From assembly GCA_036389795.1 (NCBI GenBank), contig DASVWD010000101.1, forward strand, positions 1-34,443: a DNA stretch of 34,443 nucleotides. Direction: 5' to 3'. Positions 1 through 34,443 of this stretch are shown here, piece by piece. Numbering within the stretch: the stretch's first letter is position 1; the number at the start of each line of letters is the position of its first letter. A program made the translations under genes and the position numbers. The notes beneath the pieces were generated by a model. That model was not told the origin of the DNA, made no database searches, and worked only from the letters and a program-made list of their open reading frames with translations. The DNA is from Longimicrobium sp. Lineage in GTDB: Bacteria; Gemmatimonadota; Gemmatimonadetes; Longimicrobiales; Longimicrobiaceae.

Positions 1-11
1 CTGAAAAGGTC

Positions 12-91
12 TCACACAGAGGGCACAGAGAACACAGAGGAACAGCGGAGAGATTGAAGTTCTCTCCGTGTCCTCCGTGTCCTCTGTGTGA
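12..91. repeat. Imperfect inverted repeat in the gene-free left end
   Basis: The left arm (12-40) and right arm (63-91) are inverted copies matching at 24 of 29 positions; both are built from short CACAGAG/CACGGAG-like units. No convincing gene lies in 1-326: the short open frames there show no recognisable domain and run through the repeats. The stretch holds this hairpin and a second one at 254-300. It looks like a dispersed intergenic repeat and not a regulatory site for a particular gene. Confidence 0.6.
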
Positions 92-253
92 TGCCAATCT
101 GTTTCTCGCGAACCAGAACAATGCTCGGAAACGTGGTATGATGCGGAGGAAAGTCTCGTGAGGACGCTCCCTCAGGATGACATCTTCCTGGTGTTGCGGA
201 AGTTGTGAAGAATGCACAGCCGATTTCAAGAAGTGGTATCACGCGGAGACGCA

Positions 254-300
254 AAGACGCGGCGACACGGAGAGCGAGGTCCTCCGTGTCGCCGCGTCTT
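254..300. repeat. Perfect 19-bp inverted repeat, possible terminator of the oxidoreductase operon
   Basis: The arms 254-272 and 282-300 are exact reverse complements around a 9-nt loop. It sits 27 bp beyond the stop codon of the minus-strand operon that ends at 327, so its RNA would fold strongly just after translation ends. There is no clear T-run on the minus strand, so intrinsic termination is inferred, and a dispersed palindromic repeat is equally likely. Confidence 0.55.
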
Positions 301-326
301 CGCGCGAGGCTTTTCGATACCTGTCC

Positions 327-833
327 CTACACCGCCGGCCGCATCGCCGGCACCCGTTTCCCGAGCAGCTTGAGGCCGTAGTAGGTGATGGGCGGGTACA
401 GCCCGTCGGCCAGCGACCAGCCGACGACGTACGCCGCGTTCCCCTGGAACACGCCGAAGAAGTTCGGGTGCTCCCAGGTGCCGAAGAGCACCTGCTCGAA
501 CACCTTCACCACCACGCTGAAGGTGGCGAAGAGCACGAACTGGAGCCACATCGGCTGCGTGCGCCACACTCCCAGGTACAGGAACGTCAGGCAGACGCCG
601 ATCCACACGAAGGTGTGCAGGAAGTTGTTCACCCAGGGGAGGAAGCTCATCACCCCCGCGCGGAAGAGCAGGTAGTTGGCGATGAAGACCGACACCGCCC
701 ACGCCGAGCCGACCAGGAGCGCCGTGGAGCGCTCCTCCGGCTCCAGGCGCGGCTTGATCACGCGGATCGCGGCGAACAGCCCCGCGTAGAGGAGGAGCGC
801 CGCCGCAACCGTCAGCGGAGTGACCGTGTGCAT
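327..833 (-). CDS. Small multi-pass membrane protein, function unknown
   Basis: This is a 168-residue protein that I cannot assign to a family. It has about five hydrophobic segments (roughly residues 5-25, 40-60, 65-90, 95-115 and 130-155) with short loops. There is no signal peptide, and conserved-looking aromatic positions include WVNNFLHTFVW and GTWEHPNFFGVF. Its start is 13 bp after the stop of the GMC oxidoreductase gene upstream, and a strong GAGGGAGGG ribosome site sits in that gap, overlapping the upstream stop codon, so the two are almost certainly co-transcribed. Given its membrane topology and the membrane domain of its partner, a role as a subunit or anchor of the oxidoreductase is plausible but is inference only. 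Coding potential is well supported by the spacing and ribosome site. Confidence 0.8.
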   Translation of the reverse strand: MHTVTPLTVAAALLLYAGLFAAIRVIKPRLEPEERSTALLVGSAWAVSVFIANYLLFRAGVMSFLPWVNNFLHTFVWIGVCLTFLYLGVWRTQPMWLQFVLFATFSVVVKVFEQVLFGTWEHPNFFGVFQGNAAYVVGWSLADGLYPPITYYGLKLLGKRVPAMRPAV

Positions 834-845
834 CGCGCCCTCCCT

Positions 846-3782
846 CTAGCGGGCCTCGTGGATGCGCGGCGCGGCGTAGTGCGCCAGCGCCATCACCGTG
901 AGCTGCGGGTTCACGGTGGTGGAGGTGGGGAACACGCTCGCGTCGCAGACGAACAGGTTCTGGTAGCCGTGCACGCGGAAGCCGGGGTCCACCACCCCCA
1001 GCGACGGGTCGCGGGAGACGGCGTTGCCGCCCTGCGGGTGCCCGGTGCCCAGCGTCAGCTCGTACGGGTCGAGGGCGACGGCCGGGAGCTGCGCCAGCAT
1101 GTTGGGGTGCGTGAACTCCAGGTACCGCCACGAGTTCAGCATCAGCCTCCGCGCGCCCGCGGCGAAGAGGATCTGCCCCAGCTCCATCAGCGCGTCGGCC
1201 AGCTTGCGCCGGTCGCCGTCGGTGGGCCTGTAGTGCACCGCCGCCCCGCCGGTGAGCGCGTCGCCGATGCTGCCGTTGCGCTCGGTGCCCACCAGCACCC
1301 CCACCGCCATCAGCCGGCGGTAGGCGCGCATGTTGTGGTAGTGGTCCTCGAACCAGCCGGGCATGTTCACCGCCTGCGAGACGGGCGGGTTGAACCAGGT
1401 CTCGTACACCCACCCGCGCTCGGGGCGCGGCACGCCGAAGTGCGAGATCTGCAGCCCGTCGAAGGCGTCCATCGGGTCGTCGAACTCGGCGGTGAACGGC
1501 GCGCCCAGGTTGAAGCTCACGTGGCGCCCCACCGGGAGCCCGGCGCCGATCCGGCTCTGCTTGAGGAGGTAGCTGGAGGCGATGGGGCCGGCCGCCACCA
1601 CGAACTTGCGGGCCCGCACCCGCAGCGTGCGCCCGTCGGGGAGCTTCGCCACGGCCTCGGTGGCCCGGCCGGCGCCGTCGGTGGCGATCCGCTGCACCGG
1701 GGCCTCGGAGAAGATGCGCACCCGGTCGGCGCCGAAGTCGCGCTGCGCCCAGGGGAGCGCCGTCTCCAGCATGGAGAGCTTGGCGCCGTAGCGGCAGCCG
1801 ATGTTGCAGTAGCCGCACCCCAGGCAGCCGGCGATGTTGGCGTCCACCGCGGCCGTGCGCAGCTGCTCCGGCGTGAGCCCCAGCCGCGCGACGCCCTCCA
1901 GGTACTTCGGGAACGAGGGGTTGAGCCGGTTGTGCGGGTTGTAGGGCGTGCCCTCGTCCTGGGAGCGGATCTTCAGCCACTCCTTCACCTGCTCGGTGCT
2001 GCGCCGGTACTCGTCGGCGTCGATCCCGGCGCGCAGCTCCTCGTTCCAGCGCCGCAGCACGTGGTCGGGGGTGGCGAACGACACCGCGTTGTTGATCACC
2101 GTGCTCCCGCCCACGCAGCTCCCCTGCAGCACCGTGAAGCGGAAGTCCTCGGTCTGCTGGAAGGCGCCGTCGGAGTACAGCTTCCCGATCATCTCCACCT
2201 CGTCGGGGACGAACTCCTTCGGCGGCACGTACATCCCGCGCTCCAGCACCACCACCGACGCCGAGGGGTCCATGCCGGCGAGCTGGTAGGCCAGCACCGC
2301 GCCCCCCGCCCCGCTGCCGATCACGCAGATGTCGGCGTCCACCACCTCGTGGCCCACGTCGTCCGGCTGGTGCACGCGGAGCTTCGGCTCGCTGGGCTTC
2401 AGCAGCCCCAGCGTGCGCAGCTCCTCGGCGCGCGGGCGGGCTTCGAACACCCGGTAGCCCACCGTGGCGTGGGCGCGCGGGTCGTTGTAGTAGCCCACGT
2501 AGGTGACCTGCTTGCCGATGCGGATCACCGCCTGCACCAGGCGCCGGAAGACGTCGGGAAGGAGCGGGAGGAGCACGTCGGCGAAGAAGTGCCGCTTCAG
2601 GTGGTCCAGCCGCCCCTCCTGGTCCAGTTCGGAGAGCGGCGCCTTGAGGTAGAGCACCGGGTGCGCCTGGATCGCCACCAGCGCGGCGCGCTGCACCCAC
2701 TTGCGCTTGGTGCGGATCTTCGCGACGTACTGGTCGACGTTGCGGGCCACCTCGGGCGCGGGGACGGCGCGCTCGGGGCCCAGCACCAGCACGTCGGAGA
2801 GCCCGATCAGCGTGCGGTACTGCCCGGGGCTCAGGAACCGGGGCTTCAGCCAGCGGCGGAAGCAGTGGTTCTTCACCAGCCAGGTCCCGATCGCGAGAGC
2901 CGCCTCGGCCAGGACCGTCACCCACATCAGCGTGCCGACGGTCGTCGTCCACCCCAGGAGGGTGACCACGGCCCCACGGTCGGCGAGGACGAGCGCCAGC
3001 AGCCCCGCCAGCGCGGTGAGGACCAGCCCGGCCGACACCACGCTGGCGGCGGGGAGCCGCTGGCGCGGCCGGTGGGCCACGTAAAGCGCCGCCAGCGCCA
3101 GGGCCGCCCCCCACCCCGCCGCGTGCGCGGCCAGCAGCGGCTCGGCGAACACCTGCCGCAGCCCGGCGGTGAACGGCCCCACGGCGGCTGCCGCGGCGAG
3201 GGCGGCGCCGGCCAGCGCGACCGGCACCAGCGGGACGCGGATGGCGCCCGCCTCGAGCCCCTGGGTCCAGTCCGGCCAATCGGGAGCGCCCTGCTTGGCG
3301 CGCGCCTCCCGGGCCGCGCGCGCCCCCTGGAGCACCAGGGAGGCGACCAGCACGTCGAGCGTCACCGACGCCGCGAGCACCCACGGCGCCGCCGCGCCGG
3401 CCACGCCCGCGACGGCGTACGCCGTCCCGGCGGCGGCGGATACGATGAGCGCCGCCGCCAGCGCGTGCGCCAGCCCGCCGCGCCGGCGCGGGTCGCCGCC
3501 CGCGTACATGCACAGCAGCATCAGCACGGCGGCGCGCCCGGCGGCCGCGTCCACCCAGGGCGGCTGGCGGAGCGCCTCGCGCCAGGGGCCGGGGACCACC
3601 GCGCCCAGCAGCGCCAGCGCCGCCAGGGCGAAGTACAGCATGGCGGCCAGGTGGAGCGTGCGCTTCAGGGCCCGCTCGGGGTCGGTGAGCGTCTCCAGCG
3701 GGAGCGGCGCGTCGGGCCCCGGGAGCCCGGCGAGCGCGGGGACGGGGACTCTGGCCTCGGCGAGGGTCTCGGTGGTGCTCAT
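846..3782 (-). CDS. Membrane-anchored GMC-family FAD oxidoreductase with a Cys-cluster insert
   Basis: This 978-residue protein has two parts. Residues about 40-305 are a membrane region with roughly eight hydrophobic helices. Residues about 480-978 are a glucose-methanol-choline (GMC) flavoprotein: the FAD-binding Rossmann motif GSGAGG lies at 489-494, and the C-terminal active-site region carries GTGHPQGG (His915) and VNPQLT (Asn958), matching the His/Asn pair of the family. The family oxidises alcohols, sugars or sterols with FAD. An unusual stretch has four cysteines, CLGCGYCNIGC (Cys653, 656, 659, 663), spaced like an iron-sulfur or zinc site. The start ATG is preceded by GGAGAG. The gene heads a two-gene operon and is served by a promoter at 3938-3965. 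Substrate and electron acceptor cannot be read from the sequence; the membrane domain hints at electron delivery to the membrane (inference). Confidence 0.9.
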   Translation of the reverse strand: MSTTETLAEARVPVPALAGLPGPDAPLPLETLTDPERALKRTLHLAAMLYFALAALALLGAVVPGPWREALRQPPWVDAAAGRAAVLMLLCMYAGGDPRRRGGLAHALAAALIVSAAAGTAYAVAGVAGAAAPWVLAASVTLDVLVASLVLQGARAAREARAKQGAPDWPDWTQGLEAGAIRVPLVPVALAGAALAAAAAVGPFTAGLRQVFAEPLLAAHAAGWGAALALAALYVAHRPRQRLPAASVVSAGLVLTALAGLLALVLADRGAVVTLLGWTTTVGTLMWVTVLAEAALAIGTWLVKNHCFRRWLKPRFLSPGQYRTLIGLSDVLVLGPERAVPAPEVARNVDQYVAKIRTKRKWVQRAALVAIQAHPVLYLKAPLSELDQEGRLDHLKRHFFADVLLPLLPDVFRRLVQAVIRIGKQVTYVGYYNDPRAHATVGYRVFEARPRAEELRTLGLLKPSEPKLRVHQPDDVGHEVVDADICVIGSGAGGAVLAYQLAGMDPSASVVVLERGMYVPPKEFVPDEVEMIGKLYSDGAFQQTEDFRFTVLQGSCVGGSTVINNAVSFATPDHVLRRWNEELRAGIDADEYRRSTEQVKEWLKIRSQDEGTPYNPHNRLNPSFPKYLEGVARLGLTPEQLRTAAVDANIAGCLGCGYCNIGCRYGAKLSMLETALPWAQRDFGADRVRIFSEAPVQRIATDGAGRATEAVAKLPDGRTLRVRARKFVVAAGPIASSYLLKQSRIGAGLPVGRHVSFNLGAPFTAEFDDPMDAFDGLQISHFGVPRPERGWVYETWFNPPVSQAVNMPGWFEDHYHNMRAYRRLMAVGVLVGTERNGSIGDALTGGAAVHYRPTDGDRRKLADALMELGQILFAAGARRLMLNSWRYLEFTHPNMLAQLPAVALDPYELTLGTGHPQGGNAVSRDPSLGVVDPGFRVHGYQNLFVCDASVFPTSTTVNPQLTVMALAHYAAPRIHEAR

Positions 3783-3937
3783 GGGAGCTCTCTCCGGCCC
3801 GCGGCGGAGTGGTCGCCGGAAGGCCGCCGGTGAAGGTGAACGGGAGGGGAATGAAAGAGGCGCGGCGCGGCGGAGGCCGCGGGCGCGGGGACTTCCGAAG
3901 GGGGAGGGCTCCGCGGCGCGGAAATCCTCTCAGGTCA

Positions 3938-3965
3938 ATTGTAGGGGTCGAATCCGGGCGGTCAA
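3938..3965 (-). promoter_or_regulatory. Sigma70-like promoter for the GMC oxidoreductase operon
   Basis: On the minus strand TTGACC (3960-3965) is separated by 16 bp from TACAAT (3938-3943), a near-consensus -35/-10 pair in very GC-rich DNA. Transcription would start near 3930, leaving an untranslated leader of about 150 bases before the ATG at 3782. The rest of the 3783-4083 gap shows only a GC-rich hairpin at 4050-4076 and no gene. Confidence 0.6.
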
Positions 3966-4049
3966 GGCTCTCGTCGCGCTGGCCGACAGGCAGCGGGTGG
4001 GCGCACGGGTGAGGAAGTTCGGGGATGGATCAGGAGTCCGGATGGGCGG

Positions 4050-4076
4050 GCCGCCGCTCCGCGGGAGAGCGGCGGC
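4050..4076 (-). terminator. GC-rich hairpin after the Xre antitoxin gene
   Basis: A perfect 10-bp stem (4050-4059 with 4067-4076) and a 7-nt loop lie directly beyond the stop codon of the minus-strand gene that ends at 4084. No T-run follows on the minus strand, so it is a putative or Rho-assisted terminator. Confidence 0.4.
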
Positions 4077-4083
4077 ATCTGCT

Positions 4084-4437
4084 CTAAGCGGCCCGCCTCC
4101 GTGCGGCCACGCGGCGGGGCTTCGCCGGAGGAGTCTCCTCCACGGGGGATTCGCCCAGCTCACCCAGCGGCTCCAGGCGGATCTCGGCGCGGCGGCCCAG
4201 CGCATGGCAGACCTCCGCGAGAGTGCGCAGCGTCATGTTGCGCGCGCCGCTCAGCAGGGCGGTGACGTTCGCCCGGCTGGTCCCCAGCATCCGCGCGAGC
4301 TCGGCGCGCGAGACGCCGGCCTGCTCCATCAGCCCGGCGATCTGCTCGGTGGTCCACAGGACGAGGCGTTCCTGCTCGTACTCGCGGCGCGCCTCCGGCG
4401 TGGCGGTCTGCCGCTCGGTCCACTCGCGGTTCCTCAT
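4084..4437 (-). CDS. Xre-family HTH antitoxin (HigA-like)
   Basis: This 117-residue protein carries a helix-turn-helix of the Cro/C1 (Xre) type at about residues 38-90: AGVSRAELARMLGTSRANVT followed by LLSGARNMTLRTLAEVCHALG. The basic, Ala/Arg-rich tail (about 95-117) is probably disordered. It overlaps the upstream toxin gene by four bases (ATGA: ATG of this gene, TGA of the toxin), giving translational coupling and the toxin-first order typical of HigBA systems. By family knowledge the protein neutralises the toxin and represses the operon by binding the palindrome upstream (4841-4864). A long N-terminal extension is possible in this frame, but only the ATG at 4437 fits the coupling. Confidence is high for the DNA-binding role and moderate for the HigA name. 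Confidence 0.88.
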   Translation of the reverse strand: MRNREWTERQTATPEARREYEQERLVLWTTEQIAGLMEQAGVSRAELARMLGTSRANVTALLSGARNMTLRTLAEVCHALGRRAEIRLEPLGELGESPVEETPPAKPRRVAARRRAA

Positions 4438-4811
4438 CGCCTCCACCCTTTCTGGTCGAAGTACCAGCGCCGGCGCTCTTCGGCCCGCTCCAGGTCGGCG
4501 CGGCTGTGCTTGTCCTGCTTCTTGATCACGGCGTGCGCCAGCATCACGTGGCGGTCCGGCGTGAAGAAGCAGTAGATGCGGATCTGGAAGCTCTTGAATT
4601 CCCAGATCTCGTCGCGGTCGGCGAGCTTCTTGAACTTCGTGTCGTTCGAGATGCGTCCCGCCTCTCCCAGCATCTCGAACATCACGTCGAGCTTCCGTCG
4701 GTCGCCTGGCTCCAGTGCATCCAGGAAGTCGCCCACCGGATCGGAGCGGTCCGCCAGCTCCAGGCACTGGATCGTGAACCTGGCTCCGACGTATTCCGGA
4801 GGACGCGGCAT
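4434..4811 (-). CDS. RelE/HigB-like toxin (Gp49-type)
   Basis: This 125-residue protein resembles the RelE/HigB superfamily, in particular the phage Gp49-like group: about residues 58-100 read KKLADRDEIWEFKSFQIRIY then CFFTPDRHVMLAHAVIKKQD, with the usual Lys/Arg-rich end. Toxins of this family cleave mRNA at the ribosome. Several upstream in-frame ATGs exist; the one at 4811 is chosen because GGGAGG lies 7 nt before it and the operator at 4841-4864 lies upstream of it. It is followed by the Xre antitoxin with an ATGA overlap. Base composition is a little less GC-rich than the flanking genes, consistent with horizontal transfer. A HigB versus generic RelE/ParE assignment cannot be settled here. 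Confidence 0.88.
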   Translation of the reverse strand: MPRPPEYVGARFTIQCLELADRSDPVGDFLDALEPGDRRKLDVMFEMLGEAGRISNDTKFKKLADRDEIWEFKSFQIRIYCFFTPDRHVMLAHAVIKKQDKHSRADLERAEERRRWYFDQKGWRR

Positions 4812-4840
4812 CAAGCGCCTCCCGGCAAGGGACCGGAAGC

Positions 4841-4864
4841 ATATGTTAACATATAGATTAACAT
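4841..4864. promoter_or_regulatory. Palindromic operator of the toxin-antitoxin operon
   Basis: ATATGTTAACATAT (4841-4854) is a perfect 14-bp palindrome. The half-site TTAACAT recurs at 4858-4864, giving a second, wider inverted pair (4843-4849 with 4858-4864). The block is AT-rich in GC-rich surroundings and lies about 30 bp before the toxin start, where autorepressing antitoxins usually bind; it probably overlaps the promoter. Confidence 0.7.
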
Positions 4865-4960
4865 CAAGCAAGTCGGCTGGAGGGGTACGTCTCGGAAGGA
4901 ATCCGGACGGAGGAAACACAAACGTACAACTCCTGACAGTCGGTTGCAAGGGATGCGTCT

Positions 4961-5006
4961 CCGAAAAACGAAGCAACGCCCCCGCCGGCGAAGGCGGGGG
5001 CGTTGC
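4961..5006 (-). terminator. Rho-independent terminator of the cupredoxin cluster
   Basis: A perfect 14-bp stem (4973-4986 with 4993-5006) and a 6-nt loop are followed on the minus strand by TTCGTTTTT. It lies 24 bp beyond the last cupredoxin gene (stop at 5030). This is one of the two clearest intrinsic terminators in the window. Confidence 0.85.
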
Positions 5007-5029
5007 GGTTCATTCTCCGGACGCGTGCC

Positions 5030-5416
5030 CTACTGCACCACCACCGTCGCCCGCATGGACGGGTGCGGCTCGCAGTGGTAGGGGTTGCTCCCGGCCTGCG
5101 TGAAGGTGCGGCGGAAGACGGCGAAGCGCGGCAGCACGTTCGAGTCCCAGACGTCCGCGTCGGACGTGCTGGAGTGCTGCGAGGGGCCGCAGTTCACCCA
5201 GACCACCTCCTGTCCCGACGCCACGGTGACCTGCGCCGGCGAGAACTGGAAGTCGGAGATGCGCACCACGTTGGCCGGCTGGGTGCCCGTGCAGAGCTCC
5301 TCGCCGTCGGTGGCGGTGATGCCGCCGCGGTCGGAGAAGCACCCGGCCAGCGACGACGCCGCCACCAGGGCCGCGAACGCCGCGCACGCGAAGCTGTAGG
5401 TCGAATGCGCTTTCAT
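5030..5416 (-). CDS. Plastocyanin-like cupredoxin lipoprotein
   Basis: This 128-residue protein has a signal peptide ending in a lipobox (SSLAGC, Cys26), so it should be a membrane-attached lipoprotein. A single cupredoxin domain spans about residues 45-128 with a full type 1 copper set: His81 (SQHSS), Cys115, His118 and Met121 (YHCEPHPSM). Cys42 and Cys76 may form a disulfide. Cupredoxins carry single electrons between periplasmic redox partners; the partner here is unknown. The gene starts inside the stop of the upstream barrel-cupredoxin gene (ATGA overlap) and ends just before a strong terminator, so it is the last gene of the cluster. The domain assignment is firm; the specific role is not known. 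Confidence 0.9.
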   Translation of the reverse strand: MKAHSTYSFACAAFAALVAASSLAGCFSDRGGITATDGEELCTGTQPANVVRISDFQFSPAQVTVASGQEVVWVNCGPSQHSSTSDADVWDSNVLPRFAVFRRTFTQAGSNPYHCEPHPSMRATVVVQ

Positions 5417-6495
5417 CGGACCACCACCGTGCCCTTCATGAAGGGGTGCGGAGTGCAGTGGAAGGGGTAGGTCCCCGGGCGCGTGAAGGTGTAGCGCCAC
5501 GTCCCTCCGCTCTGGACGAGCCCCGAGTCGAACGAGTTGTCGTCGGCCGTCACCGTGTGCGCCAGCGGGTCGTTGTTGGTCCACTCCACCGTGGTGCCGG
5601 CCTCGATCTCGATGCGCGCCGGCACGAAGGCCAGGTTGCGCATCCCCGCCTTCTCCACCTTCCCCGTGGGCGCCACCCCGCCCTCCTGCGGCGCGGCCGG
5701 CGGCGGGGGCGGGGCCGCGGGCGCGGCCGCCGCGCCGCGGCCGAACCAGCGCTGCAGCGTGAGCGGGATGGTGAACTCGAAGCCGTAGCGCACCACGTCG
5801 TCGCCCTTCGAGACGCCCTGGAGGGTGTAGACCGTGGTGTTGGTGGCCTGGATCGAGAGCGTGTGCGGCGTGTGCGGGATCGCCAGGTGCAGCCCCGCGC
5901 TCCACGCCATCTGCTCGCCCTCGTGCCGGTCGGTGAGCTGGGCCACGTCGCCGGCCAGCGCGAAGTAGCGCGAGATGCGCACCGTGGCGCCCCCGGCGAG
6001 CGCGAAGCGCGTCTGCCCGGCCGAGTCGGCGTCGGCCAGCACGCGGCCGGCGGCCACCACCCGCACCGGCCCCTCGCGCCGCGCCAGGCTCACCTCGCCG
6101 TCCACCCCGTCCGAGGCCAGGTTGTAGGCCACCATCCCGCCCAGGTCCAGCGGCGCGCCGCGGTCCTGCTGGAAGAGCGCGTGGCGCAGGAAGAACTCCC
6201 ACTCGTTGGGGAAGCCCGGCGCCAGCGTGGAGTTGGTGGAGTAGTGGAACCCCACCAGCGTCCGCATCGGCAGCCCCGCGGCCACGGTGAAGGTGGGGAA
6301 GTTGGTCACCTTCCGCTGCGGCGCGTCGCTGGCGATGAAGCGGTGGATGAAGTGGAAGTACAGCTGTCCGCTGCTCCCCACCCACCCCCCGTTCAGGTTG
6401 GGCGAGCGGTCGAGCAGCGACTGGGCGCGCGCGGGTGCTGCGAGCGCCCCGGCCGCGAGGGCTGCGGCGCACACGGCGCGGACGAATCTCGGCAC
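5413..6495 (-). CDS. Outer-membrane-barrel-like protein fused to a C-terminal cupredoxin domain
   Basis: This 360-residue protein begins with a classic signal peptide (cleavage near ARA-Q, about residue 25). Residues about 30-250 alternate like beta-strands and resemble DUF5777-type barrels (FHFIHRFIASDAPQRK, EWEFFLRHALF). An Ala/Pro linker follows at about 255-280, then a cupredoxin domain with ligands His313, Cys347, His350 and Met353 (FHCTPHPFM). I chose the GTG at 6495 because GGAG lies 7 nt upstream and the signal peptide then starts cleanly; the alternative ATG at 6522 touches the foot of a large hairpin and has no ribosome site. The gene is coupled by ATGA to the lipoprotein cupredoxin downstream. 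If the first part is a true barrel, the copper domain would sit at the periplasmic or outer face. The barrel call is inference from strand pattern. Confidence 0.82.
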   Translation of the reverse strand: MPRFVRAVCAAALAAGALAAPARAQSLLDRSPNLNGGWVGSSGQLYFHFIHRFIASDAPQRKVTNFPTFTVAAGLPMRTLVGFHYSTNSTLAPGFPNEWEFFLRHALFQQDRGAPLDLGGMVAYNLASDGVDGEVSLARREGPVRVVAAGRVLADADSAGQTRFALAGGATVRISRYFALAGDVAQLTDRHEGEQMAWSAGLHLAIPHTPHTLSIQATNTTVYTLQGVSKGDDVVRYGFEFTIPLTLQRWFGRGAAAAPAAPPPPPAAPQEGGVAPTGKVEKAGMRNLAFVPARIEIEAGTTVEWTNNDPLAHTVTADDNSFDSGLVQSGGTWRYTFTRPGTYPFHCTPHPFMKGTVVVR

Positions 6496-6524
6496 GGTCT
6501 GGCTCCAGGCTGGGGTAAACATCA

Positions 6525-6600
6525 GTGCCCAGTGCCTAGTGCCCAGTGCCCAGGAAGAAACCGTGCAGTTCCTGGGCACTGGGCACTGGGGACTGGGCAC
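6525..6600. repeat. 30-bp inverted repeat of ACTGGGC/GCCCAGT units
   Basis: The arms 6525-6554 and 6571-6600 pair at 28 of 30 positions around a 16-nt loop and are made of 7-bp ACTGGGC units in opposite orientations. The same heptamer occurs in tandem at 28818-28838. It lies between two cupredoxin genes and would form a very stable RNA hairpin that could terminate, attenuate or protect the transcript; it may equally be a dispersed repeat. Confidence 0.8.
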
Positions 6601-6606
6601 TTTACG

Positions 6607-7032
6607 TCACTGAACGGTAATGGTGCCCTTCATCCCCATCGCCATGTGGGGCATGCAGAAGAACTCGTAGCGGCCAGCCTTCACGCCCGCGAAGGAGACC
6701 ACGTAGGCCCCGTTGGGCTCGGTCACCAGCGCGCCCCAGAGCGGCTGCAGCTGGTTCGGCATCGCCGCCGCCAGCACCCGCTCCACGTCGTCGGGCACCT
6801 TGGCGGGGTCGAACGACACGTTGTGCGGGCCGCCCGACACGTTCACGAAGCGGATGCGGTCGCCCGCGTGGATGGTCAGGTTCGCCGGCTCGAAGCGGGC
6901 CGTCTGCCCCTCCATGATCATCTTCACCTCGTGCGTGGCGGGGGGCGTGGCCGCCTCCAGCCCGCTGCGGGCGCCCATCGCGGCCAGGGCGAGCGCGCCC
7001 GCGGCCAGACCCATCGCGATCTTCCTGCTCAT
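6607..7032 (-). CDS. Pseudoazurin-like cupredoxin, periplasmic
   Basis: This 141-residue protein has a cleavable signal peptide (residues 1 to about 27, ending near GLEAA). It then carries one cupredoxin domain with copper ligands His70 (GPHNV), Cys126, His129 and Met134. The ligand loop CMPHMAMGMKG closely follows the pseudoazurin pattern, in which the axial Met is the second of the closely spaced methionines. The gap between His70 and Cys126 is long (55 residues) and holds a helical insert. GAGAGG precedes the ATG. It lies 42 bp downstream of the Ig-like/cupredoxin gene and is followed by the 6525-6600 hairpin, so it probably belongs to the same transcript. Role: soluble periplasmic electron carrier (family knowledge); partner unknown. 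Confidence 0.9.
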   Translation of the reverse strand: MSRKIAMGLAAGALALAAMGARSGLEAATPPATHEVKMIMEGQTARFEPANLTIHAGDRIRFVNVSGGPHNVSFDPAKVPDDVERVLAAAMPNQLQPLWGALVTEPNGAYVVSFAGVKAGRYEFFCMPHMAMGMKGTITVQ

Positions 7033-7074
7033 CGTACTGCCTCTCGTTTCAGGGGTGGTTTGCGAGGCCGCGCG

Positions 7075-8616
7075 CTACTGCACGACCACCTGGCCAGTCA
7101 TCCCGCTGTGCCGGGTGCACTGGTAGTTGTAGGTCCCCGCGGTGGGGAACGTCCGGCTCACCGAGGTCCCCGAGCGCGTGTCGGGGATGCTGCCGCCCGT
7201 GGGCGCCGCGCCCGAGAAGGTCACGTTGTGCGTGGCGCCCGAGATCTGCCACGTCACGGTCCCGCCCGCCGCGATCGTCACCGTCTGCGGGCTGAAGCTC
7301 TCGCCCGGCGTGGTGACGGTGGCCGTGCTGTTCCCCGGCGGCGGCGGGGGCGGGGGCGGCGCCGTGGTGGTGGTGACGGTGATGGTCGCCGTGGCCGTCT
7401 TCGTGGTCCCGCCCGAGGCCAGCGTGGCGGTGATGGTCGCCGTCCCCGCCGCCACGCCGGTCACCAGCCCCGACGCGCTGACGGTGGCGACCGCCGAGCT
7501 CGACGACGACCACTGCGCGCTTCCCAGCCCGCTCATGGCCGCGCCGTACTGGTCGCGCGGCGTGGCGGCCAGCTGCAGCGTGGCGCCCACCTGCACCGAG
7601 CCGCTGGACGGGCTCACCGTGAGCGAGGTGTAGGTGGGGGGCTGCTGGGGAGTGTCGCCGCCCGCCTTCACCTCGACGGTACCCTGGATCTCGTGGCGCG
7701 TGCAGTGGTAGGCGTACGTCCCCGGCTGGCTGAACTTGCGGCTGACCGAGGTGCCCTCCTCGGTGCGGCCGGCGCTCCCCCCGTCGGGCGCGATGGTGTA
7801 GAAGGTCACCGTGTGGTCGTCGTCCACCATCGTCCAGGTGACCGTCCCGCCCACCGCGATGGTGACCGCCGGCGGCGAGTACCCGCTGCGCCGGGCCGCG
7901 ACCGCGGCGGTGCTGGGCGCGGGCGGGGCGGGAGGCGCGACCACCGTGACGCTCGCCGCCGCCTGCCGGGTGACGCCGCCCGCCGTGAGCGACGCCGTGA
8001 TCGTCACCGCGCCCGCCGCCACGCCGCGCACCACGCCCGACGCGTCCACCGTCGCGCGCGAGGCGTCGCTGGTGCTGAAGGTCGGCGCGGGGAGCCCCGC
8101 CATCGCGGCGCCGTTCTGGTCGCGCGGGGTGGCGGTGAGCTGGAGCGTTCCTCCCACGTTCACCGAGCCCGCGTCGGGCGAGAGCGTGAGCGAGGTGAAG
8201 GTGGCCGAGGGCGGCGGCGGCGGCGGCGCCGTGACCGTGAGGTCCGCCGTGGCGGTGTGGGTCGCCCCTCCCGCGGTCAGCGTGGCGCGGATGGTGACGG
8301 CGCCCGCCGCCAGCCCCGTCACCAGGCCGTTGCCGTCGACCGTGGCCTTCGCCGGGTCCGACGACACGAAGGTGGGCGCCGGGAGGCCGCTGAGCGCGTT
8401 CCCCGCGGCGTCCTTCGGCGTCGCCGTGAGCTGGAAGCTGCCGCCGACGGGAACCGTGCCGCTGGTGGGCGAGAGCGCGAGCGACGCCAGGGTGCCGCCG
8501 CCGTTCGCCGGGGGGGTGGTCTCCGTGGGGGTGCCGCCGGAGGCCGCGCCGCCTCCGCCGCACGCCGCCGCGATCGTCGCCGCGAGCGCGACCGCCAGGT
8601 ACTGCCGGTACCGCAT
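7075..8616 (-). CDS. Lipoprotein with three BIG2 Ig-like domains and two cupredoxin domains
   Basis: This 513-residue protein reads as a mosaic: lipoprotein signal (Cys19); Ig-like BIG2 domain (about 42-129); Pro-rich linker; BIG2 (139-226); cupredoxin (238-317); BIG2 (328-414); poly-Pro linker; cupredoxin (431-513). The second cupredoxin has His463, Cys500, His503 and Met506. The first has His268, Cys305 and His308, but where Met should be it reads EIQG (Ile310/Gln311), so its copper site would lack the axial Met. The two copper domains share an unusual long loop (PDGGS/PTGGS to GTSVSR) and probably arose by internal duplication. The ATG at 8616 is preceded by AGGAGG and gives a clean lipobox; the longer upstream frame overlaps the inverted repeat and is rejected. 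BIG2 repeats usually act as stalks or adhesive modules, so a surface-displayed copper protein is likely (inference). Confidence 0.9.
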   Translation of the reverse strand: MRYRQYLAVALAATIAAACGGGGAASGGTPTETTPPANGGGTLASLALSPTSGTVPVGGSFQLTATPKDAAGNALSGLPAPTFVSSDPAKATVDGNGLVTGLAAGAVTIRATLTAGGATHTATADLTVTAPPPPPPSATFTSLTLSPDAGSVNVGGTLQLTATPRDQNGAAMAGLPAPTFSTSDASRATVDASGVVRGVAAGAVTITASLTAGGVTRQAAASVTVVAPPAPPAPSTAAVAARRSGYSPPAVTIAVGGTVTWTMVDDDHTVTFYTIAPDGGSAGRTEEGTSVSRKFSQPGTYAYHCTRHEIQGTVEVKAGGDTPQQPPTYTSLTVSPSSGSVQVGATLQLAATPRDQYGAAMSGLGSAQWSSSSSAVATVSASGLVTGVAAGTATITATLASGGTTKTATATITVTTTTAPPPPPPPPGNSTATVTTPGESFSPQTVTIAAGGTVTWQISGATHNVTFSGAAPTGGSIPDTRSGTSVSRTFPTAGTYNYQCTRHSGMTGQVVVQ

Positions 8617-8847
8617 CCTGCCTCCTGCGTGGTGCGTGAGCCCGGCCGGAGCCAGGCGGATGGTGATGCTGGACATGACGCCCTCTCGAACCGGAGAGAT
8701 GATCACCCGTGGGACGAGACCTTCGCTCGCTGGCGAACGAGGGAGATCGGCCGCCGGGAGATGACGGAGCGAATCCGTTTCGGTGGATTTCCGCCGGGGA
8801 TCGCCCGCACGTGCCGTTCGGGGCTCCCCGGTGGGATCAAGCCTGGT

Positions 8848-8923
8848 GGGCCAGCGAGCCTCAGTCGCCGGAGAGTCGTGCAAGCCTTTCCTTCCCACCC
8901 CGGGTCGGGCGGCTCGCTGGCCC
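8848..8923. other. 13-bp perfect inverted repeat in the leader of the Ig-like/cupredoxin gene
   Basis: The arms 8848-8860 and 8911-8923 are exact reverse complements enclosing 50 bases. The 729-bp gap 8617-9345 holds no gene that I can support, only this structure, a possible minus-strand promoter (8981-9009) and a dispersed repeat module (9185-9224). The structure would lie in the untranslated leader of the minus-strand gene that starts at 8616. No known riboswitch consensus was recognised. Confidence 0.5.
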
Positions 8924-8980
8924 GGTCTGTCGCTTTCACCGCCACTGGAAGGCAGGACCGATACCGCGTGCAGGTGCGGA

Positions 8981-9009
8981 TGTTTAAACAAGTTGAAACC
9001 CCTTGCCAA
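8981..9009 (-). promoter_or_regulatory. Possible promoter of the cupredoxin cluster
   Basis: On the minus strand TTGGCA (9004-9009) stands 17 bp from TAAACA (8981-8986). The -10 region overlaps a 10-bp palindrome, TGTTTAAACA (8981-8990), which could be a regulator site. The leader before the ATG at 8616 would be about 360 bases. The -10 match is moderate. Confidence 0.4.
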
Positions 9010-9184
9010 TCAGATGTTTGCGGTGCGTCGGCGCCCATTTCGACGCGTCGCGGGACCCCCTCCCCGGTGTCTCACGGCGCTACATCCTGTCCCGCCTCCC
9101 GACACGGTGACTCACCGCGATACACTGCCGCGCTGTCGAATCCGGAGCCTCGCCGCACCGTGCCTGCCCCCGCACCACCGCCAG

Positions 9185-9224
9185 GCGAGGCTTCCTGCCG
9201 TCGTTGCCGCGGCTTCAGCCGCCC
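9185..9224. repeat. Dispersed hairpin module, copy A
   Basis: This copy runs GCGAGGCTTCCTGCCG, three extra bases, then TTGCCGCGGCTTCAGCCGCC, almost identical to copy C at 27986-28022. The second half forms a 5-bp GCGGC/GCCGC stem with a TTCA loop (9209-9222). A diverged third copy lies at 15047-15095. Confidence 0.65.
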
Positions 9225-9345
9225 CTGTCCCCCCTGCCCTCCGTCACCCTTGTCCCGCCCCGCCCCCGTCGCTAAAACATCCGTCCGCGCCCCGTCCGGC
9301 GCCCCGTCCCCGACCCCTAAGCTTCCCGCGCGTGAGCCTCGCCGC

Positions 9346-12300
9346 ATGAGCACACCCGAGGGCGCCGTCCCGCCCGCCCCGTCCGAGCCCGCGACGTCCG
9401 ACGAGCAGCGCATCGCAGCGGCGCTCGGCCACTGGCGGAGCAAGCTGCTCGACCTGAGCAAGCGCAACCGCGCGCTCAACTTCCGCGTGACGAAGGTCTC
9501 CACCGTGGCCGTCGTCGACGAGCAGCCGGCCGAGGTCTTCCGCCGCCTCTACCTCCAGGAGAAGCCGATGCGCTTCCGCGCCGCCGCCGAGCAGCCGGCG
9601 GAAGGAGCCGGGGCGGGATCGGGCGACGCGGGGGAAACGGCCGCGCCGGGCGGGGAAGAGGCGCCGCGCACCGCAGGGGGAAGCTCGATGGTGGGCGAGA
9701 TGATGCAGATGAACGCCCGCTCCGCCGGTCCGGCCGGGGCGGAGGCGGGGGGTGCGTCGTCTCCTTCTCCGGCAGGTCCCGAAGCGGCGGCGAGCGACGC
9801 GGCGGCAGCCCCGGCGGAGTCAACCCTCGGCGCCTCGGACGTGACGACGGCGTCCACGACCGAGGCGGCGCCGGTGCTTTCGCCCGCGGAGGGTCAGGCC
9901 GCCTCGACGCCCGCGGCGGCCGGGGAGGACGTGTTCGAGGCCATGGAGGAGGACGCGGAGCCGTCCGCCGCCGCGTTCGCGCCGTACGAGGCGGCCAGGC
10001 TCGACGAGCGGCACCGCGACGACACGCTGCAGACCGGCGCCGCGCCGGAGCAGCTCGACAGGTCGCTCCGCAGGATCGACGAGCAGGCGCGCGAGACCAT
10101 CGAGGAGCAGGGCGTCAACGCGCTCTTCCTGGCGCTGGGGATGCTGCACTACCGCGACGCGAAGGACGCCGGCGAAGTCTACCGCGCGCCGCTCCTCCTC
10201 CTCCCCGTCGTGCTCACGCGCAGGTCCGCCGCGGCCGGCTACACCGTCGCCGCCACCGACGACGACCCGATCGTCAACCCCACGCTGGCCGAGTACCTCC
10301 GGCAGAACTTCGGCGTCGTCCTCCCCGACATCCCCGACCCCAGCACCATCGCCGACGACTACGACCTGCAGCAGTTCTTCGCCGCCGTCACCGCGGCGGT
10401 CGCCAACCAGCCCGGCTGGCGGGTGACCACGGAGATCTACCTGGGGCTGTTCGCCTTCCAGAAGTTCGTGATGTACAAGGACCTGGAGGCCAACGGGGCC
10501 GCCTTCGCCGCGCACCGGCTGGTCCGCCAGCTCGTCACCCGCAAGGGCGAGGCGGTGGTGGGCCTCCCCGACGAGGTGCGCGCGATGGAGCTCGACGCCG
10601 AGTTCCCGCCCGAGCGCACCGCGCAGGTGGTGGACGCCGACTCCAGCCAGCTGCGCGCCATCGCCGCCGTCTCGCGCCGGCACGACCTGGTGCTCGAGGG
10701 GCCGCCGGGGACGGGGAAGTCGCAGACCATCACCAACCTGATCGCCCAGGCGCTCGCCAGCGGGCAGTCCGTCCTCTTCGTGGCCGAGAAGATGGCCGCG
10801 CTGCAGGTGGTGCACGACCGCCTGGTGCGCGCCGGGCTCGGCGACTTCTGCCTGGAGCTGCACTCCACCAAGGCCAACAAGCGCGCGGTGGTGAAGGAGA
10901 TCGCCCGCTCGCTCGACGCCTCGCTGCAGCGTCCCAGGCCGGGCGAGTCGGCCGCCGCGCGGCTCCCCGGCGTGCGCGACGAGCTCACCGCCTACGCCGA
11001 CGCCGTGCACACCCCCTACGGCGCCGCCGGCTTCGCCCCCTACCGCGGCTTCGGCGAGCTGCTGGCGCTGCGCGACGCGCCCCGCCTGAAGCTGGAGAAG
11101 CCGGTCGGCGGCGTCACGCGCGAGCAGTTCGAGGACACGGTCCGCGGTCTGGAGGACCTGGCGAAGGCCGCCGCCGAGACCGGCGACCCCGCGCGCCACC
11201 CCTGGCGCGACTCCACGCGCACCCTGTGGACGGAGGACGAGCTGGAGGACGCCCGCGCGCTCCTCTCCGGCCTGCGCTCCGCCGTCGTCGAGACGATTCG
11301 TCTCGGCGGCGAGATCTCCACCGCGTACGGCCTCCCGCCCGTGCGCACCGCGAGCGACGCGCGCACGGCCGTCCACGTGGCCGGGGTGATGCGCCGCTCC
11401 CCCGGCGCCCCGCTCGCCATCCTCAAGAGCGACGCCTGGAACGCCCCGCCGCGCGAGGCGCTGGAGCTCGTCGAGCACGGCCGCCGCCTGGCCGGGCTGC
11501 GCGCGCGCGTCGGCGAGCGCTTCACCGACGAGGCGCTCGGGCACGACCACGCCGCCGACATCGCCTACATCGTGGGGAAGGAGAGCGGCTTCCTCCGCTT
11601 CCTCAACTTCCTGAGCGGACGGTATCGGTCCACGAAGCAGCGCTGGCTCTCCTACCGCCGCCCCGGCTACCGTGCCTCGCTGGCCGAGCAGGCCGAGGAG
11701 ATGAAGCGCGTGGGCGAGCTGCGCCGCGAGCGCCACTGGCTGGGCGGGCGCGAGGCGGTCGGGCGGCACCTCTTCGGCGCCCTCTGGTTCGGCGAGGCCA
11801 GCGACTGGGAGGCGCTGGACGGCTACGTGCGCTGGGTGGTGGAGTTCCGCGGCCTCTGCGTCGCCCACCGCCTGGCCGACCGCGCCGCCGAGCTGGCCGC
11901 CGCCGCCGCGCCCGACGTGTCGCTCGCCACGTCGCTCGGACAGGCGGTGGAGCGCGTGGACCGCTCGCTCGCCGGGCTGCGCACGCTCGCTGGGTTTCCG
12001 GCGACGTACCTCGCAGGAGCGCCGCTGGCGGAGGTCGAGGTCCGCGCGCGCGAGCTGGAGGAAGGGCTCTCGCAGGCCCCGCGCTGGGCGGCGTTCGAGC
12101 TGGTGCGGCAGAAGGCGGCCGCCGGGCTGGCGGCCGAGCTGCTGGCCCCCGCCTTCTCCGGCGAGGTGGCGTTCGCCGACCTGCCGCGCGCCTTCCGCCG
12201 CGCCTTCCACCAGAAGTGGGTGAGCGCCGCCGTGCAGGAGCGCGAGCCCCTGCGCCAGTTCGCGACGATGACGCACGAGCAGCGCGTGGAGGAGTTCCGC

Positions 12301-14571
12301 CGGCTGGACGCGGAGGTGCTGAAGGAGAACCGCGACGCCCTGGTCGCCCGGCTCCGCGACGAGGTGCAGGCCCGGCTGCGCGCCGACGAGGCCAAGGCCG
12401 GCATGCCCTTCCTGCAGCGCGAGATGGCGCGCGAGCGGCGGCACGCCCCGCTCCGCCGGACGCTGCAGACGTCGGGCGCCGCCATCCGCGCCATCAAGCC
12501 GTGCTTCATGATGAGCCCGCTCACCGTGGCGCAGCTCCTGGAGGGCGGCCGGCCGGGCTTCGACGTGGTGATCTTCGACGAGGCCAGCCAGCTTCCCTCC
12601 GAAGACGCGGTGGGCGCCATCGTCCGCGGCGAGCGGCTGGTGGTCGTCGGCGACCCCAAGCAGCTGCCGCCCACCAACTTCTTCGCGGTGATGGCCGGGC
12701 AGGAGGCCGCCCCGCTCGCCGACGACGGCACCCCGCTCTTCGAAGACACCGAGAGCGTGCTGGAGGAGTTCCTGGGCGCGGGCGTGCCGAAGACGCGGCT
12801 GCGCTGGCACTACCGCAGCACGCACGAGTCGCTGATCACCTTCTCCAACGTCTCCTTCTACGACGCCGACCTGCACACCTTCCCCAGTGTGGAGACCGAC
12901 AGCCACGCCGAGGGCCTCGTCTTCGAGTACGTCCCCGACGGCGTGTACGAGGGGAAGGGGCTCAACCTGGTCGAGGCGCGCCGCGTGGTCGACGCCGTCG
13001 TCCGCCACGCGAAGGAGTATCCCGAGTTGAGTCTCGGCGTCGGCACCTTCAACCTGCGCCAGCAGCTGGCCATCCAGGACGAGCTGGAGGCGCGCCGCCG
13101 CGAAGACCCGTCGCTGGAGCCGTTCTTCTCGCGCGAGAAGACGGAGCCGTTCTTCGTTAAGAACCTGGAGAACATCCAGGGCGACGAGCGCGACGTGATT
13201 CTGCTGAGCGTCACCTACGCGAAGGGGCGCGACGGGCGGCTGCGCTACAACTTCGGGCCGATCAACGGCGAGAACGGCTGGCGGCGCCTGAACGTGCTCA
13301 CCACCCGCGCCCGGCGGCGGATGGTGGTCTTCAGCTCCATGAAGGGCGACGAGATCAGCCCCACGCACGCCACCTCGCGCGGCCCCGCCCTCCTGCGCGA
13401 CTTCCTCCTCTACGCCGAGCGCGGCCGCCTGGACGCCGCCGAGGCGAGCGCGGCGGCCGACACCGAGTCCGTCTTCGAGCGCGAGGTCTTCCAGGAGCTG
13501 ACGCGGCGGGGGCTCGCGCTCAGGCCGCAGGTGGGCGTCGCCGGCTACCGCATCGACATGGCGGTGGTGGACGACGAGGTCCCCGGCCGCTACGTCTGCG
13601 GCATCGAGTGCGACGGCGTGGCCTACCACTCGTCCGAGACCGCGCGCGACCGCGACCGCCTGCGCCAGCAGGTGCTGGAGGCGCGCGGGTGGGAGATCCA
13701 CCGCGTCTGGTCCACCGACTGGTTCAAGGACCGCGAGGGCCAGGTCGAGCGCCTCCTCCGCCTGGTGGTAGACTCCCGCCGCCGCGCCCGCGAGGAGACG
13801 GCGGCGGAGAAGGAAGCCGCGGTCCAGGCCGCCGCCCGCGAGCAGGCCGAAGCCGCCGCCTCCGCGCCGGCGGACTCCACCGCGGAGCGGATCGAAGCCG
13901 CCGCGCCCTCGCCCGACGCCGGGGTCCCCGTCTTCACCGCGGCCCCGTCCGTGGAAGCGGAAACACCCTCCGCCGTGCCGCCCGCCGCGTCGCCTCCAGC
14001 GGACGAAGCCGCCGCGCCGCCGCCGGTGCCGCTCGCGGCGCAGCCGTACCGGCGGGCGGACGACAGCGCGCGCCACGCCGGGACGGACATCCTTTCCGCC
14101 CCGCCCGCGCTGCTGCTGAGGGCCATCGAAGACGTGGTCGCCGCCGAGGCCCCGATCCACGTGGAGGAGCTGGTCGCGCGCGTGGGGGCGATGTGGGGGC
14201 TGGCGCGCGTGGGCAACCGCGTGCAGGGACGCATCGAGTACTCGCTGCGGTCGCTGGAGCAGGCGGGCAGGCTCCAGCGCCGCGGCGAGTGGGTCTGGAA
14301 CGCCGAAGGCACCCTGGCCGTGCGCACGCGCGCGGGCACGGGCATACCGGCCGAGCGCATCCCGCCCGAGGAGTACCGCGAGGCGGTGCTGATGGTGCTG
14401 CGCGCCACCGGCCCCGTCCCCCGCAAGGAGCTGACGAACCGCGTCCGCGCGCTTCTGGGCTTCAGCCGCACCGGCGCGCGGCTGGACGAGGCCATCGGCG
14501 CCGCCATCGACGCCCTCCTCGCCGACGGCACCGCCGGCGAGGCCAGCACCGGCATCTGCCTGCGGGAGTGA
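9346..14571 (+). CDS. Large DUF4011 / SF1 helicase / Vsr-like nuclease / DUF3320 protein
   Basis: This is a 1741-residue protein. A DUF4011 region begins at HWRSKLLDLSKRNRALNF (from about 29), is interrupted by an Ala/Pro/Glu-rich stretch (about 82-205), and resumes at EEQGVNALFLALGML. Superfamily 1 helicase motifs follow: Walker A GPPGTGKS (452-459), Walker B DEAS (1078-1081), GDPKQLPP (1102-1109), WHYRS (1154-1158), ENIQGDERD (1275-1283) and TTRARRR (from 1319). Next is a Vsr/MTES_1575-like endonuclease fold (about 1385-1470; Asp1404, Glu1421, Asp1423), an Ala/Pro linker, and a C-terminal DUF3320 with winged-helix-like repeats (about 1585-1741). By family this is an ATP-driven DNA or RNA translocase fused to a nuclease, a build common among suspected anti-phage proteins. 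The ATG at 9346 is chosen because family homology starts just after it; upstream frame extends through repeats. It stands alone in its operon. Confidence 0.93.
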   Translation: MSTPEGAVPPAPSEPATSDEQRIAAALGHWRSKLLDLSKRNRALNFRVTKVSTVAVVDEQPAEVFRRLYLQEKPMRFRAAAEQPAEGAGAGSGDAGETAAPGGEEAPRTAGGSSMVGEMMQMNARSAGPAGAEAGGASSPSPAGPEAAASDAAAAPAESTLGASDVTTASTTEAAPVLSPAEGQAASTPAAAGEDVFEAMEEDAEPSAAAFAPYEAARLDERHRDDTLQTGAAPEQLDRSLRRIDEQARETIEEQGVNALFLALGMLHYRDAKDAGEVYRAPLLLLPVVLTRRSAAAGYTVAATDDDPIVNPTLAEYLRQNFGVVLPDIPDPSTIADDYDLQQFFAAVTAAVANQPGWRVTTEIYLGLFAFQKFVMYKDLEANGAAFAAHRLVRQLVTRKGEAVVGLPDEVRAMELDAEFPPERTAQVVDADSSQLRAIAAVSRRHDLVLEGPPGTGKSQTITNLIAQALASGQSVLFVAEKMAALQVVHDRLVRAGLGDFCLELHSTKANKRAVVKEIARSLDASLQRPRPGESAAARLPGVRDELTAYADAVHTPYGAAGFAPYRGFGELLALRDAPRLKLEKPVGGVTREQFEDTVRGLEDLAKAAAETGDPARHPWRDSTRTLWTEDELEDARALLSGLRSAVVETIRLGGEISTAYGLPPVRTASDARTAVHVAGVMRRSPGAPLAILKSDAWNAPPREALELVEHGRRLAGLRARVGERFTDEALGHDHAADIAYIVGKESGFLRFLNFLSGRYRSTKQRWLSYRRPGYRASLAEQAEEMKRVGELRRERHWLGGREAVGRHLFGALWFGEASDWEALDGYVRWVVEFRGLCVAHRLADRAAELAAAAAPDVSLATSLGQAVERVDRSLAGLRTLAGFPATYLAGAPLAEVEVRARELEEGLSQAPRWAAFELVRQKAAAGLAAELLAPAFSGEVAFADLPRAFRRAFHQKWVSAAVQEREPLRQFATMTHEQRVEEFRRLDAEVLKENRDALVARLRDEVQARLRADEAKAGMPFLQREMARERRHAPLRRTLQTSGAAIRAIKPCFMMSPLTVAQLLEGGRPGFDVVIFDEASQLPSEDAVGAIVRGERLVVVGDPKQLPPTNFFAVMAGQEAAPLADDGTPLFEDTESVLEEFLGAGVPKTRLRWHYRSTHESLITFSNVSFYDADLHTFPSVETDSHAEGLVFEYVPDGVYEGKGLNLVEARRVVDAVVRHAKEYPELSLGVGTFNLRQQLAIQDELEARRREDPSLEPFFSREKTEPFFVKNLENIQGDERDVILLSVTYAKGRDGRLRYNFGPINGENGWRRLNVLTTRARRRMVVFSSMKGDEISPTHATSRGPALLRDFLLYAERGRLDAAEASAAADTESVFEREVFQELTRRGLALRPQVGVAGYRIDMAVVDDEVPGRYVCGIECDGVAYHSSETARDRDRLRQQVLEARGWEIHRVWSTDWFKDREGQVERLLRLVVDSRRRAREETAAEKEAAVQAAAREQAEAAASAPADSTAERIEAAAPSPDAGVPVFTAAPSVEAETPSAVPPAASPPADEAAAPPPVPLAAQPYRRADDSARHAGTDILSAPPALLLRAIEDVVAAEAPIHVEELVARVGAMWGLARVGNRVQGRIEYSLRSLEQAGRLQRRGEWVWNAEGTLAVRTRAGTGIPAERIPPEEYREAVLMVLRATGPVPRKELTNRVRALLGFSRTGARLDEAIGAAIDALLADGTAGEASTGICLRE

Positions 14572-14599
14572 TCCCCGATCCTCGCATCGGTGATGGGAC

Positions 14600-14628
14600 T
14601 TGCACAGTGGACAAAGTAGACGTAACAT
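14600..14628 (+). promoter_or_regulatory. Promoter of the orphan antitoxin with an inverted repeat before the start
   Basis: TTGCAC (14600-14605) and TAACAT (14623-14628) are separated by exactly 17 bp. An inverted pair TACTCT (14632-14637) / AGAGTA (14652-14657) lies between the -10 box and the ATG at 14661, where a self-binding Xre protein could act, or where a hairpin could cover the weak ribosome site. Confidence 0.6.
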
Positions 14629-14660
14629 AGATACTCTACCGCGACAGCTAGAGAGTACCT

Positions 14661-15011
14661 ATGAACGCCAAGCCATTTGCTCCCCAACTGCACTACATCG
14701 AGGAAGCGCACGAGAAGCTAGGACTCACCTATGCTCAGATCGCGAGCGCGCTTGGCACCGACGAGAGCACGCTCAACCGCTGGCGCACCGGCGAGTCTCA
14801 GCCTGACGCCGCCCACATCAGCCGCATCGAAGAGCTCCACGAATTCCAGATCGAGTTGCTGGACGCCATTTACCCTTACGCGGCTCGCGATTGGCTGACC
14901 CGTGAGGTTCCGTCCCTTGGCGGACGGCGTCCCATCGACCTCTTGGTCGCGGGTGATATCGCGCCACTTACCCGAATCTGGCTGCGGATTAATCTCGGCA
15001 TGCCTACTTGA
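14661..15011 (+). CDS. Solitary Xre/MbcA/ParS-type antitoxin (DUF2384)
   Basis: This 116-residue protein has an N-terminal helix-turn-helix (about 15-60: LGLTYAQIASALGTDESTLN) and a C-terminal toxin-binding domain of the MbcA/ParS/Xre type (about 75-110: RDWLTREVPSLGGRRPIDLL). Such antitoxins normally pair with a RES-domain toxin that degrades NAD+, encoded immediately downstream. Here no RES gene follows: a repeat and the flotillin gene, on the other strand, come next. Its own promoter and the inverted repeat are visible upstream. Base composition is clearly less GC-rich than its neighbours, a sign of transfer. It may be a remnant, an anti-addiction gene or a stand-alone regulator; which one cannot be told from the sequence. 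Confidence 0.85.
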   Translation: MNAKPFAPQLHYIEEAHEKLGLTYAQIASALGTDESTLNRWRTGESQPDAAHISRIEELHEFQIELLDAIYPYAARDWLTREVPSLGGRRPIDLLVAGDIAPLTRIWLRINLGMPT

Positions 15012-15046
15012 GCGACGCTGTTGGTCAGCATCGATCTCCGCGTGGG

Positions 15047-15095
15047 AGTCCGCGAAGGCGGACTTTGCGCAGTTGTAGCGGTGAATTCATTCGCC
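15047..15095. repeat. Dispersed hairpin module, copy B (diverged)
   Basis: A 7-bp stem AGTCCGC/GCGGACT (15047-15053 with 15058-15064) is followed by a TTGCGCAGTTGTA spacer and a GCG...CGC element around GAATTC. It has the same order as copy C at 27970-28022: first stem, short spacer, second stem. Confidence 0.5.
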
Positions 15096-15120
15096 CTCTC
15101 CCGCCCGCGGGACGATAGAA

Positions 15121-15190
15121 CGGCGCCCCGGGGATCGCTCCCCGGGGCGCCGTGCTTCGTCCCGACCGACAGTCGCCGATCCGGCGACTG
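15121..15190 (-). terminator. Two stacked hairpins ending the flotillin operon
   Basis: One perfect 13-bp stem (15121-15133 with 15140-15152, 6-nt loop) and one perfect 9-bp stem (15170-15178 with 15182-15190) lie directly beyond the flotillin stop at 15193. On the minus strand the larger hairpin is followed by a weak TTCTAT tract. It may serve both convergent genes. Confidence 0.6.
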
Positions 15191-15192
15191 GC

Positions 15193-16887
15193 TTACTGCG
15201 CCGGCCGCGCGCCCTCCGTGGCGCCCGTGCCCACGCCGCGGCGCTCAGTACCGGTGGCGGGGACCTCGCGCTCGCGGTCGTCGGGCGAGGGCGGGGCGGG
15301 CGGCGAGGTCAGCGCGCGCTGCACCTCGTCCGCCGCCTGGTCCTCGCCGGGCTCGGGCGACAGGCGGCCCAGGAACTCCGGGAGCTCCACCCCGCCGATC
15401 TCGCGCACCACCTGCATCATCGGCGGCAGCGTGCGCACCAGGTTCTGCAGGAAGTTGCCGGTGCCCTGGCCCGTGCCGCCGTCCCACACCACCACCTTGT
15501 CGAACTTGATGTTCGAGATGGCCGTGGCCGCCGTCTCCGCCAGCGTGTCCAGGTGCTCCAGCATCAGGAGCTGGAACGCCTCCTTCGACCCGCCGCACGC
15601 CTCCACGATCCGCTTGAGGCCCTCGCCCTTCTTGGCCAGGATCTCGTACTGGCCGCGCGCCTCCGCCTCCAGCCTGGCGTAGGTCGCCGCGGCCTCGGCC
15701 AGCGCGTGGATGCGCCTCTTCTCCGCCTCGGCCTCGGCCTCCACGATGGTGCGGGCCTTCTCGGCCTTGGCCGGCGCCTCCAGCGCGGCGCGCCGCTCCG
15801 CCTCCACCCGCTCGGCCTCGGCGAGGGCCGCCTTCGCCATGGCCCGGTTCTGCGCCTCCAGCACCGCGGCCTCCGCCTCGCGCTTGCGCTTCTCGCCGAT
15901 CTCGTACGCCTCGGCCTGGCGCACCTGCAGCTGCGCGTTGGTGGCCACGATCTGCGCCTGGCTCTGCGCCTCCCCCGCGATCGCCTTGGCCTCGGCGCTC
16001 GCCACGGAGATGCGCTTCTTCTGCTCGGCCTCCTTCACCTGCGCCTCGCGCTCGTAGGCGGCCGTCTGCTCGCCGACCTTCTGCTCCTTCTCCAGCTCGG
16101 CCACCCGCACCGCCTGCTCGCGCTGCGCCTCGCGGATGCCGATCTCCATCTCCTTGTTGGCGCTGGCCACCTGCACCTGCTTCTCGCGCTCCGCCTCGGC
16201 CACGCGGATCTCGCCCATCTTCTCCTGGTCGGCCACGTCGCCGCGCGCCTTCTGCACCGCCTCGGCCGCCGCCTTGCGCCCGATCGCCTCGATGTACCCC
16301 GACTCGTCGTTGATGTCGGTGATGTTCACGTTCAGCAGCACCAGGCCGATCTTCTTCAGCTCGGGCTCCAGCGAGGTCAGGATGTTGTGCAGGAACGCCT
16401 CGCGGTCGCGGTTGATCTCCTCGATGCGCATGGAGGCGATCACCTGCCGGAGCTGGCCGAAGATGATGTCCTGCGCCTGCCGCTTGATCTGCGCCTGGTC
16501 GAGCTTGAGCAGGCGGACCGCCGCGTTCTGCCGCACGGCCTCCTCGGTGCCGACGGCCACCGTGAACACGCTGGGCACGGAGACGCGGATGTTCTCGAAG
16601 GAGAGCGCGTCCTTGAGCGGGATGTCGATCTGGATCGGCTCCAGGCTCAGGTAGTCGTACTCCTGGATGATCGGCCACACGAAGGTGCCGCCCCCGGAGA
16701 TGCACTTGGCCGCGTTGCCGCCGCCCACCATCCCCGAGACCACCAGCACCCGGTTGGCCGGGCAGCGCCGGTAGCGGCTGGAGAGGAAGAAGACGAACCC
16801 CAGGACCAGGACCACGGCCAGGAGCACCGTGCTCCCCAGCAGCGCGTCCGGAGTCACCTGGAGCAGGGCCAGGCTGGCGACGAACAT
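15193..16887 (-). CDS. floT: Flotillin-like SPFH-domain membrane scaffold protein
   Basis: This 564-residue protein has one N-terminal membrane segment (about 17-37), an SPFH/band-7 domain (about 40-230; CISGGGTFVWPIIQEYDYLS, NITDINDESGYIEAIGRKAA), a long coiled coil rich in Glu-Ala repeats (about 225-430), a short globular part, and a disordered Pro/Glu-rich tail (about 510-564). Length and layout fit FloT/YqiK, not the shorter FloA. Flotillins assemble at the inner membrane and organise membrane fluidity and protein complexes. The start at 16887 has GGAGG placed inside the end of the NfeD-like gene, whose stop is only 3 bp upstream, so the pair is co-translated. The partner is the classical YuaF/FloT or YqiJ/YqiK neighbour. 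The exact symbol is by resemblance. Confidence 0.93.
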   Translation of the reverse strand: MFVASLALLQVTPDALLGSTVLLAVVLVLGFVFFLSSRYRRCPANRVLVVSGMVGGGNAAKCISGGGTFVWPIIQEYDYLSLEPIQIDIPLKDALSFENIRVSVPSVFTVAVGTEEAVRQNAAVRLLKLDQAQIKRQAQDIIFGQLRQVIASMRIEEINRDREAFLHNILTSLEPELKKIGLVLLNVNITDINDESGYIEAIGRKAAAEAVQKARGDVADQEKMGEIRVAEAEREKQVQVASANKEMEIGIREAQREQAVRVAELEKEQKVGEQTAAYEREAQVKEAEQKKRISVASAEAKAIAGEAQSQAQIVATNAQLQVRQAEAYEIGEKRKREAEAAVLEAQNRAMAKAALAEAERVEAERRAALEAPAKAEKARTIVEAEAEAEKRRIHALAEAAATYARLEAEARGQYEILAKKGEGLKRIVEACGGSKEAFQLLMLEHLDTLAETAATAISNIKFDKVVVWDGGTGQGTGNFLQNLVRTLPPMMQVVREIGGVELPEFLGRLSPEPGEDQAADEVQRALTSPPAPPSPDDREREVPATGTERRGVGTGATEGARPAQ

Positions 16888-16890
16888 GGT

Positions 16891-17433
16891 TCAGACCTCC
16901 ATTGAAAGGGAGGGCGCCACCTCCACGGTGTCGGGGCCGACCACGTCGACCACCACCACCTGGGCGCCGGTGGGAAGGGACTGCTCCGAGACGGCCTGCA
17001 GCTCCACCGTGCGCCCCTGGAGCGCCACGTGGACCTTGCCGGGCCGGGCCATCCCGCCGGGGATGCTCAGGTAGACGGTGGCGGCCTCGCCCACCGCGCG
17101 CTCCAGCCGTACCGTGCCGTCGCGCTCCAGCCTGCGCAGCTGCCGCTGGGCCGCCGCGACCAGCGTCGCCGCCGTCCCGCCCACCAGGAGCGCCGCGGGA
17201 AGGGCCAGAACGCCCGCGCCCCCGGTCGAGAGCACCAGCATCCCGATCAGCCCGAAGAAGGCGAGACCGGCCGCCAGCGCGCGCAGGGAGAGCAGGTTGA
17301 GCGCCTCGCCCGCGTGCACGTCCAGGTTGAGGTCGAACCAGTGGTGGTGGTCCATCCCCGCCAGCCCCAGCAGGAGCTGGATCACCAGGATGGCCCCGCC
17401 GGCGACGGCGCAGACGAAGAAGAAGGTGCTCAC
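16891..17433 (-). CDS. NfeD-like membrane protein, flotillin partner (YuaF/YqiJ type)
   Basis: This 180-residue protein has two or three hydrophobic segments (about 1-27, 50-72 and 75-100) and a C-terminal OB-fold-like beta domain (about 115-180: TVYLSIPGGMARPGKVHVAL, GAQVVVVDVVGPDTVEVAP), the layout of NfeD-family partners of flotillin. An extension to a GTG at 17526 is open, but the likely promoter (17494-17522) lies inside it, and the GTG at 17433 begins right at the first membrane helix, so 17433 is preferred. The ribosome site is weak. The gene is followed at once by flotillin. Role: membrane partner that recruits or stabilises flotillin assemblies (family knowledge). Confidence 0.85.
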   Translation of the reverse strand: MSTFFFVCAVAGGAILVIQLLLGLAGMDHHHWFDLNLDVHAGEALNLLSLRALAAGLAFFGLIGMLVLSTGGAGVLALPAALLVGGTAATLVAAAQRQLRRLERDGTVRLERAVGEAATVYLSIPGGMARPGKVHVALQGRTVELQAVSEQSLPTGAQVVVVDVVGPDTVEVAPSLSMEV

Positions 17434-17493
17434 GATCCCGGGAAGAGGTGGGAGGGGAGCGGACGCGCGGGAGGGGGAACGCCAGGCGCCCGG

Positions 17494-17522
17494 AATCTCG
17501 CCGCGTCCGCACTCCCTGTCAA
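17494..17522 (-). promoter_or_regulatory. Possible promoter of the NfeD-flotillin operon
   Basis: A perfect TTGACA (17517-17522, minus strand) is followed after 17 bp by GAGATT (17494-17499), a poor -10 match. Transcription would begin about 55 bases before the GTG at 17433. Confidence 0.4.
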
Positions 17523-17629
17523 CCACAGCGCACTACGGGGAAAGCCGCCGTCAGTTTCGCGGCAACTCACGATTGTGCAAAGGCTTGGCAGAAAACATCC
17601 GGACGAAACTGCTGTAACGGCGGACCTGG

Positions 17630-17791
17630 GCGTGTCCCCCTGAAGGGGGCCGGGCTGCGCGCGCCGTAGGGCACGATACGACCGTGCCCAACGGCGCCGG
17701 GCCACCGCCGCCACGATACCCCCTGTGGCGGCGGCGTCCCGGCCCTGTCGGGCGCGCATCCCTCACGCGAACTGCAGGGGACAGGGAACAG
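17630..17791. repeat. Dispersed intergenic element with a 57-bp core, copy 1
   Basis: Bases 17647-17703 are identical to 28873-28929. Similarity continues to both sides: GGGC(G/A)TGTCCC at the left, GTCCCGGCCCTGTCGGGCGCG, and GGGGACAGGGAACAG at the right end, with a variable middle holding its own GC-rich inverted repeat. The core contains a GGGCACG/CGTGCCC hairpin. This element fills much of the 493-bp gap 17434-17926. No protein-coding evidence was found. Confidence 0.8.
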
Positions 17792-17813
17792 CCAGCTCGA
17801 ATCCGGCAGACGA

Positions 17814-17844
17814 GAGCCCCACGAGCTCGTCGTCCGCGGGGCTC
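17814..17844 (-). terminator. Hairpin after the PAP2 gene
   Basis: GAGCCCC/GGGGCTC arms (17814-17820 with 17838-17844) enclose a loop with the palindrome ACGAGCTCGT. It lies 80 bp beyond the stop of the minus-strand phosphatase gene and has a weak pyrimidine tract after it; a putative terminator. Confidence 0.4.
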
Positions 17845-17926
17845 GTCGTTTTCTCCCGAGACTGCGCCGTCAGGAAGCGGCCTGCTCGGCGGCCTCGACG
17901 GCCGGTGCGAAGCGCGAAGCGAAGCC

Positions 17927-18694
17927 CTACCGTCCGCCTGCGTCCTCCGCCCGCCGGAGGGCGGCGGTGACCACGGCGAGCCAGAGCGCGCCGACCGCCG
18001 CGCCGGCCAGGATGTCGGAGGGCCAGTGGCTGCCGAGCCGCAGGCGCGCGAGGGCGACGGAGCCCAGCACGCCCAGGAAGAGCGCCACGGCCAGCGTCTG
18101 TTCCCAGAAACTGCGGCTGGCGCGCAGCCACAGGTAGACGAAGAAGCCGTAGGCCGCCACGATCTGCGCCACGTGGCCAGACGGGAAGGAGTGGAACCCC
18201 GGCGAGGCGATGCCGCCCGCGACGGCCACGGGGCGCGCGCGGCTCCACGCGAGCCACCCCAGCAGCACCACCAGGTCCAGCATGAAGAACGCGGCGAGCA
18301 CGGCCAGCGCGCGCAGCGGCCGCCGCAGCCACACGCAGACCAGCGCCGCCGCGAGCACCACCGGGATCATGAAGACGGAGTTTCCCGGAGACTCGGCCCA
18401 GAGCGCCGTGCTGAAGCTCATGGCGTCGGAGCGGTCGAGCCGGCGCAGCAGCACGCCCTCCCACGCCAGCCGGCCCTCCTCCTCCAGCCCTCGCGTAACG
18501 AAGCAGAGGCCCAGCATCACCCCCGCCGAGACGCCCAGCCCGATGGCGAGCGTCCAGAGGAAGCGCCGCCGCGCCGCGTCGGGGAGCGCCCGCCAGTCTT
18601 CGCGGAAGCGCCGGGCCGTGCGCCGCACGCCCGCGATCAGCAGCGCTCCGCGCCGCCCCTCTCCTCCGCGATCCGGTCCCGCGTCGTAGCTCAT
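17927..18694 (-). CDS. PAP2-family membrane phosphatase
   Basis: This 255-residue protein has about six membrane helices from residue 50 on. The PAP2 (type 2 phosphatidic acid phosphatase) motifs are visible: motif 2 SFPSGH and motif 3 ARLRLGSHWPSDILAG, with the catalytic His and the charge-relay Asp. Motif 1 usually reads K-x6-RP; here the RP is present (SRARPV) but a Trp stands where Lys is expected. PAP2 enzymes remove phosphate from lipid phosphates or undecaprenyl pyrophosphate at the outer face of the inner membrane. The start at 18694 has GGAGGG just upstream; the longer frame runs into an octamer repeat. It stands alone on the minus strand. The substrate is unknown. Confidence 0.88.
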   Translation of the reverse strand: MSYDAGPDRGGEGRRGALLIAGVRRTARRFREDWRALPDAARRRFLWTLAIGLGVSAGVMLGLCFVTRGLEEEGRLAWEGVLLRRLDRSDAMSFSTALWAESPGNSVFMIPVVLAAALVCVWLRRPLRALAVLAAFFMLDLVVLLGWLAWSRARPVAVAGGIASPGFHSFPSGHVAQIVAAYGFFVYLWLRASRSFWEQTLAVALFLGVLGSVALARLRLGSHWPSDILAGAAVGALWLAVVTAALRRAEDAGGR

Positions 18695-18785
18695 GCCCCT
18701 CCGGTCCCATGCTTCCGCCGCGCCCCGGGCAAGAAGAGGACCGGCCCTCATCGTCTCCGCGCCTCGTACTTCGTGCCTCCACTCG

Positions 18786-18817
18786 CGCACTCACGCACTT
18801 CCGCACTCACGCACTTC
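18786..18817. repeat. Four tandem CGCACTCA/CGCACTTC octamers
   Basis: Four 8-bp units alternate CGCACTCA and CGCACTTC in strict phase, in the spacer upstream of both the PAP2 gene and the small membrane gene. It belongs to the same family as 20513-20536, 23827-23874 and the 7-bp variant at 29178-29212. Confidence 0.85.
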
Positions 18818-18905
18818 CATCCCTGAAACTTCCCCGCGGACCCTCCCGTAGACCTGCCCCTCGCTCGGCGAAAACCGTTTCACGTCTCTGCTCCGGGAGC
18901 GCAAC

Positions 18906-19148
18906 ATGCCTGAGAGAAGCAAGTTCGAGACGATCCTCAAGTGGATCGTGCTGGTGATCGTGGCCCTGGTGGCCCTGAACGTGGCCCTGAAGGTCCTGTT
19001 CGTCGCGGCGTGGCTGGGCAAGATCCTCCTCTTCACCGTGCTCCCGCTGGTGCTGCTGGTGTGGGGCGCGTTCAAGCTGGTCGAGTGGATCCGCGGGAGG
19101 AACGGCGGCTACAGCGGCGGCTACACCGAGCCCGACCCGAACTCGTAG
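18906..19148 (+). CDS. Small two-helix membrane protein, unknown function
   Basis: This is an 80-residue protein. After a short charged N-terminus (MPERSKFETILK), two hydrophobic helices cover about residues 12-34 and 38-60, and the tail is Gly/Tyr-rich and acidic (NGGYSGGYTEPDPNS). I do not recognise a family. A GGGAG ribosome site precedes the ATG, and a convergent hairpin (19180-19212) follows, both supporting a real gene. It is the only plus-strand gene in this part. Likely location: inner membrane, with the tail in the cytoplasm or periplasm. Confidence 0.65.
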   Translation: MPERSKFETILKWIVLVIVALVALNVALKVLFVAAWLGKILLFTVLPLVLLVWGAFKLVEWIRGRNGGYSGGYTEPDPNS

Positions 19149-19179
19149 CGGGCGGCGGGTCCGGTCGACGCCGAGACGG

Positions 19180-19212
19180 CGCGGCGGGGAGTCCTTCCGG
19201 CTCCCCGCCGCG
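19180..19212. terminator. Bidirectional hairpin between convergent genes
   Basis: A perfect 12-bp stem (19180-19191 with 19201-19212) and a 9-nt loop sit in the 87-bp gap between two convergent genes. There is no strong T-run on either side. Confidence 0.55.
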
Positions 19213-19235
19213 TCGCGCGTTTCGTAACGCCTGGG

Positions 19236-19964
19236 TCACGCGGAGGAGGTCTCCGCCGACGGGTCGGACGCGGCGTCGCGGAAGAGCGAGGACCAGTCGC
19301 GGGTGGGCTCGCCGCGCTTCCACACCACGTCCAGGGTGGCGTTGCGGGCGCGCGGCTCGCGCAGGGCGTGGACGATGACCTCCGCCGCGTCCTCGCGGCC
19401 GAGGCGGTACCAGGGCCGCATCGGCAGGCGCCGCCGGGTGACCATCAGGGCGTGCTTCCCGGCCGGGCCGTCGGCCAGGATGCCGGCGTGCACGATGGTG
19501 TAGTCGAGCCAGCTCCGGCGGATCTCCTCCTCGGCGCGGCGCCGCCACTTCAGCGTGTTGCCCTTGATCAGGTTCAGCAGGAAGGCGAGTACCGACCAGC
19601 GCGTGGTGCCGATGGCGCCCATGTAGACGAGCCGCCCGCGGAAGCTGGTCGCGCGGGCGGCCCGCAGCACGTTGAGCGTGCCGTCGTACTCGGTGGACTT
19701 CACCAGCCGCTCGGGCGCCGGGCGCTTCGTCACCCCCGCGGTCAGCACGACGCCGCTCGCGCCGCGGAGGGCGGGGGCGAGGGTCTCCGGCTTCGTGAGG
19801 TCGCCCTGCACCACTTCGACCGCGCCGCCGAAGATCTCCCGCGCCTTCTCGGGCGTGCGCGCGAGGACGCGGACGGGCGTGCCTTCGCGCAGGAGCAGGT
19901 CGGCGACCAGCCGACCCGTCCCCTGCGTGGCGCCGATCACCAGGACGGGACCGTCACCCTTCAT
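19236..19964 (-). CDS. NAD(P)-binding atypical SDR (NmrA/YwnB-like)
   Basis: This 242-residue protein has a Rossmann fold with the nucleotide motif IGATQGTG at residues 10-17, an arginine suited to NADP phosphate (VRVLARTPEK), a DLTKPETL segment typical of the second strand, and TAGVTKR. This pattern belongs to the atypical short-chain dehydrogenases (NmrA-like, NAD(P)H-binding). The usual YxxxK catalytic motif is not evident, so it may sense or bind cofactor and not catalyse. GGGAGGG precedes the ATG at 19964. The DUF2231 gene lies 23 bp upstream on the same strand, so the two form a likely operon. The exact reaction is unknown. Confidence 0.88.
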   Translation of the reverse strand: MKGDGPVLVIGATQGTGRLVADLLLREGTPVRVLARTPEKAREIFGGAVEVVQGDLTKPETLAPALRGASGVVLTAGVTKRPAPERLVKSTEYDGTLNVLRAARATSFRGRLVYMGAIGTTRWSVLAFLLNLIKGNTLKWRRRAEEEIRRSWLDYTIVHAGILADGPAGKHALMVTRRRLPMRPWYRLGREDAAEVIVHALREPRARNATLDVVWKRGEPTRDWSSLFRDAASDPSAETSSA

Positions 19965-19987
19965 CCGACCCTCCCCGCCCCGACGGC

Positions 19988-20488
19988 TCAGTCGCCCGCC
20001 GCGCCCCCGTGCGCCGGGCGGCGCGAGAGCGAGCTGGGCGCGTCCAGGTTGGCGCCGTCGTCCACCCCCACGCCCATCCGGTCCACCAGTTCGCCGCCCA
20101 GCCACCCGGTCACCATCGACAGCCCGCCGCCGGCCAGCGAGAGCGCGATGGCGAGCGTCTCCGGGTCGGTGGGCGCGTCGCGCCGCAGCAGCCAGCTGAG
20201 CGCGAAGAGCGTCACCACAATGACGTTGCCCGCCCCGTGCAGCGCCCCCACCCGCTTCGCGCGCGTCCCGGCGGGGATCTTGGTCCAGTCCGCGAAGCCG
20301 AAGACCGCCGCCAGCAGCCCGCTCAGCACGCCGAGCGCGATCAGCCAGAAGGAGACCAGGGCCCACTGCCCGCTTCCTTCCGCCACGTGGCAGAGGTCGA
20401 AGAGCACCGCGCCCGTGAGCGTCCCCAGCGGCAGCACGATCAGCATCTGGTGCACCGGGTGCCCGAGCACCTTCACGCGTGCCTCCAT
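19988..20488 (-). CDS. DUF2231 four-helix membrane protein
   Basis: This 166-residue protein begins MEARVKVLGHPVHQMLIVLP, the His-containing opening of DUF2231 proteins, and has four membrane helices (about 15-35, 45-65, 80-100 and 110-130). The second half includes GALHGAGNVIVVTLFALSW and SMVTGWLGGELV, also typical. Histidines in helices 1 and 3 resemble haem ligands in some related membrane proteins, but binding is not established. The ATG at 20488 follows a very strong AAGGAGGGGAGCG site. The frame extends further upstream, into the octamer repeat, so the shorter start is preferred. It is probably co-transcribed with the SDR gene downstream. Confidence 0.88.
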   Translation of the reverse strand: MEARVKVLGHPVHQMLIVLPLGTLTGAVLFDLCHVAEGSGQWALVSFWLIALGVLSGLLAAVFGFADWTKIPAGTRAKRVGALHGAGNVIVVTLFALSWLLRRDAPTDPETLAIALSLAGGGLSMVTGWLGGELVDRMGVGVDDGANLDAPSSLSRRPAHGGAAGD

Positions 20489-20512
20489 CGCTCCCCTCCT
20501 TTCCGCCGTTCC

Positions 20513-20536
20513 GTACTCACGCACTCACGCACTTTC
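20513..20536. repeat. Three tandem octamers (GTACTCAC, GCACTCAC, GCACTTTC)
   Basis: Three 8-bp units fill the 50-bp gap between the DUF2231 start and the stop codon of the PQQ dehydrogenase gene; they end 2 bp before that stop codon at 20539. Confidence 0.8.
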
Positions 20537-20538
20537 CC

Positions 20539-22290
20539 CTACGGCAGCGCGAACACGATCAGCGCGTTCCCGCGCGGGGCGCCGTACATCTCCGGCGCGT
20601 ACCCCTCCACCCAGCCGCCCCAGCCGGTGGGCACCGCCACGTACTGCCTGCCGTTCACGCTGTAGGTGACCGGGTTGCTGTGGATGCCGCTGCCGGTCTG
20701 GAAGGTCCACAGCACGCGCCCGCTGCGCGCGTCGAAGGCGTGGAAGTTCCCGTTGGGCTCCCCGGCGAAGACCAGGTCCCCCGCGGTCGCCAGCACGGAG
20801 GAGAGGATCGGGTGCTCGGCGCGCCACGACCACACCTCCCGCCCCGTCGCGGGGTCGAACGCCTTCACGTGCCCCCACTGCTCCTGGTCGAGCGCCACCT
20901 CGCCGCCCCAGTAGGGCATGCTCTCCTCGAACTCGGTGGGCTTCAGCTTGAAGGTGCCGCACGCCTCCACCACCGGGGTGTAGAGCAGGCCCGTCCGCGG
21001 GCTGTAGGCGGCGTGCGGCCACTCCTTGAGCCCCGCCGGGCCGGGGCAGATGTGCACGCCCTCCGGCGTGGGCGTCCGCTGCACCGCCACCCTCCCCTGG
21101 GCGTCGATGGCGCCCCAGGTGACGCGGCCGTAGGGGACGGCGCGCACGAACTGGCCGTTGGTGCGGTCCAGGACGAAGAGGTGCCCGTTCTTGTCGAAGT
21201 GGGCCAGCAGCTTCCGCCCCTCCTGCTCGAACAGGATGTTCTCGTTGACGCCGTCGTAGTCCCACACGTCGTGCGGCGTCCACTGGTAGTGCCAGCGCAG
21301 CGACCCGTCGTCGGGGTCGATGGCCACCATCCCGCTGGTGTAGAGGTTGTTCCCCGGCCGCACGCTCCCGTCGAAGTCCGGGCCCGGGTTGCCGACTCCC
21401 CAGTAGACGAGGTCCAGCTCGGGGTCGTAGGTGCCCGTGATCCACGCCGTCCCCCCGCCGCGCGCCCAGCTCTGGTCGCCGCCCCAGGTGTCGGCGCCGG
21501 GCTCGCCGGGCTTCGGCACGTTGTAGCGCCGCCAGACCCGCGCGCCGGTGCGCAGGTCGAAGGCGTCGATGTGCCCGCGCACCCCGTACTCGGCCCCCGA
21601 GCTGCCGACGATCACCAGGTTCTTCACCACCAGCGGCGCCAGCGTGGCGCTCTCGCCGGCGCGCACGTCCACGAAGGTCTGCTGCCACACCGGCCGCCCG
21701 TTCGCGGCGTCCAGCGCCACGAGCTGGCCGTTCTGGGTGGCCACGAACACCCTCCCCTGCGCCACCGCCACCCCGCGGTTGACGTTGCCGCAGCAGAGCG
21801 GCACGTCCAGCGGGATCGGGTGGCGGTACTGCCAGAGGAGCCGGCCGCTGGCGGCGTCCAGCGCCCACACGTAGCCGTCCCACCCGGAGACGTACATCAC
21901 CCCGTCCACCACGATCGGGGCGGCCTCGAACGAGTAGGTGGCGGGGTTGGCGACCAGGCCGATCACCCCGGTCTGGAAGACCCAGGCGGGCCTGAGCCGC
22001 GCCACGTTGCCGGTGTTGATCTGGTCCAGCGGGCTGTACCGCTGCCCGTCGTAGGCGCCGTAGTAGGTGAGCCAGTTCTGCGGCTCGGAGCGGGCCCGCG
22101 CGATGCGCTCGGAGGTGACCCCCTGCGCCACCGGCGGGGCCGAGCCCGCCTTGGCCTCGTTCATGTCCGAGAACGGCCGGGCCTGCTGGGTGATCGGGTA
22201 GCGGGTGCGCACTCCGCACGCCGGGAGGAGGAGCACCGCGAGGGCGACGGCGGACGCCAGGCGCAGATTGGTCGCAGCATGCGTGGTCAT
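20539..22290 (-). CDS. PQQ-dependent alcohol dehydrogenase lipoprotein with lanthanide-type Asp signature
   Basis: This 583-residue protein has a lipoprotein signal (Cys25) and an eight-bladed PQQ propeller. Diagnostic features are the vicinal disulfide LCCGN (Cys166-Cys167), NPGPDFDG, and the catalytic segment PHDVWDYDGVNEN with Asp344 and, two residues on, Asp346. In the methanol dehydrogenase family an Ala at that second position marks calcium enzymes, while Asp marks lanthanide enzymes such as XoxF and ExaF/PedH, so lanthanide use is predicted. It oxidises alcohols in the periplasm and hands electrons to a c-type cytochrome or copper protein. GGGAGGGAG precedes the ATG. The blue-copper lipoprotein gene ends 13 bp upstream, making an operon. 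No PQQ synthesis or cytochrome gene lies in the window. Confidence 0.93.
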   Translation of the reverse strand: MTTHAATNLRLASAVALAVLLLPACGVRTRYPITQQARPFSDMNEAKAGSAPPVAQGVTSERIARARSEPQNWLTYYGAYDGQRYSPLDQINTGNVARLRPAWVFQTGVIGLVANPATYSFEAAPIVVDGVMYVSGWDGYVWALDAASGRLLWQYRHPIPLDVPLCCGNVNRGVAVAQGRVFVATQNGQLVALDAANGRPVWQQTFVDVRAGESATLAPLVVKNLVIVGSSGAEYGVRGHIDAFDLRTGARVWRRYNVPKPGEPGADTWGGDQSWARGGGTAWITGTYDPELDLVYWGVGNPGPDFDGSVRPGNNLYTSGMVAIDPDDGSLRWHYQWTPHDVWDYDGVNENILFEQEGRKLLAHFDKNGHLFVLDRTNGQFVRAVPYGRVTWGAIDAQGRVAVQRTPTPEGVHICPGPAGLKEWPHAAYSPRTGLLYTPVVEACGTFKLKPTEFEESMPYWGGEVALDQEQWGHVKAFDPATGREVWSWRAEHPILSSVLATAGDLVFAGEPNGNFHAFDARSGRVLWTFQTGSGIHSNPVTYSVNGRQYVAVPTGWGGWVEGYAPEMYGAPRGNALIVFALP

Positions 22291-22303
22291 GGCTCTCCCT
22301 CCC

Positions 22304-22864
22304 TCAGGGCCGGCGCTGGCGCGGACGGTCGAGCTTCGCCTCGGGCGGCACCTCGCCGCCCACCATGATCAGCCCCAGCATCCCGCGCCCGGCGTGGTTG
22401 GAGATCGGGCAGCCGAACCAGTACAGGCCCGGCTGGTCGAGCCGGATCCGTACCCGCCCCGCGGTGTGCATGGGGAGCATCATCGCCTGCCGCTCGGGGA
22501 CGCTGGGGGCGAAGATGGCGTGGAGGTTCTGGTCGGTGTTGTGGACCTCCAGCTCCAGCTCGCCGCCCTGCGGGATGCGGATGATGGCCGGGCGCCAGAT
22601 GAACTGGTTCTTGGGGATGGTGATCTCGTCGCGGTACACCCCGTCGCGCCCCCGCTTCGCGTGCGAGAGGCCGCCGTGGGCGAACAGCCGGGCCACCACG
22701 CGCCCGTTGGGGTCGTCCACCGCGGGGAGCTCGTTGACCAGGCGCACCACGTCGGGGTTGAGCTGCTTGAGCACGCTGGGCCTCAGCAGCTTCACGTACT
22801 CGCACGACGAGAGGAAGGTGAACAGGGCGAGCGGCACGAAGAGCCGGAACCAGTGGGCTTTCAT
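22304..22864 (-). CDS. PQQ-associated blue copper lipoprotein (MSMEG_3727-like)
   Basis: This 186-residue protein has a lipobox (FLSSC, Cys21) followed by a conserved N-terminal block (EYVKLLRPSVLKQLNPDVV) that resembles the PQQ-associated MSMEG_3727 family. Its cupredoxin domain carries His115 (NLHAIF), Cys152, His157 and Met162 (FGCPISNHAGRGM), a complete type 1 copper set with a slightly widened loop. It is the first gene of a two-gene operon with the PQQ dehydrogenase, 13 bp apart, so it is the obvious candidate for the electron acceptor of that enzyme (inference). The start at 22864 is chosen for the signal peptide; the longer frame would place a basic, non-secretory stretch in front. 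The AT-rich control region 22937-22970 lies upstream. Confidence 0.87.
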   Translation of the reverse strand: MKAHWFRLFVPLALFTFLSSCEYVKLLRPSVLKQLNPDVVRLVNELPAVDDPNGRVVARLFAHGGLSHAKRGRDGVYRDEITIPKNQFIWRPAIIRIPQGGELELEVHNTDQNLHAIFAPSVPERQAMMLPMHTAGRVRIRLDQPGLYWFGCPISNHAGRGMLGLIMVGGEVPPEAKLDRPRQRRP

Positions 22865-22936
22865 GGTTCCAAACCTCACGAGGAAGGGTGCCCGGCGGCC
22901 CGGGGAGCGACCCGAGGACAGGGCGCGCTGCGCCTT

Positions 22937-22970
22937 CAATAAATATGCCAATGATATAGTTGTAATATTG
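22937..22970. promoter_or_regulatory. AT-rich divergent control region with inverted half-sites
   Basis: A 34-bp island has 26 A/T bases in otherwise about 70% GC DNA. It contains AATAT (22942-22946) and ATATT (22965-22969) as an inverted pair, flanked by CAAT and ATTG. It lies between the divergent copper/PQQ operon and the COG2345-type regulator, so it probably holds the promoters and the operator. I cannot place the -35/-10 boxes with certainty. Confidence 0.55.
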
Positions 22971-23115
22971 CGGAGAGCCGGCGCTGACTCGGGTGGTCCC
23001 GGGACGCCCGCGGGCCCCGGAAAGGTCCAACGATTGCACAGCTTTCCGTGTCGACGGACATCGTGTTGGAGCGTCGCCGGATCCGGGAGCGGACGATGAT
23101 CGGGCTGGGCGCCTC

Positions 23116-23724
23116 ATGAACGGCTCGCGCAGGGAGATCCTCGTGCTGCTCTGCGCGGCGAACCGGCGCGTGGGCGAGCTCGCCGACGCGCTGGGGATCA
23201 GCGAGAGCGCGGTCCGCGTGCACCTGCACGCGCTGGAGGTAGATGGCCTGGTGCAGCACGAGACGTTGCGCGGGGGCGTGGGAAAGCCCGCGCACGAGTA
23301 CCGCCTGACGCCCGCGGGGGAAGCGCTCCTCTCGCGGGCGTACCTGCCGTTCCTGCTGCGCGTGCTGGAAGGGGTGCGTTCGCGGCTGGACCCGGAGGAG
23401 ACCGAGCGGCTGCTCCGCGCGGCGGGGAGCGGGCTGGCGCCGCCGGACCGGCCGCGGGGGAGCGCGCGCGCCCGCGCCGAGGAGGCCGTGCGGCTGCTGG
23501 GCGACCTCGGCGGAGCCGGCTACGTGGAGGAAGGAGGGGCCGAGCTGGTGATCCGGGGGCGGTGCTGCCCGCTGGCCGCGATCGTCCCCGAGCACCCGCT
23601 GGCGTGCACGGCGCTTGAGGCGACGCTGACGGAGTTCACCGGCCTTCCCGTGCGCGCCGACTGCGACGTGCGGGGACGTCCGAGCTGCCGCTTCAGGATC
23701 CGCTCGCAACCGACCACCGGCTGA
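23116..23724 (+). CDS. COG2345/SufR-like winged-helix regulator with a C-terminal Cys cluster
   Basis: This 202-residue protein has an N-terminal winged helix (about 5-65: RVGELADALGISESAVRVHL). The C-terminal part has cysteines at 150, 151, 164, 183 and 191 in the pattern RCCPLAA, HPLAC, ADCDVRGRPSCRF, like the Fe-S-binding tail of COG2345/SufR-type regulators. Such proteins sense iron-sulfur status, redox or nitric oxide (family knowledge, not shown here). It is divergent from the PQQ/copper operon across an AT-rich spacer and is the natural candidate for its regulator (inference). The ATG at 23116 is chosen because homology begins at once; the ribosome site is weak and the frame is open further upstream. 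Confidence 0.87.
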   Translation: MNGSRREILVLLCAANRRVGELADALGISESAVRVHLHALEVDGLVQHETLRGGVGKPAHEYRLTPAGEALLSRAYLPFLLRVLEGVRSRLDPEETERLLRAAGSGLAPPDRPRGSARARAEEAVRLLGDLGGAGYVEEGGAELVIRGRCCPLAAIVPEHPLACTALEATLTEFTGLPVRADCDVRGRPSCRFRIRSQPTTG

Positions 23725-23793
23725 CGACGAGCCCGCGGGAGCCTCCCGATCCGGCCGACGCGTCGAGTCGAAGCTCGCGGGCAGCCAATCGAA

Positions 23794-23820
23794 CGGGCCG
23801 GGAGGTCGCCTCCCGGCCCG
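23794..23820. terminator. Perfect 12-bp hairpin between convergent genes
   Basis: The stem 23794-23805 with 23809-23820 and a 3-nt loop lies between the regulator and the ABC permease genes, which converge here. The T-run is weak on both strands. Confidence 0.6.
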
Positions 23821-23826
23821 CGCTTT

Positions 23827-23874
23827 CGCACTTTCGCACTCACGCACTCACGCACTCACGCACTCACGCACTTC
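23827..23874. repeat. Six tandem octamers, four of them exact CGCACTCA
   Basis: Units start at 23827, 23835, 23843, 23851, 23859 and 23867; the middle four are identical and the outer two read CGCACTTT and CGCACTTC. The array stops 2 bp before the stop codon of the permease gene (23877). It is too short and has no spacers, so it is not CRISPR. Confidence 0.9.
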
Positions 23875-23876
23875 TC

Positions 23877-25505
23877 CTACGCCGGCGTGTCCCGCGCCAC
23901 GTCGAACGCGGCGAACGCGCGGCCCACCAGCCAGGTGAGCGGGATGCAGCCGCCCACCATCACCAGCACCCCGGCGGCCAGCCCCGCCGCCCTCGCCCCC
24001 GTCGCCGCGGCCGCAGCCCAGCCCGCCAGCAGCGCCAGCCCCACCAGGAGGCCGACGACGATCAGCTTGAGGAAGAGCGCCAGCATCACCTTTCCCATGA
24101 ACTGCATCCGCTGGTCCTCGCCGGGCACCACGCGGTAGGGCATCAGCAGGAAGAGGCCGTTCTCCACCGCCATGGTGGCCCAGGTGTAGGGCGGGATCGC
24201 CAGCGCCACGGCCAGCAGGAGCGGGCCGACGCTCACCAGCCCCAGCGCCAGCGCGGCCACCACCACCAGGTACTGCATGGCGGAGAACACCAGCGCCACC
24301 GGCAGCACCTGCCCCGCCGCCACCTGCGCGGGCGAGAGCGGCAGCGAGCGCAGCAGCGCCATGCGGTCCAGGTCGCGGCGGAAGTCGAAGGTCACGTGAC
24401 CCGAGAACATCGCCGGCAGGAGCAGGGTGACGACGAGGATCATCGTGAGCCCGCCGCTCCGGTCGCCGCTGTCGCGCGCCGCGAAGAAGATGCTCCCCGC
24501 CCAGAGGGAGCCCACGAAGAGCGGCACCAGCAGCGCCCTGGGGGTGCGCGCCAGCTCGGTGAGCTGCCGCCACGCCAGCGCCCCCGCGCCGCCCAGCCCG
24601 CCCAGCCGGGGGACGCGGATCCGCAGCCGCGACGGCCGCGCCCCGGCGTGGATCCCGCCGCCGGAGCGCATCCGCTGCAGCCGCTCGTGCCGCCGGCGGC
24701 TCACGGCCAGCGAGCGCTCCAGGTACGCCACGTCCACTGCCAGGACCAGGACGACCACCGCGGCGATCACCCCCAGGGAGGCGGCCGCCCACGGCAGCGC
24801 CTGGGCCCACCCTGCGGCGGCGAACAGCTCCGCGAACGGGCGCGCGGGGAGCGAGGCGGCGCGCAGCACGGGCGTCTCCGACAGCGCCCGCAGCCGCTGC
24901 CCCGGCGTGGCGCCCGACCCCGCGCCCGCCAGCCCGGCCAGGGCGCCGGCCAGGGCGAGCGCGAGCACAGCCCAGCGCACGGGCCTGCGCGCCCGCGGGG
25001 GCACCCACCCGTCCGCCGCCGTGGCCGCGAGCGCCAGCGCCTGCGCGGCCACGTAGATGAAGGCGAACCCCAGCACCGTGGCGGCCACCGCGGCTCCCCA
25101 GTGGCGCGCGTGGCGCAGCAGGAAGAGCGACACCCAGAGCGCGGAGAAGAGCTGCACGTCGAGCCGCGCCAGCAGGTTGTACAGCAGCAGTTCGCGCCGC
25201 CCGACCGGCGCCGGGAAGAGGAAGTCCACCTCCGAGGGGGTGAAGTAGAGCGCGCGGCCGCTCATGGCCGAGACCACCGCCAGCAGCATCAGCATCGGCG
25301 GCGCGTACGCCACCACCGCGCCACGCGGGGCGGGGAGCGCCGCCCCCAGCGAGAGCGACCAGAACTGCAGCGCCGCGATCCCCACCATGAACACCACCGC
25401 GGCGATCATCGCGACGGCGCCCTTCACCGTGCGCATGCGCCGCAGCCCCTGCCGCAGCTTCCCCCTCAGCCCGCGGCGCAGCAGGAAGGCGAGCCCGGAG
25501 TTCAC
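23877..25505 (-). CDS. ABC exporter permease
   Basis: This 542-residue protein has about ten to twelve membrane helices in two halves, with a charged cytoplasmic segment between them (about 275-330: VSRRRHERLQRMRSGGG). It resembles the putative ABC exporter permeases that accompany EcsA-like ATPases; short conserved pieces include FTPSEVDFLFPAPVGRRELL and FDFRRDLDRMALLRSLPLSP. The GTG at 25505 overlaps the ATPase stop codon (GTGA), so the two are translated together. The C-terminus lies directly against an octamer repeat. The substrate is unknown; EcsB-type permeases are linked to peptide and protease control in other bacteria (family knowledge by analogy only). Confidence 0.87.
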   Translation of the reverse strand: MNSGLAFLLRRGLRGKLRQGLRRMRTVKGAVAMIAAVVFMVGIAALQFWSLSLGAALPAPRGAVVAYAPPMLMLLAVVSAMSGRALYFTPSEVDFLFPAPVGRRELLLYNLLARLDVQLFSALWVSLFLLRHARHWGAAVAATVLGFAFIYVAAQALALAATAADGWVPPRARRPVRWAVLALALAGALAGLAGAGSGATPGQRLRALSETPVLRAASLPARPFAELFAAAGWAQALPWAAASLGVIAAVVVLVLAVDVAYLERSLAVSRRRHERLQRMRSGGGIHAGARPSRLRIRVPRLGGLGGAGALAWRQLTELARTPRALLVPLFVGSLWAGSIFFAARDSGDRSGGLTMILVVTLLLPAMFSGHVTFDFRRDLDRMALLRSLPLSPAQVAAGQVLPVALVFSAMQYLVVVAALALGLVSVGPLLLAVALAIPPYTWATMAVENGLFLLMPYRVVPGEDQRMQFMGKVMLALFLKLIVVGLLVGLALLAGWAAAAATGARAAGLAAGVLVMVGGCIPLTWLVGRAFAAFDVARDTPA

Positions 25506-26290
25506 GGCGCGGCGACCGGCGGGGACGCGCCCGGCCCCTCGGTGAGGCGGAAGAACAGCTCCTCCAGCGAGGCGCTGTCCTCCCACCCGAAGGCGGCGCG
25601 CATCTCGCCGGTGCTGCCGTGGAAGAGGAGCCGCCCCTGCCGCAGCACCAGGAAGGTGCCGCACAGGCCCTCGATCTGCCCCAGCAGGTGGGAGCTGAGC
25701 ACCACGGCCGCGCCCGCGGCGGCCCGGCGGCGCAGCGTGTCGTACAGGGTGCGGATGCCGCGCGGGTCCAGCCCGGTGAGCGGCTCGTCCAGCAGCAGCA
25801 CCGCCGGGTCGTGCAGGAGCGCGCAGGCCACGGCCACCTTCTGCCGCATCCCGCGCGACAGCTCGTCGGCCAGGGAGTCGCGGCGCTCCGCCATCTCCAG
25901 CTCGTCCAGCAGCGCCGCGGCCGGGCGGCGCCAGTCGGCCACGCCGTAGACTCGCGCGGTGAACTCCAGGTGCTCCCACACGGTGAGCGAGTTGAAGAGG
26001 TGCGGCTCGTCGGGGACCAGCGCCAGGCGCCGCCTGGCCTCCCGGCCCTCGCGCACCACGTCGCGCCCGGCCACGCGGATCGCCCCCGCGCCGGGCGGGT
26101 GGATGCCGGCGATCGCGCGCAGCGTCGTCGTCTTCCCGGCCCCGTTCGGCCCCACCAGCCCCGCGATCTCGCCGCCGCGCACCGCGAAGCTCAGCCGGTC
26201 CACCGCCACGAAGCCGTCGTAGCTCTTGGAGAAGCCGTCCACCTCCAGCGCGGGCGGCCCCTCGCTCCGCGTCACGCCGATGTCCGTCAC
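25502..26290 (-). CDS. EcsA-like ABC transporter ATPase
   Basis: This 262-residue protein has all ATPase motifs: Walker A GPNGAGKT (47-54), signature LSRGMRQK, Walker B LLLDEP, and the switch His in VLSSHLL. At the Q-loop the sequence reads LVPDEPHLFNSLTVWEHLEF: Asp replaces the usual Gln, as Glu does in EcsA proteins, and the EHLEFTARVYG stretch also points to EcsA. The GTG at 26290 overlaps the M28 peptidase stop (GTGA), and its own stop overlaps the permease start, so peptidase, ATPase and permease form one coupled operon. Together the last two would make an ABC-2-like exporter. Confidence 0.92.
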   Translation of the reverse strand: MTDIGVTRSEGPPALEVDGFSKSYDGFVAVDRLSFAVRGGEIAGLVGPNGAGKTTTLRAIAGIHPPGAGAIRVAGRDVVREGREARRRLALVPDEPHLFNSLTVWEHLEFTARVYGVADWRRPAAALLDELEMAERRDSLADELSRGMRQKVAVACALLHDPAVLLLDEPLTGLDPRGIRTLYDTLRRRAAAGAAVVLSSHLLGQIEGLCGTFLVLRQGRLLFHGSTGEMRAAFGWEDSASLEELFFRLTEGPGASPPVAAP

Positions 26291-27363
26291 TGCCGCGCCG
26301 GGGGCTGGGGGCGCCCGCCCGGCTTCCACACGGGCGCCGGCCCGTCGGCCAGGAGGCGGGCGGCGCGCACGGCGGCCCCGATCACCGCCGTCACGTGCGC
26401 GTAGTCGATCCGGTCCGGCTCGTCGTCGGGGGTGTGGTAGTCGGAGTGCATGTTGTAGGTGGAGAGCGTGTGCGCCGGGATCCCCCGGTACGCGAAGGCG
26501 ATGTTGTCGCTGCGCAGGAAGAACTGCATGTCGGGGCGCGGGTCGGCCCGGATCGGCACCCCCGCCGCCGCCAGCGCGTCGCCCATGGTCGAGCGCTCGT
26601 AGCCGGTGAGCCACGCCCGCCCCGGGCCGCCGACCAGCGGGTCGGGCCGGCCGATCATCTCGATCTCCAGGTTGGCGGCCGTGCGCTCCAGCGGGAACAC
26701 CGGGTGCGCGATGTACCAGTAGGTCCCCAGCAGCCCCACCTCCTCGCCCGTGGTCAGCAGGAAGACCACCGTGCGCTTCGGCCGGGGGCCGCGCGCCATC
26801 GCACGGGCGACCTCCAGCACCGTCACCACCCCGGTGGCGTCGTCGTCGGCCCCGTTGTAGACGGAGTCGCCGTCCACCGCGCGGCCGATCCCCAGGTGGT
26901 CGTAGTGCGCGTCGATCAGCACCGCCTGCTCCGCGAGCGCCGGGTCGCTCCCGCGCACGACGCCGACGACGTTCAACCCGACCGCCCGCTCCGCCGGCGG
27001 GACGCCCAGCGTGTCGGCCCACGCGCCCAGCACCCTCATCCGCGGCCGCCCCTCGCGCGTGGAGACGGCGATCGGCAGGCGCTGGAAGTAGCCGTCCTCG
27101 CCCGCGGGCTCGATCCCGAACTCCCGCAGCTTCCCGGCGATGTAGCGCGCCGCCCGCCACATCCCGGGCGAGCCGGTGAAGCGCCCCTCCATCGAGTCCG
27201 CCGCGAGCGCGTACAGCCCGGCGCGCACGTCCTCCAGGCGAACGCCGGCGGAGCCGTTGCCCGGAGACGGCCCGGACCCCGGCGCGGGCGGAGCGCCGCA
27301 GGCGGCGAGCAGCGCGGCGCCCAGGAGTGCGGCGCGGGGGGAGAGGGGCGGGCGAGGGCGCAT
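26287..27363 (-). CDS. M28-family zinc peptidase lipoprotein
   Basis: This 358-residue protein has a lipobox (LLAAC, Cys22) and an M28 aminopeptidase-like catalytic domain. The metal and catalytic residues are visible: His153 and Asp155 (DAHYDHLG), Asp173 (NGADDDATG), Glu207/Glu208 (TGEEVGLLG), Glu235 (EIEMIG) in the place of the usual Asp, and His310 (HSDYHTPDDE). It should act on peptides at the cell envelope. No clear ribosome site precedes the ATG at 27363. The peptidase gene leads an operon with an ABC exporter through GTGA overlaps, an arrangement that suggests peptide processing joined to transport (inference). Confidence 0.92.
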   Translation of the reverse strand: MRPRPPLSPRAALLGAALLAACGAPPAPGSGPSPGNGSAGVRLEDVRAGLYALAADSMEGRFTGSPGMWRAARYIAGKLREFGIEPAGEDGYFQRLPIAVSTREGRPRMRVLGAWADTLGVPPAERAVGLNVVGVVRGSDPALAEQAVLIDAHYDHLGIGRAVDGDSVYNGADDDATGVVTVLEVARAMARGPRPKRTVVFLLTTGEEVGLLGTYWYIAHPVFPLERTAANLEIEMIGRPDPLVGGPGRAWLTGYERSTMGDALAAAGVPIRADPRPDMQFFLRSDNIAFAYRGIPAHTLSTYNMHSDYHTPDDEPDRIDYAHVTAVIGAAVRAARLLADGPAPVWKPGGRPQPPARQ

Positions 27364-27578
27364 CGGGACCCGGGGACGCGGGACGGGGATCGGGGAGCAT
27401 CGGGGCCGGAGAGGCGGAATATGCCTGGCGTCCGGGACGCGGGCAACGCGCGGCGGCCGGGGCTATTGCCTAAACCCGCGGGACGATGAGAATTAGAAGA
27501 TGAAACCCGGAGGGCGGGCGGCGCGTACCAGAGCGCCGGGAAGGACCGCTCGTGAGACCATCTGAGGAGTGACAGCCA

Positions 27579-27857
27579 ATGTTCGCAACGATCGCCATGC
27601 TGGTCGCCGGTGCCGCGGCCATCTTCGGGTTCATCCAGGCGCGCAGCTTCACCCGGCGCAAGCTGCAGTTCGTGGACGCGGCGCAGAGCCCGGCGTTCCC
27701 GTGGATCATCGGCGGCGCCGCGATGCTGCTGGCCCTGCCGGTCGTCGCGCTCCTGCCGATCGTGGGCGGCGGCACGGCGCTGCTCTTCGGGCTGGGCGTG
27801 GCGGGCGGCGTGCTGGCCGGCAAGCAGGACATCGTGCGCCGGCGCCTGAACCCGTAA
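27579..27857 (+). CDS. Small hydrophobic membrane protein, unknown
   Basis: This 92-residue protein has three hydrophobic stretches (about 1-20, 40-60 and 62-82), with a basic segment (QARSFTRRKLQF) between the first two and a basic tail (GKQDIVRRRLNP). I do not recognise a family. GAGGAG precedes the ATG at a good distance. A large hairpin (27880-27919) follows the stop. It stands alone between the divergent peptidase operon and the convergent LiaF-like gene. Confidence 0.65.
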   Translation: MFATIAMLVAGAAAIFGFIQARSFTRRKLQFVDAAQSPAFPWIIGGAAMLLALPVVALLPIVGGGTALLFGLGVAGGVLAGKQDIVRRRLNP

Positions 27858-27879
27858 TCTCGATTCTCCGAAACGACTT

Positions 27880-27919
27880 CGCGATCCGGGAGCGCACCCT
27901 GCAGCGCTCCCGGATCGCG
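27880..27919 (+). terminator. 15-bp perfect hairpin after the small membrane gene
   Basis: The arms 27880-27894 and 27905-27919 pair fully around a 10-nt loop, 23 bp after the stop codon at 27857. No T-run follows, so it is a putative terminator. Confidence 0.55.
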
Positions 27920-27969
27920 TCGCGTCCATCCCTCGAATCGACCTTACGAGGGGTGGGTTTTAGCGGTTG

Positions 27970-28022
27970 AAGCCTCGCGCAGTTTGCGAGGCTTTCTGCC
28001 GTTGCCGCGGCTTCAGCCGCCC
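27970..28022. repeat. Dispersed hairpin module, copy C (complete)
   Basis: A 9-bp stem AAGCCTCGC/GCGAGGCTT (27970-27978 with 27986-27994, 7-nt loop) is followed by TCTGCCGTTGCC and a 5-bp GCGGC/GCCGC stem with a TTCA loop (28007-28020). The right part matches 9185-9224 almost base for base. It touches the stop codon of the LiaF-like gene (28024). Confidence 0.75.
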
Positions 28023-28023
28023 T

Positions 28024-28698
28024 TCACCGTCCCCGCTCCAGGCGGCGCTGCTCGCGGCGCTCGGCGCGCTCCAGGCGCTCGCGGCGGCGGGCGTCGCCGG
28101 GCTTCTCGCCCTCGTAGCGCACCTGCACCTCCACCCCGCCCATCATCGCGAAGCCGCCGATCCTGAGCACGGGCGCGCCGGGCTCCGAGGCGGGCGCGGC
28201 GGTGCCCGCCTGCCCGAAGCCGCCCATGATGGCCAGCCCGTTCAGGTCGACGTGCACCCCGGGCGGCACCACGATCTCCACCCCGCCCATCAGCACGAAG
28301 CAGTTGACCTCGGTCACCCCGGGCCCGAACCGCGCCTGGCGGAAGTCCAGCTCCGCCCCGCCCATCACCGCCACCACGAACAGCTTTTCCGGCGGCGTCC
28401 ACACCCCCTTGCGCTCGGCGCCGCCCATGAAGGCGGCCACCACCTGCCGCTCGGGCACGTAGTCGGCGCGCGTCACGCTCCCGGCGGCGGCGGGCGCGCC
28501 GGCCGGGGCGGGCTCGGCGGGGAGGTCCGCCACCAGCGCGCTCAGCTCGGCCAGCGAGGTGGCCTGGTACGCCTTCGTCAGCCGCTCCTCCAGCCCGCGG
28601 TCGTCCAGGTTCTCGACGGCGTAGTGCTGGACGAGCTGGTCGACGATGCGCTGCCGCGTCTGGTCCAGCGGCACGGGGCGAAGCGTCGGATCGCTCAT
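28024..28698 (-). CDS. DUF1707 / LiaF-like C-terminal domain protein
   Basis: This 224-residue protein has a helical N-terminal domain (about 10-60: RIVDQLVQHYAVENLDDRGL, LSALVADLP) matching DUF1707, a Pro/Ala linker (about 62-75), and a beta-rich domain with recurring MGG segments (AAFMGGAERKG, VAVMGGAELDF, FVLMGGVEIVVP, AIMGGFG), the signature of LiaF/YvqF-type 'cell wall-active antibiotics response' domains. The tail is strongly basic (RRRERLERAERREQRRLERG). LiaF proteins respond to envelope stress in other bacteria; whether this one does is inference. There are no membrane helices, unlike classical LiaF. The ATG at 28698 is chosen by the N-terminal domain; the ribosome site is weak. Confidence 0.88.
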   Translation of the reverse strand: MSDPTLRPVPLDQTRQRIVDQLVQHYAVENLDDRGLEERLTKAYQATSLAELSALVADLPAEPAPAGAPAAAGSVTRADYVPERQVVAAFMGGAERKGVWTPPEKLFVVAVMGGAELDFRQARFGPGVTEVNCFVLMGGVEIVVPPGVHVDLNGLAIMGGFGQAGTAAPASEPGAPVLRIGGFAMMGGVEVQVRYEGEKPGDARRRERLERAERREQRRLERGR

Positions 28699-28817
28699 GG
28701 CGGGCTGTGTAGACGGATCGCGGGCGGCGCAGGTTTCATCCTCCCCGAACGTAGCCCTGCCCTTCTCGCGGGGCAAGCAATCTCGCGTCGTCGCCGGCTC
28801 TCTCGCCCGCGCCCGGT

Positions 28818-28838
28818 ACTGGGCACTGGGCACTGGGC
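28818..28838. repeat. Three tandem ACTGGGC heptamers
   Basis: Units start at 28818, 28825 and 28832. The same heptamer builds the large inverted repeat at 6525-6600. The array sits about 10 bp before copy 2 of the 57-bp-core element. Confidence 0.8.
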
Positions 28839-28849
28839 ACTGTGGTTTG

Positions 28850-29015
28850 GGCATGTCCCTCCGCTGCGCTCCGGGCCGGGCTGCGCGCGCCGTAGGGCAC
28901 GATACGACCGTGCCCAACGGCGCCGGGCCCGCGTCGGCCGAAACTGCCCGGCCGCCACGGTCCCGGCCCTGTCGGGCGCGCATCCCTCATGCGGAACTGC
29001 ATGGGGACAGGGAAC
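28850..29015. repeat. Dispersed intergenic element with a 57-bp core, copy 2
   Basis: Bases 28873-28929 are identical to 17647-17703. The left flank GGGCATGTCCC and right end GGGGACAGGGAACAG also match copy 1, while the middle differs. Together with the heptamer array, a hairpin at 29073-29098 and a 7-bp tandem array at 29178-29212 it fills the 579-bp gap 28699-29277, which holds no gene that I can support. Confidence 0.8.
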
Positions 29016-29072
29016 AGGTTACAAGGGACAGCCAGCGACCACTCCCAACTCCGCACCGAAGGCGTAAAGTCC

Positions 29073-29098
29073 ACCCTCTCCCGAAGTTGGGAGAGGGT
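29073..29098. repeat. Hairpin ACCCTCTCCC/GGGAGAGGGT
   Basis: A 10-bp perfect stem (29073-29082 with 29089-29098) has a GAAGTT loop. It is probably another dispersed palindromic repeat, since no gene ends here. Confidence 0.6.
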
Positions 29099-29177
29099 TG
29101 CCGCTCTAAGGCGGCGGGTGAGGGCCCCCCGCGGCCGCACCGGCGCCCGCCGTCCCGCGCCAATCCCACCCCGCTCC

Positions 29178-29212
29178 CGCACTTCGCACTTCGCACCTCG
29201 CACTTCGCACTT
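29178..29212. repeat. Five tandem 7-bp CGCACTT units
   Basis: Units start at 29178, 29185, 29192, 29199 and 29206; the third reads CGCACCT. This is a 7-bp variant of the octamer family and lies 65 bp before the small lipoprotein gene. Confidence 0.85.
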
Positions 29213-29277
29213 CCCCCACCCTCCGGCATGCCCGTTGCGCACTCCCCGGCCACACCACTTCGGCAAGGAGGCTGCGG

Positions 29278-29499
29278 ATGCGAGTGACGAGAAGCCTGGC
29301 CGCGCTGGCGCTCGCCGGCGCGCTGGCGGTGGCGGGGTGCCGCGTGAACGTGGAGGACAAGGACAACAACAACGTCCCCGAGGACGTGGACGTGTCGGTC
29401 GACGACAGCGCCAAGATCGACCTCCCCGACGTGGACGTCTCCACCGACACCCAGACGATCAGGGTCCCCGACATCGACGTGACGCCGGACTCGAACTGA
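29278..29499 (+). CDS. Small acidic repeat lipoprotein, unknown
   Basis: This 73-residue protein has a lipoprotein signal (LAVAGC, Cys21). The mature part is almost all Asp, Val and polar residues in a loose repeat: EDVDVSVDDSAKIDLPDVDV, then STDTQTIRVPDIDVTPDSN. I do not recognise a family. The spacing of Asp and Val suggests an extended beta or metal-binding surface (inference). AAGGAGG precedes the ATG at 8 nt, and a textbook terminator follows 22 bp after the stop, so this is a well-supported single-gene transcript despite its size. Confidence 0.85.
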   Translation: MRVTRSLAALALAGALAVAGCRVNVEDKDNNNVPEDVDVSVDDSAKIDLPDVDVSTDTQTIRVPDIDVTPDSN

Positions 29500-29521
29500 G
29501 CGTCAGGTTCCCCGGTCTTCC

Positions 29522-29556
29522 CCCGGCCGCGGCGGACGACCGCGGCCGGGTTTTTT
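29522..29556 (+). terminator. Rho-independent terminator of the acidic lipoprotein gene
   Basis: An 11-bp perfect stem (29522-29532 with 29540-29550) and a 7-nt loop are followed by TTTTTT (29551-29556). Confidence 0.92.
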
Positions 29557-29670
29557 CGCGTCAACGCTGGAGATTTTCACCCGGCGCGGGGGTTGCGACT
29601 GGCGCGGGGGCGCGGCGCGGGGTTATATCTCACCCATACCACCCATATCGCCACGCCCGACCGCTCGCGG

Positions 29671-29892
29671 ATGGACAACCGCTCCCTGGGGCTTGTCGTC
29701 GTTGCGCTCGGCGCCGCCGTCGTCGTCGCCGGCCTGCTGATCATGGCCGGCGGGCTCGGCTGGTTCGGGCGCCTCCCCGGCGACGTGCGCGTGCAGAGCG
29801 GCGGCGTGCGCGTCTACTTCCCGATCGTGTCCATGCTGCTCGTCTCCGTCGTCCTGAGCCTGCTGGTGGCCCTGGTCCGCCGCTTCCTCTAG
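29671..29892 (+). CDS. DUF2905 small membrane protein
   Basis: This 73-residue protein has two membrane helices (about 5-28 and 50-72) joined by GWFGRLPGDVRVQSGGVRVY, the loop typical of DUF2905 proteins (GRLPGDI, then a beta hairpin and FP). The function of the family is unknown. The ATG at 29671 gives the standard family length; the open frame extends upstream to 29593 but adds nothing recognisable. The ribosome site is weak, and a TTATAT box lies about 45 bp upstream (29623-29628). It ends 28 bp before the 5-oxoprolinase gene and may be co-transcribed with it. Confidence 0.85.
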   Translation: MDNRSLGLVVVALGAAVVVAGLLIMAGGLGWFGRLPGDVRVQSGGVRVYFPIVSMLLVSVVLSLLVALVRRFL

Positions 29893-29920
29893 CCACGTCA
29901 CCCGCTCCCCCGTCACGCGC

Positions 29921-32900
29921 GTGGACCCTCGCGAGCCCGTCCCCTGGCAGATCTGGATCGACACCGGCGGCACGTTCACCGACTGCCTGGCGCGCGACCC
30001 GCGGGGGCGCCTGCACCGCGCCAAGGTCCTCTCCACGGGGGCGCTGCGCGGCGTGGTGGAGCGCGCCCTGGCCCCCGACGCGCTCCGGATCCGCGAGGAC
30101 TGGAACGCCGTCCCCGGCGCGGTGGACGGCTTCGCCGTGCGGCTGCTGGGCGTGCAGCACCCGGCGGCGCGGGTCAGCAGCTACGATCCGAAGGGGAAGG
30201 TGGCCTACCTGGACCGCCCGCTCCCCGAGCGGCCGCCGGCGGGGACCACCGTCGAGCTCGTCTCCCCCGACGAGGCGCCGATCCTGGCCGCCCGCCTGGT
30301 CACCCGCACCCCGGCCGGCGGGCTGCTGCCGCCGATCGCCATGCGGCTGGCCACCACGCGCGGGACCAACGCGCTGCTGGAGCGGCGGGGCTCGCCCGTG
30401 GCGCTCTTCATCACCCGCGGCTTCGGCGACCTGCTGCGGATCGGCACCCAGCAGCGGCCCGACCTCTTCGCCCTGGCCGTGCGCCCCCGCGAGCCGCTCC
30501 ACGCCGCCGCCGTCGAGGTCGCGGAGCGGCTGGCGGCGGACGGCTCCGTGCTCGTCCCGCTCGACGCCGAGGCGGTCGCCGCCTCCGCCGCCGATCTCCT
30601 GGAGCGCGGCGTCCGCTCCGCCGCGGTGGCGCTGATGCACGCCTGGAAGAACCCCGCGCACGAGCGGGCGGTGGGCGAGGCGCTCTGCCGCGCCGGGTTC
30701 GAGCACGTCTCCCTCTCCTCCGACCTGGCGCCGTTCCTCAAGCTCCTCCCCCGCGCCGAGACGGCCGTCGTCGACGCGTACCTGGCCTCCGTCGTCGGCG
30801 GCTACCTGCGGGCGGTGGGGGGCGCGCTGAAGGGCGGGCGGCTGCACGTGATGACCAGCGCCGGCGGGCTGGCGCGCCCGGCCGACTTCCGCGCCAAGGA
30901 CTCCCTCCTCTCCGGCCCGGCGGGGGGCGTGGCCGGCGCGGCGCACGCGGGGCGGCGCTCGGGGTTCGCCCGGGTGATCGCCTTCGACATGGGCGGCACC
31001 AGCACCGACGTCTCGCGCTGCGACGGCGACTTCGAGTACGTGTGGGAGCACGAGGTGGGCGGCGGCCACGTCTTCGCCCCCGCGCTGGCGATCGAGACGG
31101 TGGCCGCCGGCGGAGGTTCGATCTGCGCCTTCGACGCGGAGGGCCTGAGGGTCGGCCCGGAGAGCGCGGGCGCCTGGCCCGGGCCGGCGTGCTACGGGGC
31201 GGGCGGGCCGCTCACGCTCACCGACTGCAACCTGCTCTTGGGGCGGCTCTCCCGCGCCCGCTTCGCCATCCCCGTGGACCCCGCCCCCGCCGCCGCGGCC
31301 GCCGACCTGCTCCTGCGCGAGGTGCAGGCCGGAACGGGCGAGGAGACCACGCGCGAGGCGCTCCTGGCGGGCCTCATCGACCTGGCCGACGAGCGCATGG
31401 CCGACGCCATCCGCGCCGTGTCGCTCCGCCGCGGCTACGACCCGGCCGAGTACGCGCTGGTGGCGTTCGGCGGGGCGGGCGCCCAGCACGCCTGCGGCGT
31501 AGCCGCCCGGCTGGGGATCGCCACCGTGCTGGTCCCCGCAGACGCCGGGCTCCTCTCCGCGCAGGGGCTGGGGAGCGCGCCGCTGGAGCGCTTCGCCGAG
31601 CGGCAGGTGCTGCGCCCCCTGGACGAGGTGGAGGCCGACGTCCCCCGCCTCTTCTCGGAGCTGGCGGAGGAGGCCGCGGCGGCGGTGGAGGCGGAGGGCG
31701 TGCCGCGGCGGGAGATCGAGACGCGCCGGCGGATCGCCTCGCTGCGCTACGCGGGGCAGGAGTCGTCGCTCACCGTCGAGTGGCGCGCGGGGCTGGACCT
31801 CCGGCGCGCCTTCGAGGAGCGCTACGCCGCCACCTACGGCCACCGCCCCGAGGCGCGCCCGGTGGAGCTGGAGTCGCTGCGCGCCGTCGCCTCCACGTAC
31901 GTCGAGGAGGCCGCGCCCGCGGCGGCGCCGGAGCGCTCCGACGCGCAGCCGCACGGCTCCAGCCGGGTGTGGCTCGGCGGCGGGTGGCGCCGCGTCCCCT
32001 GCTACGAGCGCGAGAAGCTGGCGCCCGGCGCCGCGCTCGCCGGCCCCGCCGTGGTGATGGAGCGCCACAGCGCCACCCTGGTCGCCGCAGGGTGGGACGC
32101 CGCGGTGGACGGCGCGGGCGCGCTGGTGCTGCGGCGCGCCGCGGCGTCCCCGGCCGGCGAGGCGGAGGCCGCCGAAGCGGCCGGGTCCCGTCCCCGCGAG
32201 GAGGCGCCGTCGGCCACGCCCGAGACGGTGCGGCTGGAGCTGTTCGTCCACCGCTTCCGCGCGCTGGTGGGGGAGATGGGCGAGCAGCTCCGGCGCACGG
32301 CGCTGTCGACCAACGTCAAGGAGCGGCTCGACTTCTCCTGCGCGCTGCTGGACGCGGACGGCGAGCTGGTGGTGAACGCGCCGCACATCCCCGTGCACCT
32401 GGGCGCGCTGGGCCTCTGCGTCCGCTCCGTGGCCGCCGCGCTGCCGCTGGAGCCGGGCGACGTGGTGGTGACCAACCACCCCGCGTTCGGCGGCTCGCAC
32501 CTCCCCGACGTCACCGTCGTCACCCCCGTGCACGGCGACGGCGGGCTCGTGGGATACGTCGCCAGCCGCGCGCACCACGCGGAGATCGGGGGGACGCGCC
32601 CCGGCTCCATGCCGCCCAGCGCGCGCACGCTGGCCGAGGAGGGCGTCGTCATCCCCCCGACGTACCTGGTGCGCCGCGGCGAGGCGCGCTGGGACGAGCT
32701 GCGCCGCATCCTCACCACGGCGCCCCACCCCACCCGCGCGCTCGCCGAGAACCTGGCCGACCTGGCCGCCGCCGTGGCCGCCAACCACCGCGGCGCCGAG
32801 CTGCTGTCGGCGCTGGTGCGCGAGCACGGCGCGGAGGCCGTGGCGGGGTACATGGAGACGCTGAAGCGGCGCGCGGAGGAGCGGGTGCGCGAGGCGCTGG

Positions 32901-33760
32901 CCGAGGTGGGCGACGGCGTCTACGAGGCCGAGGAGAAGCTGGACGACGGCTCCGCGCTCTGCGCCCGCGTGGAGATCCGGGAGGGCCGCGCCGTGGTCGA
33001 CTTCGCCGGGTCGGCGCCGGTGCACCCGGGGAACCTGAACGCCACGCCGGCGGTGGTGCGCAGCGTGGTGCTCTACGTGCTGCGCCTGCTGGTGCGCGAG
33101 CCGCTCCCCCTCAACGAGGGGCTGCTGCGCGCGGTGGAGGTGCGCGTCCCCCGCGGGCTGCTGAGCCCGGACTGGCCGGACGACCCGGCGCGGGCCCCGG
33201 CCGTGGTGGGCGGCAACACCGAGGTGAGCCAGCGGCTGGTGGACACGCTGCTGAAGGCGCTGGGCCTGGCCGCCTGCAGCCAGGGGACGATGAACAACGT
33301 GCTCTGGGGAACGGAGCGCTTCGGCTACTACGAGACGGTGTGCGGCGGGTGCGGCGCGGGCCCGGGGTGGGAGGGCGCGTCGGCCGTGCACTCGCACATG
33401 ACCAACACGCGCATCACCGACCCCGAGGTGGTGGAGCATCGCTACCCGGTGCGCGTGGAGCGCTTCGCCGTGCGCGCCGGCTCGGGCGGGGCGGGCCGGT
33501 GGCCGGGCGGCGACGGCGCCGTGCGCGAGACGGTGTTCCTGGCGCCGATGTCGCTCTCCGTCCTCTGCCAGCACCGCGCGGAGGGGCCCTACGGGATGGA
33601 AGGCGGCCTCCCCGGCGCCCCCGGCCGCCAGCGCGTGGTGCGCGCCACCGGCGAGACTGTCGAGCTCTCCTCCGTCGACGGCTGCGAGGTCGGCCCCGGC
33701 GACCGCCTGGTGCTGGAGACGCCGGGGGGCGGCGGATGGGGGCCTGCCAGGGAGACGTGA
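29921..33760 (+). CDS. 5-oxoprolinase (fused hydantoinase A/B type)
   Basis: This 1279-residue protein is close in length to eukaryotic and bacterial full-length ATP-dependent 5-oxoprolinases. The N-terminal half is HyuA-like: phosphate-binding motif [11 protein letters not shown] (from about residue 13) and [15 protein letters not shown], both actin-like ATPase motifs, then [12 protein letters not shown]. The C-terminal half, from about residue 768, is HyuB-like: [36 protein letters not shown] and [16 protein letters not shown]. It opens 5-oxo-L-proline to glutamate with ATP, in the cytoplasm. In many bacteria the two parts are separate genes; here they are one chain joined by an Ala/Glu-rich linker (about 740-765). 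The GTG at 29921 has no clear ribosome site, but homology begins almost at once. Confidence 0.93.
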
Positions 33761-33835
33761 TGAGCCGCTTGTGCGAACGCCGGAAGAGCGCCATAGTCGT
33801 TGAGAGTGTACGCGCCAACTACGAGGTTGAGTCTC

Positions 33836-34060
33836 ATGGCAACAAACCCGGCTTACCGCCTTGCTTACGAAGACAAGGACGTTGTCTTGCGCTTTCCCTC
33901 CGAGCTGATGGATGACGAGTTCTCCAGGTTCTTGGACCACCTGGATATCGAATCCATCCGGAGGCGGAGCAATGTGACGGAGGAACAGGCCGCCGCGCTC
34001 GCCGAAGAGGTCAAACAGGCTGCGTGGCAGCGCGTGCGCCACCTCTTCGAGAAGCCGTAG
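33836..34060 (+). CDS. Probable antitoxin partner of the PIN toxin
   Basis: This 74-residue protein has no domain that I can name. It is acidic at the N-terminal half (LAYEDKDVVLRFPSELMDDE), then alpha-helical and Glu/Arg-rich. Its ATG at 33836 is preceded by GAGGT. The PIN-domain gene begins with GTG two bases after its TAG, the tight spacing of toxin-antitoxin pairs, so it is likely an antitoxin by position. Base composition and codon use are less GC-rich than the 5-oxoprolinase gene just before it, pointing to acquisition by transfer. Confidence 0.75.
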   Translation: MATNPAYRLAYEDKDVVLRFPSELMDDEFSRFLDHLDIESIRRRSNVTEEQAAALAEEVKQAAWQRVRHLFEKP

Positions 34061-34062
34061 GC

Positions 34063-34443
34063 GTGGCTTCCCCGCACGCACCCATCGTTGTAGACACCAA
34101 CATCCTCTTCTCGGCGTTGCTGCGGAACGAGACGCGCTTCGCGGCCATCCTCAAGCGGCCCGAGCGCGAGTTCGTGATCTGCGAGAGCATCCTCGTCGAG
34201 CTGTTCCGCCACAAAGAAAAGATTCTCGCCTCGTCCGACCTCGGCGAGGAAGACGTCCTCCACCTTTTCTACGACCTCCTCCGCGCCCTCCACGTTCGCA
34301 AGGAAGACGCGATCCTTCCGCACCACAGGGAGAAGGCGTTCGAGTTGTGCCGGGATGTAGACCCTGCGGACGCCCCGGTCGTGGCGCTGGCGCTCTCGCT
34401 GGATGCCTACCTCTGGACGGGAGACCGGCGGCTTCGGCGAGGG
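34063..34443 (+). CDS. PIN-domain ribonuclease toxin, cut by the window edge
   Basis: The visible 127 residues (GTG start, no stop before the window ends) form a PIN domain: IVVDTNILFSALL with Asp11, Glu46 in SILVELF, Asp103 in VDPADAPVVALAL and Asp121 in WTGDRRL. These acidic residues hold magnesium in PIN ribonucleases. PIN proteins next to a small upstream gene are usually toxins of VapBC-like systems. The C-terminal end is missing, so length and completeness cannot be judged. The ribosome site is weak and translation is probably coupled to the upstream gene. Confidence 0.85.
   Translation, partial: MASPHAPIVVDTNILFSALLRNETRFAAILKRPEREFVICESILVELFRHKEKILASSDLGEEDVLHLFYDLLRALHVRKEDAILPHHREKAFELCRDVDPADAPVVALALSLDAYLWTGDRRLRRG

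Follow-up and report, generated by a model that had tools for sequence, protein, structure and literature searches.

Four adjacent cupredoxin genes of Longimicrobium sp., a member of the Gemmatimonadota, probably encode a genuine outer-membrane redox module that is based on copper and has not been described so far, because relatives across the phylum keep the barrel-cupredoxin fusion that the third gene encodes. The genes lie at 5030-8616 on the minus strand of contig DASVWD010000101.1, whose 34,443 nt are referred to here as the window. All four frames are open, and the Pfam profile Copper-bind (PF00127) is matched once each in genes 2, 3, and 4 and twice in gene 1, in agreement with the original prediction of four genes on one strand carrying five cupredoxin domains. 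A scan of the whole genome (7.5 Mb, 285 contigs) placed five of its seven Copper-bind domains inside this 3.6 kb, which excludes chance as an explanation of the cluster. Four of the five cluster domains combine a PF00127 match with the full ligand set His-Cys-His-Met; the first domain of gene 1 passes the profile but lacks the Met. The features of the region are as follows:

7075..8616, minus strand: gene 1, a lipoprotein with Big_2 and cupredoxin domains (Pfam; lipobox AAAC)
7669-7881, minus strand: first cupredoxin domain of gene 1, with His-Cys-His and the axial Met absent
7078-7299, minus strand: second cupredoxin domain of gene 1, loop CTRHSGM
6607..7032, minus strand: gene 2, a secreted plastocyanin-like cupredoxin (Pfam, TIGR profiles, ligand loop)
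6523..6606, minus strand: palindromic TGCCCAG heptamer repeat in the gap between genes 2 and 3
5413..6522, minus strand: gene 3, with signal peptide, barrel, linker, and cupredoxin (Pfam, structure model)
5740..6426, minus strand: barrel domain of gene 3, a remote DUF5777 relative (structure model, profile comparison)
5677..5733, minus strand: Pro/Ala-rich disordered linker of gene 3 (model residues 235-253, pLDDT <50)
5419..5646, minus strand: cupredoxin domain of gene 3, ligands His, Cys, His, and Met (Pfam, loop CTPHPFM)
5030..5416, minus strand: gene 4, a cupredoxin lipoprotein (Pfam, lipobox LAGCFSD)
5033-5269, minus strand: Copper-bind domain of gene 4 (Pfam profile)
4973..5006, minus strand: intrinsic terminator 3' of gene 4

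Genes 1 and 2 are separated by 42 bp and genes 2 and 3 by 84 bp, so the partial ATGA coupling that had been predicted holds for genes 3 and 4, which overlap at 5413-5416, and for no other pair in the cluster. The strong terminator expected at its end is present as a hairpin of 14 pairs at 4973-5006, followed by TTCGTTTTTC on the minus strand. The gap between genes 2 and 3 is filled by the TGCCCAG repeat, which is found at dozens of sites in the genome and folds here into a very stable hairpin (z = -7.1); this hairpin has no U tract and is thus not an obvious terminator. A sigma-70-type promoter was sought and none was found, the cluster region contained no Rfam elements, and comparison within the genus of the DNA upstream of the four-gene unit gave no clear common regulatory site. 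In three loci, Lrp/AsnC regulators are found upstream.

The third gene carries the central evidence. By visual judgement its product has an N-terminal signal peptide, and a structure model built with 26 homologues (mean pLDDT 88) consists of 12 long strands at residues 24-226, the disordered linker, and a cupredoxin fold, which bears out the prediction of a barrel-like protein fused to a cupredoxin. When modelled alone, the barrel again has 12 strands (pLDDT 89.7, pTM 0.85), and the alternation of hydrophobic and polar faces along them exceeds, on two scales, that of every one of 5,000 shuffles. The top Foldseek matches in the PDB are barrels of the outer membrane: FapF, NanC, Tsx, VhGalP, a designed 12-strand transmembrane barrel, and PcoB. 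Those with 12 strands reach TM-scores of only about 0.44-0.59 when normalised by query length, which supports the class of fold without singling out any specific relative. A C-terminal Phe is frequent in outer-membrane barrel proteins, and one unfused homologue of the barrel (L059) ends in this residue. The N-terminal part of gene 3 is therefore best described as a predicted outer-membrane beta-barrel. An even number of strands would leave both ends of the barrel in the periplasm, and the copper domain of gene 3 should accordingly be periplasmic. The length of the linker is highly variable among homologues, which matches what would be expected of a tether.

The cupredoxin domain at the end of this tether has a complete set of type 1 ligands, and its loop, CTPHPFM, is that of amicyanin. 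The closest solved structures include amicyanins, yet the domain falls under the curated equivalog threshold of that family (TIGR02657, 54.7 vs 110.2 bits). The best solved match is 9cck, the C-terminal cupredoxin of a Nitrosopumilus copper oxidase/nitrite reductase. No CxxCH haem motif is present in the gene 3 protein sequence.

Profile-profile comparison relates the gene 3 barrel to DUF5777 (PF19089) with a probability of 95.6-96.4 percent and an E-value of 1e-8 to 1e-9 over 203 columns, and the barrel is on this basis a remote relative of that family. Gene 3 has no DUF5777 match in Pfam even at E 0.1, and a genome-wide search found no DUF5777 in the genome of the window. DUF5777 proteins and the gene 3 barrel have in common an HR motif, His/Asn near the C-terminal strands, and redox gene neighbours, whereas the DUF5777 members examined are without a cupredoxin tail. 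Within a deeper-branching part of the phylum, the neighbours of DUF5777 genes are Rieske proteins, DUF2231 membrane proteins and, at locus L110, a small protein with one CxxCH motif and no Pfam match; a second lineage has a quinoprotein dehydrogenase near them. We read these arrangements as suggesting that the barrel type is recurrently linked to periplasmic one-electron carriers, with the fusion as the strongest case. A separate candidate identity for the barrel, CopB/PcoB, was rejected, as there was no PF05275 match and profile comparison gave a probability of 0.15 percent.

The fusion is widespread among homologues of the barrel. After removal of duplicates, 90 distinct homologous barrels remained, two of which are cut by a contig end; among the 88 complete ones, 82 are fused to a cupredoxin. 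One of the six unfused barrels (L079) is probably frame-disrupted, and the remaining five indicate that a barrel of this type can function with no copper domain attached. Of 81 fusions in which the loop could be read, 80 have C-x2-H-(x2 or x4)-M, with amicyanin spacing in 70 and plastocyanin spacing in 10, and the single deviant loop is CIPHESFMR. Loop spacing and the unfused state switch several times across the barrel tree, and alteration, replacement, or loss of the copper domain has thus happened repeatedly. The barrel is patchily distributed, being present in 71/298 Gemmatimonadota genomes and in 42 of the 119 sampled genera. All 32 loci recovered from a named genome collection belong to the Gemmatimonadota, in a scan that relied on two conserved peptides and that more distant homologues elsewhere could escape. 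Among 117 relatives scanned, P0002-like matches occurred in 41 genomes, about 30 of which hold the barrel itself while the others match via the cupredoxin only, as read from the match ranges.

Co-occurrence in related genomes, on which the original prediction had staked itself, was looked for, and both the four-gene order and the fusion recur, the latter in many families. The complete order is found at L031, L033, L034, and L035 (the first gene of L035 being cut by the contig end), three of the four genes are retained at L032 and L036, and 36 of 56 loci have a cupredoxin gene directly beside that of the barrel. The cupredoxin lipoprotein directly downstream of the barrel gene is often kept, typically with CFS(E/D) straight after the lipobox. 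The upstream neighbour is often a cupredoxin lipoprotein that has a CarboxypepD_reg or SdrD_B spacer (Pfam) instead of Big_2, and these differing Ig-like spacers indicate that a "stalk plus cupredoxin" architecture recurs with unrelated stalks. Beyond the cupredoxins, neighbouring genes differ widely between genomes and nothing else is constant; the neighbourhoods share no dedicated oxidase, reductase, or dehydrogenase. At L084, Gluconate_2-dh3 and GMC dehydrogenase genes (Pfam) lie directly upstream, and L089, a relative of L084, has the same genes by sequence resemblance. These observations support the view that the four genes form a conserved unit.

The other three genes of the unit encode cupredoxins of different kinds. 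Gene 1 has the three Big_2 and two Copper-bind domains of a lipoprotein that had been proposed for it. The loop of its first cupredoxin is CTRHEIQ, with Gln where Met is expected, and in orthologues the His, Cys, and His are conserved and Met is found in none of five. The potential of type 1 sites with a non-Met axial position is usually lower, and the domain may accordingly have a different tuning or another copper-binding mode; without the axial Met, not all domains of the cluster are standard electron carriers. Gene 2 is without a lipobox and has the loop CMPHMAMGM, with plastocyanin or pseudoazurin spacing. It had been called pseudoazurin-like but is closer to plastocyanin: it scores 79.2 bits with the plastocyanin profile TIGR02656 against 35.1 for pseudoazurin, and its nearest solved structures are plastocyanins, the best of them cyanobacterial. 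It is nevertheless plastocyanin-like only, falling below the equivalog threshold of 87.85 bits. Gene 4 is a lipoprotein with the loop CEPHPSM. The lipid-anchor cysteine is followed by G-G in gene 1 and by F-S in gene 4, neither of which has Asp at +2, the E. coli signal for inner-membrane retention. By this E. coli rule, which may not be the rule of this phylum, the Gly and Phe at +2 suggest that both lipoproteins are in the outer membrane, and they lend no support to the chain from an inner-membrane lipoprotein to the outer membrane that had originally been inferred.

Taken together, these features lead us to favor, with moderate confidence, a cupredoxin electron-transfer module of the outer membrane with its tethered domain at the periplasmic face. 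Gene 3 would be an outer-membrane barrel whose periplasmic C-terminus bears an amicyanin-like blue-copper domain on a flexible tether, genes 1 and 4 would be lipid-anchored cupredoxins, and gene 2 would be a soluble plastocyanin-like shuttle. Single electrons would probably be exchanged between periplasmic donors or acceptors and the tethered gene 3 domain, the barrel would keep the copper domain on the periplasmic side of the outer membrane, and it may also admit a small redox-active substrate that is oxidised or reduced by the copper domain. The computations show the copper ligands, the gene content and neighbourhood, the fold of the barrel, the fusion, and its conservation; from these we infer the redox function, the direction of flow, the partner molecules, and the barrel as a pore. 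Electron transfer is favored because the type 1 sites are intact, the docking loop is of the amicyanin type, and the design resembles the tethered partners of copper nitrite reductases, and also because of the redox neighbours and the weakness of the links to copper resistance. Points that weigh against it are the patchy occurrence of the barrel, the lack of a constant enzyme neighbour, the first gene 1 domain with its missing Met, the unfused barrels, the modest TM-scores, and the copC and copD neighbours at L048.

Several known systems come close to this design. Like gene 3, Cyc2 joins an outer-membrane beta-barrel and a one-electron carrier in a single chain, a porin and a haem cytochrome that serve iron oxidation (PMC10654088), and the downstream partner of the Acidithiobacillus protein is rusticyanin, itself a cupredoxin. 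The carrier of Cyc2 is haem, whereas gene 3 has 12 strands, lacks CxxCH, and bears a C-terminal cupredoxin on a long tether. In copper nitrite reductases, a fused redox partner on a tether, either a cupredoxin or a cytochrome, is an established arrangement (PMC7201279, PMC13324648). The three-domain copper nitrite reductases and 9cck have, like gene 3, a tethered C-terminal cupredoxin with a similar loop, but the tether leads to an enzyme in their case and to a membrane barrel in that of gene 3. A search of the open-access literature returned no paper on barrel-cupredoxin fusions, DUF5777, or Longimicrobium cupredoxins, which is in line with the original prediction that no system with this combination had been described. 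Gene 3 fits best among the known proteins that join a barrel to an electron carrier, as a variant in which copper takes the place of haem.

The main rival to electron transfer is copper handling, in which a copper-permeable barrel would admit copper, and the tethered and lipid-anchored cupredoxins would capture, store, and pass it on in a Pco-like manner. PcoB, which is among the Foldseek matches, is a 12-stranded outer-membrane copper channel (PMC9210255), and PcoB/CopB resemble gene 3 in the strand number of an outer-membrane barrel, in having both ends in the periplasm, and in being linked to copper. The likeness does not extend to sequence or profile, in which no relationship was found; PcoB has a disordered copper-binding N-terminal tail where gene 3 has a folded cupredoxin, and no CopB occurs in any scanned genome of the two families in which the fusion is most frequent. 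Five clustered copper domains would also make a sponge, and at L048 one gene run contains copC, copD, a cupredoxin, and the barrel-cupredoxin gene. This is, however, the sole locus with CopC/CopD neighbours, and copC occurs independently of the fusion (23/30 carriers vs 76/87, p = 0.24), a co-occurrence that is uninformative since the gene is present in most genomes. Complete type 1 sites also fit electron transfer better than exchangeable copper storage, and we consider copper handling possible but rather unlikely.

Within an electron-transfer reading, the electrons could also cross the outer membrane. By our estimate, however, the interior of a 12-stranded barrel is too narrow for a cupredoxin of about 90 residues, which makes a direct copper wire through the membrane unlikely. 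A haem-free copper route, leading from an extracellular redox substrate through the barrel to the tethered cupredoxin, the lipoprotein and soluble cupredoxins, and the respiratory chain, or in reverse, is proposed with much reserve and seems quite unlikely.

It is also quite unlikely that the barrel does no more than anchor the domain or form a channel with no redox role, that the cupredoxins serve several unrelated oxidases or dehydrogenases, and that the cluster consists of tandem-duplicated paralogues. The genes are adjacent and of the same family, their neighbours are very variable between genomes, and some barrels are unfused, all of which such an origin would accommodate. However, the four architectures are distinct, and their nearest solved structures differ, gene 2 being closest to plastocyanin and gene 3 to nitrite-reductase cupredoxin and amicyanin; these differences and a gene order that recurs over several families fit a working unit better than chance duplicates.

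The least probable proposal, and a very improbable one, is that the cupredoxins donate electrons to copper nitrite reductase or nitrous oxide reductase in denitrification: some of the nearest solved cupredoxins are domains of fusions with NirK-type enzymes, and nirK above threshold is commoner in fusion carriers (12/30 vs 11/87, p = 0.003), but this association is gone within the two fusion-rich families (p = 0.70), so that relatedness may explain it, 18 of the 30 carriers are without NirK, nosZ is not associated with the fusion (p = 0.28), no nirK or nosZ gene is adjacent, and both NirK and NosZ above threshold are absent from the genome of the window.

If the cluster is indeed an electron-transfer module, the tethering of a blue-copper domain to a barrel would extend the redox options of the bacterial outer membrane, where haem is known from Cyc2, to copper, and the haem-free route, if true, would be a copper counterpart of the porin-cytochrome systems. 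Ultimately, the fusion offers an initial clue to the function of DUF5777-like barrels, together with a set of genes open to experiment in the little-studied Gemmatimonadota.

The window holds a second copper-redox pair. It consists of a PQQ alcohol dehydrogenase, which scores 607 bits against TIGR03075, and, immediately upstream, a PQQ-associated cupredoxin-like protein of the MSMEG_3727 type (PF23509, TIGR04339). This pair and other features of the window lie at:

20539-22864, minus: cupredoxin-like protein and PQQ alcohol dehydrogenase gene pair
846-3782, minus: 978-residue protein, long N-terminal region preceding a GMC oxidoreductase domain
4084-4811, minus: Gp49-like (DUF891) and HTH gene pair
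6523-6606 and about 28814-28846: dispersed TGCCCAG heptamer repeat

The Gp49-like and HTH pair sits just past the terminator of the cupredoxin cluster and is probably a HigB/HigA-type toxin-antitoxin module. The heptamer repeat, REP-like and often arranged in tandem and palindromic copies, accounts for 77 exact 18-mers genome-wide.

Among relatives, the gene for the barrel fused to a cupredoxin has a GMC dehydrogenase immediately upstream in L084 and L089, separate from the 978-residue protein. Further neighbours are:

L041 10190-11275 (second copy assigned by resemblance), L050 9244-9756, L077 1783-2166: CHRD-domain genes from three separate lineages, each adjoining the gene for the barrel-cupredoxin fusion
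L039 6552-7061, L049 7040-7552, L054 2331-2816: Lrp/AsnC regulator genes, just 5' of the cupredoxin cluster in members of two families

It is possible that the Lrp/AsnC proteins regulate this cluster.

Genes for DUF5777 barrels, remotely related to the barrel above, have redox neighbours in a deeper Gemmatimonadota branch:

L110 890-3259: Rieske, DUF2231 and CxxCH protein genes
L109: DUF2231 gene
L112: Rieske gene

These loci may represent a second gene set combining a barrel with redox carriers.

Follow-up and report, generated by a model that had tools for sequence, protein, structure and literature searches.

A conserved PQQ dehydrogenase and copper lipoprotein gene pair as a putative membrane-held alcohol-oxidising unit in Longimicrobium sp.

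Introduction

To which acceptor does a PQQ dehydrogenase bearing the mark of lanthanide use pass its electrons when the gene beside it encodes a blue copper lipoprotein? The question is raised by a 34,443-nucleotide stretch of Longimicrobium sp. DNA (hereafter the window), which is an entire contig of a 7.5 Mb draft genome. Published excerpts state that quinoproteins donate electrons to c-type cytochromes, quinones or azurin (PMC12124388) and that azurin is the acceptor of the type II alcohol dehydrogenase (PMC8348568). In further excerpts, the cytochrome PedF is the acceptor of both PedE and PedH, exaF is flanked by PedF- and PedG-like genes (PMC12997753), and the XoxF3 systems of Gemmatimonadetes are accompanied by XoxG (PMC10875860). 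The original prediction for this locus, made from the DNA letters, coupled a lanthanide-dependent dehydrogenase to a copper acceptor held at the membrane, a wiring that it called less explored on the grounds that most known relatives use cytochrome c; the latter point agrees with these excerpts as well as with the loci described below.

Results

Both genes lie on the minus strand, as do all the codons listed below, the copper gene first and the dehydrogenase gene second, with 13 bases between them and a purine-rich stretch 5' of the dehydrogenase start codon. The dehydrogenase gene spans 20539-22290 (ATG 22288-22290, stop 20539-20541; 583 amino acids) and the copper-protein gene 22304-22864 (ATG 22862-22864, stop 22304-22306; 186 amino acids). 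Reading the codons back for both genes showed the residue numbering of the original prediction to be exact. Each product begins with a signal peptide and a lipobox, LPAC with Cys25 (codon 22216-22218) in the dehydrogenase and LSSC with Cys21 (22802-22804) in the copper protein, and by these motifs both are lipoproteins, as had been proposed.

A divergent ArsR/SufR-like regulator with a Cys-rich C-terminal part (22993-23724, plus strand) adjoins the copper gene and was not found at most other loci. Across 23 loci, we rejected this regulator and the other neighbours (a DUF2231 gene at 19988-20524, a NAD-binding protein, a PAP2 protein and an ABC exporter) as parts of the system because they rarely recur: DUF2231 was seen once (L024) and the regulator once (L031, where the match falls in a long overlapping frame), in a comparison in which many loci are short and an absent neighbour may lie beyond the stretch. 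A copper transporter was not found among the window's flanking genes searched with Pfam. Elsewhere the window holds, on the plus strand, a 3041-residue open frame (5446-14571) with DUF4011, AAA_11/AAA_12 helicase, MTES_1575 nuclease and DUF3320 domains, and a single 1279-residue frame (29921-33760) in which hydantoinase/oxoprolinase A and B domains stand together.

The dehydrogenase is a member of the methanol/ethanol family of PQQ dehydrogenases, judging from TIGR03075 (607.4 bits against a cut-off of 480.05), PF01011 and its place in the tree; among PDB sequences, PedH (6zcv) is the closest match. In an alignment with relatives, pieces of eight PDB chains among them, the window enzyme retains the vicinal pair Cys166-Cys167 (21790-21795, codons read back), the predicted metal ligands Glu234 (21589-21591) and Asn301 (21388-21390), both invariant, and the catalytic Asp344 (21259-21261). 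Two residues past the latter, within the Asp344-Tyr345-Asp346 stretch encoded at 21253-21261, stands Asp346 (21253-21255), the mark of lanthanide use on which the original prediction had been built. The structural model of the enzyme has a mean pLDDT of 69.1, falling below 50 in the active-site loop 341-348. We also considered an Acido-empty quinoprotein (TIGR04528) and rejected it, the score of 434 bits being below the cut-off of 650 and the PQQ and metal residues being present.

The residue two positions past the equivalent of Trp283 is Trp (Phe in one) in all 16 XoxF/MxaF rows, and Thr285 in the window enzyme. We take a Trp at this position to narrow the substrate pocket for methanol, and our guess is that the window enzyme is not specialised for that substrate.

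Its partner exceeds the cut-offs of both TIGR04339 (141.7 versus 75 bits) and Pfam PF23509 (160.7 versus 27 bits), which identifies it as a member of the 'MSMEG_3727 family PQQ-associated protein', a named family whose NCBIfam model is of the type 'hypoth_equivalog' with function not given; this family name goes beyond the original prediction. The full type 1 copper site that had been described is present, comprising His115 (22520-22522) and the loop Cys152-x4-His157-x4-Met162 (22379-22411), all read back from the codons. In an alignment of 20 short and 2 long homologues, the His, Cys, His, Met set is complete in 19 of 22. The exceptions are L020, from the second pair of the same genome (Cys to Asp, His to Asn), L038 (Met to Glu) and L041 from Streptomyces (Cys to Ser, His to Asp, Met to Leu).

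A model of the copper protein, built from 13 sequences, has a mean pLDDT of 71.4, with a high-scoring core and low values at residues 19-59 and at the end. Its best Foldseek match is auracyanin (6kol; E 2.3e-8, probability 1.00), and VIA matches roughly residues 60-175 to copper proteins with Z scores of 11 to 14. The VIA list is headed by the copper-carrier domains of CopA and CupA (Z 13.7 and 13.3). Its alignments are, for example, to a copper-transport domain (4f2f; Z 13.7; 98 residues, 2.3 A), nitrosocyanin (Z 12.5; 90 residues, 1.8 A) and auracyanin A (Z 11.1; 92 residues, 2.1 A). The modelled fold is that of a cupredoxin, and such structural matches speak to fold and not to function. The pseudoazurin model TIGR02375 was rejected, the protein reaching 22.4 of the 109.85 bits at its cut-off.

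A dehydrogenase homologue lies directly 3' of the short-type copper gene, on the same strand, at 19 of 19 loci ranging over Gemmatimonadota, Pseudomonadota and one Streptomyces plasmid. Duplicate copies of any one locus had been removed before this count; two loci with broken dehydrogenase frames (L036 and L037) were counted for adjacency and excluded from the residue comparisons and trees. Dehydrogenase homology starts anywhere from 23 bases ahead of the copper-gene stop to 72 bases past it, the spacing being taken to the start of homology rather than to the start codon and, in L031, from the nearer copper gene. The converse search agrees: among 61 related genomes, all ten dehydrogenase matches with identities from 65% upwards (scores of 868 bits and above) stand at places with a copper gene, three of them (G803, G804 and G807) assigned by contig number and position, and the next matches drop to 585 bits and below. 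The pairing is not a matter of chance.

At L031:564-1872, two tandem cupredoxin genes, both with full copper ligands, stand 5' of one dehydrogenase. Longer proteins (L025, L053 and L107; open frames of about 450-560 residues) with a C-terminal cupredoxin and a conserved C-x2-CSWGWA motif in the N-terminal part stand beside a dehydrogenase of a neighbouring clade. In the haloarchaeon Natrinema, the 313-residue protein upstream of the dehydrogenase has no Pfam match, and we make no claim of copper for it. The family is rare and scattered: its model exceeds the cut-off in 7 of 395 genomes of the host's own phylum, in 1 of 398 genomes of the phylum of G404 (G404 itself) and in one of 72,556 plasmid records, that of Streptomyces.

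The original prediction had looked to phylogeny to place the enzyme relative to XoxF, ExaF and PedH. A first tree, with 44 dehydrogenases, grouped all 17 short-type pair enzymes in a single clade (99/100). A second tree of 53, from which six long-branched or odd rows had been dropped and to which 15 new rows had been added, resolved clades of XoxF/MxaF (16 rows, 100/100), PedH/ExaA (5, 100/100), type II (2), di-heme-paired (8, 100/99), long-type (3, 100/100) and short-type enzymes (17, 100/100). All copper-paired enzymes form one clade, within which short types unite with long types at a support of 100/98; its sister is the di-heme group (100/98). The window enzyme is outside the XoxF/MxaF clade in both trees (100/100 in the second) and outside the PedH/ExaA clade (100/100, in a tree with no ExaF sequence), so that we rejected identity with either; relative to XoxF and PedH, the phylogeny places the enzyme in the separate, copper-paired clade.

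Asp occupies the position of Asp346 in 14 of the 17 short-type pair enzymes (L034 has Glu; L035 and L052, both from one genome, have Ser), in 3/3 long-type and 8/8 di-heme-paired enzymes, in 14 of 16 XoxF/MxaF rows (two MxaF have Ala) and in four of the five PedH/ExaA rows (ExaA has Ser), and is absent from the type II rows. Lanthanide use by the window enzyme is, on this alignment, most likely, and the Glu and Ser residues suggest that metal use may vary within the clade.

At all 8 readable loci of the sister clade, out of nine examined (L115 is cut off by a contig end), the slot directly upstream of the dehydrogenase holds no copper gene but encodes a di-heme cytochrome c, a protein with a pair of CxxCH motifs. 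The exchange of heme for copper in one operon slot is clear. It is read most economically if proteins of both kinds accept electrons from the enzyme, and it offers the strongest argument here for the predicted role of the copper protein as electron acceptor. The midpoint root of the tree leaves it undecided whether heme or copper came first. The sister clade is from Gemmatimonadota (L109-L114, L116, L095 and L115); its vicinal Cys pair is Gly-Phe in five of the eight readable loci and Arg-Ser in L115.

Two pairs have lost copper ligands. The second pair of the host genome, new relative to the original prediction (C212:12625-14825; L005 and L020), has a partner that lacks two copper ligands and a dehydrogenase that keeps its residues. 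The Streptomyces plasmid pair (L041; NZ_CP109439.1, about 71.4-73.8 kb) has lost three copper ligands and kept the dehydrogenase metal ligands, and no signal peptide is visible on either of its proteins. Copper is thus dispensable in L020 and L041, and L038 has Glu for Met, which counts against an acceptor role. The motif that follows Asp346 is GVNEN in 14 of 14 copper-intact short-type rows and GVNEV or GINEV in copper-intact long-type rows; the enzymes with altered partners have AISEP (L020), AVNEP (L038) and SIAEC (L041). Since L020 and L038 are sisters in the tree, these cases amount to at most two independent events. A copper-less partner, perhaps intracellular, would need a role other than electron transfer, and such cases are the main evidence that the partner may have a structural task too.

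The host genome encodes two further dehydrogenases. The third (C239; L021), in a cassette that the original prediction had not covered, is XoxF-like and is followed by a substrate-binding protein and then a c-type cytochrome; we take the substrate-binding protein to be XoxJ, presumably, from the gene order. The fourth (C118; L022) has a fused cytochrome domain, lacks the Cys pair and is below the family cut-off. The c-type cytochrome model PF13442 matches at ten places in the genome, none of them on the window's contig (C101) or on C212. These cytochromes, the XoxG-type one included, could serve as acceptors.

PqqC was not found in this genome or in the five other genomes of its family that were searched; in the same search it exceeded the cut-off in 4 of 17 genomes, none of them of the host's family as far as is known. 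A PqqE search returned matches below the cut-off only. The host seems to make no PQQ, and since PqqC was not found, PQQ is probably imported and the activity would depend on an outside supply. Excerpts of PMC12124388 describe the PQQ importer PqqU as widespread in Gemmatimonadetes, which fits a host without PqqC. The best match in the genome to E. coli PqqU, a candidate importer (C7:49123-51042; L118), is 34% identical; of the sites compared, Y99 corresponds to Phe and K274 to Glu, R365 and R536 are both Arg, and R304 could not be aligned. A Glu at the Lys274 position may, as the same excerpts suggest, allow metal co-transport (PMC12124388). A family member together with PQQ biosynthesis in one genome, as reported for M. 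smegmatis (PMC3023750), was thus not seen in the host; same-genome PQQ biosynthesis is outside the MSMEG_3727 model's own definition.

Discussion

The pair and its conservation, the cofactor and metal residues, the copper ligands, the lipoprotein motifs, the clade and the slot exchange are read from sequence, and the cupredoxin fold from a model. From these we infer lanthanide use, the substrate, the electron transfer and the next acceptor. The best overall explanation, to which we give a probability of roughly two in three, is that the two genes encode a membrane-held unit in which a PQQ dehydrogenase, most likely lanthanide-dependent, delivers electrons to the copper protein. The two-gene operon would thus produce an alcohol-oxidising unit at the membrane. 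Its lipid-anchored beta-propeller dehydrogenase would bind PQQ and most likely a lanthanide and oxidise an alcohol, probably not as a methanol specialist, leaving the cofactor as PQQH2. Electrons would then leave singly through the exposed PQQ edge near the vicinal disulfide for the lipid-anchored type 1 copper protein, which would pass them on to the respiratory chain. Copper would here stand in for the di-heme cytochrome c that sister-clade operons carry in this slot. Sequence and comparative genomics support the coupling that had been predicted, through adjacency at all 19 loci, the single clade and the di-heme slot.

The cupredoxin-like protein might instead be a structural or assembly subunit, concerned with docking, stability or cofactor loading, with the electrons going to a cytochrome c encoded elsewhere and the copper site being secondary. 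The Streptomyces and C212 pairs lend this some weight, having kept adjacency and the dehydrogenase metal ligands after the copper ligands had gone, in Streptomyces along with visible signal peptides, and the host does have other c-type cytochromes. We nevertheless regard it as unlikely, because a full H, C-x4-H-x4-M set in 19 of 22 proteins over several phyla needs a reason, because a di-heme cytochrome c holds the slot in the sister clade, and because the three enzymes with altered partners differ after Asp346, as if the loss of copper had accompanied a change in the enzyme. That the neighbour is a periplasmic copper carrier or chaperone that merely adjoins the dehydrogenase is far less credible still: the CopA and CupA domains at the head of the VIA list point that way, but a ranking of this kind reflects fold alone, the ligands are those of a type 1 site for electron transfer, the dehydrogenase gene always lies alongside, and the tested genes flanking the pair in the window include no copper transporter.

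As to the metal, the enzyme could use calcium. The clade tolerates other states at the marker position, with Ser in L035 and L052 (one genome) as in ExaA and Glu in L034, and the predictive value of the lanthanide mark has been tested only in other clades. Against this, the window enzyme has Asp, like 14/17 short-type, 3/3 long-type and 8/8 di-heme-type enzymes and all XoxF and PedH rows; MxaF, ExaA and type II lack it, and calcium use is in our judgement improbable.

The enzyme family and the type of copper protein are known; what is new is the conserved, lipid-anchored wiring, undescribed as far as the literature was searched. The original prediction of a less explored wiring is supported, with a qualification: no description of a cupredoxin partner for a lanthanide-type enzyme was found in the excerpts searched, but azurin is on record as a quinoprotein acceptor, and copper in this role is not new as such. 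All or part of the clade may already have been published (Huang et al. 2019, ISME J, on REE alcohol dehydrogenases). With XoxF, which works with the XoxG cytochrome and XoxJ, the window enzyme shares the fold family, the PQQ and metal ligands and the extra Asp, yet it falls outside the XoxF/MxaF clade, lacks the Trp/Phe near Trp283 and is paired with a copper protein. PedH also has the extra Asp; the PedH/ExaA enzymes form a separate clade and, in the excerpts consulted, pass electrons to a cytochrome c550 (PedF/ExaB). The type II quinohemoprotein alcohol dehydrogenase is closer in one respect, since there too a blue copper protein takes quinoprotein electrons (PMC8348568, in excerpt). Type II, however, has a fused heme domain between PQQ and copper, whereas the window enzyme bears the lanthanide mark and has no heme domain; the copper protein beside it, a lipoprotein from the same operon, scores below the pseudoazurin cut-off.

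The window partner conforms to the MSMEG_3727 family in being over the cut-off and beside a PQQ dehydrogenase, the neighbour in M. smegmatis being MSMEG_3726. In the excerpts consulted, MSMEG_3726 and MSMEG_3727 are named solely in connection with a PQQ cassette (PMC3023750; PMC6529628). The Streptomyces member scores 282 bits, near the model's core, and lacks the three copper ligands and the signal peptide, whereas both a lipobox and the full copper site are present in the window member; the two dehydrogenases are 64% identical.

An evolutionary account can be offered tentatively, at somewhat less than even odds. A lanthanide-type lineage would have given up the di-heme cytochrome c encoded in its operon and taken on a blue copper protein with a lipid anchor, producing a heme-free lanthanide-to-copper wire at the membrane. 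Copper would later have been lost at least twice, in the host's second pair and in the Streptomyces pair, where export was lost as well, so that what had been a redox partner became a non-redox subunit as the active-site loop of the enzyme changed.

In the literature excerpts examined, c-type cytochromes are the acceptors of the lanthanide alcohol dehydrogenases. If the reading is true, a clade that has its own copper acceptor tethered to the membrane would tie the economies of two scarce metals, lanthanide and copper, together in one operon. Its natural heme-paired, copper-paired and copper-less relatives allow the acceptor's contribution to be tested by swapping or mutating a single gene in laboratory strains used for expression. 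The pair also suggests a function for the MSMEG_3727 family, named and functionally uncharacterised, and a marker for genes possibly mislabelled XoxF in soil data.
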